From Muribaculaceae bacterium (GTDB lineage Bacteria; Bacteroidota; Bacteroidia; Bacteroidales; Muribaculaceae): a stretch of DNA of 39,694 bases. The notes beneath the pieces are model-generated. The model searched no databases. It was given only the letters and a program-made list of their open reading frames with translations, and was not told the DNA's origin. Positions within the stretch are counted from its first letter, which is position 1, and each line of letters starts with the position of its first letter. Of this stretch, positions 1-39,694 are shown piece by piece. The stretch spans positions 1 to 39,694 of the forward strand of contig JAFYSL010000062.1 in assembly GCA_017559355.1 (NCBI GenBank), read 5' to 3'. A program made the position numbers and the translations under genes.

Positions 1-1
1 C

Positions 2-1468
2 GAGGATGCGTTCTTTTATTGCTCTAGCTTGACCTCGGTAACAATCCCTAATTCCGTAATCTCGATTGGCTCGTCTGCATTCTATGGTTGCACCGGCTTA
101 ATATCGGTAGTAAACGGTAAATCAGTAACATCGATAGGCTCGTCGGCGTTCGATAGATGCACAAATCTTAAAGTAGTAATCAACTTATCTAACTTAACGT
201 TTATTGAAGGTTCGTCTGATTATGGATGTATAGCATATTATGCTAATCAAGTTATAAATGATCCAAATGTCTCAATAGTTGAAGATTTTGCATTCTCTAA
301 AGTTAATAACATAAACAGATTGGTTGCATATCTTGGCAACGCAACCGAATTAATTTTGCCAACAGATTTCAATGGAGAAAATTATGAAATTGGCTTTAGA
401 ACGTTCGCTTATTGTAAAGGCTTGACCTCGGTAATTATCCCTAATTCCGTAACAAAAATTGGCGAATGGGCGTTCTATGAGTGCGAAGGCTTGACCGAAG
501 TTAATATCTATGATTTATCAGCATGGTGCAGAATCGATTTTGGTTTGAATTATGCAAATCCAATGTATTATGCAAAGAAACTCAAACTTAATGGAACTGA
601 AATAAAAGATTTAGTTATTCCTAATAACATTACTCAAATAAAGGACTATGCGTTCTATAGTTGCACCGGCTTGACATCGGTAACTATCCCAAATTCCGTA
701 ACAAAAATTGGCGACCATGCGTTCTCTGCGTGCTATGGCTTAACCTCTGTATCCATTCCCAATTCAGTAACCGAGATTGGTGGCGATGCGTTTTGTTGGT
801 GCACAGGCTTGACCTCGGTAACCATCCCCAATTCTGTAACCTCGATTGGCAGCGATGCGTTCGAGAGCTGTGGAATAAGATTAATTATGTGCCATTGTGC
901 CGTCCCTCCAACTTGTGGAAGCGATGCTTTTGGAGGAGAAATAGATAGCTATTCTGCGTTATTGATGATTCCTGAGGGTAGTTTGATTGACTATGCCCTT
1001 GCCGATGAATGGCACAAATTTACACAAGTGCATGAAGTGTCGGAAGCAAAAGTATCAACAGAAGAAAAGAGCGCAACATTTGAAATTCCAACAATAGAGG
1101 GTGCTACTGAATATCTCGCAAGTGTATATTCCGACGCTACTATGTCGCAATTGGTTGCGACTACCCACTATGATGCTTATGGCAAAATCACTCCAATGTC
1201 AACCTCTCTTGAATTATCAATCGATGGCTTTGATGATGGCGTATATTATTACAAAGTTTTGGTAAAATCAGCAACTGGAGAGATATTGAAAAATTACATC
1301 GGCACATTTGAAATCGACGCTGCTGGCATTGAAAATATTGCTACTGATGATGCCGTAGAGGTATCTCGTTATGATATTCATGGTCGATTACTCTCTGAGC
1401 CTACTCGTGGTATCAATATCGTAATATATAGCGACGGCACTACAAGAAAGGAAATCATCAAAGAGTAA
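2..1468 (+). CDS. BspA-like leucine-rich repeat surface protein, 5'-truncated by window edge
   Basis: The frame is already open at base 2 (E-D-A-F-F-Y-C), so the true start lies upstream; the TTG at 29 is not a start. The visible ~488 residues consist of tandem 23-residue LRR_5-type units (consensus LTSVTIPNSVTSIGSDAF), interrupted by unit-free segments around residues 50-110 and 165-200. After the LRRs comes a Fn3-like beta segment (about residues 340-440), then a short tail with YDIHGRLL and a terminal TRKEIIKE, resembling the type IX secretion/sorting tails of Bacteroidales. Family knowledge: BspA-like proteins are secreted adhesins. The last ~10 codons and the DNA after the stop are nearly identical to the gene at 15147-17348. 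Family assignment is firm; ligand unknown. Confidence 0.93.
   Translation, partial: EDAFFYCSSLTSVTIPNSVISIGSSAFYGCTGLISVVNGKSVTSIGSSAFDRCTNLKVVINLSNLTFIEGSSDYGCIAYYANQVINDPNVSIVEDFAFSKVNNINRLVAYLGNATELILPTDFNGENYEIGFRTFAYCKGLTSVIIPNSVTKIGEWAFYECEGLTEVNIYDLSAWCRIDFGLNYANPMYYAKKLKLNGTEIKDLVIPNNITQIKDYAFYSCTGLTSVTIPNSVTKIGDHAFSACYGLTSVSIPNSVTEIGGDAFCWCTGLTSVTIPNSVTSIGSDAFESCGIRLIMCHCAVPPTCGSDAFGGEIDSYSALLMIPEGSLIDYALADEWHKFTQVHEVSEAKVSTEEKSATFEIPTIEGATEYLASVYSDATMSQLVATTHYDAYGKITPMSTSLELSIDGFDDGVYYYKVLVKSATGEILKNYIGTFEIDAAGIENIATDDAVEVSRYDIHGRLLSEPTRGINIVIYSDGTTRKEIIKE
661..860 (+). repeat. 69-nt coding repeats of the LRR units
   Basis: Tandem diverged copies of a 69-nt unit encode the 23-residue LRR. 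The recurring DNA core is a CTTGACCTCGGTAAC-like block followed by ATCCCTAATTCCGTAAC-like sequence. The copies are imperfect and in frame, so this is protein repeat structure and a possible recombination substrate with the second BspA gene. Confidence 0.8.
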
Positions 1469-1540
1469 AAGAGAGATGAAAAAGGAAAGAGGAGAGAGAA
1501 AAGAGGAAAGAGCAAAAAGAAGAGCCTCTTGAATTGAAAT
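1469..1540 (+). repeat. Polypurine intergenic repeat (copy 1)
   Basis: An almost pure A/G tract starts right after the BspA stop codon and ends in CCTCTTGAATTGAAA. The portion with AAAGAGCAAAAAGAAGA followed by CCTCTTGAATTGAAA recurs at 2341-2378 with one change. The first ~40 bases match, in the same orientation relative to the gene, the DNA after the other BspA gene's stop codon. Confidence 0.75.
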
Positions 1541-1580
1541 CCTTTTGAATTGAGAGTTGAGAAAATACATAACAATGTGA

Positions 1581-1618
1581 AGAGCGATGGAACAAAAAAA
1601 CATCGCTCTCATTTTTTA
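1581..1618 (+). terminator. Rho-independent terminator after BspA gene
   Basis: The 9-bp perfect stem AGAGCGATG / CATCGCTCT (1581-1589 with 1601-1609) encloses an A-rich loop and is followed by CATTTTTTAT. It lies 112 bases after the BspA stop. Confidence 0.85.
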
Positions 1619-1750
1619 TATGGATTGATAGAATAAATAACGATGCTGATGTGAAAAGGAAAATAAATTTAGGTTAGCATATATAATTCTCAAAAAATGT
1701 TAATTGAGAATTTTTGTGCATTATCGCAGTTTTTCGGGTTATGGAGGTTG

Positions 1751-1758
1751 TAACTTTG
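1751..1758 (+). promoter_or_regulatory. -7 promoter element TAACTTTG
   Basis: Exact match to the Bacteroidetes TAnnTTTG -7 consensus, about 53 bases before the ATG at 1812. The -33 position holds only a T-rich run (1730-1734), not a clean TTTG. It probably drives the first capsid-cluster gene. Confidence 0.6.
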
Positions 1759-1811
1759 CATTGTGATTGCAATCAACCAAAACCATTTTTATTAACTCAA
1801 AATCTAACACA

Positions 1812-2321
1812 ATGGAAAACAATTTTCAATCAACAATTAATGCCGTAGTTGATACGGCTCGCGACATCGCCTCAAAGGTGGGCAATGCAACTGAAAATGT
1901 AGTGGAGAATGTAGTAGAAACTATCGGTGCTGTAACCGAAACCATCGACACTGTAAAAGATACTGCCGAGGAGGTGGTAGATGCATCAAAGGAGATGCCT
2001 TCGTTTAAGGATATTATGAAGGCCATTCTCAAGGATTCACGTGTGGGGCATTTTATTATTGACATCATCTCGGGGAAGGACGCTCGTGAAGCTTCTACGC
2101 AGTATTTCCCAAGTGATGCTGTGGCTGATGAAGTGGCAACAGTAGATGTAGATGCTCTTGTGAATGAGGCCGAAGAACGTGGCTATCTTCGTGGTCGCAA
2201 TGAGCAGATAGAGGTGAAAATGCGCGAACCTAATCAATGGCAGTTGGCTGACAATGCTCGTAAACCTGTAGTAGAAACCACAATCCTTAATCACCCTCGC
2301 CGCAGTGTGTGGGAAAACTAA
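1812..2321 (+). CDS. Helical, scaffold-like protein at head of capsid-like cluster (hypothetical)
   Basis: 169 residues from the ATG at 1812, chosen over an upstream in-frame start at 1767 that lies only 9 bases beyond the -7 element. Residues ~5-65 form one long, nearly Gly/Pro-free amphipathic helix rich in V, T, A, E and D with heptad-like spacing. A segment around residues 115-135 (LVNEAEERGYLRGRNEQIE) is charged and helical, and the tail is basic. There is no signal peptide or transmembrane segment. Its position directly before a major-capsid-like gene is where phages place scaffold proteins, and the helical, acidic character fits that role. The amphipathic helix could equally bind a membrane. 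Function is inferred from context and composition only; the protein family is not recognised. Confidence 0.75.
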   Translation: MENNFQSTINAVVDTARDIASKVGNATENVVENVVETIGAVTETIDTVKDTAEEVVDASKEMPSFKDIMKAILKDSRVGHFIIDIISGKDAREASTQYFPSDAVADEVATVDVDALVNEAEERGYLRGRNEQIEVKMREPNQWQLADNARKPVVETTILNHPRRSVWEN

Positions 2322-2327
2322 ATCAAG

Positions 2328-2383
2328 CGGAAAGAGGAGAGAGCAAAGAGCAAAAAGAAGAACCTCTTGAATTGAAAATTGAG
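2328..2383 (+). repeat. Polypurine intergenic repeat (copy 2)
   Basis: Begins seven bases after the stop of the scaffold-like gene. It repeats the GAGCAAAAAGAAGA block followed by CCTCTTGAATTGAAA seen at 1518-1545. Its presence inside the capsid cluster links the cluster to the host's general intergenic repeat family. Confidence 0.7.
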
Positions 2384-2480
2384 AACCCCGAAAGGCTCAA
2401 CGAGGCTTGACCGAGTTAATTGATAAGTGAAAATTGAAAAGTGAGACTTTCCTGCGTATTAGGGTTAACGATTTCACATT

Positions 2481-2520
2481 TTTCTGTTCTCTCCTCTTTA
2501 CTTTTATCTTTCATTTTTTA
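2481..2520. repeat. Polypyrimidine tract before capsid-like gene
   Basis: A C/T-rich run (TCTGTTCTCTCCTCTTTAC and beyond) lies 22 bases before the capsid-like start. With the purine tract at 2328-2383 it could form an imperfect long hairpin in the transcript between the first two cluster genes. Confidence 0.5.
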
Positions 2521-2542
2521 TCTATTTTAATTTTAAAGTACT

Positions 2543-3970
2543 ATGAATCAATTGAAACAACAACTAATTTCTTTATTTGGCAAAGCCGTTGAATGGCTTG
2601 CACAAAAGTATGGCATTTACACTTTTATCGCTATGGGCGCTGTGATTTTATGGTGGATTATCATGGGCGACGGCGACAGTTCGATTACGCTGGCTTCGGG
2701 TATGCTCATCGCTGGCATCAATGGCGGGAAGCATGTGGTAGATGGACCGCTCACCACATCACTATCCAACGAGGGGTCGCCCGATCTTCTTCGTAACGAA
2801 ATCGATGAACGTATAGTAAAAATTCGCCCTATGTCAACTCCTATCGACCAACTTTCACGTTTTGGAGGCAGTCGCTCATGTGGCAGTATGGTTGTAGACT
2901 ATTATTCGGTCGATACCAAAGCTACTGAAACAACTCTTACACAAGAGCATGACGAGGAAACCGAAGAGGGGAAAAGTGGTGAATACTATATCGCCACTAT
3001 TCACACCGAAAATGACGAAATTTTTGAGCCGTCGGAAACTATCCTCGTGCCCAACGTGAGTGGATATGGTCCTGATGGATTGAGTTATGACGGAACACTC
3101 GTGCTATATGTGTTGAGTCGTAACGATGATGGAGTTAAAGTCATTGCCGTGAATGGCAAATCGGTGATGGGGTATCGCAACCATGTGCCCACTATGGAGG
3201 TAGGTACCAAACTTATACGCATGGGGCGTGCAGCCAGCGAACTTGATGTGCAAACAGCTCAATTTGAGGCGCTGCCAACGAAAATGCAAAATAACTGCCA
3301 AATTTTCAAGACTCAAGTGGAGCAAAGCACATTTCAAAAAATCGCAAACAAGGAGGTGGGCTGGAGTTTCTCTGACCAAGAGGAGGCGGCAATTATCGAT
3401 ATGCGATTGGGTATGGAGAAGAGTTTCCTATTCGGTTCAAAGGCACGTATCTACGACTCAAACAAACGAGAAGATGTGTTGCTCACTGGTGGGATTTGGC
3501 ATCAAGCAGGGAGAGAGTTTAGATATGCCAAAGATGACTTTAATGCCAATTCAATAATTGACCTTTGTCGCGATGCATTCACTGCTAATGCTGGGTCAAA
3601 TCGCAAAATCTTAATAGGTGGTACAGGTCTTATTGAGGTAATCAATAAACTTGACTACAACAAAGTGATTTCTGCCAACGAAACGGTTACAAAATGGGGA
3701 ATCGATTTCACTGAGTTGCGTTCAAAATTTGGCACTCTCTATGTGTTGCACTCTGAGGTATTTGATCAATGTGGCCACTACTATGATGGTTTTGTTGTAG
3801 ACCCTGAGTATATCACAAAATACTGCCATGTGCCATTCCGTGCAGAGAAACTCGACTTACGAAAGAGTGGTGTGCGCAACACCGATGCTATTGTGGTGAC
3901 TGAAGCAAGTTGCCTTGTGTTGCGATATCCTCAAGCCCACATGCGTGTAATTGAAACATCTCAGGCATGA
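2543..3970 (+). CDS. Major capsid-like protein (SU10/HK97-fold type) with N-terminal membrane segment
   Basis: 475 residues. From about residue 85 the protein follows the pattern of SU10-type major capsid proteins (HK97 fold): an N-arm with KIRPMSTPIDQL (residues ~93-104), a spine-helix region around 250-305 (QIFKTQVEQ, then a long helix ending MEKSFLFGSKAR), and a C-terminal part with GTLYVLHSEVF, FVVDPEYI, RAEKLDLRKSG, and a final hydrophobic strand plus AHMRV. Unusually, residues ~24-41 (YGIYTFIAMGAVILWWII) are a strong hydrophobic helix and 47-59 a second weaker one; a capsid protein of this type would normally be about 330-350 residues without them. Its stop overlaps the next start (ATGA). 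Capsid assignment rests on recalled family pattern, not a search; membrane anchoring is inferred. Confidence 0.75.
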   Translation: MNQLKQQLISLFGKAVEWLAQKYGIYTFIAMGAVILWWIIMGDGDSSITLASGMLIAGINGGKHVVDGPLTTSLSNEGSPDLLRNEIDERIVKIRPMSTPIDQLSRFGGSRSCGSMVVDYYSVDTKATETTLTQEHDEETEEGKSGEYYIATIHTENDEIFEPSETILVPNVSGYGPDGLSYDGTLVLYVLSRNDDGVKVIAVNGKSVMGYRNHVPTMEVGTKLIRMGRAASELDVQTAQFEALPTKMQNNCQIFKTQVEQSTFQKIANKEVGWSFSDQEEAAIIDMRLGMEKSFLFGSKARIYDSNKREDVLLTGGIWHQAGREFRYAKDDFNANSIIDLCRDAFTANAGSNRKILIGGTGLIEVINKLDYNKVISANETVTKWGIDFTELRSKFGTLYVLHSEVFDQCGHYYDGFVVDPEYITKYCHVPFRAEKLDLRKSGVRNTDAIVVTEASCLVLRYPQAHMRVIETSQA

Positions 3971-4497
3971 AAATAACTCTCTCAAGCGAAGAAATGCTGG
4001 CGCAGTGGAAACTGCGCCGGGGTTTCGAGCCTCTACGCTCCGACTGTGTTATAACTCGCAACGATGGTGTTGATATTGACCAACTATTGAGGCTCGAAAT
4101 GCGCGACTGGTATCTTAATTTGCTCTGCACTGCTCCTGTGGAGATGTTAGTAACGACAAATATCGCCAACGACATTGCTGTAGTGGTGCGTGATGAGGGG
4201 GTGGGAATTGTAACTCTCCCCGAAAGCTGTAGACGCATCGTTGAATTTCAACTTGAGGGGTGGAGCAGACCGGCAAAAATTATCACTAACCCTCATTGCC
4301 AAGAGGCTATATTGCAGGAAAATCCTTATAGTCGTGGTGGCTGTGAACGACCTGTGGTGGTAATCCATGGCAATCGTTTATTCATCTATTCTCTACCCTC
4401 TTCTACTCCCAAGATTGTGCGTGCGATGGCTGTAATGGAGCCAGCCGACGGCACTTATGAAATGGACGAACGAGCAGTTTCATTAATTGAGAATTGA
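3967..4497 (+). CDS. Connector/head-completion-like small protein (hypothetical)
   Basis: 176 residues; the ATG shares ATGA with the capsid-like gene's stop, so translation is probably coupled and the product is likely needed in fixed ratio with the capsid protein. The first half is helical (EEMLAQWKLRRGFEPL; LLRLEMRDWYLNLLCTAP). The second half is beta-rich (IANDIAVVVRDEGVGIVTLP, then a VVVIHGNRLFIYS strand pair). No signal peptide or transmembrane segment. Between capsid and portal genes, a head-tail connector, neck or capsid-completion role is the simplest reading, but no family motif is recognised and this is inference from position. Confidence 0.7.
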   Translation: MKITLSSEEMLAQWKLRRGFEPLRSDCVITRNDGVDIDQLLRLEMRDWYLNLLCTAPVEMLVTTNIANDIAVVVRDEGVGIVTLPESCRRIVEFQLEGWSRPAKIITNPHCQEAILQENPYSRGGCERPVVVIHGNRLFIYSLPSSTPKIVRAMAVMEPADGTYEMDERAVSLIEN

Positions 4498-4566
4498 AAA
4501 AGGAAAGAGAAAAGAGGGGAGAGGAAAATATAAATTAACTCTATCGAGATTCTCTTCTCTCCTTTT
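4496..4566. repeat. Purine arm / pyrimidine arm pair between cluster genes
   Basis: The purine run at 4496-4530 (AAAAAGGAAAGAG followed by more A/G) is followed after ~20 bases by a pyrimidine run at 4550-4566 (TTCTCTTCTCTCCTTTT). The two arms are roughly complementary and could fold into a long imperfect hairpin in the 112-base gap before the portal gene. The motif belongs to the same dispersed repeat family as at 1469 and 2328. Confidence 0.6.
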
Positions 4567-4609
4567 ACCATTTTCAATGTTTCTTTAACCTCTAAATTCA
4601 CAATTTACT

Positions 4610-6001
4610 ATGTTTTTACCTAAAAATGAACGTGTGCTTGCGTTGGCTTACAAGGCGTGGCAATATGGTGAATCGCTTCGCAGTCGACGCAATCGATACA
4701 AGCAATATACCTATGGCGAGCAGTGGAACGACCTCGTGAGCGATGAACATGGCAACATCATTACCGAAGGGGAACTAGCCCTGAAAGATGGCAAACGACC
4801 TATGAGTAATAATCTCATTCGCCAGTTGGTGAAGTGTGTAGTGGGGCGTTTTCGCAATTCGCTCTACGACAACGATATTCCTGCCTTGCTCAAACCCATA
4901 TACAACCTCAACAATCTTAATGAACTGGATAGTCGTATGCTTGAAGAGTTCTTGATTTCGGGGTGTGCTATACAACGTATTTCGCTGGGTAATCTTCGTA
5001 AAGGTGACGGGGTGTGGGTGGAGAATGTAAATCCATCGCATTTCTTTGTCAACGCATTTAACGATCCTCGTGGGTGGGATATTGAAATGGTGGGTATGAC
5101 TCACAGCATGAGCATCACCGAGGTGATTATGCGATTTAGTGGAGGCGACCAAGCAAAAGCCAATGCGTTGCGACAACTATATTCACAAGATGAGATACAG
5201 CAGGGTGGCATATTTTTCAAAGCGCCAAATAATTGTTGTCGAGTTATTGAGGTGTGGACTCTTGAGAGTAAAGAGTCACTACTTTGCCACGACATACATC
5301 ATGGAGAGATGTTTATGACCGACCTAACATGCCGGTCGTTACTCGACCACGAAAATTCCATTCGTAAAAGAAACGATATGAAGGAGATAATCTCTCGCTG
5401 GCATATCAACACCTATTGGCAATGTCGTTATTTGGCTCCCGACGGCACTCTGCTTGATAGTTACATCTCACCCATCAATGCTCACCCTTTTGTGATAAAA
5501 CTCTACCCACTTATAGATGGCGAGGTGCACCCATTTGTTGAAGATGTAATTGACCAACAACGATATATCAATCGACTTATCGTGATGATTGATCATATTA
5601 TGAGCACTTCGGCTAAGGGGGCTCTCCTCTTCCCTGCCAATCAACGACATGAATCGATGTCGTGGGAGCAGATTGCCTCGCAATGGGCTAAAAGCGATAG
5701 TGTTATCCCCTACAACCCCTCATCGGGTAATCCAGGTCCTCAACAAATTGCGGCAAACAATACAAATATAGGAGCCTTTGAGCTACTGTCGCTCGAGATG
5801 AAATTGTTTGAAGATGTGAGTGGAGTGAGCAGCGCACTGATGGGAAAAAGCAACACTGGCACAAATGGCTCGGCACTCTACGAATCGCAAATAAAGAATG
5901 CTACAATCGCTCTTGCCGACATTTTTGAAACATTCAATCACTTCCGTGAGGAGAGGGACGAGAGAATGTGTTTCATGATGCAAAATGTGGCTCTCAAGTG
6001 A
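4610..6001 (+). CDS. Phage portal-like protein
   Basis: 463 residues. The N-terminus has the portal pattern of a helical start (ALAYKAWQYGESLRSRRNRYKQYTYGEQW), then GKRPMSNNLIRQLVKCVVGRFRN, which matches the conserved 'N.i...v....g' clip-entry helix of P22-like portals. The middle is beta-rich with a W-x-Y/cyto-like wing (ISRWHINTYWQCRYLAPDG). A late segment DVIDQQRYINRLIVMIDHIMSTSAKG resembles the long crown/stem helix, and GVSSALMGKSNTGTNGSALYESQ resembles the 'G.....G....tG.a' tunnel-loop helix. In tailed phages the portal is the dodecameric DNA gate at one capsid vertex. It appears short at the C-terminus relative to large P22-type portals. No terminase is adjacent. Portal assignment is fairly confident; activity is unknown. 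Confidence 0.78.
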   Translation: MFLPKNERVLALAYKAWQYGESLRSRRNRYKQYTYGEQWNDLVSDEHGNIITEGELALKDGKRPMSNNLIRQLVKCVVGRFRNSLYDNDIPALLKPIYNLNNLNELDSRMLEEFLISGCAIQRISLGNLRKGDGVWVENVNPSHFFVNAFNDPRGWDIEMVGMTHSMSITEVIMRFSGGDQAKANALRQLYSQDEIQQGGIFFKAPNNCCRVIEVWTLESKESLLCHDIHHGEMFMTDLTCRSLLDHENSIRKRNDMKEIISRWHINTYWQCRYLAPDGTLLDSYISPINAHPFVIKLYPLIDGEVHPFVEDVIDQQRYINRLIVMIDHIMSTSAKGALLFPANQRHESMSWEQIASQWAKSDSVIPYNPSSGNPGPQQIAANNTNIGAFELLSLEMKLFEDVSGVSSALMGKSNTGTNGSALYESQIKNATIALADIFETFNHFREERDERMCFMMQNVALK

Positions 6002-6058
6002 GGTGAAAATTTTTAATTATTAATCTCGTTGGGTAGCGATATTGCCCATGCGTGATTT

Positions 6059-6066
6059 TATCTTTG
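6059..6066 (+). promoter_or_regulatory. -7 promoter element TATCTTTG
   Basis: Exact TAnnTTTG match 61 bases before the ATG at 6128, with no clear TTTG at -33. It suggests that the last two cluster genes can be transcribed separately from the capsid and portal genes by the host housekeeping sigma factor. Confidence 0.6.
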
Positions 6067-6127
6067 TACTACCGATTGAAATCCAATTCTCGTTATCGAT
6101 TAAACCTATTCTAAATCATTAATTGTC

Positions 6128-6508
6128 ATGCTTGAAGAAGTCTTAATCAGAAATCGCGACATCAAAAAATGTTACAACCGCATCGTGAAACAATATAAGA
6201 AACTGGGGCAAAATCCGTCGATTTCAACTGTTGTGAATGATGCAATATCAACTAAAGCGCCAAGTTATTATCTCACTTTCGACTATGCTCGCCGACTATT
6301 GAGTCAATATCGTCGCAAGCAGTTGCCCAAAAGTTATCGCAGGCTACGCCACGATATGGTTGTGGAGATTGCACGCAAAGTTGACCGACTAATACAACGA
6401 AATCCCTCGCTTAGCGAAAGTGATGCTCTCTCGATGGTGCTCGCCTCAGGCAATGCCTCTCGTTTCTTTATATCCGAAGTATCGGCTCGCCGTCTTATTA
6501 ACCACTAA
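6128..6508 (+). CDS. Small basic protein with internal duplication (HTH-like; hypothetical)
   Basis: 126 residues, strongly basic and helical. Two halves look duplicated: QNPSISTVVNDAIS...YYLTFDYARRLLS (about residues 32-62) and RNPSLSESDALSMV...FFISEVSARRLIN (about 95-125). Each half has NPS-[IL]-S, a helix, paired aromatics followed by [LI]-[TS], and ARRL-[LI]. This spacing would suit tandem helix-turn-helix-like DNA-binding units. In a capsid cluster, a small-terminase-like or regulatory DNA-binding role is possible but inferred. It has its own -7 element upstream and sits 15 bases before the next gene, so the two are probably co-transcribed. Confidence 0.75.
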   Translation: MLEEVLIRNRDIKKCYNRIVKQYKKLGQNPSISTVVNDAISTKAPSYYLTFDYARRLLSQYRRKQLPKSYRRLRHDMVVEIARKVDRLIQRNPSLSESDALSMVLASGNASRFFISEVSARRLINH

Positions 6509-6523
6509 TACCCTAATCCCACT

Positions 6524-7006
6524 ATGACACAATCTATATCACTTAATCTATCAACCGAGGCCATCATGAGGGAGATATATGCATTGTCGGCCCTTAGATG
6601 CCTTTCAAATGGAGATGAATCGCGACCTCCAATTCTCACTCGCGACCGTGCTCCAGCCCTAAAATTGCTCATTAGAGATACATTTGCTTTTATAGTAATG
6701 AAGATTATCAGATATGTTGAAAATTGCAATATCAATGATGTTTCTCAGTTGACAAATGATGTCGATGATGAGATATTAAGCGTTGACTTAAAGGTGTGTA
6801 GCGATGTAACCGACACTGCCACCAAAGCAATGCGACAAGCTCTCAACCATTGCATCTCGGCCTATGCGCTATATATATGCTACATAGGTCACGACGACAC
6901 AACGAGCAAGCAATATGAACATATTGCCAACGAGGAGATTATGACCTTATTGCAACTCCTATCTATTACATCTTTCAGAGGTGTAAATATCTCTCCCCGA
7001 TATTAA
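6524..7006 (+). CDS. Helical hypothetical protein, last gene of capsid-like cluster
   Basis: 160 residues from the ATG at 6524. Almost all alpha-helical: an N-terminal helix (TEAIMREIYALSALRCLS), a central hydrophobic helix LLIRDTFAFIVMKIIRYV (about residues 47-65), and two C-terminal helices (TKAMRQALNHCISAYALYICYI; ANEEIMTLLQLLS). No signal peptide; the helices look amphipathic rather than membrane-spanning. Not recognised. Its stop codon overlaps the convergent MscS-type gene's stop by a few bases (7003-7006), so the cluster boundary is tight. Phage connector proteins are often small and helical like this, but that is only suggestive. Confidence 0.7.
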   Translation: MTQSISLNLSTEAIMREIYALSALRCLSNGDESRPPILTRDRAPALKLLIRDTFAFIVMKIIRYVENCNINDVSQLTNDVDDEILSVDLKVCSDVTDTATKAMRQALNHCISAYALYICYIGHDDTTSKQYEHIANEEIMTLLQLLSITSFRGVNISPRY

Positions 7007-8178
7007 AGGGAATTCAAATCAAGTCCTGACGGACTTTGGAAGATACGCAAGTCGAAATCATGCGCCACAGCAATAATGTGGTCAAAGATTTCGGCTTGTA
7101 TATTTTCATATTTAACCCATTCAGTAGTTGCAGTGAAGAAATACAATTCGACTGGCACTCCATGATTGGTTGACTGTAATTGTCGCACCATTTTGAGCAT
7201 CTCTTTATTCACTCCTGGGTGAGTAGCCAAATATTGCTCAATATAATGGCGATAAAGATGAAGATTTACGACCTTATTTACTGGAGGAATAAAGTTTTGG
7301 CACCACTCTTGTTGCAAATATTTTTGCATCTCTTCATCAGTAACGAAACGCACCGAGTTGAGGTCGATATTAACCGAACGCTTGACTCGTCGACCTCCGC
7401 TTAACTGCATACCACGCCAGTTTTGGAAAGATTCGCTCACAAGAGAATAAGGTGGCACAGTGACAATAGTCATATCCCAATTACGCACCTTTACGGTAGT
7501 GAGCGACACATCTTCAACCGTACCATTTACTCCATGCTTTGGAGCCTCAATCCAGTCTCCAGGTTTCAACATATCATTGACCGAAAGTTGCACTCCAGCA
7601 ACAAGACCTACTATGGTATCCTTAAATATCAGCATTAACACGGCCGCTGAAGCTCCTAGTCCTGATAGTATTATTACTGGGTTTTTATTGATGAGTATTG
7701 AAACTATTATAATAAGTCCCACACATATTGCAATAATCTTGAGCATCTGCATAAGACCTTTTAGAGAATGTCCATCAAATGATTGTGTTTGACGCGATGC
7801 TAAGTATATCGACGAGAACAATACCACAACTGCTCTTACAGCCATCATCACCACATAAATGAGCACAATCTTCTCTCCAGCGACCTCAATTGCTGGGAAA
7901 TCACTCATTAATACTGGAATTAACATATACACCAACACAGGTGGTACAAGATGACACACACTGGACAATAATCGGTCATTAAAGAGGGCATCGTCCCATG
8001 TCACTGTGGTGCGTTCTACAATGCGACGCACTGCCTCATTCACAATTTTATGAATAATGAAGTAAGACACAATTGCGACTAATGCTAGCACCAATATCCC
8101 CACACTGAGCGCCAATACATTTACATACCCTGCCGATACCCCCATAGCAAGGAGCATATTTGTTATCTCTTGGTTCAT
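7003..8178 (-). CDS. MscS-family mechanosensitive ion channel (YbdG-like)
   Basis: 391 residues. Several N-terminal transmembrane helices (around residues 18-45, 75-95, 100-125, 145-165) precede the pore-lining helix rich in Gly/Ala (VIILSGLGASAAVLMLIFKDTIVGLVAG), followed by the beta domain signature (QLSVNDMLKPGDWI, then GTVEDVSLTTVKVRNWD and TVPPYSLVSESFQNW). The C-terminal cytoplasmic domain is longer than in E. coli MscS and matches the miniconductance/YbdG branch. Role: tension-gated release of solutes in the inner membrane under hypo-osmotic shock. It converges on the capsid-like cluster with overlapping stops and is divergent from pdxA across a 252-base AT-rich gap. Confidence 0.92.
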   Translation of the reverse strand: MNQEITNMLLAMGVSAGYVNVLALSVGILVLALVAIVSYFIIHKIVNEAVRRIVERTTVTWDDALFNDRLLSSVCHLVPPVLVYMLIPVLMSDFPAIEVAGEKIVLIYVVMMAVRAVVVLFSSIYLASRQTQSFDGHSLKGLMQMLKIIAICVGLIIIVSILINKNPVIILSGLGASAAVLMLIFKDTIVGLVAGVQLSVNDMLKPGDWIEAPKHGVNGTVEDVSLTTVKVRNWDMTIVTVPPYSLVSESFQNWRGMQLSGGRRVKRSVNIDLNSVRFVTDEEMQKYLQQEWCQNFIPPVNKVVNLHLYRHYIEQYLATHPGVNKEMLKMVRQLQSTNHGVPVELYFFTATTEWVKYENIQAEIFDHIIAVAHDFDLRIFQSPSGLDLNSL

Positions 8179-8430
8179 TTCTATTATCTTACATATTTAT
8201 TATTAGTGTAAAATTAGACATAACTCTTTTCTCAAACAAATCTTTATTGATATTTTCGCCATATCTACAAAAAATTACAAATTATTTGTAGAAATAAATT
8301 TTTATTGTTAACCTATTTTTGAATAATTATAAGTATCTTTACCGATTGTAAAGTTACAAATTAAGGCCTCTTTATTGAGAATAGAGATTCCGTTTTGAGG
8401 TTTTTATCTAATTATCATATAATTATACAA

Positions 8431-9534
8431 ATGAAAGAAAATAGAAAAATAAGAGTGGGTATCACCCATGGCGACATAAATGGCATAGGTTATGAGGTAA
8501 TCCTCAAAGCACTTGAGGACTCTCGTATGCTTGAAATATGTACACCTATCATCTATGGTTCGGCAAAAATTGCCGCTTACTATCGTAAACAACTCAACAT
8601 TCCTCAGTTTGCTATGAGCCAAGTGGCAAAAGCTTCAGAGGCTCGCGATGGAGCTTGTAGCATCATCAATGTTGTGGGCGAAGATACTGCTATCGAACCA
8701 GGAAAATCAACACCGGTAGCAGGAAAAGCAGCATTTGTTGCTCTTGAGCAAGCTACTCTCGACTTGCGTAACGGCGATATTGATGCTCTCGTTACAGCTC
8801 CTATCAACAAGAACAATATTCAAAGCGACACATTCACTTTCCCTGGCCACACAGAGTATCTTGAAGCATCAATCGGCGATGGCAACAAAGCATTGATGAT
8901 TCTTTGCAACGAAAATGTGAGAGTGGCGTTAGTAACTACACATCTTCCACTTGCTCAAATTCCAAGTGCAATCACCAAAGAGGCTATCGTAGAGAAACTT
9001 GTAGCGTTTAACAATTCACTCAAAAACGACTTTGGTATCGACCTTCCACGCATCGCAGTGTTGTCGCTCAATCCCCACGCTGGCGAAAATGGGCTTCTCG
9101 GTAAGGAAGAACAAGAAATCATTACTCCTGCAATTGTTGAAGGTCGCGATCGCAAAATACAATGCTATGGTCCTTATGCTGCCGATGGTTTGTTTGGTAG
9201 TGGATTGTATTCAAAATTTGATGGTATCTTGGCAATGTATCACGACCAAGGTCTCGCTCCATTCAAAACAATCGCAATGGAAACGGGCGTGAACTATACT
9301 GCTGGATTGCAATATGTGCGCACATCGCCCGATCACGGCACTGGCTACGACATTGCAGGCAAAGGTGTTGCATCAGAAGAGTCTATGCGTCAAGCGATTT
9401 ATCATGCTATTGATGTGGTGCGCTGTCGTCGCAACGAAGCATTCATTCGCCGTCACCCTCTTCGCAAACAATATTTCGATCGAGGCAAGGACAACGTGGT
9501 GCTCGACCTCACAAAAGATGAACACGAAGATTAA
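8431..9534 (+). CDS. pdxA: 4-hydroxythreonine-4-phosphate dehydrogenase
   Basis: 367 residues from the ATG at 8431; the in-frame TTG at 8395 is rejected because it adds an unconserved leader. PdxA oxidises 4-phosphohydroxy-L-threonine with NAD in the DXP-dependent pyridoxal-phosphate pathway, in the cytoplasm. Motifs seen: GITHGDINGIGYEV at the N-terminus, TAPINKNN, the three metal-binding histidine contexts FPGHTEY, LNPHAGENG and YHDQGLAPFK, and the C-terminal RTSPDHGTGYDIAG. Length is typical. It is the first gene of a same-strand run (gtrA-like, nucleotidyltransferase, ATP-grasp and so on) with short gaps, but its function is unrelated to inositol lipids. Confidence 0.97.
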   Translation: MKENRKIRVGITHGDINGIGYEVILKALEDSRMLEICTPIIYGSAKIAAYYRKQLNIPQFAMSQVAKASEARDGACSIINVVGEDTAIEPGKSTPVAGKAAFVALEQATLDLRNGDIDALVTAPINKNNIQSDTFTFPGHTEYLEASIGDGNKALMILCNENVRVALVTTHLPLAQIPSAITKEAIVEKLVAFNNSLKNDFGIDLPRIAVLSLNPHAGENGLLGKEEQEIITPAIVEGRDRKIQCYGPYAADGLFGSGLYSKFDGILAMYHDQGLAPFKTIAMETGVNYTAGLQYVRTSPDHGTGYDIAGKGVASEESMRQAIYHAIDVVRCRRNEAFIRRHPLRKQYFDRGKDNVVLDLTKDEHED

Positions 9535-9553
9535 TAATTTAATTCTCACATAA

Positions 9554-10057
9554 GTGAAATTCAGAAGGATTTTACCACCGCAATTCAAGTCGCGCGAGGA
9601 GTTTAACATATTCCTTAAAGCAATGACCACGTCTCAAATAGGGGCGTGGGTTGACTTTACGGTGAGTTTAATCCTCTTTCAATTCACTCCACTTGGCGAA
9701 GTATATTCCAAAGCGATTGGGACTACCTCGGGAGGGTTTACAAATTGCACGCTCAACTATCGTTGGACATTCAAAGGGAACGATGTTAAAAAACGTATGG
9801 TTTTTGTCAAATACGTTTTGGTGTGGATAGGTAGCTTGTGTCTTAATACCTACGGAACGGCAATCACCTATCATCTGTTTTCATCGTGGCAATGGCTCAT
9901 CGATATGGGTTTTAAGAGCGCAGGATTCTTTATGGCAGCCCAATTAATTGTTTCGGGGGTTGTTTCGATAGTTTGGAACATAACGCTACAACGCTATTTT
10001 GTGTTTCAAGATGTTGACATAAAAGGATTCCTACAATCGCCATACAAGAGAAAATAA
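9554..10057 (+). CDS. GtrA-family membrane protein (flippase-like)
   Basis: 167 residues with a GTG start 19 bases after pdxA; the next in-frame ATG would remove ~23 residues before the first membrane helix. Four predicted transmembrane helices: about residues 25-45, 50-65, 85-110 and 125-150. The GtrA signature NYRWTFKG follows the second helix and ends with the typical RYFVFQ. GtrA-like proteins are thought to move lipid-linked sugars or alter glycan/lipid head groups across the inner membrane. Next to a probable inositol-lipid pathway, a role in moving an inositol or glycosyl lipid is plausible but inferred. Confidence 0.88.
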   Translation: MKFRRILPPQFKSREEFNIFLKAMTTSQIGAWVDFTVSLILFQFTPLGEVYSKAIGTTSGGFTNCTLNYRWTFKGNDVKKRMVFVKYVLVWIGSLCLNTYGTAITYHLFSSWQWLIDMGFKSAGFFMAAQLIVSGVVSIVWNITLQRYFVFQDVDIKGFLQSPYKRK

Positions 10058-10081
10058 AACTATTAAAATCATATTCACTCC

Positions 10082-10789
10082 ATGAATTATGCTATAATTG
10101 CCGCTGGCGAGGGTTCACGATTAGTTCAAGAGGGGATTGCACTCCCCAAACCACTTGTAAATCTCAACGGCACCCCCATGATTAAGCGACTTATCGACAT
10201 CTTCATGCGATGCAATGCCACCTCGTTGAGCATCATCGTAAACGAGGAGATGCATCAAGTGCGCGAATATCTTGAGAGTCTTGACATTCCCGTGCCATTT
10301 CGCTTGATTGTGAAATCTACACCCAGTTCGATGCATAGTTTTTACGAAGTGAGTCGACACTTTGAAGATGGTAAATTCTGCCTCACAACGGTCGACACGA
10401 TCTTCCACGAAGATGAATTCAAAAAATATATTGAAGCGTTTGAAAATGACACTACTGGTGCCGATGGATATATGGCAGTAACATCATTTATTGATGATGA
10501 AAAACCTCTTTATATCGACACCGATAGTGACCTCAACATTACAGCATTCAAAGATGCCCCTTGGGATGGAGTGAAATTCATTTCGGGAGGAATATATGCG
10601 TTAACGACTCCCACATTGCGTGTACTCGAAGAGTGTATGGCAAATGGTGTGTCGCGTATGCGCAACTATCAACGAGCATTGGTAGATGCTGGATTGACTC
10701 TCAAAGCATTTCCATTTGAAAAAATAGTTGATGTAGACCATGCTGGCGATATTGCCACTGCCGAAGCATTTGTCGCATCACGCCAATAA
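10082..10789 (+). CDS. Sugar/inositol-phosphate nucleotidyltransferase (NTP_transferase family)
   Basis: 235 residues. The N-terminal nucleotide-binding signature AAGEGSRL (residues 7-14) and PKPL (22-25) with NGTPMI belong to the NTP_transferase fold that makes NDP-sugars or CDP-alcohols. A metal-site region occurs at CLTTVDTIFHED, and the C-terminus has VDVDHAGDIATAE. Bacteroidetes inositol-lipid clusters contain such an enzyme, so a CTP:inositol-1-phosphate cytidylyltransferase-like role is the favoured guess. Substrate cannot be read from the sequence. It lies 17 bases before the ATP-grasp gene. Confidence 0.85.
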   Translation: MNYAIIAAGEGSRLVQEGIALPKPLVNLNGTPMIKRLIDIFMRCNATSLSIIVNEEMHQVREYLESLDIPVPFRLIVKSTPSSMHSFYEVSRHFEDGKFCLTTVDTIFHEDEFKKYIEAFENDTTGADGYMAVTSFIDDEKPLYIDTDSDLNITAFKDAPWDGVKFISGGIYALTTPTLRVLEECMANGVSRMRNYQRALVDAGLTLKAFPFEKIVDVDHAGDIATAEAFVASRQ

Positions 10790-10806
10790 ATCTAATTTAT
10801 AAAGCG

Positions 10807-11670
10807 ATGGCTGAAATCACGATTGCCGGCGTAATGAGAGCCGGAGCATATTCGCCCAACCACATAGGTAACGACACGGCAATATTCAATGCCGTAGCCG
10901 AGCATCTTCGAAAACGAGGGTGTATCGTTAATGTGTATAGTGAGGAGCAACTCATCGCAGGGAATGTTACCGAAGACATTATCATAAACATGTGTCGTGA
11001 GCAGAAATCAATTGGCCTACTTCAACAGATGGAGGACGCTGGCAAAATCGTAGTCAACTCGGGATATGGCATCGAAAACTGCACTCGCGAACGCATGACT
11101 CGCATTCTCATGGGAAGTAATATTCCACAACCCGAGAGCCTTATGGTCAACACCAATGAAATGGTGATTGACTCACTCGAAAAGGGTGGATTTACACAAT
11201 GTTGGATTAAACGAGGCGATTTCCATGCCATACATAAAGAAGATGTGACTTTTGTGCGACATCCTCAAGAGGCACAAGGATTATTGCACGAATATTTCCT
11301 TCATGGCATCACAAGAGCAGTAATCAATAAGCATTTAGTGGGTGACTTAGTTAAATTCTATGGTGTAAAAGACACTCCTTTCTTCCATTGGTTCTATCCT
11401 TATGATTTAGGACATAGCAAATATGGGCATGAAGAGATTAACGGCAAATCGCAAGGGATTGAATTTGATATAGAGCAGTTGAAGCAGATATGTCAAGATG
11501 CTGCTGATGCACTTGATGTGAAAGTTTATGGTGGCGACTGCATCATTTCGCCCGAAGGTGATATCTATATCATAGATTTCAACGATTGGCCTAGTTTTGC
11601 GCCATGTCGCGATGAAGCAGCACCCCACATTGCCAAATGCATATTAAATCATATCAATAATTGCAAATAA
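10807..11670 (+). CDS. ATP-grasp family enzyme in inositol-lipid cluster
   Basis: 287 residues. The C-terminal ATP-grasp metal site is clear: YGGDCIISPEGDIYIIDFND at about residues 241-260 followed by WPSF, where D257 and N259 would bind Mg-ATP. Upstream features are ENCTRERMTRIL (entry to the central domain) and CWIKRGDFHA (the nucleotide-binding Lys). ATP-grasp enzymes are ligases or, as with inositol-tris/tetrakisphosphate 5/6-kinases, kinases. The gene is followed one base later by the CDP-alcohol phosphatidyltransferase, so the pair is probably translationally linked. A head-group-modifying role (kinase or amino-acid ligase on inositol or its phosphate/lipid) is inferred; other substrates remain possible. 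Confidence 0.85.
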   Translation: MAEITIAGVMRAGAYSPNHIGNDTAIFNAVAEHLRKRGCIVNVYSEEQLIAGNVTEDIIINMCREQKSIGLLQQMEDAGKIVVNSGYGIENCTRERMTRILMGSNIPQPESLMVNTNEMVIDSLEKGGFTQCWIKRGDFHAIHKEDVTFVRHPQEAQGLLHEYFLHGITRAVINKHLVGDLVKFYGVKDTPFFHWFYPYDLGHSKYGHEEINGKSQGIEFDIEQLKQICQDAADALDVKVYGGDCIISPEGDIYIIDFNDWPSFAPCRDEAAPHIAKCILNHINNCK

Positions 11671-11671
11671 T

Positions 11672-12619
11672 ATGAATCAAAATAACAACACTACTAACTC
11701 AAGTTATCGCGACACATTGAAGTCGATGGATACCGAAGAAACTTTCGACCTTTGGTTTTATCGTCCCATAGGATATGCGTGGGCTTGCTTGGCAAAACGT
11801 CTTGGCATCACCCCCAATGCCATCACTATCGCTTCAATATTTCTCGGCGTGGGAGGTGGAATATTATTCTATTACAACGACCTGTGGATTAACATCATCG
11901 GAATGCTATTGCTTGTGTGGGCCAACTCGTTTGACAGCGCCGACGGCCAGCTCGCCCGAATGACAAAACAATACTCTCGCATAGGGCGCATCCTCGACGG
12001 AGTGAGTGGCGACCTATGGTTTATTGCAATATATTTTGCTATATGCTTCCGCACCAATGCCAATTCCGATTTTTTTAGCGCCACTCCATGGCTAATATGG
12101 ACTATTGCTATCATTGCCGGGATATTCCATGCTCAACAAGCTGCTACTTCCGACTATTATCGCAATTTCCACCTCTACTTTCTTAAAGGCGAGGAGGGGA
12201 GCGAGCTTGACAGTTCGGCACAAATCAAAGAAAAACTCGCACAACTCTCGTGGTCGAAAAATTTCTTTCAAAAACTCATTCTTACTTTTTATGCCAACTA
12301 CACCAAAAGTCAAGAACGGATTACCCCTTCAATGCAACGACTACGCCGTGCCATAGCGCAACGTTGGAATGGTGGAATGCCCTCTCAAGAGTTTCGCAAG
12401 GCATTTCGTGCTAAGTCGCTCCCGATGATGAAATATACCAATATGTTAACATTCAATACTCGCACATTTGCGCTCTTTGTATCTCTATTCATCGGCATGC
12501 CTTGGTTATATTTCGCATTTGAGTTGACCATGCTCAACATCATGTTGATATATATGGTCTGTTGCCATGAGCGTTTCTGTCGTCGTTTCACTAAAGAGAT
12601 TGAAGATGGGAAATATTAA
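11672..12619 (+). CDS. CDP-alcohol phosphatidyltransferase (probable phosphatidylinositol-phosphate synthase)
   Basis: 315 residues. The CDP-alcohol phosphotransferase motif is present: DSADGQLAR followed by eight residues, then G-RIL-D and a later D (LDGVSGD). Transmembrane helices lie around residues 50-70, 73-90, 115-135, 140-160, 265-285 and 288-305. Unlike the canonical D-x3-D ending, the last aspartate is at x4. There is also a charged ~75-residue insert between membrane segments (residues ~170-245). In gut Bacteroidetes an enzyme of this class joins inositol-1-phosphate to CDP-diacylglycerol; here the downstream HAD phosphatase and MIPS support that. The next gene overlaps its end by 14 bases. 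Confidence 0.88.
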   Translation: MNQNNNTTNSSYRDTLKSMDTEETFDLWFYRPIGYAWACLAKRLGITPNAITIASIFLGVGGGILFYYNDLWINIIGMLLLVWANSFDSADGQLARMTKQYSRIGRILDGVSGDLWFIAIYFAICFRTNANSDFFSATPWLIWTIAIIAGIFHAQQAATSDYYRNFHLYFLKGEEGSELDSSAQIKEKLAQLSWSKNFFQKLILTFYANYTKSQERITPSMQRLRRAIAQRWNGGMPSQEFRKAFRAKSLPMMKYTNMLTFNTRTFALFVSLFIGMPWLYFAFELTMLNIMLIYMVCCHERFCRRFTKEIEDGKY

Positions 12620-13310
12620 AGGTATAATATTTGATTATGGTGGCACTATCGACAGTCGCGGTGTGCATTGGAGCGAAATAATTTGGGAGGGATACCAAGA
12701 GGCTCAAATAGATGTAACCAAAGAGCAATTTCGTGAGTGCTATGTCTATGCCGAACGTGAATTGGCACGCACTCCACACATCCTACCTCATCATAATTTC
12801 TACGACATATTGCTCATTAAAATGCGCATTGAACTCGGTTATCTCGCCGAGCAGAATCTCATCAACGCATCAATTATTGAAGAAAAAGCTCTTGCCGTGG
12901 CTAAATATTGTTACGAATCGGCTCGAGATTGCGTTGAATCGGCTCGCCCAACGATTGAAACACTATACGAAAAGTATCCGTTGGTGCTTGTGTCTAATTT
13001 CTATGGAAATGTGGAAAGCGTGCTTGCCGACTTTAACCTACGCCACTATTTTAAGGAGATTGTGGAATCGGCTGTGGTGGGGATACGCAAACCCGATCCT
13101 CGCATCTTTATGCTTGGAGTTGACGCTCTTGGACTCAACCCTGAGGAGGTGCTTGTAATTGGCGATAGTTACAAAAAAGACATCGTGCCAGCCGAGACAA
13201 TTGGGTGTAAAGTAGCATGGATTAAAGGGAAAGGGTGGACAGCCGACGAAGATGCCGTAACTCACCCATGCATCATCTCTAAATTAGAAGAGGTACTCTC
13301 TGTTTTCTGA
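12606..13310 (+). CDS. HAD-superfamily hydrolase (probable phosphatidylinositol-phosphate phosphatase)
   Basis: 234 residues from the ATG at 12606, which lies inside the 3' end of the phosphatidyltransferase gene. HAD motifs: I, IIFDYGGTID (residues ~7-16, nucleophile Asp); II, LVLVSNFYGN; III, VGIRKPDPRIF (Lys); IV, VIGDSYKKDI. The residue two after the nucleophile is Gly rather than the usual general-acid Asp (DxD), a variant seen in some subfamily IA members. In an inositol-lipid pathway a phosphatase is needed to convert phosphatidylinositol-phosphate to phosphatidylinositol; this gene is the candidate. Soluble, with no signal peptide. Confidence 0.87.
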   Translation: MGNIKGIIFDYGGTIDSRGVHWSEIIWEGYQEAQIDVTKEQFRECYVYAERELARTPHILPHHNFYDILLIKMRIELGYLAEQNLINASIIEEKALAVAKYCYESARDCVESARPTIETLYEKYPLVLVSNFYGNVESVLADFNLRHYFKEIVESAVVGIRKPDPRIFMLGVDALGLNPEEVLVIGDSYKKDIVPAETIGCKVAWIKGKGWTADEDAVTHPCIISKLEEVLSVF

Positions 13311-13375
13311 CAGAATGAAACATAAAATTTAAGACAAAAGACATATTTTGTCATTTTGCTTTTTAGGTCATTCTG
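13311..13375 (+). repeat. Nested inverted repeat after HAD gene
   Basis: Outer arms CAGAATGA (13311-13318) and TCATTCTG (13368-13375) are perfectly complementary. An inner 7-bp pair GACAAAA (13333-13339) and TTTTGTC (13346-13352) forms a second hairpin. It may terminate or process the upstream transcript; no long T-run follows. Confidence 0.6.
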
Positions 13376-13405
13376 CCCTTAAAATCGGATACGGCCATGT
13401 TATAT

Positions 13406-13440
13406 CTCTACATTCTCTTCTCTTTCATTTCTCCTTTTAT
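13406..13440. repeat. Polypyrimidine intergenic tract
   Basis: C/T-rich run beginning CTACATTCTCTTCTCTTTC, similar to the run at 15112-15130 (CTACATTCTCCTCTTTCC). Member of the dispersed repeat family. Confidence 0.5.
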
Positions 13441-13542
13441 GCTCCATTATTGTCACTTTCAGTCTATTTTAACACCCATTTGCAGAAAAAAGTAAGTTTT
13501 TGGGTTAAAAAATTTCGCGTCTCAAAAACTATATGTAATTTT

Positions 13543-13571
13543 AGGTGTTATTTCAGCAAGACACCTCTTGC
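13543..13571 (+). promoter_or_regulatory. Two mutually exclusive leader hairpins before inositol synthase
   Basis: AGGTGT (13543-13548) can pair with ACACCT (13561-13566), or GCAAGA (13556-13561) can pair with TCTTGC (13566-13571). The arms overlap, so only one can form. They lie 46 bases before the start codon. This is a possible conformational switch; it may also be chance in a short sequence. Confidence 0.35.
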
Positions 13572-13616
13572 GATGATTAAAATTGAATAATAATAACTTA
13601 TTTTTATATAAAAGAA

Positions 13617-14921
13617 ATGAATAGTAATGTTAAAGCAGCCGACGGCAAACTTGGTGTTTTAGTTGTAGGTCTTGGTGCAGTTACCACCACATTCATGACT
13701 GGTGTTTTGATGGCTCGTAAAGGTCTCGCAAAACCAGTTGGAGCAATGACTCAATACGACAAAATTCGTGTAGGCAAAGGTGCTAACAAGAAATATCTCA
13801 AATATGATGAAATCGTGCCTATGGCAAAACTCGACGACATCGTGTTTGGTGCATGGGACGTATACCCCGAGAATGCCTTTGAATCAGCGATGAACTGCCA
13901 AGTTCTCAAAGAGAAAGATATCCTTCCAGTGAAGGAGGAACTCGAACAAATCGTTCCTATGAAGGCAGCGTTTGACAAAAACTATGCAAAACGTCTCGAC
14001 GGCGACAATGTAAAAACTTGTACCGACCGTTGGGATATGACAAATCAACTTCGTGAAGATATTCGCAACTTCAAAAAAGCAACAGGAGTGAATCGTGTAG
14101 TGGTCCTTTGGTCGGCATCAACCGAGGTGTATGTGCCTGTAAACGAAGAAGTACACTACTCTCTCGCAACACTCGAAGCCGCAATGAAAGCCAATGATGT
14201 AGATAACATCGCTCCATCAATGTGTTATGCTTATGCCGCATTGGCCGAAGGTGCTCCTTTCATCATGGGTGCACCTAACACTACTGTCGATATCCCTGCG
14301 ATGTGGGAAATGGCTGAAAAAACTAAATTGCCTATCGCTGGTAAGGACTTCAAAACTGGTCAAACTCTCGTCAAATCTGGTTTTGCTCCTATCATTGGCA
14401 CTCGTTGTCTTGGCCTTGCAGGTTGGTTCTCTACCAACATTCTTGGCAACCGCGACGGTCTTGTGCTTGACGAACCAGCCAACTTTCGCACTAAAGAGGT
14501 GTCAAAACTCTCTACTCTCGAGTCTATCCTCGTACCCGAAGAGCAACCTGACCTCTATACCAACTACTACCACAAGGTGCGTATCAACTATTACCCACCT
14601 CGTAACGACAACAAAGAGGGTTGGGATAACATCGACATCTTTGGTTGGATGGGTTATCCAATGCAAATCAAGATTGACTTCCTTTGTCGCGACTCTATCC
14701 TTGCAGCACCATTGTGTCTCGACCTCGTATTATTGAGCGACTTAGCTGCACGCGCTGGCCGTTGGGGAACTCAACGTTTCTTGAGTTTCTTCCTCAAGAG
14801 TCCTATGCACGACTATACCAAAGGGGAAGTGCCAGTAAATCACCTCTTCCAACAATATGCTATCCTCAAAAATGCTATTCGCGAAATGGGTGGCTATGAA
14901 CCCGACCAAGAACTCGACTAA
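13617..14921 (+). CDS. myo-Inositol-1-phosphate synthase
   Basis: 434 residues. Converts glucose-6-phosphate to inositol-1-phosphate with NAD in the cytoplasm, the committed step to inositol lipids. Features: NAD-binding glycine motif VVGLGAVTTT (residues ~16-25), conserved central block NVDNIAPSM-like DVDNIAPSMCYAYA, then GKDFKTGQTLVKSGFAP, GNRDGLVL and the C-terminal KIDFLCRDSILAAPLCLDL. Length is at the shorter, bacterial/archaeal end of the family. It sits 306 bases after the HAD gene with possible leader structure. Co-occurrence with a CDP-alcohol phosphotransferase and phosphatase matches the inositol-lipid clusters known from gut Bacteroidetes. Confidence 0.95.
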   Translation: MNSNVKAADGKLGVLVVGLGAVTTTFMTGVLMARKGLAKPVGAMTQYDKIRVGKGANKKYLKYDEIVPMAKLDDIVFGAWDVYPENAFESAMNCQVLKEKDILPVKEELEQIVPMKAAFDKNYAKRLDGDNVKTCTDRWDMTNQLREDIRNFKKATGVNRVVVLWSASTEVYVPVNEEVHYSLATLEAAMKANDVDNIAPSMCYAYAALAEGAPFIMGAPNTTVDIPAMWEMAEKTKLPIAGKDFKTGQTLVKSGFAPIIGTRCLGLAGWFSTNILGNRDGLVLDEPANFRTKEVSKLSTLESILVPEEQPDLYTNYYHKVRINYYPPRNDNKEGWDNIDIFGWMGYPMQIKIDFLCRDSILAAPLCLDLVLLSDLAARAGRWGTQRFLSFFLKSPMHDYTKGEVPVNHLFQQYAILKNAIREMGGYEPDQELD

Positions 14922-14946
14922 TACGTCAATATATAACGGAAAACAG

Positions 14947-14974
14947 AGAGAGGGAAGAGAAATCTTTCCTCTCT
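14947..14974 (+). terminator. Hairpin after inositol synthase gene
   Basis: 12-bp stem AGAGAGGGAAGA / TCTTTCCTCTCT with one G-T pair, closed by a GAAA tetraloop and followed by TGTATTATTA. It is made from the purine/pyrimidine repeat family. Probable terminator, with a weak U-tract. Confidence 0.6.
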
Positions 14975-15030
14975 TGTATTATTAGGACAGAATAGCAGAA
15001 ACTATGTTTTTACGTTATGACAATAAGAAA

Positions 15031-15059
15031 CCCCACAAAATGCAAATGCAATTGTGGGG
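15031..15059 (-). terminator. Hairpin downstream of second BspA gene
   Basis: Perfect 8-bp stem CCCCACAA / TTGTGGGG with a 13-base loop. On the minus strand it is followed by TTTCTTATTG, about 90 bases after the BspA stop. It may also stop plus-strand readthrough. Confidence 0.65.
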
Positions 15060-15103
15060 CTTGTGTTTAATAGCGATTTCAGAGAATGAAGAAGATTTAA
15101 ATC

Positions 15104-15149
15104 TGTCCTCTCTACATTCTCCTCTTTCCTTTTTCATCTCTCTTTTTTA
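15104..15149 (-). repeat. Polypurine repeat at 3' end of second BspA gene
   Basis: On the minus strand this purine tract follows the stop codon and matches the DNA after the first BspA gene's stop almost base for base over ~45 bases (including GAGAGATGAAAAAGGAAAG), with a two-base length difference just after the stop. Confidence 0.75.
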
Positions 15150-17348
15150 CTCTTTGATGATTTCCTTTCGTGTAGAACCATCGCTCATTTTGATGATATT
15201 GATACCTTTTGTTGGTTTAGAAAGTAAACGCCCATGCATGTCGTAGCGAGCCTCTTCAACGGTGTTATTATCGGCTTCTACTCCTTCAACTCCTATGATT
15301 TCTTGTATTTTCCCAAACTTATACCATTCATCAGCAACTGCATATTTAATGTCAGTTCCTTCGGGCACTTTTAGAAGAGCGGAATAACTGTTATTTGGAT
15401 TTCCATCAAAGGCGCCATCGGCACAAGTAGGAGGGAGCATACAATAAGAAACAACAAGTCTTAATCCACAATTATAAAATGCATTATTGCCAATAGTGAC
15501 TACGGAGTTGCCGATGGTAACTGATTTCAAGCCGTCGCAATCACAGAACGCATAGTTGCCAATCTCGGTAACGGAATTAGGGATTGTTACCGAGGTCAAG
15601 CTTGTGCAACCATAGAACGCATCCGAGCTAATTGAAGTTACATTATATTTTCTATCTCCGAAATTAATAGTAGAAGGTATAATTAATTCTGAAGAAAGAT
15701 TATTATCATAAGACTTAACTTCTAATTCATTTATAGAAGTAACTTTATATTTAATACCATCAATAGCTAATGGAATTTCATTAAACTTTTTAAATGCACT
15801 CCATGTTGATTTTTTATATGTATCAATAGTTCCCTCTATTATAGTTAATGGGACATTATAATTTGCAAAACTATTCTTTTGTATAGTTGGAGGATTTATT
15901 GCATTTACTATAATCTCTGTCAAGCCAGTGCATCTATAGAACGCTTTATCGCCAATTGAGGTTACAGTATTGGGGATTGTTACTGAGGTTAAGCCTGTGC
16001 AACCAGTGAAGAATGCAAATGGGGAAATTGATATTGTGCCATCCTTGATTGAAATTGATGTACCCTCAGGCATAGTCCCTTTATATTTATACAAAACATT
16101 GTTAATATATATAACACCATTTGCAAGATTACCATACCATCTTGTGCGAAGGAACGCATCAGAGCCAATCGAGGTTACGGAATTTGGGATTGTTACCGAG
16201 GTCAAGCTTGTGCAACCAGTGAACGCATAGTCGCCAATTGAGGTTACGGAATTAGGGATAGTTACCTCGGTCAAACCGTAGCAATTTGAGAACGCAGACG
16301 AACTAATCAAATGAGTTCCATCTTTTATGGTTAATGTTTCTGTAGGTTTTTCCCCCTTATAACCTAAACAACAATTATCTAAATACAATATTCCATTTGA
16401 TTGGTTTTCATACCATCCTGTGCCAGAGAACGCTTTATCGCCAATTGAGGTTACGGAATTGGGGATTGTTACAGAAATCAAGTCGGAGCAATCATAGAAC
16501 GCCTCCTTGCCAATCTCAGTTACAGAATTAGGAATTGCTACAGAGGTCAAGCCAGTGCATTCAGAGAACGCTTCATCGCCAATTGAGGTTACGGAATTGC
16601 CAATTGTTGCCTCAGTCAAGCCAGTGCATTCATGGAACGCACCCGAGCCAATTGAGGTTACGGAATTGGGGATGGTTACCGAAGTCAAGCCAGTGCAATC
16701 ATAGAACGCAAATTCACCAATTGAGGTTACTGAATTGGGGATAGTTACCGAGGTCAAGCCTGTGCAACCAGGGAACGCATAGGATTTTATTTGGGAAATA
16801 TCATCAGGAATAACTAAATTTTTTATTTCAGAACCATTAAGTTTGAGTGTTTTTGCATTAAATAACGGATTTGCAGCAGTATATCTAAAACTTATTTTAC
16901 ACCATGCTGATAAATCAGAGATATTAACCTCGGTCAAGCTGGTGCAATTAAAGAACGCTTCAACGCCAATTGAGGTTACGGAATTGGGGATAGTTACCGA
17001 GGACAAGCCTGTGCAATTAGAGAACGCTTCATCGCCAATTGAGGTAACGGAATTGGGGATAGTTATCGAGGTCAAGCTTGAGCAATAACAGAACGCATAG
17101 TAGCTAATCTCGGTTACGGAATAAGTAGTGCCCCAATAAGTTACCGATGAGGGGATTGTAACAGCACTGGTGTATTCGTCAGAATAACTATAATATTTGT
17201 CTCCTTTGAAAGTAACAGCGACAGTATTGGCTGATTGGTCAATAAAATTGTAATAAATGCCATTGACTTCAAAGTCGTGAGCAAGTGCAGTTGTGCTTAG
17301 GAATAGGCTGACAATCGCGAATAGCAGTTTGTTGAGATTATATTTCAT
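15147..17348 (-). CDS. BspA-like leucine-rich repeat surface protein (complete)
   Basis: 733 residues from the ATG at 17348; the longer in-frame start at 17387 lies within the -7 element and is rejected. Signal peptide MKYNLNKLLFAIVSLFLSTT-ALA. Then a beta-rich lead-in and about twenty 23-residue LRR_5 units of the LTSVTIPNSVTSIG type in several blocks, separated by non-LRR inserts (around residues 150-190, 310-345, 395-430 and 490-570). The C-terminus has ARYDMHGRLLSKPTKGINI and TRKEIIKE, as in the gene at the window start, resembling a type IX sorting tail. Expected to be exported and surface-displayed; ligand unknown. BspA-like proteins are adhesins or host-binding proteins in related bacteria. 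Confidence 0.94.
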   Translation of the reverse strand: MKYNLNKLLFAIVSLFLSTTALAHDFEVNGIYYNFIDQSANTVAVTFKGDKYYSYSDEYTSAVTIPSSVTYWGTTYSVTEISYYAFCYCSSLTSITIPNSVTSIGDEAFSNCTGLSSVTIPNSVTSIGVEAFFNCTSLTEVNISDLSAWCKISFRYTAANPLFNAKTLKLNGSEIKNLVIPDDISQIKSYAFPGCTGLTSVTIPNSVTSIGEFAFYDCTGLTSVTIPNSVTSIGSGAFHECTGLTEATIGNSVTSIGDEAFSECTGLTSVAIPNSVTEIGKEAFYDCSDLISVTIPNSVTSIGDKAFSGTGWYENQSNGILYLDNCCLGYKGEKPTETLTIKDGTHLISSSAFSNCYGLTEVTIPNSVTSIGDYAFTGCTSLTSVTIPNSVTSIGSDAFLRTRWYGNLANGVIYINNVLYKYKGTMPEGTSISIKDGTISISPFAFFTGCTGLTSVTIPNTVTSIGDKAFYRCTGLTEIIVNAINPPTIQKNSFANYNVPLTIIEGTIDTYKKSTWSAFKKFNEIPLAIDGIKYKVTSINELEVKSYDNNLSSELIIPSTINFGDRKYNVTSISSDAFYGCTSLTSVTIPNSVTEIGNYAFCDCDGLKSVTIGNSVVTIGNNAFYNCGLRLVVSYCMLPPTCADGAFDGNPNNSYSALLKVPEGTDIKYAVADEWYKFGKIQEIIGVEGVEADNNTVEEARYDMHGRLLSKPTKGINIIKMSDGSTRKEIIKE
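16150..17110 (-). repeat. Tandem 69-nt LRR-coding repeats
   Basis: Plus-strand blocks of the form GCCAATTGAGGTTACGGAAT followed by TGGGGATNGTTACCGAGGTCAAGC recur at ~69-base spacing through the gene. Some copies are near identical, giving ready substrate for slippage or unequal crossing-over. Confidence 0.85.
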
Positions 17349-17384
17349 AGTGGTAATTATTTTTAAGTTATTTATATACCACTG

Positions 17385-17392
17385 CAAATATA
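17385..17392 (-). promoter_or_regulatory. -7 promoter element for BspA gene
   Basis: Minus strand TATATTTG, an exact TAnnTTTG match, about 36 bases before the ATG at 17348. No TTTG at the -33 position. Confidence 0.6.
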
Positions 17393-17446
17393 ATTAAAAA
17401 ATGATAAAATATAGCGTTGAAAGTCAAAAATCAAGCCCCAGCAAAA

Positions 17447-17518
17447 AACTCTCCATTCTCCTCTTTGCTCTTTCCTCTCTCCTTTCTCCTCTTTTCTTTT
17501 TCCTTTTTCCTTTTTTTA
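17447..17518. repeat. Long polypyrimidine tract between BspA gene and rsmA
   Basis: About 70 bases of nearly pure C/T with blocks such as CTCCTCTTTGCTCTTTCC. Its complement shares GAGGAAAGAGCAAAGAG with the repeats at 1505 and 2335. It abuts the rsmA promoter. Confidence 0.7.
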
Positions 17519-17521
17519 TAC

Positions 17522-17529
17522 TATCTTTG
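17522..17529 (+). promoter_or_regulatory. -7 promoter element TATCTTTG before rsmA
   Basis: Exact TAnnTTTG match, 29 bases before the ATG at 17559, preceded by the T-rich tract that occupies the -33 position. Confidence 0.65.
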
Positions 17530-17558
17530 TGAATTAATAAAATAAAAAACATTAAGAT

Positions 17559-18341
17559 ATGCGTCAAGTAAAACCCAAAAAGGCTCTTGGTCAACACTTT
17601 TTGACCGACTTGAGTGTCGCGGCTCGCATTGCTGCCACACTTGATGATTATAAGGGAATGCCCGTGCTCGAGGTAGGTCCAGGTATGGGTGTGTTGACGC
17701 AGTTCCTTCTCGATAACGGACACGATGTAAAAGTGGCTGAAATCGACACCGAAAGTGTGGAATATCTTAATGAAAACTTCCCCAACTTAGAGGGACGCAT
17801 TATCGAAGGCGATTTCTTGCAAATGCGTCTTGATGAGCTTTATGAGGGGAATGACTTTTGTGTGATAGGAAATTATCCTTATAATATCTCTTCACAAATA
17901 TTCTTCAAAGTGCTTGATTATAAAGACAAAGTAACTTGTTGTTCGGGTATGTTGCAAAAAGAGGTGGCCGAACGTTTAGCAGCACCTCCAGGCACCAAGA
18001 CTCGTGGCATTTTGAGCGTATTGCTACAAGCATGGTATGATGTAGAATATTTGTTTACTGTTAGCGAACATGTATTTAACCCACCTCCCAAGGTGAAATC
18101 GGGTGTGGTGAAGTTGCGTCGCAATAATGTAACCGATTTAGGGTGCGATGAGCGACTGTTTAAGACGGTGGTGAAGACATCGTTTGGTCAGCGTCGTAAA
18201 ACTTTGCGCAACTCCCTGCGTGGACTTTTACCGCCCGAAGCAACGATTCCCGATGACCCAATTTTCACGCGTCGCCCTGAGCAACTGAGCGTTGAGGAAT
18301 TTATCTCACTCACAAATCTTGTTGCTTCGTTGCGCCAATAA
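17559..18341 (+). CDS. rsmA: 16S rRNA (adenine1518/1519-N6) dimethyltransferase
   Basis: 260 residues. Dimethylates two adjacent adenines near the 3' end of 16S rRNA during small-subunit maturation (also called KsgA). Signature N-terminus KKALGQHFLTD; SAM-binding loop LEVGPGMGVLTQFL (residues ~37-50), acidic residue in VAEID, GDFL, and the catalytic NYPY motif at 105-108 (family N-[LI]-P-[FY]). C-terminal positively charged domain with FGQRRKTLRNSL. Typical length. It has its own -7 element; mgtE follows after 45 bases. Confidence 0.97.
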   Translation: MRQVKPKKALGQHFLTDLSVAARIAATLDDYKGMPVLEVGPGMGVLTQFLLDNGHDVKVAEIDTESVEYLNENFPNLEGRIIEGDFLQMRLDELYEGNDFCVIGNYPYNISSQIFFKVLDYKDKVTCCSGMLQKEVAERLAAPPGTKTRGILSVLLQAWYDVEYLFTVSEHVFNPPPKVKSGVVKLRRNNVTDLGCDERLFKTVVKTSFGQRRKTLRNSLRGLLPPEATIPDDPIFTRRPEQLSVEEFISLTNLVASLRQ

Positions 18342-18386
18342 CGAGAGAAATACATTATTAGTTAACCACGTTCACTCACTTTCTAA

Positions 18387-19745
18387 ATGAAAGAATATAC
18401 TCCCGAATACCTCGAACACATTCGTGAGGTAATTCACAATCAAAATATCGAAGTAGCCCGCAAAGAACTTGAAGGACTACACCCTGCCGACATTGCCGAA
18501 CTCTACCAAAACCTCAATCTTAAAGAGGCTGAGTTTCTTTATGACCTCCTCGACGAAGACACTGCCGCTGAAGTATTGATGCAACTCGACGAAGATGATC
18601 GTCGTAAGTTGTTGCGCGACATGCCCGCCGAAGAGATTGCAAGTCACATCGACCACCTCGATACCGACGACGCCGTTGATATCATTCAAGAACTTGACGA
18701 AGAGGATCGTGAAGAAATCCTCGCACACATCGACGACGTTGAGCAAGCTGGCGACATCATCGACCTCTTGAAATACGACGAAGACACTGCCGGTGGTATC
18801 ATGGGTAAGGAAATGATTGTCGTGAATCAAGAGTGGAGCATGCCCGAGTGTATCAAGCAGATGCGCATGCAAGCCGAAGAGATTGACGAACTCTATAACA
18901 TCTATGTTGTAGACAACGACAATCGCCTCAAAGGTATCTTTCCACTCAAAACGATGATTACGCACCCATCAGTGTCGAAAATCAAACATGTGATGGAGGT
19001 TGATCCCGTATCGATTAAAGATGATGCACCTATCGAAGACGTTGCACGCGACTTTGAAAAATACGACCTTGTAGCAATGCCTGTTGTCGACTCAATCGGT
19101 CGCCTTGTGGGACGCATCACCGTCGACGACGTTATGGACCAAGTGCGTGAATCAAGCGAACGTGACTACCAATTGGCATCAGGTCTTTCTACAGATGTCG
19201 AAACCGACGACTCGGTATTTACTCAAATTCGTGCTCGTATGCCATGGTTGCTCATCGGTGTTATTGGTGGATTAGCAGCATCATGGTTGCTTGGATTATT
19301 TGAAGACTTTAACCCCATATTGGCGCTCTTTATCCCTTTGATTTGTGGTACAGGTGGTAATGTGGGTATTCAATCATCAGCGATTATCGTACAAGGTCTT
19401 GCTAATGGTTCGCTCGAGTTAAAAGACTCTGGGAAACAAATACTAAAAGAAATGGGAGTGGGATTGTTTAACGCCCTCATAATAGCCCTCGTAGTATTTG
19501 GATATGCTGTGATTTTCCACAGTGCATCGATATCAGTGCCCATTTCGGTGTCATTATCGGTATTCTCGGTAGTGATATTCGCATCAATATTCGGCACCTT
19601 CGTTCCGCTTACTCTCGAACGTTGCAACATCGATCCAGCCCTTGCTACAGGACCATTTATCACCATTACCAACGACATCGTGGGTGTAGTGATTTACATG
19701 GCTATCAGTTCAGCCCTCATTGATGCTCTTGGAGCTACATTTTAG
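18387..19745 (+). CDS. mgtE: MgtE-type magnesium transporter
   Basis: 452 residues. The acidic N-terminal helical domain (many LxxLDEDDR and DEEDREEIL repeats, residues ~20-125) senses Mg. A CBS pair follows at about 130-255 (DEDTAGGIMGKEM, then the second CBS ending VGRITVDDVMDQV), then five transmembrane helices from ~285 on with GGNVGIQSSAII and PLTLERCNIDPALATGPF, the conserved pore and ion-binding segments. Mediates Mg2+ entry in the inner membrane and is gated by cytosolic Mg. The next small gene starts 8 bases later. Confidence 0.96.
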   Translation: MKEYTPEYLEHIREVIHNQNIEVARKELEGLHPADIAELYQNLNLKEAEFLYDLLDEDTAAEVLMQLDEDDRRKLLRDMPAEEIASHIDHLDTDDAVDIIQELDEEDREEILAHIDDVEQAGDIIDLLKYDEDTAGGIMGKEMIVVNQEWSMPECIKQMRMQAEEIDELYNIYVVDNDNRLKGIFPLKTMITHPSVSKIKHVMEVDPVSIKDDAPIEDVARDFEKYDLVAMPVVDSIGRLVGRITVDDVMDQVRESSERDYQLASGLSTDVETDDSVFTQIRARMPWLLIGVIGGLAASWLLGLFEDFNPILALFIPLICGTGGNVGIQSSAIIVQGLANGSLELKDSGKQILKEMGVGLFNALIIALVVFGYAVIFHSASISVPISVSLSVFSVVIFASIFGTFVPLTLERCNIDPALATGPFITITNDIVGVVIYMAISSALIDALGATF

Positions 19746-19753
19746 GCACCTCC

Positions 19754-20236
19754 ATGGTTGACTTCCTCAACTCAACTGAATTTTATGTATACGCAACGGT
19801 AGTAGCCGCTGCAATTGTTGCATTGCTTGCCCGTCCATCGTCGAGAGGTGAAGCACGCCAACATCTGCTTGCTGGCGACCTTTCTAATAACTCAAATTGT
19901 CAATGGGGTAGTGTAAACATTGCTCAACCATCAATATCAATCCAAGTGCGTGACGATGGGGCAGTGGTGCTCACTCGTCATGGATTAGAAGGCGTTTCTA
20001 TTTCGGGAGCAGTATCGCTTGCTATTACTGTTATTGGGTTTGATATCACAATTGAGGAGCGTATTGTGCCAGGGAATAATATAGATGACCCTATCGACAC
20101 TGCCACATTTGTGCTTGACTTTCTAGCTCCCGACCGTTATCATCTCAAATACAACTCCTCGGCAACATCTCGATTTACAACCACAACATTATTAGTTCGT
20201 CCCGAATTTAATAAAAAAATCACTCTCACAAATTAG
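19754..20236 (+). CDS. Membrane-anchored beta-rich hypothetical protein
   Basis: 160 residues. One N-terminal transmembrane helix (YVYATVVAAAIVALLA, about residues 11-26), followed by a basic turn (RPSSRGEARQ) and an all-beta soluble domain, with alternating hydrophobic strands such as SISIQVRDDGAVVLTRHGL and SGAVSLAITVIGFDITIEER. There are no cysteines beyond one at ~51 and no catalytic motif was recognised. It starts 8 bases after mgtE and is probably co-transcribed. A link to magnesium transport is only contextual. Confidence 0.75.
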   Translation: MVDFLNSTEFYVYATVVAAAIVALLARPSSRGEARQHLLAGDLSNNSNCQWGSVNIAQPSISIQVRDDGAVVLTRHGLEGVSISGAVSLAITVIGFDITIEERIVPGNNIDDPIDTATFVLDFLAPDRYHLKYNSSATSRFTTTTLLVRPEFNKKITLTN

Positions 20237-20249
20237 TATTGCGAGAGTG
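20221..20249 (+). terminator. Possible terminator overlapping a stop codon
   Basis: CACTCTC (20221-20227) pairs with GAGAGTG (20243-20249), the stop codon lying in the loop; followed by TTGTAGTTGTTGTTTTTT. The U-tract is interrupted. Confidence 0.45.
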
Positions 20250-20275
20250 TTGTAGTTGTTGTTTTTTCTCCTTTT

Positions 20276-20884
20276 TTATATCTCCTCAACAGCTTCCACC
20301 TCAATAACATCATCTACAGGTGTGGCTTTTACTGGTACACGATTAAATTTGTATATAAACCACAATTCAACCAATGCGTTTAAGGCAAAGATTATAAACC
20401 CGATGCCTGACATTAACACTATATATTGAGGAGTCAATACATCTTTGTTGACATAAATGATTGAGAATCCAAGTGCAAGCAATACCAATGGCATGATGTA
20501 GAGCCATAGTGGCAAACGATGAGGGCGAAACGCTAATCCCATAGCACACAAGTGGAAACATCCACCAAGAATGAGGATTATGGCAAAAATCATTGGCAAG
20601 AATGGTACATATAAATCACTCCAGCCAATCATTGTAATACCAAAAATCACACTCCCCACACTTGAAATCAACCCCGAAAAACGTTGAATTTTCACCTTTT
20701 TACCTTCGGGAGCATTAGCATCACTTGTCGTAGACATCAGCATATTGACAAACGAGGGAATAATAAATGCTACACCTAAAGCAATGATAATATATGTAAA
20801 TACATCCATTGTATACACAACAGTTAGTGCTATCCCGGCAATCATTATTAGGGAAGAGATGATAAGAGCTGTTTTTGCTTTCAT
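20276..20884 (-). CDS. DUF308-like (HdeD-type) membrane protein
   Basis: 202 residues with six predicted transmembrane helices in three pairs (about residues 7-27, 30-50, 72-88, 94-114, 125-145, 153-175), linked by short loops. The C-terminal tail is acidic (DDVIEVEAVEEI). The pattern fits the DUF308/HdeD family, in which pairs of short helices repeat; that family is linked to acid stress in enterobacteria, but its role here is unknown. It begins 10 bases after the macro-like gene, suggesting an operon. Confidence 0.7.
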   Translation of the reverse strand: MKAKTALIISSLIMIAGIALTVVYTMDVFTYIIIALGVAFIIPSFVNMLMSTTSDANAPEGKKVKIQRFSGLISSVGSVIFGITMIGWSDLYVPFLPMIFAIILILGGCFHLCAMGLAFRPHRLPLWLYIMPLVLLALGFSIIYVNKDVLTPQYIVLMSGIGFIIFALNALVELWFIYKFNRVPVKATPVDDVIEVEAVEEI

Positions 20885-20894
20885 GTTATTTTTC

Positions 20895-21290
20895 TTATTT
20901 GGTTAGTATATCATAAAACGACTTTGGGAGAACAATGTTCTCTTCATCTAAAGCATTTTCAAAAAGTGGAGCAATATCTTTGTCGTGAAATCCCGCAATG
21001 CCACAACCTATGCGAGTAACGAAAAATTTTAGGTTGCGATTGTTGCGAGCAAATTCAATGAACTCATCAACATAAGGAGCAATAGCATCTACACCACCAT
21101 GCATTGTGGGTATAGCATAAGTTTGTCCAGTTAATCCTACCCCCACACCCCATTGTGCACCAAAGCGATTGAATGCCAATCGAGCAGCGCCACCACCATG
21201 AGCACCTTGAAGATTGCTGCCAAATACAAATATCTCATTGTCATCTAATTGAGAAATGTATTCGGGAGTATATTCAATTGATTTATCCAT
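20895..21290 (-). CDS. Macro-domain-like / phage-associated family protein
   Basis: 131 residues from the ATG at 21290; the ORF could run 12 residues further, but that leader is hydrophobic and unconserved. Signature IFVFGSNLQGAHGGGAARLA, then GLTGQTYAIPTMHGG and FFVTRIGCGIAGFHDKDIAPLF. This glycine-rich pattern is common in a small protein family frequently found in phages and bacteria and resembles a macro (ADP-ribose-binding) fold, in which GSN, GGGAA and GCGIAG line the ligand pocket. ADP-ribose binding or hydrolysis is plausible but not shown. Confidence 0.75.
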   Translation of the reverse strand: MDKSIEYTPEYISQLDDNEIFVFGSNLQGAHGGGAARLAFNRFGAQWGVGVGLTGQTYAIPTMHGGVDAIAPYVDEFIEFARNNRNLKFFVTRIGCGIAGFHDKDIAPLFENALDEENIVLPKSFYDILTK

Positions 21291-21375
21291 TGTTAATGTG
21301 CCAAATAGGGTTATTAATAAACACAAAATTAATGAAATATTACGATTGAAAAAATTAATAAACCAATAAAACTTG

Positions 21376-21383
21376 TATCTTTG
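21376..21383 (+). promoter_or_regulatory. -7 promoter element TATCTTTG before esterase gene
   Basis: Exact TAnnTTTG match, 35 bases before the ATG at 21419. It overlaps the in-frame GTG at 21383, which excludes that codon as the start. Confidence 0.65.
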
Positions 21384-21418
21384 TGGAAAATAATAAAATC
21401 ACAAACACTAACAAACCA

Positions 21419-22531
21419 ATGAAAACTATCAATCGACTATTACTATTGCTCGTAGTAGCAATATTGTGTGGCTCGGTGGCTTATGCCGACGAAAAACCTA
21501 TTAAGTATATTAATGCCAAAGATCTTCGCATCATAAATCGTGGTTGGACAAACACAATTCGCGACTATGACCGACTCCCAGCATTCCTTAAAGATAGCGT
21601 GCGCGATGTCCTTTGGGAACGCAGTCAATGTAGTGCTGGTATCGCTGTACGTTTTGCTACTAATTCTACATCAGTAGGTGTAAAATATCGCCTTTTGTGG
21701 GATACTCACATGAAACACATGGCCGACACTGGATTGAAAGGCACCGACCTCTATATCCACGAAGGCGACTCAGTGTGGCGTCATGTTAACACTAACCGTC
21801 CTTATACCGATTCGCTCAAATGGTGTAAAAGTACTTATGTGTCAAACGTAGAGCCTCGCATGCAAGAATATATGGTGTATCTACCACTTTACGATGGTAT
21901 TGAGGAACTTTATATCGCTGTTGATAGCGCAGCAACTATCACTTGTGGTAACCCCGACTTGATTAGCGATAAAAAGAAAATCATCGCCTACGGCACAAGT
22001 ATTCTTCAAGGAGGTTGCGCATCTCGCACAGGTATGGCTGCAACAAATATCATGAGCCGTGAACTCAACTGCGAAATCGTGAACATTGGTATCAGTGGCG
22101 AAGGTAAAATGGACTACTGCATGGCACGTGCAATGGCTGAAATTGCCGATGCCGATATGTTCCTTCTCGACCCAATTCCTAACTGCACTGAGATGATGTG
22201 CGACACACTCACCTACGATTTCGTCAACATCATTCGCAAGGCACGCCCCGACCTCCCTATCGTGATGGTTGAAGGTCCTATCTATCCTTATGCTCGTTAC
22301 GATAAATCGATGGGCAACTATCTTCCTCGCAAAAACGCAGCCTTCCGTCGCAATTACGAAAAGTTAATGGCTGAAAACCCCAACAACCTCTACTATGTAG
22401 ATTGTGTAAACCTCGACGGTGTTGAGGACGATGGTACAGTTGATGGCATTCACCTCACTGACCTCGGCTTCAAGTACTACGCCACAAAACTCCTACCATA
22501 CCTCCGCCCCTTGGTTGAGAAAATGAAATAA
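21419..22531 (+). CDS. Secreted SGNH/GDSL-family hydrolase with GxDLY N-terminal domain
   Basis: 370 residues from the ATG at 21419. Signal peptide MKTINRLLLLLVVAILCGSV followed by AYA. The N-terminal beta domain contains GTDLYIHEGD (GxDLY motif, residues ~110-120). The C-terminal SGNH hydrolase has block I IIAYGTSILQGGCASRTG (nucleophile Ser), block II with INIGISGEGKMD (oxyanion Gly), LDPIPNC, and block V DGIHLTDLGFKYYA (catalytic Asp/His). Such enzymes are exported carbohydrate or lipid esterases, often removing acetyl groups from glycans. No susC/susD or glycoside hydrolase genes adjoin it, so the substrate is unclear. Confidence 0.92.
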   Translation: MKTINRLLLLLVVAILCGSVAYADEKPIKYINAKDLRIINRGWTNTIRDYDRLPAFLKDSVRDVLWERSQCSAGIAVRFATNSTSVGVKYRLLWDTHMKHMADTGLKGTDLYIHEGDSVWRHVNTNRPYTDSLKWCKSTYVSNVEPRMQEYMVYLPLYDGIEELYIAVDSAATITCGNPDLISDKKKIIAYGTSILQGGCASRTGMAATNIMSRELNCEIVNIGISGEGKMDYCMARAMAEIADADMFLLDPIPNCTEMMCDTLTYDFVNIIRKARPDLPIVMVEGPIYPYARYDKSMGNYLPRKNAAFRRNYEKLMAENPNNLYYVDCVNLDGVEDDGTVDGIHLTDLGFKYYATKLLPYLRPLVEKMK

Positions 22532-22545
22532 TAGGATTATAACAT

Positions 22546-22585
22546 AAAAACACGCCCACACTCATGCGAATGTGGGCGTGTTTTT
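22546..22585. terminator. Strong bidirectional terminator
   Basis: Perfect 10-bp stem CACGCCCACA / TGTGGGCGTG (22551-22560 with 22571-22580), flanked by A5 on the left and T5 on the right, between two convergent genes. Confidence 0.92.
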
Positions 22586-22594
22586 ATATCATAT

Positions 22595-23260
22595 TTATTT
22601 ATAATCTTGAGTGAGACTAATCTTAAACGTTGTTCCAGTGTAGGTAAAGTCGATTACGCCTACTGCATAGAGTTTTATGATGATGTCTTCTGCTGAGTGG
22701 CGTGAGATGCGAGCCAATTTCATAAACTCCTCAATCGTGGTCATCTCCTTTTCTTCAAGATGATTTATAAGAGCACTTTCGGTCGTTGAAAATGATAGTA
22801 AAGCCCCATTTTGCGACTCTTTTTGTCGCCATGCTCTCACCATAAGGTCGGGGGCTACGATATTCTCATCTTTTACTCGGTAGTAACTACGCCAACTGCC
22901 ATCGGGCTCTTGTGCTTGTACTGGACGATGAGTAGAGCGTGCAATTTCGGCACGAATCACCACAGCACCACCTTCGGTTTTGAATGCTGTAAATTCCACC
23001 TTTTGTGGTGGTCGACAATACATCTCAGCAGCCTGTTCAATTACATAGATATCCTCATCATTGCGCACACCCGCAATGTTGCCGTTATCCTTCACCCCCA
23101 CAAGCAATCGCCCTCCATCGTTGTTGGCAAAGGCCGACACGCTACGGGCTATCTTGCGAGCATCTGAGATTGAAAACTTGAAATCTTGATGCTCGTGTTC
23201 CCCCTCCTCAATAAGTCGTTGGATATAAAACGTTCCTTTTATGGCTTTTATATCTTTCAC
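22595..23260 (-). CDS. AlbA_2 (Schlafen-type) putative DNA-binding protein
   Basis: 221 residues. The AlbA_2 domain is recognised from HEHQDFKFSISDARKIARSV, then SAFANNDGGRLLVGVKDNGNIAGV (residues ~16-65) and a beta-rich continuation through SWRSYYRVKDENIVAP. Residues ~155-215 look like a winged helix (TTESALINHLEEKEMTTIEE, then ISRHSAEDIIIKLYAVGVI). This architecture occurs in transcription regulators and Schlafen-like nucleic-acid-binding proteins. It starts 17 bases after luxS and may share its transcript. Its role is not established. Confidence 0.85.
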   Translation of the reverse strand: MKDIKAIKGTFYIQRLIEEGEHEHQDFKFSISDARKIARSVSAFANNDGGRLLVGVKDNGNIAGVRNDEDIYVIEQAAEMYCRPPQKVEFTAFKTEGGAVVIRAEIARSTHRPVQAQEPDGSWRSYYRVKDENIVAPDLMVRAWRQKESQNGALLSFSTTESALINHLEEKEMTTIEEFMKLARISRHSAEDIIIKLYAVGVIDFTYTGTTFKISLTQDYK

Positions 23261-23277
23261 AGTGGTGGAGTAGGGTA

Positions 23278-23760
23278 TTATTGTGGATAATTGAGATTTT
23301 CTTCCTTGAGATTTTTCAACACCTCTTCAAGGTATCGTTTCGCCTCTTTGCGAGCCAAGTCGAGGTCGTTGTAAGTGTAGTTGCCACAATCACGAGCAGT
23401 TGCACCTGGGATTTCCCCCTCAAACGAAGCGATAAATTCAAATGTTTCACGCATCAACTCAGCAATGTCGCTTGAGGTATAATCGCCATTTACGAGTAGA
23501 TAGTTGCCAGTGCGACAACCCATAGGTCCCCAATATATGATGCGCTCTTTCCACTCCTTGTGATTGCGAAGATATGTAGCAGCGAGATGCTCAATAGTGT
23601 GCAATGCTGCACCATCTACAGCAGGCTCGCGATTAGGTTCGGTCATGCGAATGTCGAATGTAGTAATCACATCGCCCGAAGTAGTAGTGTCTTTGCGCGA
23701 CACAAATATGCCACGCTTCATTATAAGGTGATTTATAGTAAAACTTGCGATTTTTTCCAT
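23278..23760 (-). CDS. luxS: S-ribosylhomocysteine lyase
   Basis: 160 residues. Splits S-ribosylhomocysteine into homocysteine and DPD, the AI-2 precursor, in the activated-methyl cycle. The Fe/Zn ligands are visible: HTIEH (His54, His58) and Cys125 in ARDCGNYTY; the catalytic Cys82 sits in GPMGCRTGNYL. N-terminus and overall length are typical. It lies 10 bases downstream of mtnN, which makes its substrate, so the pair is a functional operon. Confidence 0.97.
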   Translation of the reverse strand: MEKIASFTINHLIMKRGIFVSRKDTTTSGDVITTFDIRMTEPNREPAVDGAALHTIEHLAATYLRNHKEWKERIIYWGPMGCRTGNYLLVNGDYTSSDIAELMRETFEFIASFEGEIPGATARDCGNYTYNDLDLARKEAKRYLEEVLKNLKEENLNYPQ

Positions 23761-23770
23761 GTCGTTGCGT

Positions 23771-24448
23771 TTAGAAACTTGATAACAATTGTGTCAATTT
23801 CTCAAATGTGTGTTGAGGTGCATCTTCCCAGAAATTTTCATATTGAGCAATATTATCCTCCCCTCCAGGAGTGTCGCTGATGACACGCATGCAGAAGAAC
23901 ATCACATTTTTAAGATAGCACACTTGAGCAATCGATGCCGATTCCATATCCACAGCCATCACATCGGGGTGAATTGACTTGATGCGTTCCACCTCTTCCA
24001 CCTTCGACACAAAGATATCACCCGAGCAGATAAGACCACGTTTCACCTTTTCATCTTCGAGACAAGGGAGCGCTACCAATTCGGGCACACTTGTGAAATA
24101 TCGAGGACAACCAGCCGCGTCGCCCCATTCAGTGCCAGGGCCACACCACACATCGTGATATGCAATGCGTTCGCCGATAACCACATCAAGAATTCCAGCA
24201 CCGCCACCAGCACCACCAGCCACGCCAGTGTTGATTACTAAGTCGGGGTGGAAATTTTCAATCATAGTGAGTGTACCCACAGCCGCATTCACCTTTCCAA
24301 TGCCACATTGCATCGCAGTTACCTCATGATTGTGGATTTTGCCAGTGTGAAATACTATGTCATTGATTGTTATGGTAGAGTGGTTGTCAATTAATGGTAA
24401 CAAGAGTTTTAACTCCTTGCCCATTGCCACGATAATTCCTATTTTCAT
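23771..24448 (-). CDS. mtnN: 5'-Methylthioadenosine/S-adenosylhomocysteine nucleosidase
   Basis: 225 residues. Removes adenine from S-adenosylhomocysteine and methylthioadenosine (also called Pfs). Features: MKIGIIVAMGKELKLL with the catalytic Glu12, NTGVAGGAGGG (phosphorylase-like loop), VDMESASIAQV, and the catalytic Asp in RVISDTPGGED (residue ~192). Length typical. The lipoprotein gene ends 22 bases upstream and luxS follows after 10, consistent with one transcript. Confidence 0.96.
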   Translation of the reverse strand: MKIGIIVAMGKELKLLLPLIDNHSTITINDIVFHTGKIHNHEVTAMQCGIGKVNAAVGTLTMIENFHPDLVINTGVAGGAGGGAGILDVVIGERIAYHDVWCGPGTEWGDAAGCPRYFTSVPELVALPCLEDEKVKRGLICSGDIFVSKVEEVERIKSIHPDVMAVDMESASIAQVCYLKNVMFFCMRVISDTPGGEDNIAQYENFWEDAPQHTFEKLTQLLSSF

Positions 24449-24470
24449 AATTTATAAATTGTTTAATAGT

Positions 24471-25907
24471 CTAATTCTCAATTTCTTCGTCCTCTTCCTC
24501 TGCTGGAACATATACAAATGCTCCCAAGTCGGGTTGAGTACCACGAGGCAATCCATATCGGTCAAATGTCGCTTCGGGCAACATAAAATCTGGACTACCA
24601 GCACCTATTGCTGGAGACTCATTTTTGAGACGATAGTCAAAGATATATTCATTGCGCACAGTGTAGTAAAGAGGATCTTGTCCCCATAGACAGCATATGA
24701 AGTTTTCATCATCTACACCCTCCGACTTCAATAAACAGTAGCGAAGAGTAACAGCAGTACCAGTGAGATCTCCATGCGAAATCTCTGTGCCAAGACCATA
24801 AATGATAGAATTGGTAAAATCAGCTGTCATATATGGTAATCCCGAAAGGTCGTCATACTCCTCATTGAGGTGATCAAGTTGTATTGCTGCCCCACCAAAA
24901 GCCGAGAATAGATAATAATTGGCAAAAGTACAGTGGTTAAAAATGTGGTTACCACCACGCAAAAACACCACTCCAGCAGCAGCATCGGCAATCTCACACC
25001 CTACAGCCTTCACATCGCTATGAATTGAAGCCAACGCATATTCTTGTGAGTTGCGTAATTGACAATTTATAAGCGTCAAAGCGGGATTTTCTTGCACACC
25101 TATAGAGTCGACAAATACACCCCATACCGTGTTGCGTATCGAAGTGTGTGAGAGATAATTGTTTCGACTTGTAGGAGTAAATTCCACTCCAGCCCATTGT
25201 CCCGACATGAGGTCAAACGACAAATCATTAACCACATTATCAATTCTATCGCCAGTCATATTCACAGGCTGTTCCACAGTGCCATTGCTCACAAGCGTGC
25301 CATCTACACGTAACGTAGCGTTGTTGTGGAAATATAGTGTTACACCAGGATCGAGAGTAAGCGTAACCCCCTCTTTCACTACGAGCGAGTCAAAGATTTG
25401 ATATGGTTTATTGGCAGTAAAACGAGTGTCGGTGTCAATTATCACACCATGTTTACGCTCTACATCTTGCCCCTCAGCAGTGACAACAACAGTCGAAGTT
25501 ACACCATGCACCACAAAATCAATATGTCGGTCCACTACGATGGGAGCATCACTTCCGTTTGCCTTAAGCGTAGCCTCCACAAATACATATATCGAGTCAT
25601 TTGGGCGAATTTCTACATTCTGAAACTCCTTTCCCGACATGCCATCTACATTAAAACGAAACATCTCCTCGGCATCATCGCGAAACTTTATCGAACTGAT
25701 GTTCATGACCTTGTCATGGCGATTATACACCGTAAACGAGTGAGTAGGAGTGCCCGCTTCGGTAAAAATAGGGCCCATGTTGAGAGTATCGGTTGAGAAT
25801 GTAGGTTGGTCATTTTTGTTAGTTGAGAAACCGTCCTCAATACACGACGTCAACTCCATAACAAGCATCAACCCACATATCGCAAATATTGTCTTTAATT
25901 GATTCAT
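24471..25907 (-). CDS. SPII lipoprotein with right-handed beta-helix domain
   Basis: 478 residues. Signal MNQLKTIFAICGLMLVMELT with lipobox ELTSC (Cys22). Residues ~45-130 look like an immunoglobulin/abnormal-spindle-type beta sandwich (AGTPTHSFTVYNRHD, NVEIRPNDSIYVFVEA). From ~150 there are short beta strands typical of a parallel beta-helix (LTLDPGVTLYFHNNATLRVDG, HTSIRNTVWGVFVDS), ending with a C-terminal capping region that includes GLPRGTQPDLGAFVY. It is probably anchored in the outer membrane or exposed at the surface. No catalytic site is recognised; a structural, adhesive or glycan-binding role is possible. Confidence 0.85.
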   Translation of the reverse strand: MNQLKTIFAICGLMLVMELTSCIEDGFSTNKNDQPTFSTDTLNMGPIFTEAGTPTHSFTVYNRHDKVMNISSIKFRDDAEEMFRFNVDGMSGKEFQNVEIRPNDSIYVFVEATLKANGSDAPIVVDRHIDFVVHGVTSTVVVTAEGQDVERKHGVIIDTDTRFTANKPYQIFDSLVVKEGVTLTLDPGVTLYFHNNATLRVDGTLVSNGTVEQPVNMTGDRIDNVVNDLSFDLMSGQWAGVEFTPTSRNNYLSHTSIRNTVWGVFVDSIGVQENPALTLINCQLRNSQEYALASIHSDVKAVGCEIADAAAGVVFLRGGNHIFNHCTFANYYLFSAFGGAAIQLDHLNEEYDDLSGLPYMTADFTNSIIYGLGTEISHGDLTGTAVTLRYCLLKSEGVDDENFICCLWGQDPLYYTVRNEYIFDYRLKNESPAIGAGSPDFMLPEATFDRYGLPRGTQPDLGAFVYVPAEEEDEEIEN

Positions 25908-25998
25908 TGCTAAATATCTATTCTGTCTAAAATATAAACGATTTTACCGCAGTTATATTGTTTTTAGCTATTATTAGTTGCGCTAAGACTTAAACAAC

Positions 25999-26025
25999 AA
26001 AAACCTCGACAATTGTCGAGGTTTT
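25999..26025 (-). terminator. Terminator of tRNA transcript
   Basis: Perfect 7-bp stem CCTCGAC / GTCGAGG with an AATT loop; flanking A and T runs extend pairing. On the minus strand it is followed by TTTTTGTTGTTT, just after tRNA-Gly. Confidence 0.9.
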
Positions 26026-26032
26026 CTTTTGA

Positions 26033-26104
26033 GCGGAAGACGGGGCTCAAACCCGCGACCCTCAGCTTGGAAGGCTGATGCTCTATCGACTGAGCTACTT
26101 CCGC
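26033..26104 (-). tRNA. tRNA-Gly (anticodon TCC)
   Basis: Reads on the minus strand GCGGAAGTAGCTCAG to CTTCCGC with a perfect 7-bp acceptor stem, a D-stem GCTC/GAGC and the anticodon loop CTTCCAA (anticodon at 26069-26071). The T-loop is TTTGAGC rather than TTCGANNC, with a G-T pair in the T-stem. CCA is not encoded. Confidence 0.95.
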
Positions 26105-26128
26105 AACATTATGAAAAAATTATTTTGT

Positions 26129-26210
26129 GGGCGAAGATGGATTCGAACCACCGAAGGTATAAACCAGCAGATTTACAGTCTGCCCCATTTGGCCACTCTG
26201 GTATTCGCCC
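26129..26210 (-). tRNA. tRNA-Tyr (anticodon GTA)
   Basis: Minus strand GGGCGAATACCAGAG to TTCGCCC, 82 nt with a long variable arm typical of tRNA-Tyr. Anticodon loop CTGTAAA (anticodon at 26174-26176); T-loop GGTTCGAATCC. CCA is not encoded. Upstream member of a two-tRNA transcript with tRNA-Gly 24 bases downstream. Confidence 0.97.
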
Positions 26211-26222
26211 AAAAACCGACTG

Positions 26223-26230
26223 CAAAGATA
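26223..26230 (-). promoter_or_regulatory. -7 promoter element for tRNA transcript
   Basis: Minus strand TATCTTTG, an exact TAnnTTTG match, 12 bases before tRNA-Tyr. A CTTG at plus 26251-26254 sits near -33. The element straddles the end of ribH, so ribH and the tRNAs are separable units. Confidence 0.7.
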
Positions 26231-26231
26231 A

Positions 26232-26723
26232 TCAAAGTTCCTTAACTTTGCAAGCGAAATCGTGCATTTTAATTGCAGCTTCGGCAGCTTCTTCACCTTT
26301 ATTGCCGAGTGCACCTCCACAACGATCAAGCGCATCTTGTTCGCAATCAACGGTTAACACGCCAAAGATTACTGGAATATCGCAGTCGGCATTAAGCGCT
26401 GTGATACCTTGAGTAACGCTTTGACACACATAGTCAAAGTGTGGTGTGCCACCACGAATCACGCACCCAAACACGATGATTGCATCGTAGAGCGACGATT
26501 CGATAAGTTGTGATGCTGCAAATGTGAGTTCTACTGCTCCAGGCACATGATACACATCAACATCTTCATCGGCAAATCCTTGCGATTTGAATACCTTCAA
26601 CGCACCATCGGTGAGAGCACCAGTGATATGAGCGTTCCATTCAGCTGCTACGATAGCTACTCGCATATTTTCTACTTTGGGAATTGCTCCTTGAGGAGCG
26701 CTGTGTGAAAGATTTGTTGCCAT
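26232..26723 (-). CDS. ribH: 6,7-Dimethyl-8-ribityllumazine synthase
   Basis: 163 residues. Penultimate step of riboflavin synthesis: condenses an aminopyrimidine with dihydroxybutanone phosphate in an icosahedral or decameric complex. Features: VAIVAAEWNAHIT (substrate-binding aromatic W), VPGAVELTFAA, IVFGCVIRGGTPHFDYVC with the catalytic His, PVIFGVLTVDCEQDALDR and C-terminal NKGEEAAEAAI. Length is normal. It is preceded at 34 bases by a TPR protein gene on the same strand. Confidence 0.97.
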   Translation of the reverse strand: MATNLSHSAPQGAIPKVENMRVAIVAAEWNAHITGALTDGALKVFKSQGFADEDVDVYHVPGAVELTFAASQLIESSLYDAIIVFGCVIRGGTPHFDYVCQSVTQGITALNADCDIPVIFGVLTVDCEQDALDRCGGALGNKGEEAAEAAIKMHDFACKVKEL

Positions 26724-26757
26724 AAAAATGAGTTATTTTATGAGTAGATTTAATTAT

Positions 26758-27768
26758 TTACTTTGGAAACATTTTATGCCACAACCCCAGTATGTCAAGA
26801 CTGTTGTTATTGGCGTTAAGAAGAATCTCCACTATCTGTTTATGCTCGTCAGTGGCTTCGAGTTTAGTCGCTTTGTGTAGCATTGTATTGAGCAGATGCA
26901 CACCCTTGTCGCGAGTATTTTTTGTTTGTATCAATGCTTCGCCAAGCGATATTGATAATCTCAACTGTTGCAACGAAAAAGTATCCTCAATACGAGTTAG
27001 ATACTTCAATGCTCGAGTATAAAAGTGTATCGCCTCACGATGTCTATTCATTTGTGAAAGCGTATTACCTACATTTTCCAACGAATCAATTAAGCGAGTA
27101 GTCGCTTCCACGATGCCATTATTCACCTCGGCAAGATATGTTGAGGTTTCAACCTCATAGGTAGCAAGCAAATTTGCTTGATCCACACGCGAACGATATA
27201 TCGTTGTTGACGCATTAAGTGCCGTGAGTTGTGCCGTACTATAACGATTGGGATTGAGTTTTACCAATCTCTCAAGCAGTTTTACCGACTTTAATATCTC
27301 GCGTTCAGCTTGTTTATACTCCTTTGTTTCGCAATGAATCTGAGCAAGATCGTAGAGCGAAATAGCCAATAGACACATATATCCTTCATCTTTGCGACGC
27401 GAGTTTTGTACGAGCAACGACAATGCGTTAGCTGCGATACTCATAGCAGCAGTAATTTTTTCATCTTCGATTAAAGCTGCAACTCGAGTGAGTTTGATGG
27501 CGATATGCACATCGGTTACATTATCATTATCAAGACGAGTAAACATCGTATCAAGCCATTGCAAATGAGCTAGAGCCTTGCTGATGTTATTCTCGCTAAT
27601 CATATGAGTAGTTACAACTCTCAGAGTATCTATTACGGTCAATAGTGGGGCATTAGCTAATCCATGGCGTAGAGCAAAAATCGACGAACCCGCCTTAAAC
27701 TCCTCAAATTGATTGAGCGAATGCGAGTTTGTTACCTTTATAAATAGTGTGTCAAGCGACGATTTCAT
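26758..27768 (-). CDS. Tetratricopeptide-repeat-like hypothetical protein
   Basis: 336 residues, all helical with no signal peptide. Pairs of ~17-residue helices resemble degenerate TPR units, clearest at HIAIKLTRVAALIEDEKITA, LLAISLYDLAQIHCETKEYK and LENVGNTLSQMNRHREAIHF then YTRALKYLTRIEDTF (about residues 235-265). Such proteins usually mediate protein-protein contacts. It may be co-transcribed with ribH 34 bases downstream. Function not known. Confidence 0.8.
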   Translation of the reverse strand: MKSSLDTLFIKVTNSHSLNQFEEFKAGSSIFALRHGLANAPLLTVIDTLRVVTTHMISENNISKALAHLQWLDTMFTRLDNDNVTDVHIAIKLTRVAALIEDEKITAAMSIAANALSLLVQNSRRKDEGYMCLLAISLYDLAQIHCETKEYKQAEREILKSVKLLERLVKLNPNRYSTAQLTALNASTTIYRSRVDQANLLATYEVETSTYLAEVNNGIVEATTRLIDSLENVGNTLSQMNRHREAIHFYTRALKYLTRIEDTFSLQQLRLSISLGEALIQTKNTRDKGVHLLNTMLHKATKLEATDEHKQIVEILLNANNNSLDILGLWHKMFPK

Positions 27769-27808
27769 TCTCTAACCTGCAATAGTTGATATAATCAATA
27801 ATCTCCTA

Positions 27809-27816
27809 CAAAGTTA
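27809..27816 (-). promoter_or_regulatory. -7 promoter element for TPR gene
   Basis: Minus strand TAACTTTG, an exact TAnnTTTG match, 40 bases before the ATG at 27768. No TTTG at -33. Confidence 0.55.
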
Positions 27817-27876
27817 CTGCTTTTTGCGTGGATTCTATTCCCAAAAAGGGATTTTTTCAAAACGACAGATGCTCCG

Positions 27877-28365
27877 TTATCCGTTTGACTCAACGCGCAA
27901 ATCACGTTCTTCAAAGGCACAAATTGCGTTTATCCATTTCGCATCTATCTCAGCACTTTGCGCTGTTGTGGGGTCGAAACCTGCCATAACAGTAGTGCCA
28001 ACGCATTTTACATCGCCAGTCTCGGTGTTGATAATGCGTTGCTCCAATTTTAAGCTACGTTGCGAGATTGAAGTAATAGAGGTAAGCACTGCGATAGGCT
28101 CGTTGAAATATCCAGGAGAGTAGAAGTTGCAGTTAACGTTGACAACAACAGCATTGATAAATTTCCAATTAATTAAGTCGGCTTTTACCGAGTTGAAATA
28201 AGAGGTTTTCCCCAAATCCATATATTCGAGAAACGAGTTGTTGTTGATGTGTCCTATCATGTCAACATCATTAAAGCGCAACTGTATAGGAGTAATGTGT
28301 CGGAATGGCTGTGTAGCTTCGGGCACACGTGGATTATTTGAAGCTGGATATTCTATTGGAGTCAT
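27877..28365 (-). CDS. Hotdog-fold acyl-CoA thioesterase (4HBT family)
   Basis: 162 residues. The YbgC/4HBT signature RFNDVDMIGHINNNSFLEYM places the catalytic Asp and the hotdog helix start at about residues 30-50; strands VVVNVNCNFYSPG and LTSITSISQRSLKLEQRI follow. These enzymes hydrolyse acyl-CoA thioesters in the cytoplasm; chain specificity cannot be read here. It is the last gene of the recF-DUF721-thioesterase unit, 5 bases after DUF721. Confidence 0.9.
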   Translation of the reverse strand: MTPIEYPASNNPRVPEATQPFRHITPIQLRFNDVDMIGHINNNSFLEYMDLGKTSYFNSVKADLINWKFINAVVVNVNCNFYSPGYFNEPIAVLTSITSISQRSLKLEQRIINTETGDVKCVGTTVMAGFDPTTAQSAEIDAKWINAICAFEERDLRVESNG

Positions 28366-28370
28366 TATTG

Positions 28371-28661
28371 TTAGTGAAAAATTATGTTTGTAATTACGTT
28401 ACGCCCAGCCGCCTTATTAAGTTCTTCAACAAGACGTGTGCGATGAAATTGTAACTCATTTTTTAGCGCAGCCGACGACAAATACACATGCAACACACCA
28501 TTCTCAACATATCGGCGAGTGGTGTATCGATTAATGCTTTGTCCCATCACTTCGGGCCACAAATAGCAGAGTTTTTGTTCGTCAAAAGATGTGGAAATCC
28601 CACTATCATTGATTGCGGCATCTATGATATCTTTAATGCATTTTGCTTCGGTGCGTTTCAT
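28371..28661 (-). CDS. DUF721 (DciA-like) protein
   Basis: 96 residues. The DUF721 pattern is seen in LCYLWPEVMGQSINRYTTRR, then VLHVYLSSAALKNELQFHRT and a terminal amphipathic helix plus NVITNIIFH. DUF721 includes DciA, a helicase-loading protein in bacteria lacking DnaC. Its start overlaps the recF stop by four bases, and the recF-DUF721 pairing is conserved in many bacteria, supporting a replication/repair link. Confidence 0.9.
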   Translation of the reverse strand: MKRTEAKCIKDIIDAAINDSGISTSFDEQKLCYLWPEVMGQSINRYTTRRYVENGVLHVYLSSAALKNELQFHRTRLVEELNKAAGRNVITNIIFH

Positions 28662-29770
28662 TGTTGTGTTGAATTAAGAGGGGTAAAATTACCACCCGAC
28701 ACCTCCCAAATGCGATAGTCGCCCGAGGTGCGAGCTATTATATTATCAAGATGAGTGCGATTAGTGTCAGTAATAAAAATCTGACCAAAAGTATCACACA
28801 TCACAATCTCCATGATGCGTTCTACGCGAGTAGCATCAAGTTTGTCAAATATATCATCAAGTAAAAGCAATGGTTTGAGCGATGTAGCCTCACTCAATAA
28901 CTCATATTGAGCCAAACGTAGAGCAATAGTAAATGTCTTGCATTGACCTTGCGAACCAGTTTTTCTCACAGGCATACCCGATACATTCATCTCAATATCA
29001 TCGCGATGAATCCCCACCGAAGTGTGGCGCACGATCTCATCATGTCGACGACAACCATCAAAAAGTTTTTCGAGTGTAGCATTAGGGTCATTGAGTTGAC
29101 TTTGGTATATGAGTTCCACCTGTTCGCCATCGCCAGCAATAGTGTTGTAGTAGCGATTAAAAATTACCGACAGTTTGTCAATCCACATCTTGCGTTGACG
29201 ATTGATATATTCGGCACTCATAGCCATTGCAAACTCGATAGCCATATAGAGATTATGGTCAACACAACCATCGCGCAACAACTTATTACGTTGCTCAAGC
29301 GATTTGTTATATCTTATCAATTGATCAAGGTAATTATGGTCGCTTTGTGAGATAATCATGTCGATAAATCGGCGACGCTCATCGCTATTGCCACGTATTA
29401 AGTCAATGTCATTGGGAGCGATGATAACAAGGGGAAATAACCCTATATGTTGGCTCAATCGTTGATACTCTTTGCCCTTGCGTTTTAGTGATTTTCGTTT
29501 GTTGCGACTCATACCGAGTGACAATTCTTCCTCCACATTACGACGCAAATATGAGGCATTGACGATACAAAAATCCTCATCGCGTTTGAGTAACATAGAG
29601 TCGTTGACGCCATTAAAACTCTTGCAAAAACTCAAATAGTATATAGCGTCAAGCAGATTACTTTTTCCCATACCATTATTGCCCAAAAGACAGTTGGCCT
29701 TTGGTGAAAACTCCAATCGCGCCTGAGCGATATTCTTAAAATTATCAATTGCGAGTCGCTGTAAAATCAT
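28658..29770 (-). CDS. recF: DNA replication and repair protein RecF
   Basis: 370 residues from the ATG at 29770. SMC-like ABC ATPase that loads RecA at gaps through RecOR. Walker A GNNGMGKSNLLDAI (residues ~30-43); the family start RLAIDNFKNIAQARLEF; Q-loop/arm LRGNSDERRRFIDMIISQSD; ABC signature KTGSQGQCKTFTIALRLAQ; Walker B LKPLLLLDDIFDKLD; His-loop QIFITDTNRTHL. The upstream TTG at 29785 overlaps the -7 element and is rejected. The -7 ends only four bases before the ATG, so the mRNA may be almost leaderless. DUF721 overlaps its end by four bases. Confidence 0.96.
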   Translation of the reverse strand: MILQRLAIDNFKNIAQARLEFSPKANCLLGNNGMGKSNLLDAIYYLSFCKSFNGVNDSMLLKRDEDFCIVNASYLRRNVEEELSLGMSRNKRKSLKRKGKEYQRLSQHIGLFPLVIIAPNDIDLIRGNSDERRRFIDMIISQSDHNYLDQLIRYNKSLEQRNKLLRDGCVDHNLYMAIEFAMAMSAEYINRQRKMWIDKLSVIFNRYYNTIAGDGEQVELIYQSQLNDPNATLEKLFDGCRRHDEIVRHTSVGIHRDDIEMNVSGMPVRKTGSQGQCKTFTIALRLAQYELLSEATSLKPLLLLDDIFDKLDATRVERIMEIVMCDTFGQIFITDTNRTHLDNIIARTSGDYRIWEVSGGNFTPLNSTQQ

Positions 29771-29774
29771 ATCA

Positions 29775-29782
29775 CAAAGGTA
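29775..29782 (-). promoter_or_regulatory. -7 promoter element adjoining recF start
   Basis: Minus strand TACCTTTG, an exact TAnnTTTG match, separated from the recF ATG by TGAT only. Confidence 0.6.
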
Positions 29783-29806
29783 CAAATTATTTCTGTCTAA
29801 ATAGGG

Positions 29807-30451
29807 TTACTCCTTTAACTTTTGCAGAATATATTCGCGTATTTGCTCTTTGGTTATATTGTATTTTGGTTCTAGAGTCGCAAAGTTCCCATCGGGAATA
29901 AACTGTCCTCCAAGTAGCATTGCTATTATGTTTTTAGATGAAAGTCTATGGCGAGAGTAGGATAGGGCTTTTTCTATTCCATTGTGAATAGAATATCCCT
30001 CTTTGATAATGCTATAAATATCGTAATAGTCACGAAATTTCATTCGGCGCAACATAACCTCCATCTTCATCGCCATAATAGCATCAATATCTGCTAATCT
30101 AATGTTGCCAAGATAATCAATAGTTGAGGATATAGGAGAATGATTATCGCTTACGAAAAAAGAAAACTTTACTCCCTTAACGAGAAATTCAACTTGGTCG
30201 AATCCAAGCATATTAAAGTTTTCTATCTCTCCAATTTTTTCGGTTAATTCTTTCTCTATAATATTCCACTTGACTTCAGGCTTTTCATTCTTGGAGATAC
30301 GCCACATCATAAAATCTAAATCTTCACTTTTGCGATGCCCTATTTGCATGGCAAGAGCAGTGCCACCACACAATACATATGGTTTGATACATTCTAATTG
30401 GGCTACTTTTTCAATAATGGCATCTATTTTAGAAGTTAATCCCTGACGCAT
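29807..30451 (-). CDS. AbiEii/AbiGii-family nucleotidyltransferase toxin
   Basis: 214 residues. Nucleotidyltransferase core: PYVLCGGTALAMQIGHRKSEDLDFMM (residues ~20-47: GG-T-A-L and the D-x-D metal site), followed by ADIDAIMAMKMEVMLRRMKFRDYYDIYSI, the family's K..M...R...RD..DI motif. AbiEii-type toxins modify tRNA or nucleotides and belong to type IV-like toxin-antitoxin/abortive-infection systems. The start overlaps the antitoxin gene by 23 bases, so translation is likely coupled. Confidence 0.87.
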   Translation of the reverse strand: MRQGLTSKIDAIIEKVAQLECIKPYVLCGGTALAMQIGHRKSEDLDFMMWRISKNEKPEVKWNIIEKELTEKIGEIENFNMLGFDQVEFLVKGVKFSFFVSDNHSPISSTIDYLGNIRLADIDAIMAMKMEVMLRRMKFRDYYDIYSIIKEGYSIHNGIEKALSYSRHRLSSKNIIAMLLGGQFIPDGNFATLEPKYNITKEQIREYILQKLKE

Positions 30452-31016
30452 AAGATGATTCTTTTAAGATTTTGTTGATATGTTGTTTTTCGGCTTTTGC
30501 CAAATATTTTTCAGGCTCTTTGATGCCAAAATAATACATCGCAATCATAATGTTGAGGCGTTGCATATATTCCCCTTGTATGGCCATTTTATTTCGCCAT
30601 ACTTGTTGGATGTGTTTGCGTGGATAGATTTCAAACATCAAATCGATGTCATCGATATCCAATGCAGTAAAACATTTTTCAATTAACTCTTCATCGGGGA
30701 TTGCATCAAATGATTTTACATCATACGACCAAAAAGCATTTTTAGCAACTAATTGCTCGCAAAGATGATTGCGAATAGATTGTTTGCGCTCTTTAATAGC
30801 TTGTACGGCTTGTATTTTTAGAAGCTCGCCTTCGGGTAATGAAAAATATGATTCTAATTTCATTGCGAGTTGAAGCGACATTTCGCGTTTGCCACTAATA
30901 ATACAACTTAATAATTGGCGAGGTACATTTACTTCTCGTGCTAATTCAGCTTGAGAAATAGGTGTATTAGCCATTAGTGAATTAATGTACTGCCCTATAT
31001 TGAAGTGTTTTGTCAT
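30429..31016 (-). CDS. XRE-type antitoxin/regulator with C-terminal toxin-pair domain
   Basis: 195 residues. Helix-turn-helix at about residues 18-55 (ISQAELAREVNVPRQLLSCI then SGKREMSLQLAMKLESYF). The C-terminal part (about 105-180: IPDEELIEKCFTALDIDDID, then IYPRKHIQQVWRNKMAIQG) resembles a domain often found in antitoxins beside AbiEii-like toxins in Bacteroidetes (DUF6922 type); that assignment is from memory. Unlike classical AbiEi, it has an XRE rather than a winged-helix domain at the N-terminus. It probably binds the palindrome in its own promoter. Confidence 0.85.
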   Translation of the reverse strand: MTKHFNIGQYINSLMANTPISQAELAREVNVPRQLLSCIISGKREMSLQLAMKLESYFSLPEGELLKIQAVQAIKERKQSIRNHLCEQLVAKNAFWSYDVKSFDAIPDEELIEKCFTALDIDDIDLMFEIYPRKHIQQVWRNKMAIQGEYMQRLNIMIAMYYFGIKEPEKYLAKAEKQHINKILKESSYASGINF

Positions 31017-31027
31017 ATAATGCTGTC

Positions 31028-31039
31028 AACAAATTTGTT
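31028..31039. promoter_or_regulatory. Palindromic operator candidate
   Basis: AACAAATTTGTT is a perfect 12-bp palindrome between the -7 element and the antitoxin start; ACAAAT recurs next to it at 31041-31046. This is a typical place for an autoregulating HTH antitoxin. Confidence 0.6.
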
Positions 31040-31041
31040 TA

Positions 31042-31072
31042 CAAATGTAGTTTGCTTTTTTCTTATAACAAA
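31042..31072 (-). promoter_or_regulatory. Full Bacteroidetes promoter of the toxin-antitoxin operon
   Basis: Minus strand TTTG (31072-31069), 19-base spacer, TACATTTG (31049-31042). Both elements match the TTTG-N19-TAnnTTTG consensus exactly. Confidence 0.85.
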
Positions 31073-31131
31073 GAGTTTTATTAAGTTTTTTCTTTTAATT
31101 GTTCAAATTAATTATTTTTCAGAATAAAAAA

Positions 31132-31163
31132 CAACTGGATATTTCCATTGAAATATCCAGTTG
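31132..31163 (-). terminator. Terminator of the efflux-lpxA operon
   Basis: 14-bp perfect stem CAACTGGATATTTC / GAAATATCCAGTTG with a 4-base loop; on the minus strand followed by TTTTTTATTC. It starts 23 bases after the lpxA stop. Confidence 0.93.
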
Positions 31164-31185
31164 AGAGAATATCGACTATTTTAGA

Positions 31186-31974
31186 TTAGTCTATTGTGCT
31201 GATGGGGAGGGCTACGATTTTCATGTCGTTTTTGCGAATGAAATCAACCACCTCTTGGCGCACTTCGCTTTCGGGTACGTCAGCCTCGATGCGACGAACA
31301 GCATTAAATACCGATGTGCCACTTTGGTATACATGGCGATAGCATTTTGCAACATCGTCAATCTGTTCCTCAGAGTATCCATGCTTGCGCATCACCACGG
31401 CATTGATACCAAAGTAACTTACAGGGTTGTGTGCAAAGACTGTAAATGGAGGCACATTACCATTGATGCGGCAACCACCTTTAATCAATGTCCAGCGTCC
31501 CACTTTGCTCTTTTCGTGAAGAATTGAGCAACTTGAAAGGATTGAACACTCTTCAACCTCTACATCACCAGCAATCAATACACTATTACCAACTACGCAT
31601 TTCCCTTTAATTACGGTGTCGTGCCCGATATGTGATTCTGCCATGATAAAGCAATCATCGCCAATGCGAGTGCCTCCGCTTGAGTAGATGCCACGATTGA
31701 TGATAACATGCTCGCGTATCACGTTATTATCGCCGATATAGCAATAAGTGTCTTCCCCTTTCCAACGGAAATCTTGTGGGTCGGCACCGATAATTGTACC
31801 TTGATATACTTTGTTATTGCGTCCCATGCGAGTGCCACGGATTACGCTTGAGTAAGGCATAATTTCGCAACCATCACCTATCTCTACATCTTTATCAATA
31901 TAAGCAAATGGGTGAATTGTTACATTTTCACCAAGTTTTGCTGTAGGGTCTACATATGCTAATGGGCTTATCAT
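31186..31974 (-). CDS. lpxA: Acyl-ACP--UDP-N-acetylglucosamine O-acyltransferase
   Basis: 262 residues, the usual LpxA length. First committed step of lipid A synthesis in the cytoplasm. Left-handed beta-helix hexapeptide repeats run from the N-terminus (MISPLAYVDPTAKLGENVTI) to ~185. LpxA landmarks: IIGADPQDFRWKGED, NVIREHVIINRG, the catalytic-His region MAESHIGHDTVI, and the C-terminal helical domain. Unusually, it is not beside lpxC, lpxD or fabZ but 32 bases after an outer-membrane efflux gene, so it may be a second paralogue co-transcribed with efflux. Confidence 0.9.
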   Translation of the reverse strand: MISPLAYVDPTAKLGENVTIHPFAYIDKDVEIGDGCEIMPYSSVIRGTRMGRNNKVYQGTIIGADPQDFRWKGEDTYCYIGDNNVIREHVIINRGIYSSGGTRIGDDCFIMAESHIGHDTVIKGKCVVGNSVLIAGDVEVEECSILSSCSILHEKSKVGRWTLIKGGCRINGNVPPFTVFAHNPVSYFGINAVVMRKHGYSEEQIDDVAKCYRHVYQSGTSVFNAVRRIEADVPESEVRQEVVDFIRKNDMKIVALPISTID

Positions 31975-32006
31975 AATTTTCTAAATTTAAGGTGTTATAA
32001 AATTGA

Positions 32007-33386
32007 TTATCTACCACCACCGAGTGATTGATAGAGATTAATAATCGCTTGTGTTTTAGTGTGTTCGCATGCTAATTGCGACATTTGAGCAGCCAATAGA
32101 TTTTGTTGTGCAGTGAGCACTTCCAAGTAAGTTGATGTTCCCAAAGTCAACAACTCTTGGGTGTATTCTACCGACTTTTCAAGATTTTCAATCTGCTTAT
32201 TCAAAAGATTTACTTTCTCATCGCTCTTTTGACACACCATCATTGCATCGCTCACCTCAGCACTTGCGTTGAGGAGTGAATATTCAAAGTTGTTCATCGC
32301 TTGCTTTTGAGCAGCCTTTGACGCTTCGAGTGTTGCGATGTTTTTGCCACGAGAGAATAAGGGAGCAGTCAACTGTCCAGCAAGTTGAATAAACCAATCA
32401 CCAGGATTAACTATTACCGAACCTGCTGAGTTGGTAAAGCCGCCATTTGCCGAGATTGTCAAATTGGGATAGAACGCTGCACGAGCAAGATTGGTTGCAT
32501 AGAATGCTTTTGCCAATTCCATCTCCGACGCATATACGTCAGGGCGAGCAGCCAATTCTGCCATAGGCACACCTGCTCTCACAATATTAGGCATAGTCAT
32601 TACTGCTTGTGATGAGATGCTCCATTTTTGAGGTAACACATTGAGGAGTAACGACATTGTATTGTTTGTATCATTGAGCGATACTTCAAGGTCGGTGATA
32701 GTAGCCAACAAATTATAGTAACTTGCAGTGCTTTGCACGATAGCAGCCTCGTTAAGGCGTCCATCAAGTTTGAGATTCTTCATTACCTCAATACTTTCAG
32801 CCCATAGACGAGCAGTTTCATTATACAACTCGATTTGGCGTTGTATTGTTGCTATAGCATAGTAACAGTTTGCTACGCCACCTATGATTTGAGAGCGAAC
32901 GGCTTGATTATAAGCCTTTGTTTGCTCTACTGTAACCTCTGCGCTACGTTTGTTGTTGAGTAATTTGCCGAAGATGTCGATTTCCCAGCTCACAGCCAAT
33001 GGAATTTGGTATGTACCAATGAAATCGCTACCTGCAAACGATGAATAACTCCCACTTGGAGCCAATGCTACCGATGGGAGATAGCTCAATTTAGCGCCTT
33101 TGAGTTGTGCTTGTGCAATATCTACATTGAGTTTGGCATTTTGTAGGTTCACATTGTTTTCAAGGGCTTTGTTAATCAAGTCAACGAGTACAGGATCGGT
33201 AAACACCTCTTCCCAACGAAGATTGCCAAATGCATTTGTGTCAACAGCCTCCTCTTTTACTTTTGCATACTCTGCTACGAGTGCGCTACCATCTTGAGGT
33301 GTTTCATATTTTTTATATATGCCACAACTGCTCAGCATAGCGATGCTGAGAGTCATGGTTGCAATATATTTCATCTTATTAGTCAT
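32007..33386 (-). CDS. TolC/OprM-like outer-membrane efflux lipoprotein
   Basis: 459 residues from the ATG at 33386; a second ATG at 33374 is also possible. Signal with lipobox AMLSSCGIYK. NodT-family pattern: LRWEEVFTDPVLVDLINKAL, then NVNLQNAKLNVDIAQAQLKG, SYLPSVALAPSGSYSS, and WEIDIFGKLLNNKRSAE in repeat 1; the second half has LAARPDVYASEMEL, ARAAFYPNLTISANGGFTN and TYLEVLTAQQNLLAAQ. Trimers form the outer-membrane channel of tripartite pumps. The RND permease stop lies 14 bases upstream. Confidence 0.93.
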   Translation of the reverse strand: MTNKMKYIATMTLSIAMLSSCGIYKKYETPQDGSALVAEYAKVKEEAVDTNAFGNLRWEEVFTDPVLVDLINKALENNVNLQNAKLNVDIAQAQLKGAKLSYLPSVALAPSGSYSSFAGSDFIGTYQIPLAVSWEIDIFGKLLNNKRSAEVTVEQTKAYNQAVRSQIIGGVANCYYAIATIQRQIELYNETARLWAESIEVMKNLKLDGRLNEAAIVQSTASYYNLLATITDLEVSLNDTNNTMSLLLNVLPQKWSISSQAVMTMPNIVRAGVPMAELAARPDVYASEMELAKAFYATNLARAAFYPNLTISANGGFTNSAGSVIVNPGDWFIQLAGQLTAPLFSRGKNIATLEASKAAQKQAMNNFEYSLLNASAEVSDAMMVCQKSDEKVNLLNKQIENLEKSVEYTQELLTLGTSTYLEVLTAQQNLLAAQMSQLACEHTKTQAIINLYQSLGGGR

Positions 33387-33400
33387 AGTCGTAACAGTAT

Positions 33401-36400
33401 TTAGTTGCGTGAATATTGTTCCAATTCCGATTCGATACCTTGGTTGTCGGTGTCTTTCCACTTGATTGGAGTGAATTTTTCTTGAATTGTTTGGAAGATT
33501 ACAAACAACGCGGGCACGATAAATACTTGGAGTATCATACCTATTAACATACCACCAATCGAACCAGCACCAAGAGCGTTATTACCATTTGCTCCTACAC
33601 CCGATGCAAACATCATTGGCAACAAACCAATAATCAATGCCAACGAAGTCATCAAGATTGGACGCAAACGTGCTGCAGCACCCGCCACGGCTGCATTTGC
33701 TATGCTCATACCTGTGCGACGGCGTTCTACCGCGAATTCTACAATCAAGATTGCGTTCTTCGCCAACAAACCGATAAGCATAATCAATGCAATTTGTAGA
33801 TATACGTTGTTGGTTATATCACCTATTTTTGCAAAGATAAATGTACCCATCAATCCGAATGGGATAGAGAGGATTACACCTAATGGAAGGATATAACTTT
33901 CGTATTGTGCACTCAACAAGAGATATACAAACAAGAAACACAATCCGAAGATAATTGCTGTTGCGCTACCCGATGAAGATTGTTCTTCGCGAGTCATACC
34001 AGCATATTCATAGCCATAACCTTGTGGTAGATATTGAGCAGCCGTACGTTCGATAGCGGCAATTGCGTCACCCGATGAATATCCAGGTGCTGGAGTACCT
34101 GATACTGAAATCGCAGTAAACATATTGAAACGAGTCAACAAGTCGGGACCATAAACGCGTTTAAGCGATACGAAATTGCTGATTGGGGCCATTTCAGCGC
34201 CGTTGCGCACCTTAATGCTATTAAGTGTTTCAGGTGATACGCGTGAATCGGGAGTTGCCTGCATCATCACACGATAAAGTTTACCGAAACGGTTGAAGTT
34301 AGATACATACATACCACCATAATAGCCTTGCAATGTAGTGAGGATTGTTTGTGGGCTCAATCCTGCTTGTTTTGCTTTAGCCACATCGATGTCCACTAAA
34401 TATTGAGGGAACGATGGGTTGAATGTAGTGTATGCCATTTGAATTTCTGGGCATTTGTTCAACTCAGCAAGGAAGTTCATAGCAATACCATGGAATTTAT
34501 TGATATCACCACCAGTTTTATCTTGAAGTTTCAAGTCAAAGCCATTTGTTACTGAGTAACCCGAAATCATAGGTGGGGCAAAGAACATTACACGACCATC
34601 TTTGATTTTTTGTCCAGTCATTCCGTAGAGTTGTTGAACGATTTTGTCGCTACGTTCATCTTCGCTACGTTCCTCCCAGTTTTTCAATTTGATGATAAAT
34701 GCACCGTATGTTGCACCTTGACCAGCTACGAAACTATATCCGTTTACCATCACGCGAGTTTGGATTGCTGGTACTTGAGCAAGAATTTGATCCACTTGGT
34801 CAAGAACCTCACCTGTGCGTTCTTGTGATGTAGCTGGAGGCATGTCGATTACGGCAAAAATTGTACCTGTATCTTCATCGGGCACGAGTGCTGTAGGTGT
34901 TGAACCCATCAACCACACAAGCGCTGCAATAGCGATAACCACGATAAGGAGTGAAATTTTCTTTGCTTTGATAAAGAATTTAGTTACACCTTTATATTTT
35001 TCAAGCATTGCATCATAAGCAGCGTTAAATCCAGTATGGAAACGCTTTACAAAACTTTGTTTTCCTTCCTCATGTTCTTCATGTGGTTTGAGGAAAATTG
35101 CACAAAGAGCAGGAGAGAGTGTCAACGCGTTCACTGCCGAGAATGCAATAGAGATTGCCATTGTAATACCAAATTGCTTGTAGAATACACCACTTGTACC
35201 AGGCATAAACGATACTGGAATAAACACAAGCATCATTACCAATGTAATAGAAATCAATGCACCAGCAATTTCACCCATTGCGTCGATTGAAGCACGACGA
35301 GCCGATTTGTAGCCCACATCGAGTTTGGCGTGTACCGCCTCGACCACCACAATGGCGTCATCGACCACAATCGCAATCGCCAGAACGAGTGCTGAAAGTG
35401 TAATCAAATTGATTGAGAAACCAATAAGGTTCATCACGAAGAATGTACCAATCAATGCTACTGGAATAGCGATTGCAGGAATGATTGTTGAACGAATATC
35501 TTGAAGGAAGATATATACCACGATAAACACGAGTACAAATGCCTCGAGCAATGTTTTTATTACCTCGTGGATTGATGCTTCAAGGAACTCATTTGTATTC
35601 ATTGGCACCTCAATAGCCAACCCCTTAGGAAGATCTTTCTTTGCATCTTCAAGCATCGCGAGAATGTTCTTGATGATTTCAGTTGCATTTGATCCTGGAG
35701 TTTGGAAAATCATTGCTGTTGCAGCAGTTTTGCCATTTACCTTGCTTTCAAAACCGTAAGATACGCGGCCCAATTCCACTTCGGCAACATCTTTCAAGTA
35801 AAGAATTTCTCCGTCGGGAGAGGCTTTAACTACAATTTGTTCAAATTCTTCAGGAGTTACCAAGCGTCCTTTATATTTCATAATATATTGGAAACTTTGG
35901 TTGCCCCATTCACCAAATTGACCAGGAGCAGCTTCTATGTTTTGTTCTGAAAGTACAGCAGAGATATCCGAAGGCATCAATCCATATTGTGCCATAACAT
36001 CGGGTTTGAGCCATATACGCATTGAGTAGTCGGCACCAAGCACCATTGCATCACCCACACCACTCACACGTTGAATTTGTGGAATGATGTTGATTTTCAA
36101 ATAGTTCTCAACAAATTCAGTTGATAGAGTGCTATCTTCGGCATATACACTCACCGCCATCAACATTGATGTTTGGCGTTTTTGAGTAATCACACCCACT
36201 TTTGTTACTTCGGCAGGGAGCAAACCTTGTGCTTTTGCTACACGGTTTTGAACATCAATAGCCGCCATATCGGGGTCATAACCTTGCTCAAAATACACTG
36301 TAATAGTTGCATTACCTGTATTGGTCGCTGTTGATGTCATGTAAGTCATGTTTTGAGCACCGTTGATTTGTTCTTCAAGAGGTGCTACTACCGAGTTAAG

Positions 36401-36574
36401 CACAGCTTGTGCATTCGCCCCAGTATAAGTTGTTTGCACCGAGATTGTAGGTGGTGCAATATCTGGGAATTGTGTTACGGGGAGAGCAAATAACCCAATC
36501 AACCCCAATAACACGATGAATATTGAGATAACCGTCGAAAGTACTGGACGATTAATAAAATTATCAAGTTTCAT
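33401..36574 (-). CDS. RND-family (HAE1/AcrB-like) efflux permease
   Basis: 1057 residues, standard for the family. Proton-driven drug and amphiphile pump in the inner membrane. Features: N-terminal FINRPVLSTVISIFIVLLG, LPVTQFPDIAPPTISVQTTY, porter-domain blocks (QNRVAKAQGLLP, QNIEAAPGQFGE), TM4 with VDDAIVVVEAVHA carrying the proton-relay aspartates, LVPDEDTGTIF after TM7, and TM10-12 ending MIGLLAKNAILIVEFAVERR. It is flanked by the adaptor 39 bases upstream and the outer-membrane factor 14 bases downstream. Substrate range cannot be read from sequence. Confidence 0.97.
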   Translation of the reverse strand: MKLDNFINRPVLSTVISIFIVLLGLIGLFALPVTQFPDIAPPTISVQTTYTGANAQAVLNSVVAPLEEQINGAQNMTYMTSTATNTGNATITVYFEQGYDPDMAAIDVQNRVAKAQGLLPAEVTKVGVITQKRQTSMLMAVSVYAEDSTLSTEFVENYLKINIIPQIQRVSGVGDAMVLGADYSMRIWLKPDVMAQYGLMPSDISAVLSEQNIEAAPGQFGEWGNQSFQYIMKYKGRLVTPEEFEQIVVKASPDGEILYLKDVAEVELGRVSYGFESKVNGKTAATAMIFQTPGSNATEIIKNILAMLEDAKKDLPKGLAIEVPMNTNEFLEASIHEVIKTLLEAFVLVFIVVYIFLQDIRSTIIPAIAIPVALIGTFFVMNLIGFSINLITLSALVLAIAIVVDDAIVVVEAVHAKLDVGYKSARRASIDAMGEIAGALISITLVMMLVFIPVSFMPGTSGVFYKQFGITMAISIAFSAVNALTLSPALCAIFLKPHEEHEEGKQSFVKRFHTGFNAAYDAMLEKYKGVTKFFIKAKKISLLIVVIAIAALVWLMGSTPTALVPDEDTGTIFAVIDMPPATSQERTGEVLDQVDQILAQVPAIQTRVMVNGYSFVAGQGATYGAFIIKLKNWEERSEDERSDKIVQQLYGMTGQKIKDGRVMFFAPPMISGYSVTNGFDLKLQDKTGGDINKFHGIAMNFLAELNKCPEIQMAYTTFNPSFPQYLVDIDVAKAKQAGLSPQTILTTLQGYYGGMYVSNFNRFGKLYRVMMQATPDSRVSPETLNSIKVRNGAEMAPISNFVSLKRVYGPDLLTRFNMFTAISVSGTPAPGYSSGDAIAAIERTAAQYLPQGYGYEYAGMTREEQSSSGSATAIIFGLCFLFVYLLLSAQYESYILPLGVILSIPFGLMGTFIFAKIGDITNNVYLQIALIMLIGLLAKNAILIVEFAVERRRTGMSIANAAVAGAAARLRPILMTSLALIIGLLPMMFASGVGANGNNALGAGSIGGMLIGMILQVFIVPALFVIFQTIQEKFTPIKWKDTDNQGIESELEQYSRN

Positions 36575-36613
36575 AAGCGATTAATTATGATAATTAATAA
36601 AATTGGGGTTTGA

Positions 36614-37756
36614 TTATTTTGTTGCAGTTTTATCTATAGGCTTGATTGTAAGATTTTCTTTTACAGTTGTACCTACACCTTCTATTACAATTTTATCACC
36701 CGCTTTAAGACCATTTGTTACGATATATTCTTGTCCATCATTGATTTCAAACACTTCGATTGCTTTGCTTTCGGTTTTGTTTGAATCATTTACAAGATAT
36801 ACATATTTCTTATCTTGAATTTCGTATGTAGCCTTTTGAGGAATGATAATCACATCATTTTCCACATATGGGAAAATCACTGCTCCAGTGCTACCACTGC
36901 GAAGCATGCCTGCAGGATTGTCAAATAATGCTCTTACAGAAGCAGAACCAGTTGATTGGTCAATCACTCCCGATACAGTTGCAACTTTACCCTCTATGCC
37001 ATATATAGTGCCATCAGCAAGACGAAGATTTACTGCTGGCATTGCAGCGATAGCTTCGTCGAGAGATAATGCTCCATTGTTGGTTAAGTTGAGGATATCC
37101 TTTTCGTTGAGTGAAAAATAAGCATATACTTGACCATTATCACTCACTGTTGTCAATGGTTGAGCCATTGATGGAGATGCAAGTGCGCCCACGCGGTTAG
37201 GAATTGCTCCTACAACACCATTGCTTGGTGCAGTAACTATAGTGTATGACAAATTCTTGCGAGCATTCACGAGGTTGGCATTTGCTTGTGCCAATTGTGC
37301 TTCAGCTTGAGCAAGGGAATTTTCAGAGAGTTTATATTCATATTCGCTAATGATATTTTTTTCATAGAGCGATTTTTTGTTGTTGGTAGTGAGTTGTGCT
37401 GTTGCTACTGCAGTTTCAGCAACTTTTACGGCTGCTTGTGCTTGATCTACTGCTGCTTGATATTGCACTTGATCGAGAGTGAACAATGCTTGACCTTTTC
37501 TCACCTTTTGACCTTCGTCAACATGTACCTTTGTGATAAATCCAGTAACTTGTGGGCGAATGTCAATATCGGCTTTACCCTTAATTTGAGCAGGGTATGA
37601 GCGTTGTAGATTTGAATTGCTTGTAGATACTGTAATAGTCGCAATTTCGGGAGCTGGAGCTTGTTGTTGCTCTTGTTTGCCTCCACATGATGTCATTGCA
37701 GCAAGAGAAGCGATAGCAATCGACAAAGAAACTGATTTAAACATTTTTACTTTCAT
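36614..37756 (-). CDS. RND periplasmic adaptor (membrane fusion) lipoprotein
   Basis: 380 residues. Signal with lipobox SLAAMTSCGG (Cys24). Lipoyl half-motifs DIDIRPQVTGFITKVHVDEG (~64-85) and ARKNLSYTIVTAPSNGVVG (~165-185) flank a coiled-coil hairpin (AVDQAQAAVKVAETAVATAQ, then SLAQAEAQLAQANANL). Beta-barrel and membrane-proximal domains follow. It links the inner-membrane pump to the outer-membrane channel and is first gene of the operon. Confidence 0.95.
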   Translation of the reverse strand: MKVKMFKSVSLSIAIASLAAMTSCGGKQEQQQAPAPEIATITVSTSNSNLQRSYPAQIKGKADIDIRPQVTGFITKVHVDEGQKVRKGQALFTLDQVQYQAAVDQAQAAVKVAETAVATAQLTTNNKKSLYEKNIISEYEYKLSENSLAQAEAQLAQANANLVNARKNLSYTIVTAPSNGVVGAIPNRVGALASPSMAQPLTTVSDNGQVYAYFSLNEKDILNLTNNGALSLDEAIAAMPAVNLRLADGTIYGIEGKVATVSGVIDQSTGSASVRALFDNPAGMLRSGSTGAVIFPYVENDVIIIPQKATYEIQDKKYVYLVNDSNKTESKAIEVFEINDGQEYIVTNGLKAGDKIVIEGVGTTVKENLTIKPIDKTATK

Positions 37757-37829
37757 ATATTTAATCGTTTTTAATTATTATCATTAATAATTGAGGTTCA
37801 GTTATGTTAGGGTATATTTATTCAATATG

Positions 37830-37859
37830 CGAAGATATAAAAATGTTTTAATAATGAAA
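37830..37859 (-). promoter_or_regulatory. Probable promoter of the efflux operon
   Basis: Minus strand TTTC, 18-base spacer, TATCTTCG; each element deviates from TTTG / TAnnTTTG by one base. It lies ~75 bases before the adaptor start. Confidence 0.45.
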
Positions 37860-37996
37860 AGAAATTATTCCAAAATCACAACCTTCTATCCCTTTTAAAC
37901 CAAAAAAGTATGTGGGAGAATAGGGTACCTAATTGTTGTTTCTCCTTTCTGTGTGTGATTGTCTGCAGCTTCTAGATATTTGACTATGGTTAGCGC

Positions 37997-38028
37997 AAAA
38001 AAAACGAGCAACCCGATTGGGTTGCTCG
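37997..38028 (-). terminator. Strong terminator after the codon-biased secreted protein gene
   Basis: Perfect 10-bp stem CGAGCAACCC / GGGTTGCTCG with a 4-base loop; on the minus strand followed by eight T residues. It begins 25 bases after the stop codon. Confidence 0.95.
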
Positions 38029-38052
38029 CTGTATATTTTAAGTTGGAGTTAA

Positions 38053-39483
38053 TTACTTAACAAGAACTTTAGATGCGTTGTTGCCAGCTTTCTTAATGAA
38101 GAGACCGTTTTCTGGGTTAGCAACTTTTACACCTTGAAGGTTGTAGTAAACTGCTTCGCCTTCTACTTCTTCAACTTCGATACCTTCTACACCAACACCT
38201 TCTTCGAATTTATCGTTGAAACCATCTTCAGCTACGCAGTAAAGTGCAAGACCGTTGAAGTTTTTGTAAGAGAAGATGTAAGCTCCTTGTTTGCCATTTT
38301 CGTCGTCAACAACAGTAACGTCGATGTTGTGGATACGAGTACCACCGTCAGATACTTCACCGAGACCAGCTTCTGGAAGGCTCCAGTATTTACGCATACC
38401 TTCGAAAGTCATACCTTCGCCAAGTTGGCAAACGTTGATACGGCAACCTGGAGATACGTTGTATTGAGCTTCAGCATATACGATGAAAGGAACTTCACCA
38501 AGAACGAATTCGTTAACACCATTACAACCTACAGCTGGAGCCAAGTCTGGAGCAGAAGCGAAGCTTTCAGCCAAAGAAAGTGAAGAAAGGTAAAGTGAAG
38601 GACAAGTTGTGAAACCGTCAACATAGAACATAGAACCTACGTGACCTTCTTCAGCAACGATTCTTACAGTAGCAGAAGAAGAACCCCAAGTAGCTTGGTC
38701 AGCTGGGTAAGTATCAAGACCATCGTAGTAAGATACATAACCAGCGAAGTCATCTTCGTTAGCAACCCATTCAGTTTCACCTTGAGCAAGTTCCCAACGA
38801 TAGAGACAACATTTTTCACCTGAAGTAGTAGCACCTACAGCAGCCATACATACAGCGTTAGAAGTTTCACCAGTGATGTCACCTACAACGTCCCAGTAGT
38901 CGCAGCGACCACCTGCACCTGATTCTTCAGCAGGAAGAGCCCATTGACCTACGTTTTTACAAGCACCTGTAGCGATGTCAGTTACAACATAGATTTGAGC
39001 AGGTTTAACGCTAACGTCGCTGTACATACCAGCAAACCACAAGTTACCAGCATCGTCGATACCTACTTGGTTAGCACAAAGAAGACCAGATACTGGAACA
39101 CCGTCGCAAGTCAAAGCGATTTCACCTTCGTAAGCACCTGATTCAAGGTCGAATACTACGAGGTGAGCGTAGTCGTTAGATACAGAGTCAACTACAACTG
39201 GTTTAGAATAACCGATGTAAATTTTGCTGTTTTCAGTGTCAACAACAGCTGAACGAGCTTTTGTACCAGCTTCTTTCACGAAAGGAAGGTTCAAGAATTT
39301 GTCAACATCGTGAATACGGTCGATAACCCATTTAGATTTACAAGTAATACCTGTTTCAGCGTCAGCTTCATAAGTGTGACCATCATTTACGGTTGGTCTT
39401 GTAACGTTTGCGTCAAGGTCTTGTGCAGAAGCCATTGAAGAAAGACCTAAAACGGCTGCACCGAGGAGTAAAAATTTCTTCAT
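38053..39483 (-). CDS. Highly codon-biased secreted protein with type IX-like sorting tail
   Basis: 476 residues. Signal peptide MKKFLLLGAAVLGLSSMASA. The middle has repeated beta motifs (AHLVVFDLESGAYEGEIAL, QVGIDDAGNLWFAGMYSD, AQIYVVTDIATGACKNVGQW) that suggest a beta-propeller. The C-terminal ~45 residues contain an acidic linker (GIEVEEVEGEA), then VYYNLQGVKVANPENGLFIK and a terminal VLVK, the shape of a type IX secretion sorting domain. Codon choice is extremely uniform (GGT, GAA, GCT, AAC, CTT dominate), far more than in neighbours, pointing to very high expression. It has a full promoter and a strong terminator. Function is not recognised. Confidence 0.9.
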   Translation of the reverse strand: MKKFLLLGAAVLGLSSMASAQDLDANVTRPTVNDGHTYEADAETGITCKSKWVIDRIHDVDKFLNLPFVKEAGTKARSAVVDTENSKIYIGYSKPVVVDSVSNDYAHLVVFDLESGAYEGEIALTCDGVPVSGLLCANQVGIDDAGNLWFAGMYSDVSVKPAQIYVVTDIATGACKNVGQWALPAEESGAGGRCDYWDVVGDITGETSNAVCMAAVGATTSGEKCCLYRWELAQGETEWVANEDDFAGYVSYYDGLDTYPADQATWGSSSATVRIVAEEGHVGSMFYVDGFTTCPSLYLSSLSLAESFASAPDLAPAVGCNGVNEFVLGEVPFIVYAEAQYNVSPGCRINVCQLGEGMTFEGMRKYWSLPEAGLGEVSDGGTRIHNIDVTVVDDENGKQGAYIFSYKNFNGLALYCVAEDGFNDKFEEGVGVEGIEVEEVEGEAVYYNLQGVKVANPENGLFIKKAGNNASKVLVK

Positions 39484-39543
39484 AAATTAATAATTTAAAG
39501 TTAGTAAAAAAAATATTTAGTTTTTATAATATATTTCACGGCG

Positions 39544-39574
39544 CTAATTTACGCAGTTTTTTTTATTCCACAAA
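39544..39574 (-). promoter_or_regulatory. Promoter of the codon-biased secreted protein gene
   Basis: Minus strand TTTG, exactly 19 bases, TAAATTAG (two mismatches to TAnnTTTG). Predicted leader of ~54 AT-rich bases before the ATG at 39483. The rest of 39575-39694 shows T/A tracts and no recognisable gene. Confidence 0.65.
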
Positions 39575-39694
39575 TTTTTTTTGTCAAAAAACACACTTTT
39601 AACAAAAATAACGAAAAGAAGGTTCAAGTAAAATTAATAATTGAGGCTGCTTCTTGTTTTTGATAGAATGATAGAATGGGCATAAGGCTAACGC

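Follow-up and report, generated by a model that had tools for sequence, protein, structure and literature searches.

The locus described here raises the question of why a member of the Muribaculaceae, which belong to the dominant mouse-gut bacteria, would keep six phage-type genes between two genes of its own, with a capsid and a portal and with neither terminase nor tail beside them. The window, meaning the whole stretch of 39,694 nucleotides that was analysed, comes from contig JAFYSL010000062.1 of a Muribaculaceae bacterium; many of the records found are, by their titles, of ruminant origin. An earlier sequence-only reading had described six intact genes on one strand, flanked by BspA and MscS genes, with a host-type -7 element and a repeat in the gaps, and each of these points was borne out. 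The six frames run uninterrupted between 1812 and 7006, and the features of the region are as follows.

29-1468: left flank, BspA-type leucine-rich repeat protein (LRR_5, 7e-57)
1719-1734, + strand: promoter box CATTATCGCAGTTTTT, followed after 16 bp by the Bacteroidales -7 element TAACTTTG (1751-1758)
1812-2321, + strand: gene 1, scaffold-position protein, 169 aa counted from ATG
2316-2440, no strand: purine-rich intergenic repeat, with copies at 1487-1539 and on contigs C11 and C69
2543-3970, + strand: major capsid protein, SU10/HK97-fold family, 475 aa
3967-4497, + strand: gene 3, head-completion/adaptor candidate, 176 aa, its start overlapping the capsid stop
4610-6001, + strand: portal protein, P22 type, 463 aa
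6059-6066, + strand: second -7 element TATCTTTG, read by eye, before genes 5 and 6
6128-6508, + strand: gene 5, small-terminase-position protein, 126 aa (PHROG 27246)
6524-7006, + strand: gene 6, hypothetical protein, 160 aa
7003-8178, - strand: right flank, MscS-type channel (2.8e-16), its stop overlapping that of gene 6

The copy at 1487-1539 and those on two further contigs of this genome match the repeat at 2316-2440 at 81-89%. Pfam and NCBIfam scans, which covered 18 proteins of the window, support the predicted families of both capsid and portal: the capsid matches SU10_MCP (PF17236; 4.6e-53, 181.1 bits against a curated cut-off of 24.1), and the portal matches P22_portal (PF16510; 1.6e-17, 63.7 bits against a cut-off of 26.1) as well as PHROG 156 (1.6e-38, covering columns 12-459 of 681). 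The SU10-type capsid and portal-like protein proposed from the letters are thus recovered by profile. The product of gene 1 has a helical N-terminus and a conserved C-terminal motif (AExRGYLRGRNE...RrSVW), and its homologue in phage L093 also sits just before the capsid gene. Gene 3, whose product matches PHROG 22135 (1.9e-5) and gave no credible match in PDB profile searches, probably encodes a head-completion or adaptor protein, judging by its position. In 114 of 118 viral loci, a count that pools two overlapping scans and includes some contigs twice, a homologue of gene 5 stands upstream of the large terminase gene (TerL) in the same orientation, and phage contig L224 has a homologue of gene 6 immediately 3' of its portal gene. 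The six genes are best explained as the putative head half of a DNA-packaging system derived from a phage.

The other half appears to lie elsewhere. HMMs for TerL and for a phage-derived tail-like protein gave no match within the window, and in its own assembly (72% complete) TerL, the tail-like protein, M15 endolysin and PF05105 holins were all unmatched. The statement that terminase and tail are missing therefore holds for the window; it does not hold for the relatives, which encode both elsewhere in the chromosome. In scans that covered chosen proteins, the capsid was found in 179 of 198 Muribaculaceae genomes, the portal in 186, TerL in 181 and the tail-like protein in 170; among 141 good assemblies the figures are 132, 135, 134 and 126, with TerL absent from 7. 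Neither TerL nor the tail-like protein was found in a genome of the window's genus that is 99% complete (G005), and neither was detected in G104. The kit genes are mostly single-copy, and among the matches listed their frames are open in most members in 29 of 30 genera; at least five capsids (by eye) and at least nine portals in these matches carry an internal stop, some of which are probably a mere reading past the gene end. A self-contained shell system with no motor, as first suggested, does not fit relatives that keep the terminase and tail-like genes nearly as universally as the capsid. The same reading had named, as a finding that would speak against it, close relatives in which the block survives only as scattered pieces of a full prophage; this was checked, and the outcome was the opposite.

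In most relatives examined the kit is dispersed over the chromosome. TerL lies outside the stretch fetched around the capsid in 37 of the 44 genomes where both were located, and the portal is away from the capsid in 16 of 43. In G172, a single contig of 3.34 Mb, capsid, portal and TerL are at three separate places (1,893,621, 1,358,446 and 936,875), and with hundreds of kb between them they would hardly fit into one packaging event; in G057 the kit is at two places. TerL and the tail-like gene are far apart in G007 and G096, adjacency having been scored on stretches fetched around TerL. Part of genus g22 has the whole kit in one ~10 kb cluster, and otherwise contiguity was seen in IMG/VR contigs alone. 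The contiguous late genes of a prophage are therefore not what we see, either in the window, which is without TerL and the tail-like gene, or in most of the relatives examined.

Trees that left out sequences below 350-500 aa set the Muribaculaceae apart from phages for the portal (42 of 43 sequences, with five short-portal IMG/VR contigs; support 1.0) and for TerL (42 of 43; support 0.91), whereas the capsid clade (45 of 46; support 0.94) has phage L093 inside it. Among sequences longer than 250 aa, capsid and portal trees each recovered 7 of 8 genera as monophyletic, TerL 8 of 8 and the housekeeping marker PdxA 6 of 8, the support for genus g1 in the portal tree being 0.25. Recent horizontal spread was rejected because the genera are mostly monophyletic. 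The trees have 18-20 splits in common with PdxA, against at most 2 in shuffles, and inter-genus splits are hardly among them. Mantel tests gave a weaker result than these tree tests. When genera g1 and g30 are set aside, distances correlate with those of PdxA weakly for the capsid (r 0.22) and portal (r 0.11) and more clearly for TerL (r 0.53) and the tail-like protein (r 0.57), and the correlation with TerL is weak for capsid and portal alike (r 0.13 each). Inheritance is thus mostly vertical at the genus level, where the genes are co-inherited; for capsid and portal the comparison between genera did not demonstrate it. Median dN/dS, from within-genus pairs with dS < 2, is 0.18 for the capsid, 0.24 for the portal and 0.18 for TerL, indicating purifying selection. 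Together with near-universality this led us to reject a decaying prophage, and it supports the earlier supposition that the block is domesticated and maintained.

Muribaculaceae portals are mostly 425-524 aa (about 470) and viral ones peak near 650 aa; that of the window is without the C-terminal ~180 residues of its phage homologues. An order-wide search outside the family returned only phage-type portals, of 620-709 aa in 11 genomes, and one fragment of 348 aa. In TerL, the ATPase and nuclease residues are invariant across an alignment of 21 Muribaculaceae and 3 phage sequences. The tail-like protein (~660-860 aa) is a putative tail component, so labelled from gene position and phage homology: its HMM finds homologues in phage contigs L224, L335, L356 and L358 and, in another family, at the phage-type locus L052, whereas HHalign of its profile returned nothing from the ORFs of nine loci of phage or phage-like type and PDB profile searches gave no credible match. 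It is fast-evolving, with 52% identity between G103 and G129 where TerL has 97% and PdxA 87%. No receptor-binding, ejection or protease genes were identified for the kit.

The spaced pattern of box and -7 element before gene 1 matches once in the window, with 0.06 expected, and in relatives a like box precedes the unlinked terminase/tail locus. Head and terminase/tail loci have the box in common in five genomes, and in two of these the holin has it too. Seven of the nine core-gene sites in the promoter scan are not independent because all are in genus g1, and sites L116 and L418 fall inside mechanically called frames. Where the box is frequent it also stands before ordinary host genes, with 37 sites in G154 and 20 in G011, and it may not be dedicated to the packaging kit. 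A palindrome, TGATTGCAATCA, was weighed as a possible operator, whole or as its 10-bp core, and set aside because it is confined to the region upstream of gene 1, in four g1 genomes, and is missing at the terminase locus. Holins match in only 61 of 198 genomes, and the holin family also does so in 3 of 14 control genomes; at the holin loci examined in 30 of the 61, an endolysin-like gene adjoins in 15 by sequence, seven of these being confirmed by Pfam. In G045 the holin is the last gene of the head operon, after gene 3, portal, gene 5 and gene 6. The M15 endolysin (41 of 119) was left out of the core kit because it is not universal.

We propose, and consider it probable, that the Muribaculaceae kit is a gene transfer agent (GTA) of podovirus type, or a GTA-like particle that packages DNA, encoded at several loci and common to the whole family; a GTA core was also the best of the three functions offered by the sequence-only reading. 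Hypothetically, the kit goes back to a single capture at the base of the family or close to it, and its inheritance since would have been mostly vertical. In full it would comprise the scaffold-position protein, the SU10-type capsid, the adaptor-position protein, a C-terminally shortened P22-type portal, the small-terminase-position protein, gene 6, TerL and the tail-like protein, probably once in a single ~10 kb cluster that most genomes examined now have divided between two or three loci. A common host-type promoter would activate the head and terminase/tail loci together, joined in some genomes by a holin-endolysin cassette. The capsid would assemble around the portal, the terminase would package host DNA, lysis would free short-tailed particles, and these may carry the DNA into relatives; it is this packaging, lysis and delivery that would make the system a GTA or GTA-like particle. 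The literature searched yielded no GTA in Muribaculaceae. We give roughly even chances to a more specific joint reading, that this is a complete, functional, family-wide podovirus-type GTA, for which that literature shows no precedent in Bacteroidota, with at least three unlinked loci (head, terminase/tail and lysis) co-expressed from one promoter class, and that in part of one genus its place was taken by another phage kit, domesticated independently, whose portal (505-570 aa) is likewise short.

A PBSX-like element, which packages host DNA, lyses its producer and kills or inhibits relatives with no delivery of DNA, would show the same gene content, and the divergence of the tail-like protein fits a part that faces a receptor or a competitor. 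However, a portal of P22 type points to a short tail and the tail of PBSX is long, no immunity gene was noticed among the genes read, and we regard this explanation as unlikely. Truncated portal and capsid could also poison infecting podophages of like type during their assembly: phage-type portal frames of ~650-713 aa, among the matches listed, place full-length phages of the same lineage within Muribaculaceae, and a shortened portal could be dominant negative. Yet interference needs no terminase with a conserved active site, no tail-like protein and no holin, the whole kit is kept by purifying selection, and the proteins of the named Bacteroides phages compared below share only ~35-41% identity with those of the window; we find a role in defence quite improbable.

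That the genes are a neutral relic left by an old prophage would agree with integrase, replication and repressor genes not having been noticed among the cluster genes read, and with the genomes (G005, G104) in which terminase and tail-like genes went undetected. It is very hard to reconcile with frames open in most of the members listed, over 29 of 30 genera, dN/dS of 0.18-0.24 for capsid, portal and TerL, and near-universal, mostly single-copy occurrence. A capsid-based nanocompartment without DNA, another of the functions suggested for the block, draws on the window by itself, where capsid and scaffold-like protein stand beside host genes. It is disfavoured because relatives encode the terminase and tail-like protein almost as universally as the capsid; an encapsulin is a shell without portal or terminase, and here the portal is adjacent. 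Nor did the 40 commonest gene clusters in the loci fetched include a cargo-like gene that recurs next to the capsid. With portal, terminase and tail-like gene about as widespread as the capsid, a nanocompartment was rejected as scarcely credible.

The proposed GTA-like kit is well suited to asking how phages turn into host organs, because it comprises several loci and can be followed through a whole-family phylogeny. Fragments of it are present in a virus database (five IMG/VR contigs) and may be mistaken for viruses.

The nearest named phages are the Bacteroides podophages BKO1-TP3, BS-TP4 and BF1-TP2 (PQ571269, PQ571277, PQ571263), with homologous portals (35-36%) and capsids (39-41%) and, in BKO1-TP3 and BF1-TP2, a homologous TerL. 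Unlike the kit, they are recorded as complete phage genomes of 64-68 kb, and the portals of BKO1-TP3 and BF1-TP2 are full-length (622 and 656 aa). The closest phage capsid (53%) is that of IMG/VR contig L093 (IMGVR_UViG_2681813420_000001), where scaffold-, gene 3-, gene 5- and gene 6-like genes and TerL stand together on one contig; it differs in the additional genes around them (fibre-, lysozyme- and spanin-like by eye) and in a full-length portal (658 aa) on contig L222 of the same genome number.

PBSX of Bacillus subtilis packages 13-kb pieces of host DNA (PMC7667829). In that host it acts like a bacteriocin. GTAs, as defined in PMC9662315, have tailed-phage-derived proteins, a fully endogenised genome, often at several loci, a head too small for the whole genome, mostly vertical inheritance with co-diversification with hosts, and packaged DNA that reaches other cells. 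By sequence similarity the kit's proteins derive from tailed phages, and it is fully endogenised at several loci, as in G172 and G057. It thus resembles RcGTA-type and other viriform GTAs in being phage-derived, endogenised at several loci and mostly vertical (PMC9662315), but stems from a Bacteroidales phage with SU10 capsid and P22 portal, a likeness drawn by description.

Among the closest known systems is FpGTA of Faecalibacterium, also a gut bacterium, which is podovirus-like, with a 10.5-kb operon of TerS, TerL, portal, scaffold and capsid and a second locus ~125 kb away that holds more structural and holin-endolysin genes (PMC12946183). Its host is a Gram-positive member of the Ruminococcaceae rather than of Bacteroidota, and its particles, DNA and proteome have been shown (PMC12946183). 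The two are likened by description rather than by protein sequence, and the Muribaculaceae kit is set apart by spanning a whole family and by its shortened portal.

The block at positions 1812-7006 proved to be as the sequence-only reading described it: six same-strand genes with intact frames (gene 1 in the scaffold position, capsid, gene 3 in the adaptor position, portal, gene 5 in the small-terminase position, and gene 6), bounded by host genes, with a BspA-type leucine-rich repeat gene on one side and, on the other, an MscS-type channel gene that overlaps the block's last gene with its stop. Profile matches bear out the two protein types it had named: the capsid-like protein (475 aa) belongs to the SU10-type major capsid proteins (Pfam E 4.6e-53; PDB profile hit 9in6, 7e-12), the portal-like one (463 aa) to the P22-type portals (Pfam 1.6e-17; PHROG 156, 1.6e-38; PDB profile hit 8jov, 4e-4). 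Among named phages, the Bacteroides podophages BKO1-TP3, BS-TP4 and BF1-TP2 come closest, with 35-41% identity. The window is the entire 39,694-base contig of an assembly that is 72% complete. It also holds two related BspA-type repeat proteins (15147-17387 and 29-1468), an RND efflux permease with its outer-membrane component (32007-36574, NCBIfam; ordinary host genes), and, in the gaps around the cluster (1487-1539 and 2316-2440), a purine-rich intergenic repeat that recurs elsewhere in the genome (contigs C11 and C69).

Together with a large terminase (TerL) and a tail-like protein, these head genes make up a kit that is spread across the family. Among 198 Muribaculaceae genomes from 30 genera, the capsid is present in 179, the portal in 186, TerL in 181 and the tail-like protein in 170, each in 29 of the 30 genera; of the 141 good assemblies, 132, 135, 134 and 126 have them, in that order. 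Neither TerL nor the tail-like protein had a match in the window's own, 72% complete assembly or in G005, a 99% complete genome of the same genus. Across named genome contigs, 322 capsid relatives were confirmed; the 80 retained are Muribaculaceae records or metagenome-assembled genomes labelled Bacteroidales, Prevotellaceae, Porphyromonadaceae, Barnesiella or Sodaliphilus. A search of 198 genomes across the order gave 15 with the portal. Three of them are family members (the window's genome, G013 and G022), 11 others have a full-length portal of phage type (620-709 aa) and one has a 348-aa fragment. Portal length is bimodal, with family loci mostly at 425-524 aa (three fragments lie near 300) and a viral peak near 650 aa; some family genomes carry a second, phage-type portal frame (~650-713 aa) beside the short one.

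TerL was first spotted near the capsid in G022. In an alignment of 21 family and three phage sequences it retains invariant K126, R128, Q129, G131, S133 and T134 in a presumed Walker-A-like segment, as well as the presumably functional E232, E266 and the presumed nuclease residues D435, E492, D591 and D592. Of 24 TerL loci in the family, 17 have a tail-like protein of ~660-860 aa close to TerL (BLAST), and wherever an HMM match falls inside the TerL stretch (27 of 27 genomes) it is within 2.4 kb, in most cases overlapping TerL or less than 50 bp from it; in G007 and G096 the gene is away from TerL. Three members scanned against Pfam gave no match; homologues picked up by the HMM are in the phage contigs L224, L335, L356 and L358. 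In L224 the tail-like homologue stands immediately upstream of the portal and a gene 6 homologue follows the portal. In 114 of the 118 viral loci having both, a gene 5 homologue precedes TerL on its strand within 2.5 kb, where the small terminase subunit is normally encoded. Thus all eight kit proteins have homologues in related phages.

Part of genus g22 (G022, G097, G158) and IMG/VR contig L217 carry a compact cluster of ~10 kb in the order tail-like gene, TerL, gene 1, capsid, gene 3, portal, gene 5, gene 6; in G158 the tail-like gene is missing at a contig edge, and L217 is cut at both ends. Three compact clusters have ~0.7-0.9 kb between TerL and gene 1 to which no core gene is assigned (L066 11195-12071, L217 4129-4804, L404 6605-7299), a gap that could be regulatory. 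Where both genes were located, TerL is within 10 kb of the capsid in 7 of 44 genomes and farther away in 37, and portal and capsid share a place in 27 of 43; in the other 16 (g17, g21, g23, g25 and one of g22) they are separated. On the single 3.34-Mb contig of G172 the capsid is at 1,893,621, the portal at 1,358,446 and TerL at 936,875; on that of G057 (3.31 Mb) capsid and portal lie near 180,000, and TerL and the tail-like gene near 2,730,000. Head and TerL are also separate on single contigs of G007, G094, G096, G010 and G053. Such a dispersed set is unable to package itself as a prophage would. The family's short-portal kit is also carried by L217-L221, filed as viral in IMG/VR; these contigs could be bits of bacterial chromosome wrongly taken for viruses.

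The dispersed loci have a promoter in common. Upstream of gene 1 the window has a box, CATTATCGCAGTTTTT, followed after 16 bases by the -7 element TAACTTTG; in G129, G103, G152, G011 and G154, variants matching within each genome precede both the head genes and the terminase/tail locus that lies apart from them. The spaced pattern TATCGC-N20-26-TAnnTTTG has 12 sites in 1.85 Mb of sequence drawn from 104 family loci, nine of them before a core gene (genus g1 supplies seven of the nine), as against 154 of 1,439 elements for TAnnTTTG alone and a single site, not before a core gene, for the reversed-box control. Genome-wide, a related pattern has 20 sites in G011 and 37 in G154 (controls 0) and 0-6 in other genomes. 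Since sites in G011 and G154 also precede ordinary host genes, we regard this as a host promoter class common to the dispersed loci, rather than a demonstrably dedicated one. In G011, five similar genes (L498, L500, L507, L508, L513) each begin 26-32 bp after the head/tail-like box; the two tested are both DUF6291 (PF19808). The G154 loci (L516-L545) have the conserved promoter-like element TATAGGCCAAATTCGCAGAT...TAnnTTTGC, and the broader pattern, found 37 times in that genome, has varied host genes downstream.

In trees with phages, the family clade holds 42 of 43 members plus five short-portal IMG/VR contigs for the portal (support 1.0), 42 of 43 plus two of those five for TerL (0.91), and 45 of 46 plus four of them and phage L093 for the capsid (0.94); G030 is the one member outside each time. 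Among the eight genera with at least two sampled species, seven are monophyletic for capsid and for portal (g1 with portal support of 0.25), eight for TerL and six for the housekeeping marker pdxA; the tail-like count is four of five. The pdxA tree has 18-20 splits in common with the capsid, portal and TerL trees (shuffles at most 2, n=300), almost none of which joins different genera. Pairwise distances correlate with those of PdxA over the whole set (r 0.59-0.74); with g1 and g30 left out, r drops to 0.22 for capsid and 0.11 for portal (capsid against TerL, 0.13), so deep co-divergence of the head genes is not demonstrated. Median dN/dS within genera is 0.18 for capsid (33 pairs), 0.24 for portal (31), 0.18 for TerL (34), 0.34 for the tail-like gene (11) and 0.30-0.40 for the four small genes. 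One sign of exchange comes from G103 and G129 (terminase loci L119 and L116), which are 97% identical in TerL, 87% in PdxA, 81% in capsid and 52% in the tail-like protein, a mismatch that points to recent TerL exchange or fast replacement of the tail-like gene.

Some genomes of genus g30 (G030, G100) have a different kit at a single place, related to BKO1-TP3-type phages and containing gene 5, scaffold, capsid, gene 3, TerL and a 505-506 aa portal; gene 3 and scaffold of G100 were recognised by BLAST to G030, where host-like genes (read by eye) stand on both sides. In G181 the portal is 570 aa. The loci are:

L107, genome G030, contig C17: g30 kit
L465, genome G100, contig C15: g30 kit
L463 and L464, genome G181: g30 kit split across two contigs

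This is apparently a second, independent domestication of a BKO1-TP3-type phage kit, its portal again short (505-570 aa).

PF05105 holins occur in 61 of the 198 family genomes, 49 of which score above the cut-off; of 14 control genomes, 3 have them too. An endolysin-like gene adjoins the holin in 15 of 30 loci examined, and all seven such neighbours tested by Pfam are Amidase_2, Amidase_3 or Peptidase_M15_3. By-eye names place the cassette beside a RecQ-like helicase gene in G011 and between host-like genes in G005. The holin is preceded in G011 and G154 by the genome's own box, as are the head and tail-like loci there; the holin and tail-like gene of G183, ~139 kb apart, have a box in common, and in G034, where the holin alone was examined, it too has a box. 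The G045 head operon runs gene 3, portal, gene 5, gene 6, holin, the last starting ~30 bp past gene 6, and an M15 endolysin adjoins the portal in genus g17 (G017, G040, G060) and the capsid in G164. These genes would make lysis plausible, though lysis genes are not found throughout.

We liken the kit, as known here from its genes, to gene transfer agents (GTAs), a known kind. Among the matches listed in the literature, in which subscription journals are thinly covered, there is no report of a GTA in Muribaculaceae, and we therefore rate the kit a putative novel form of the known GTA type. PMC9662315 gives six defining features of GTAs: descent from phages, endogenisation at more than one locus, inheritance that is mostly vertical, packaging of random host DNA, a head too small for the agent's own genes, and delivery. 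Three of the six are seen in the Muribaculaceae kit, namely phage ancestry, multi-locus endogenisation and, at genus level, mostly vertical inheritance.
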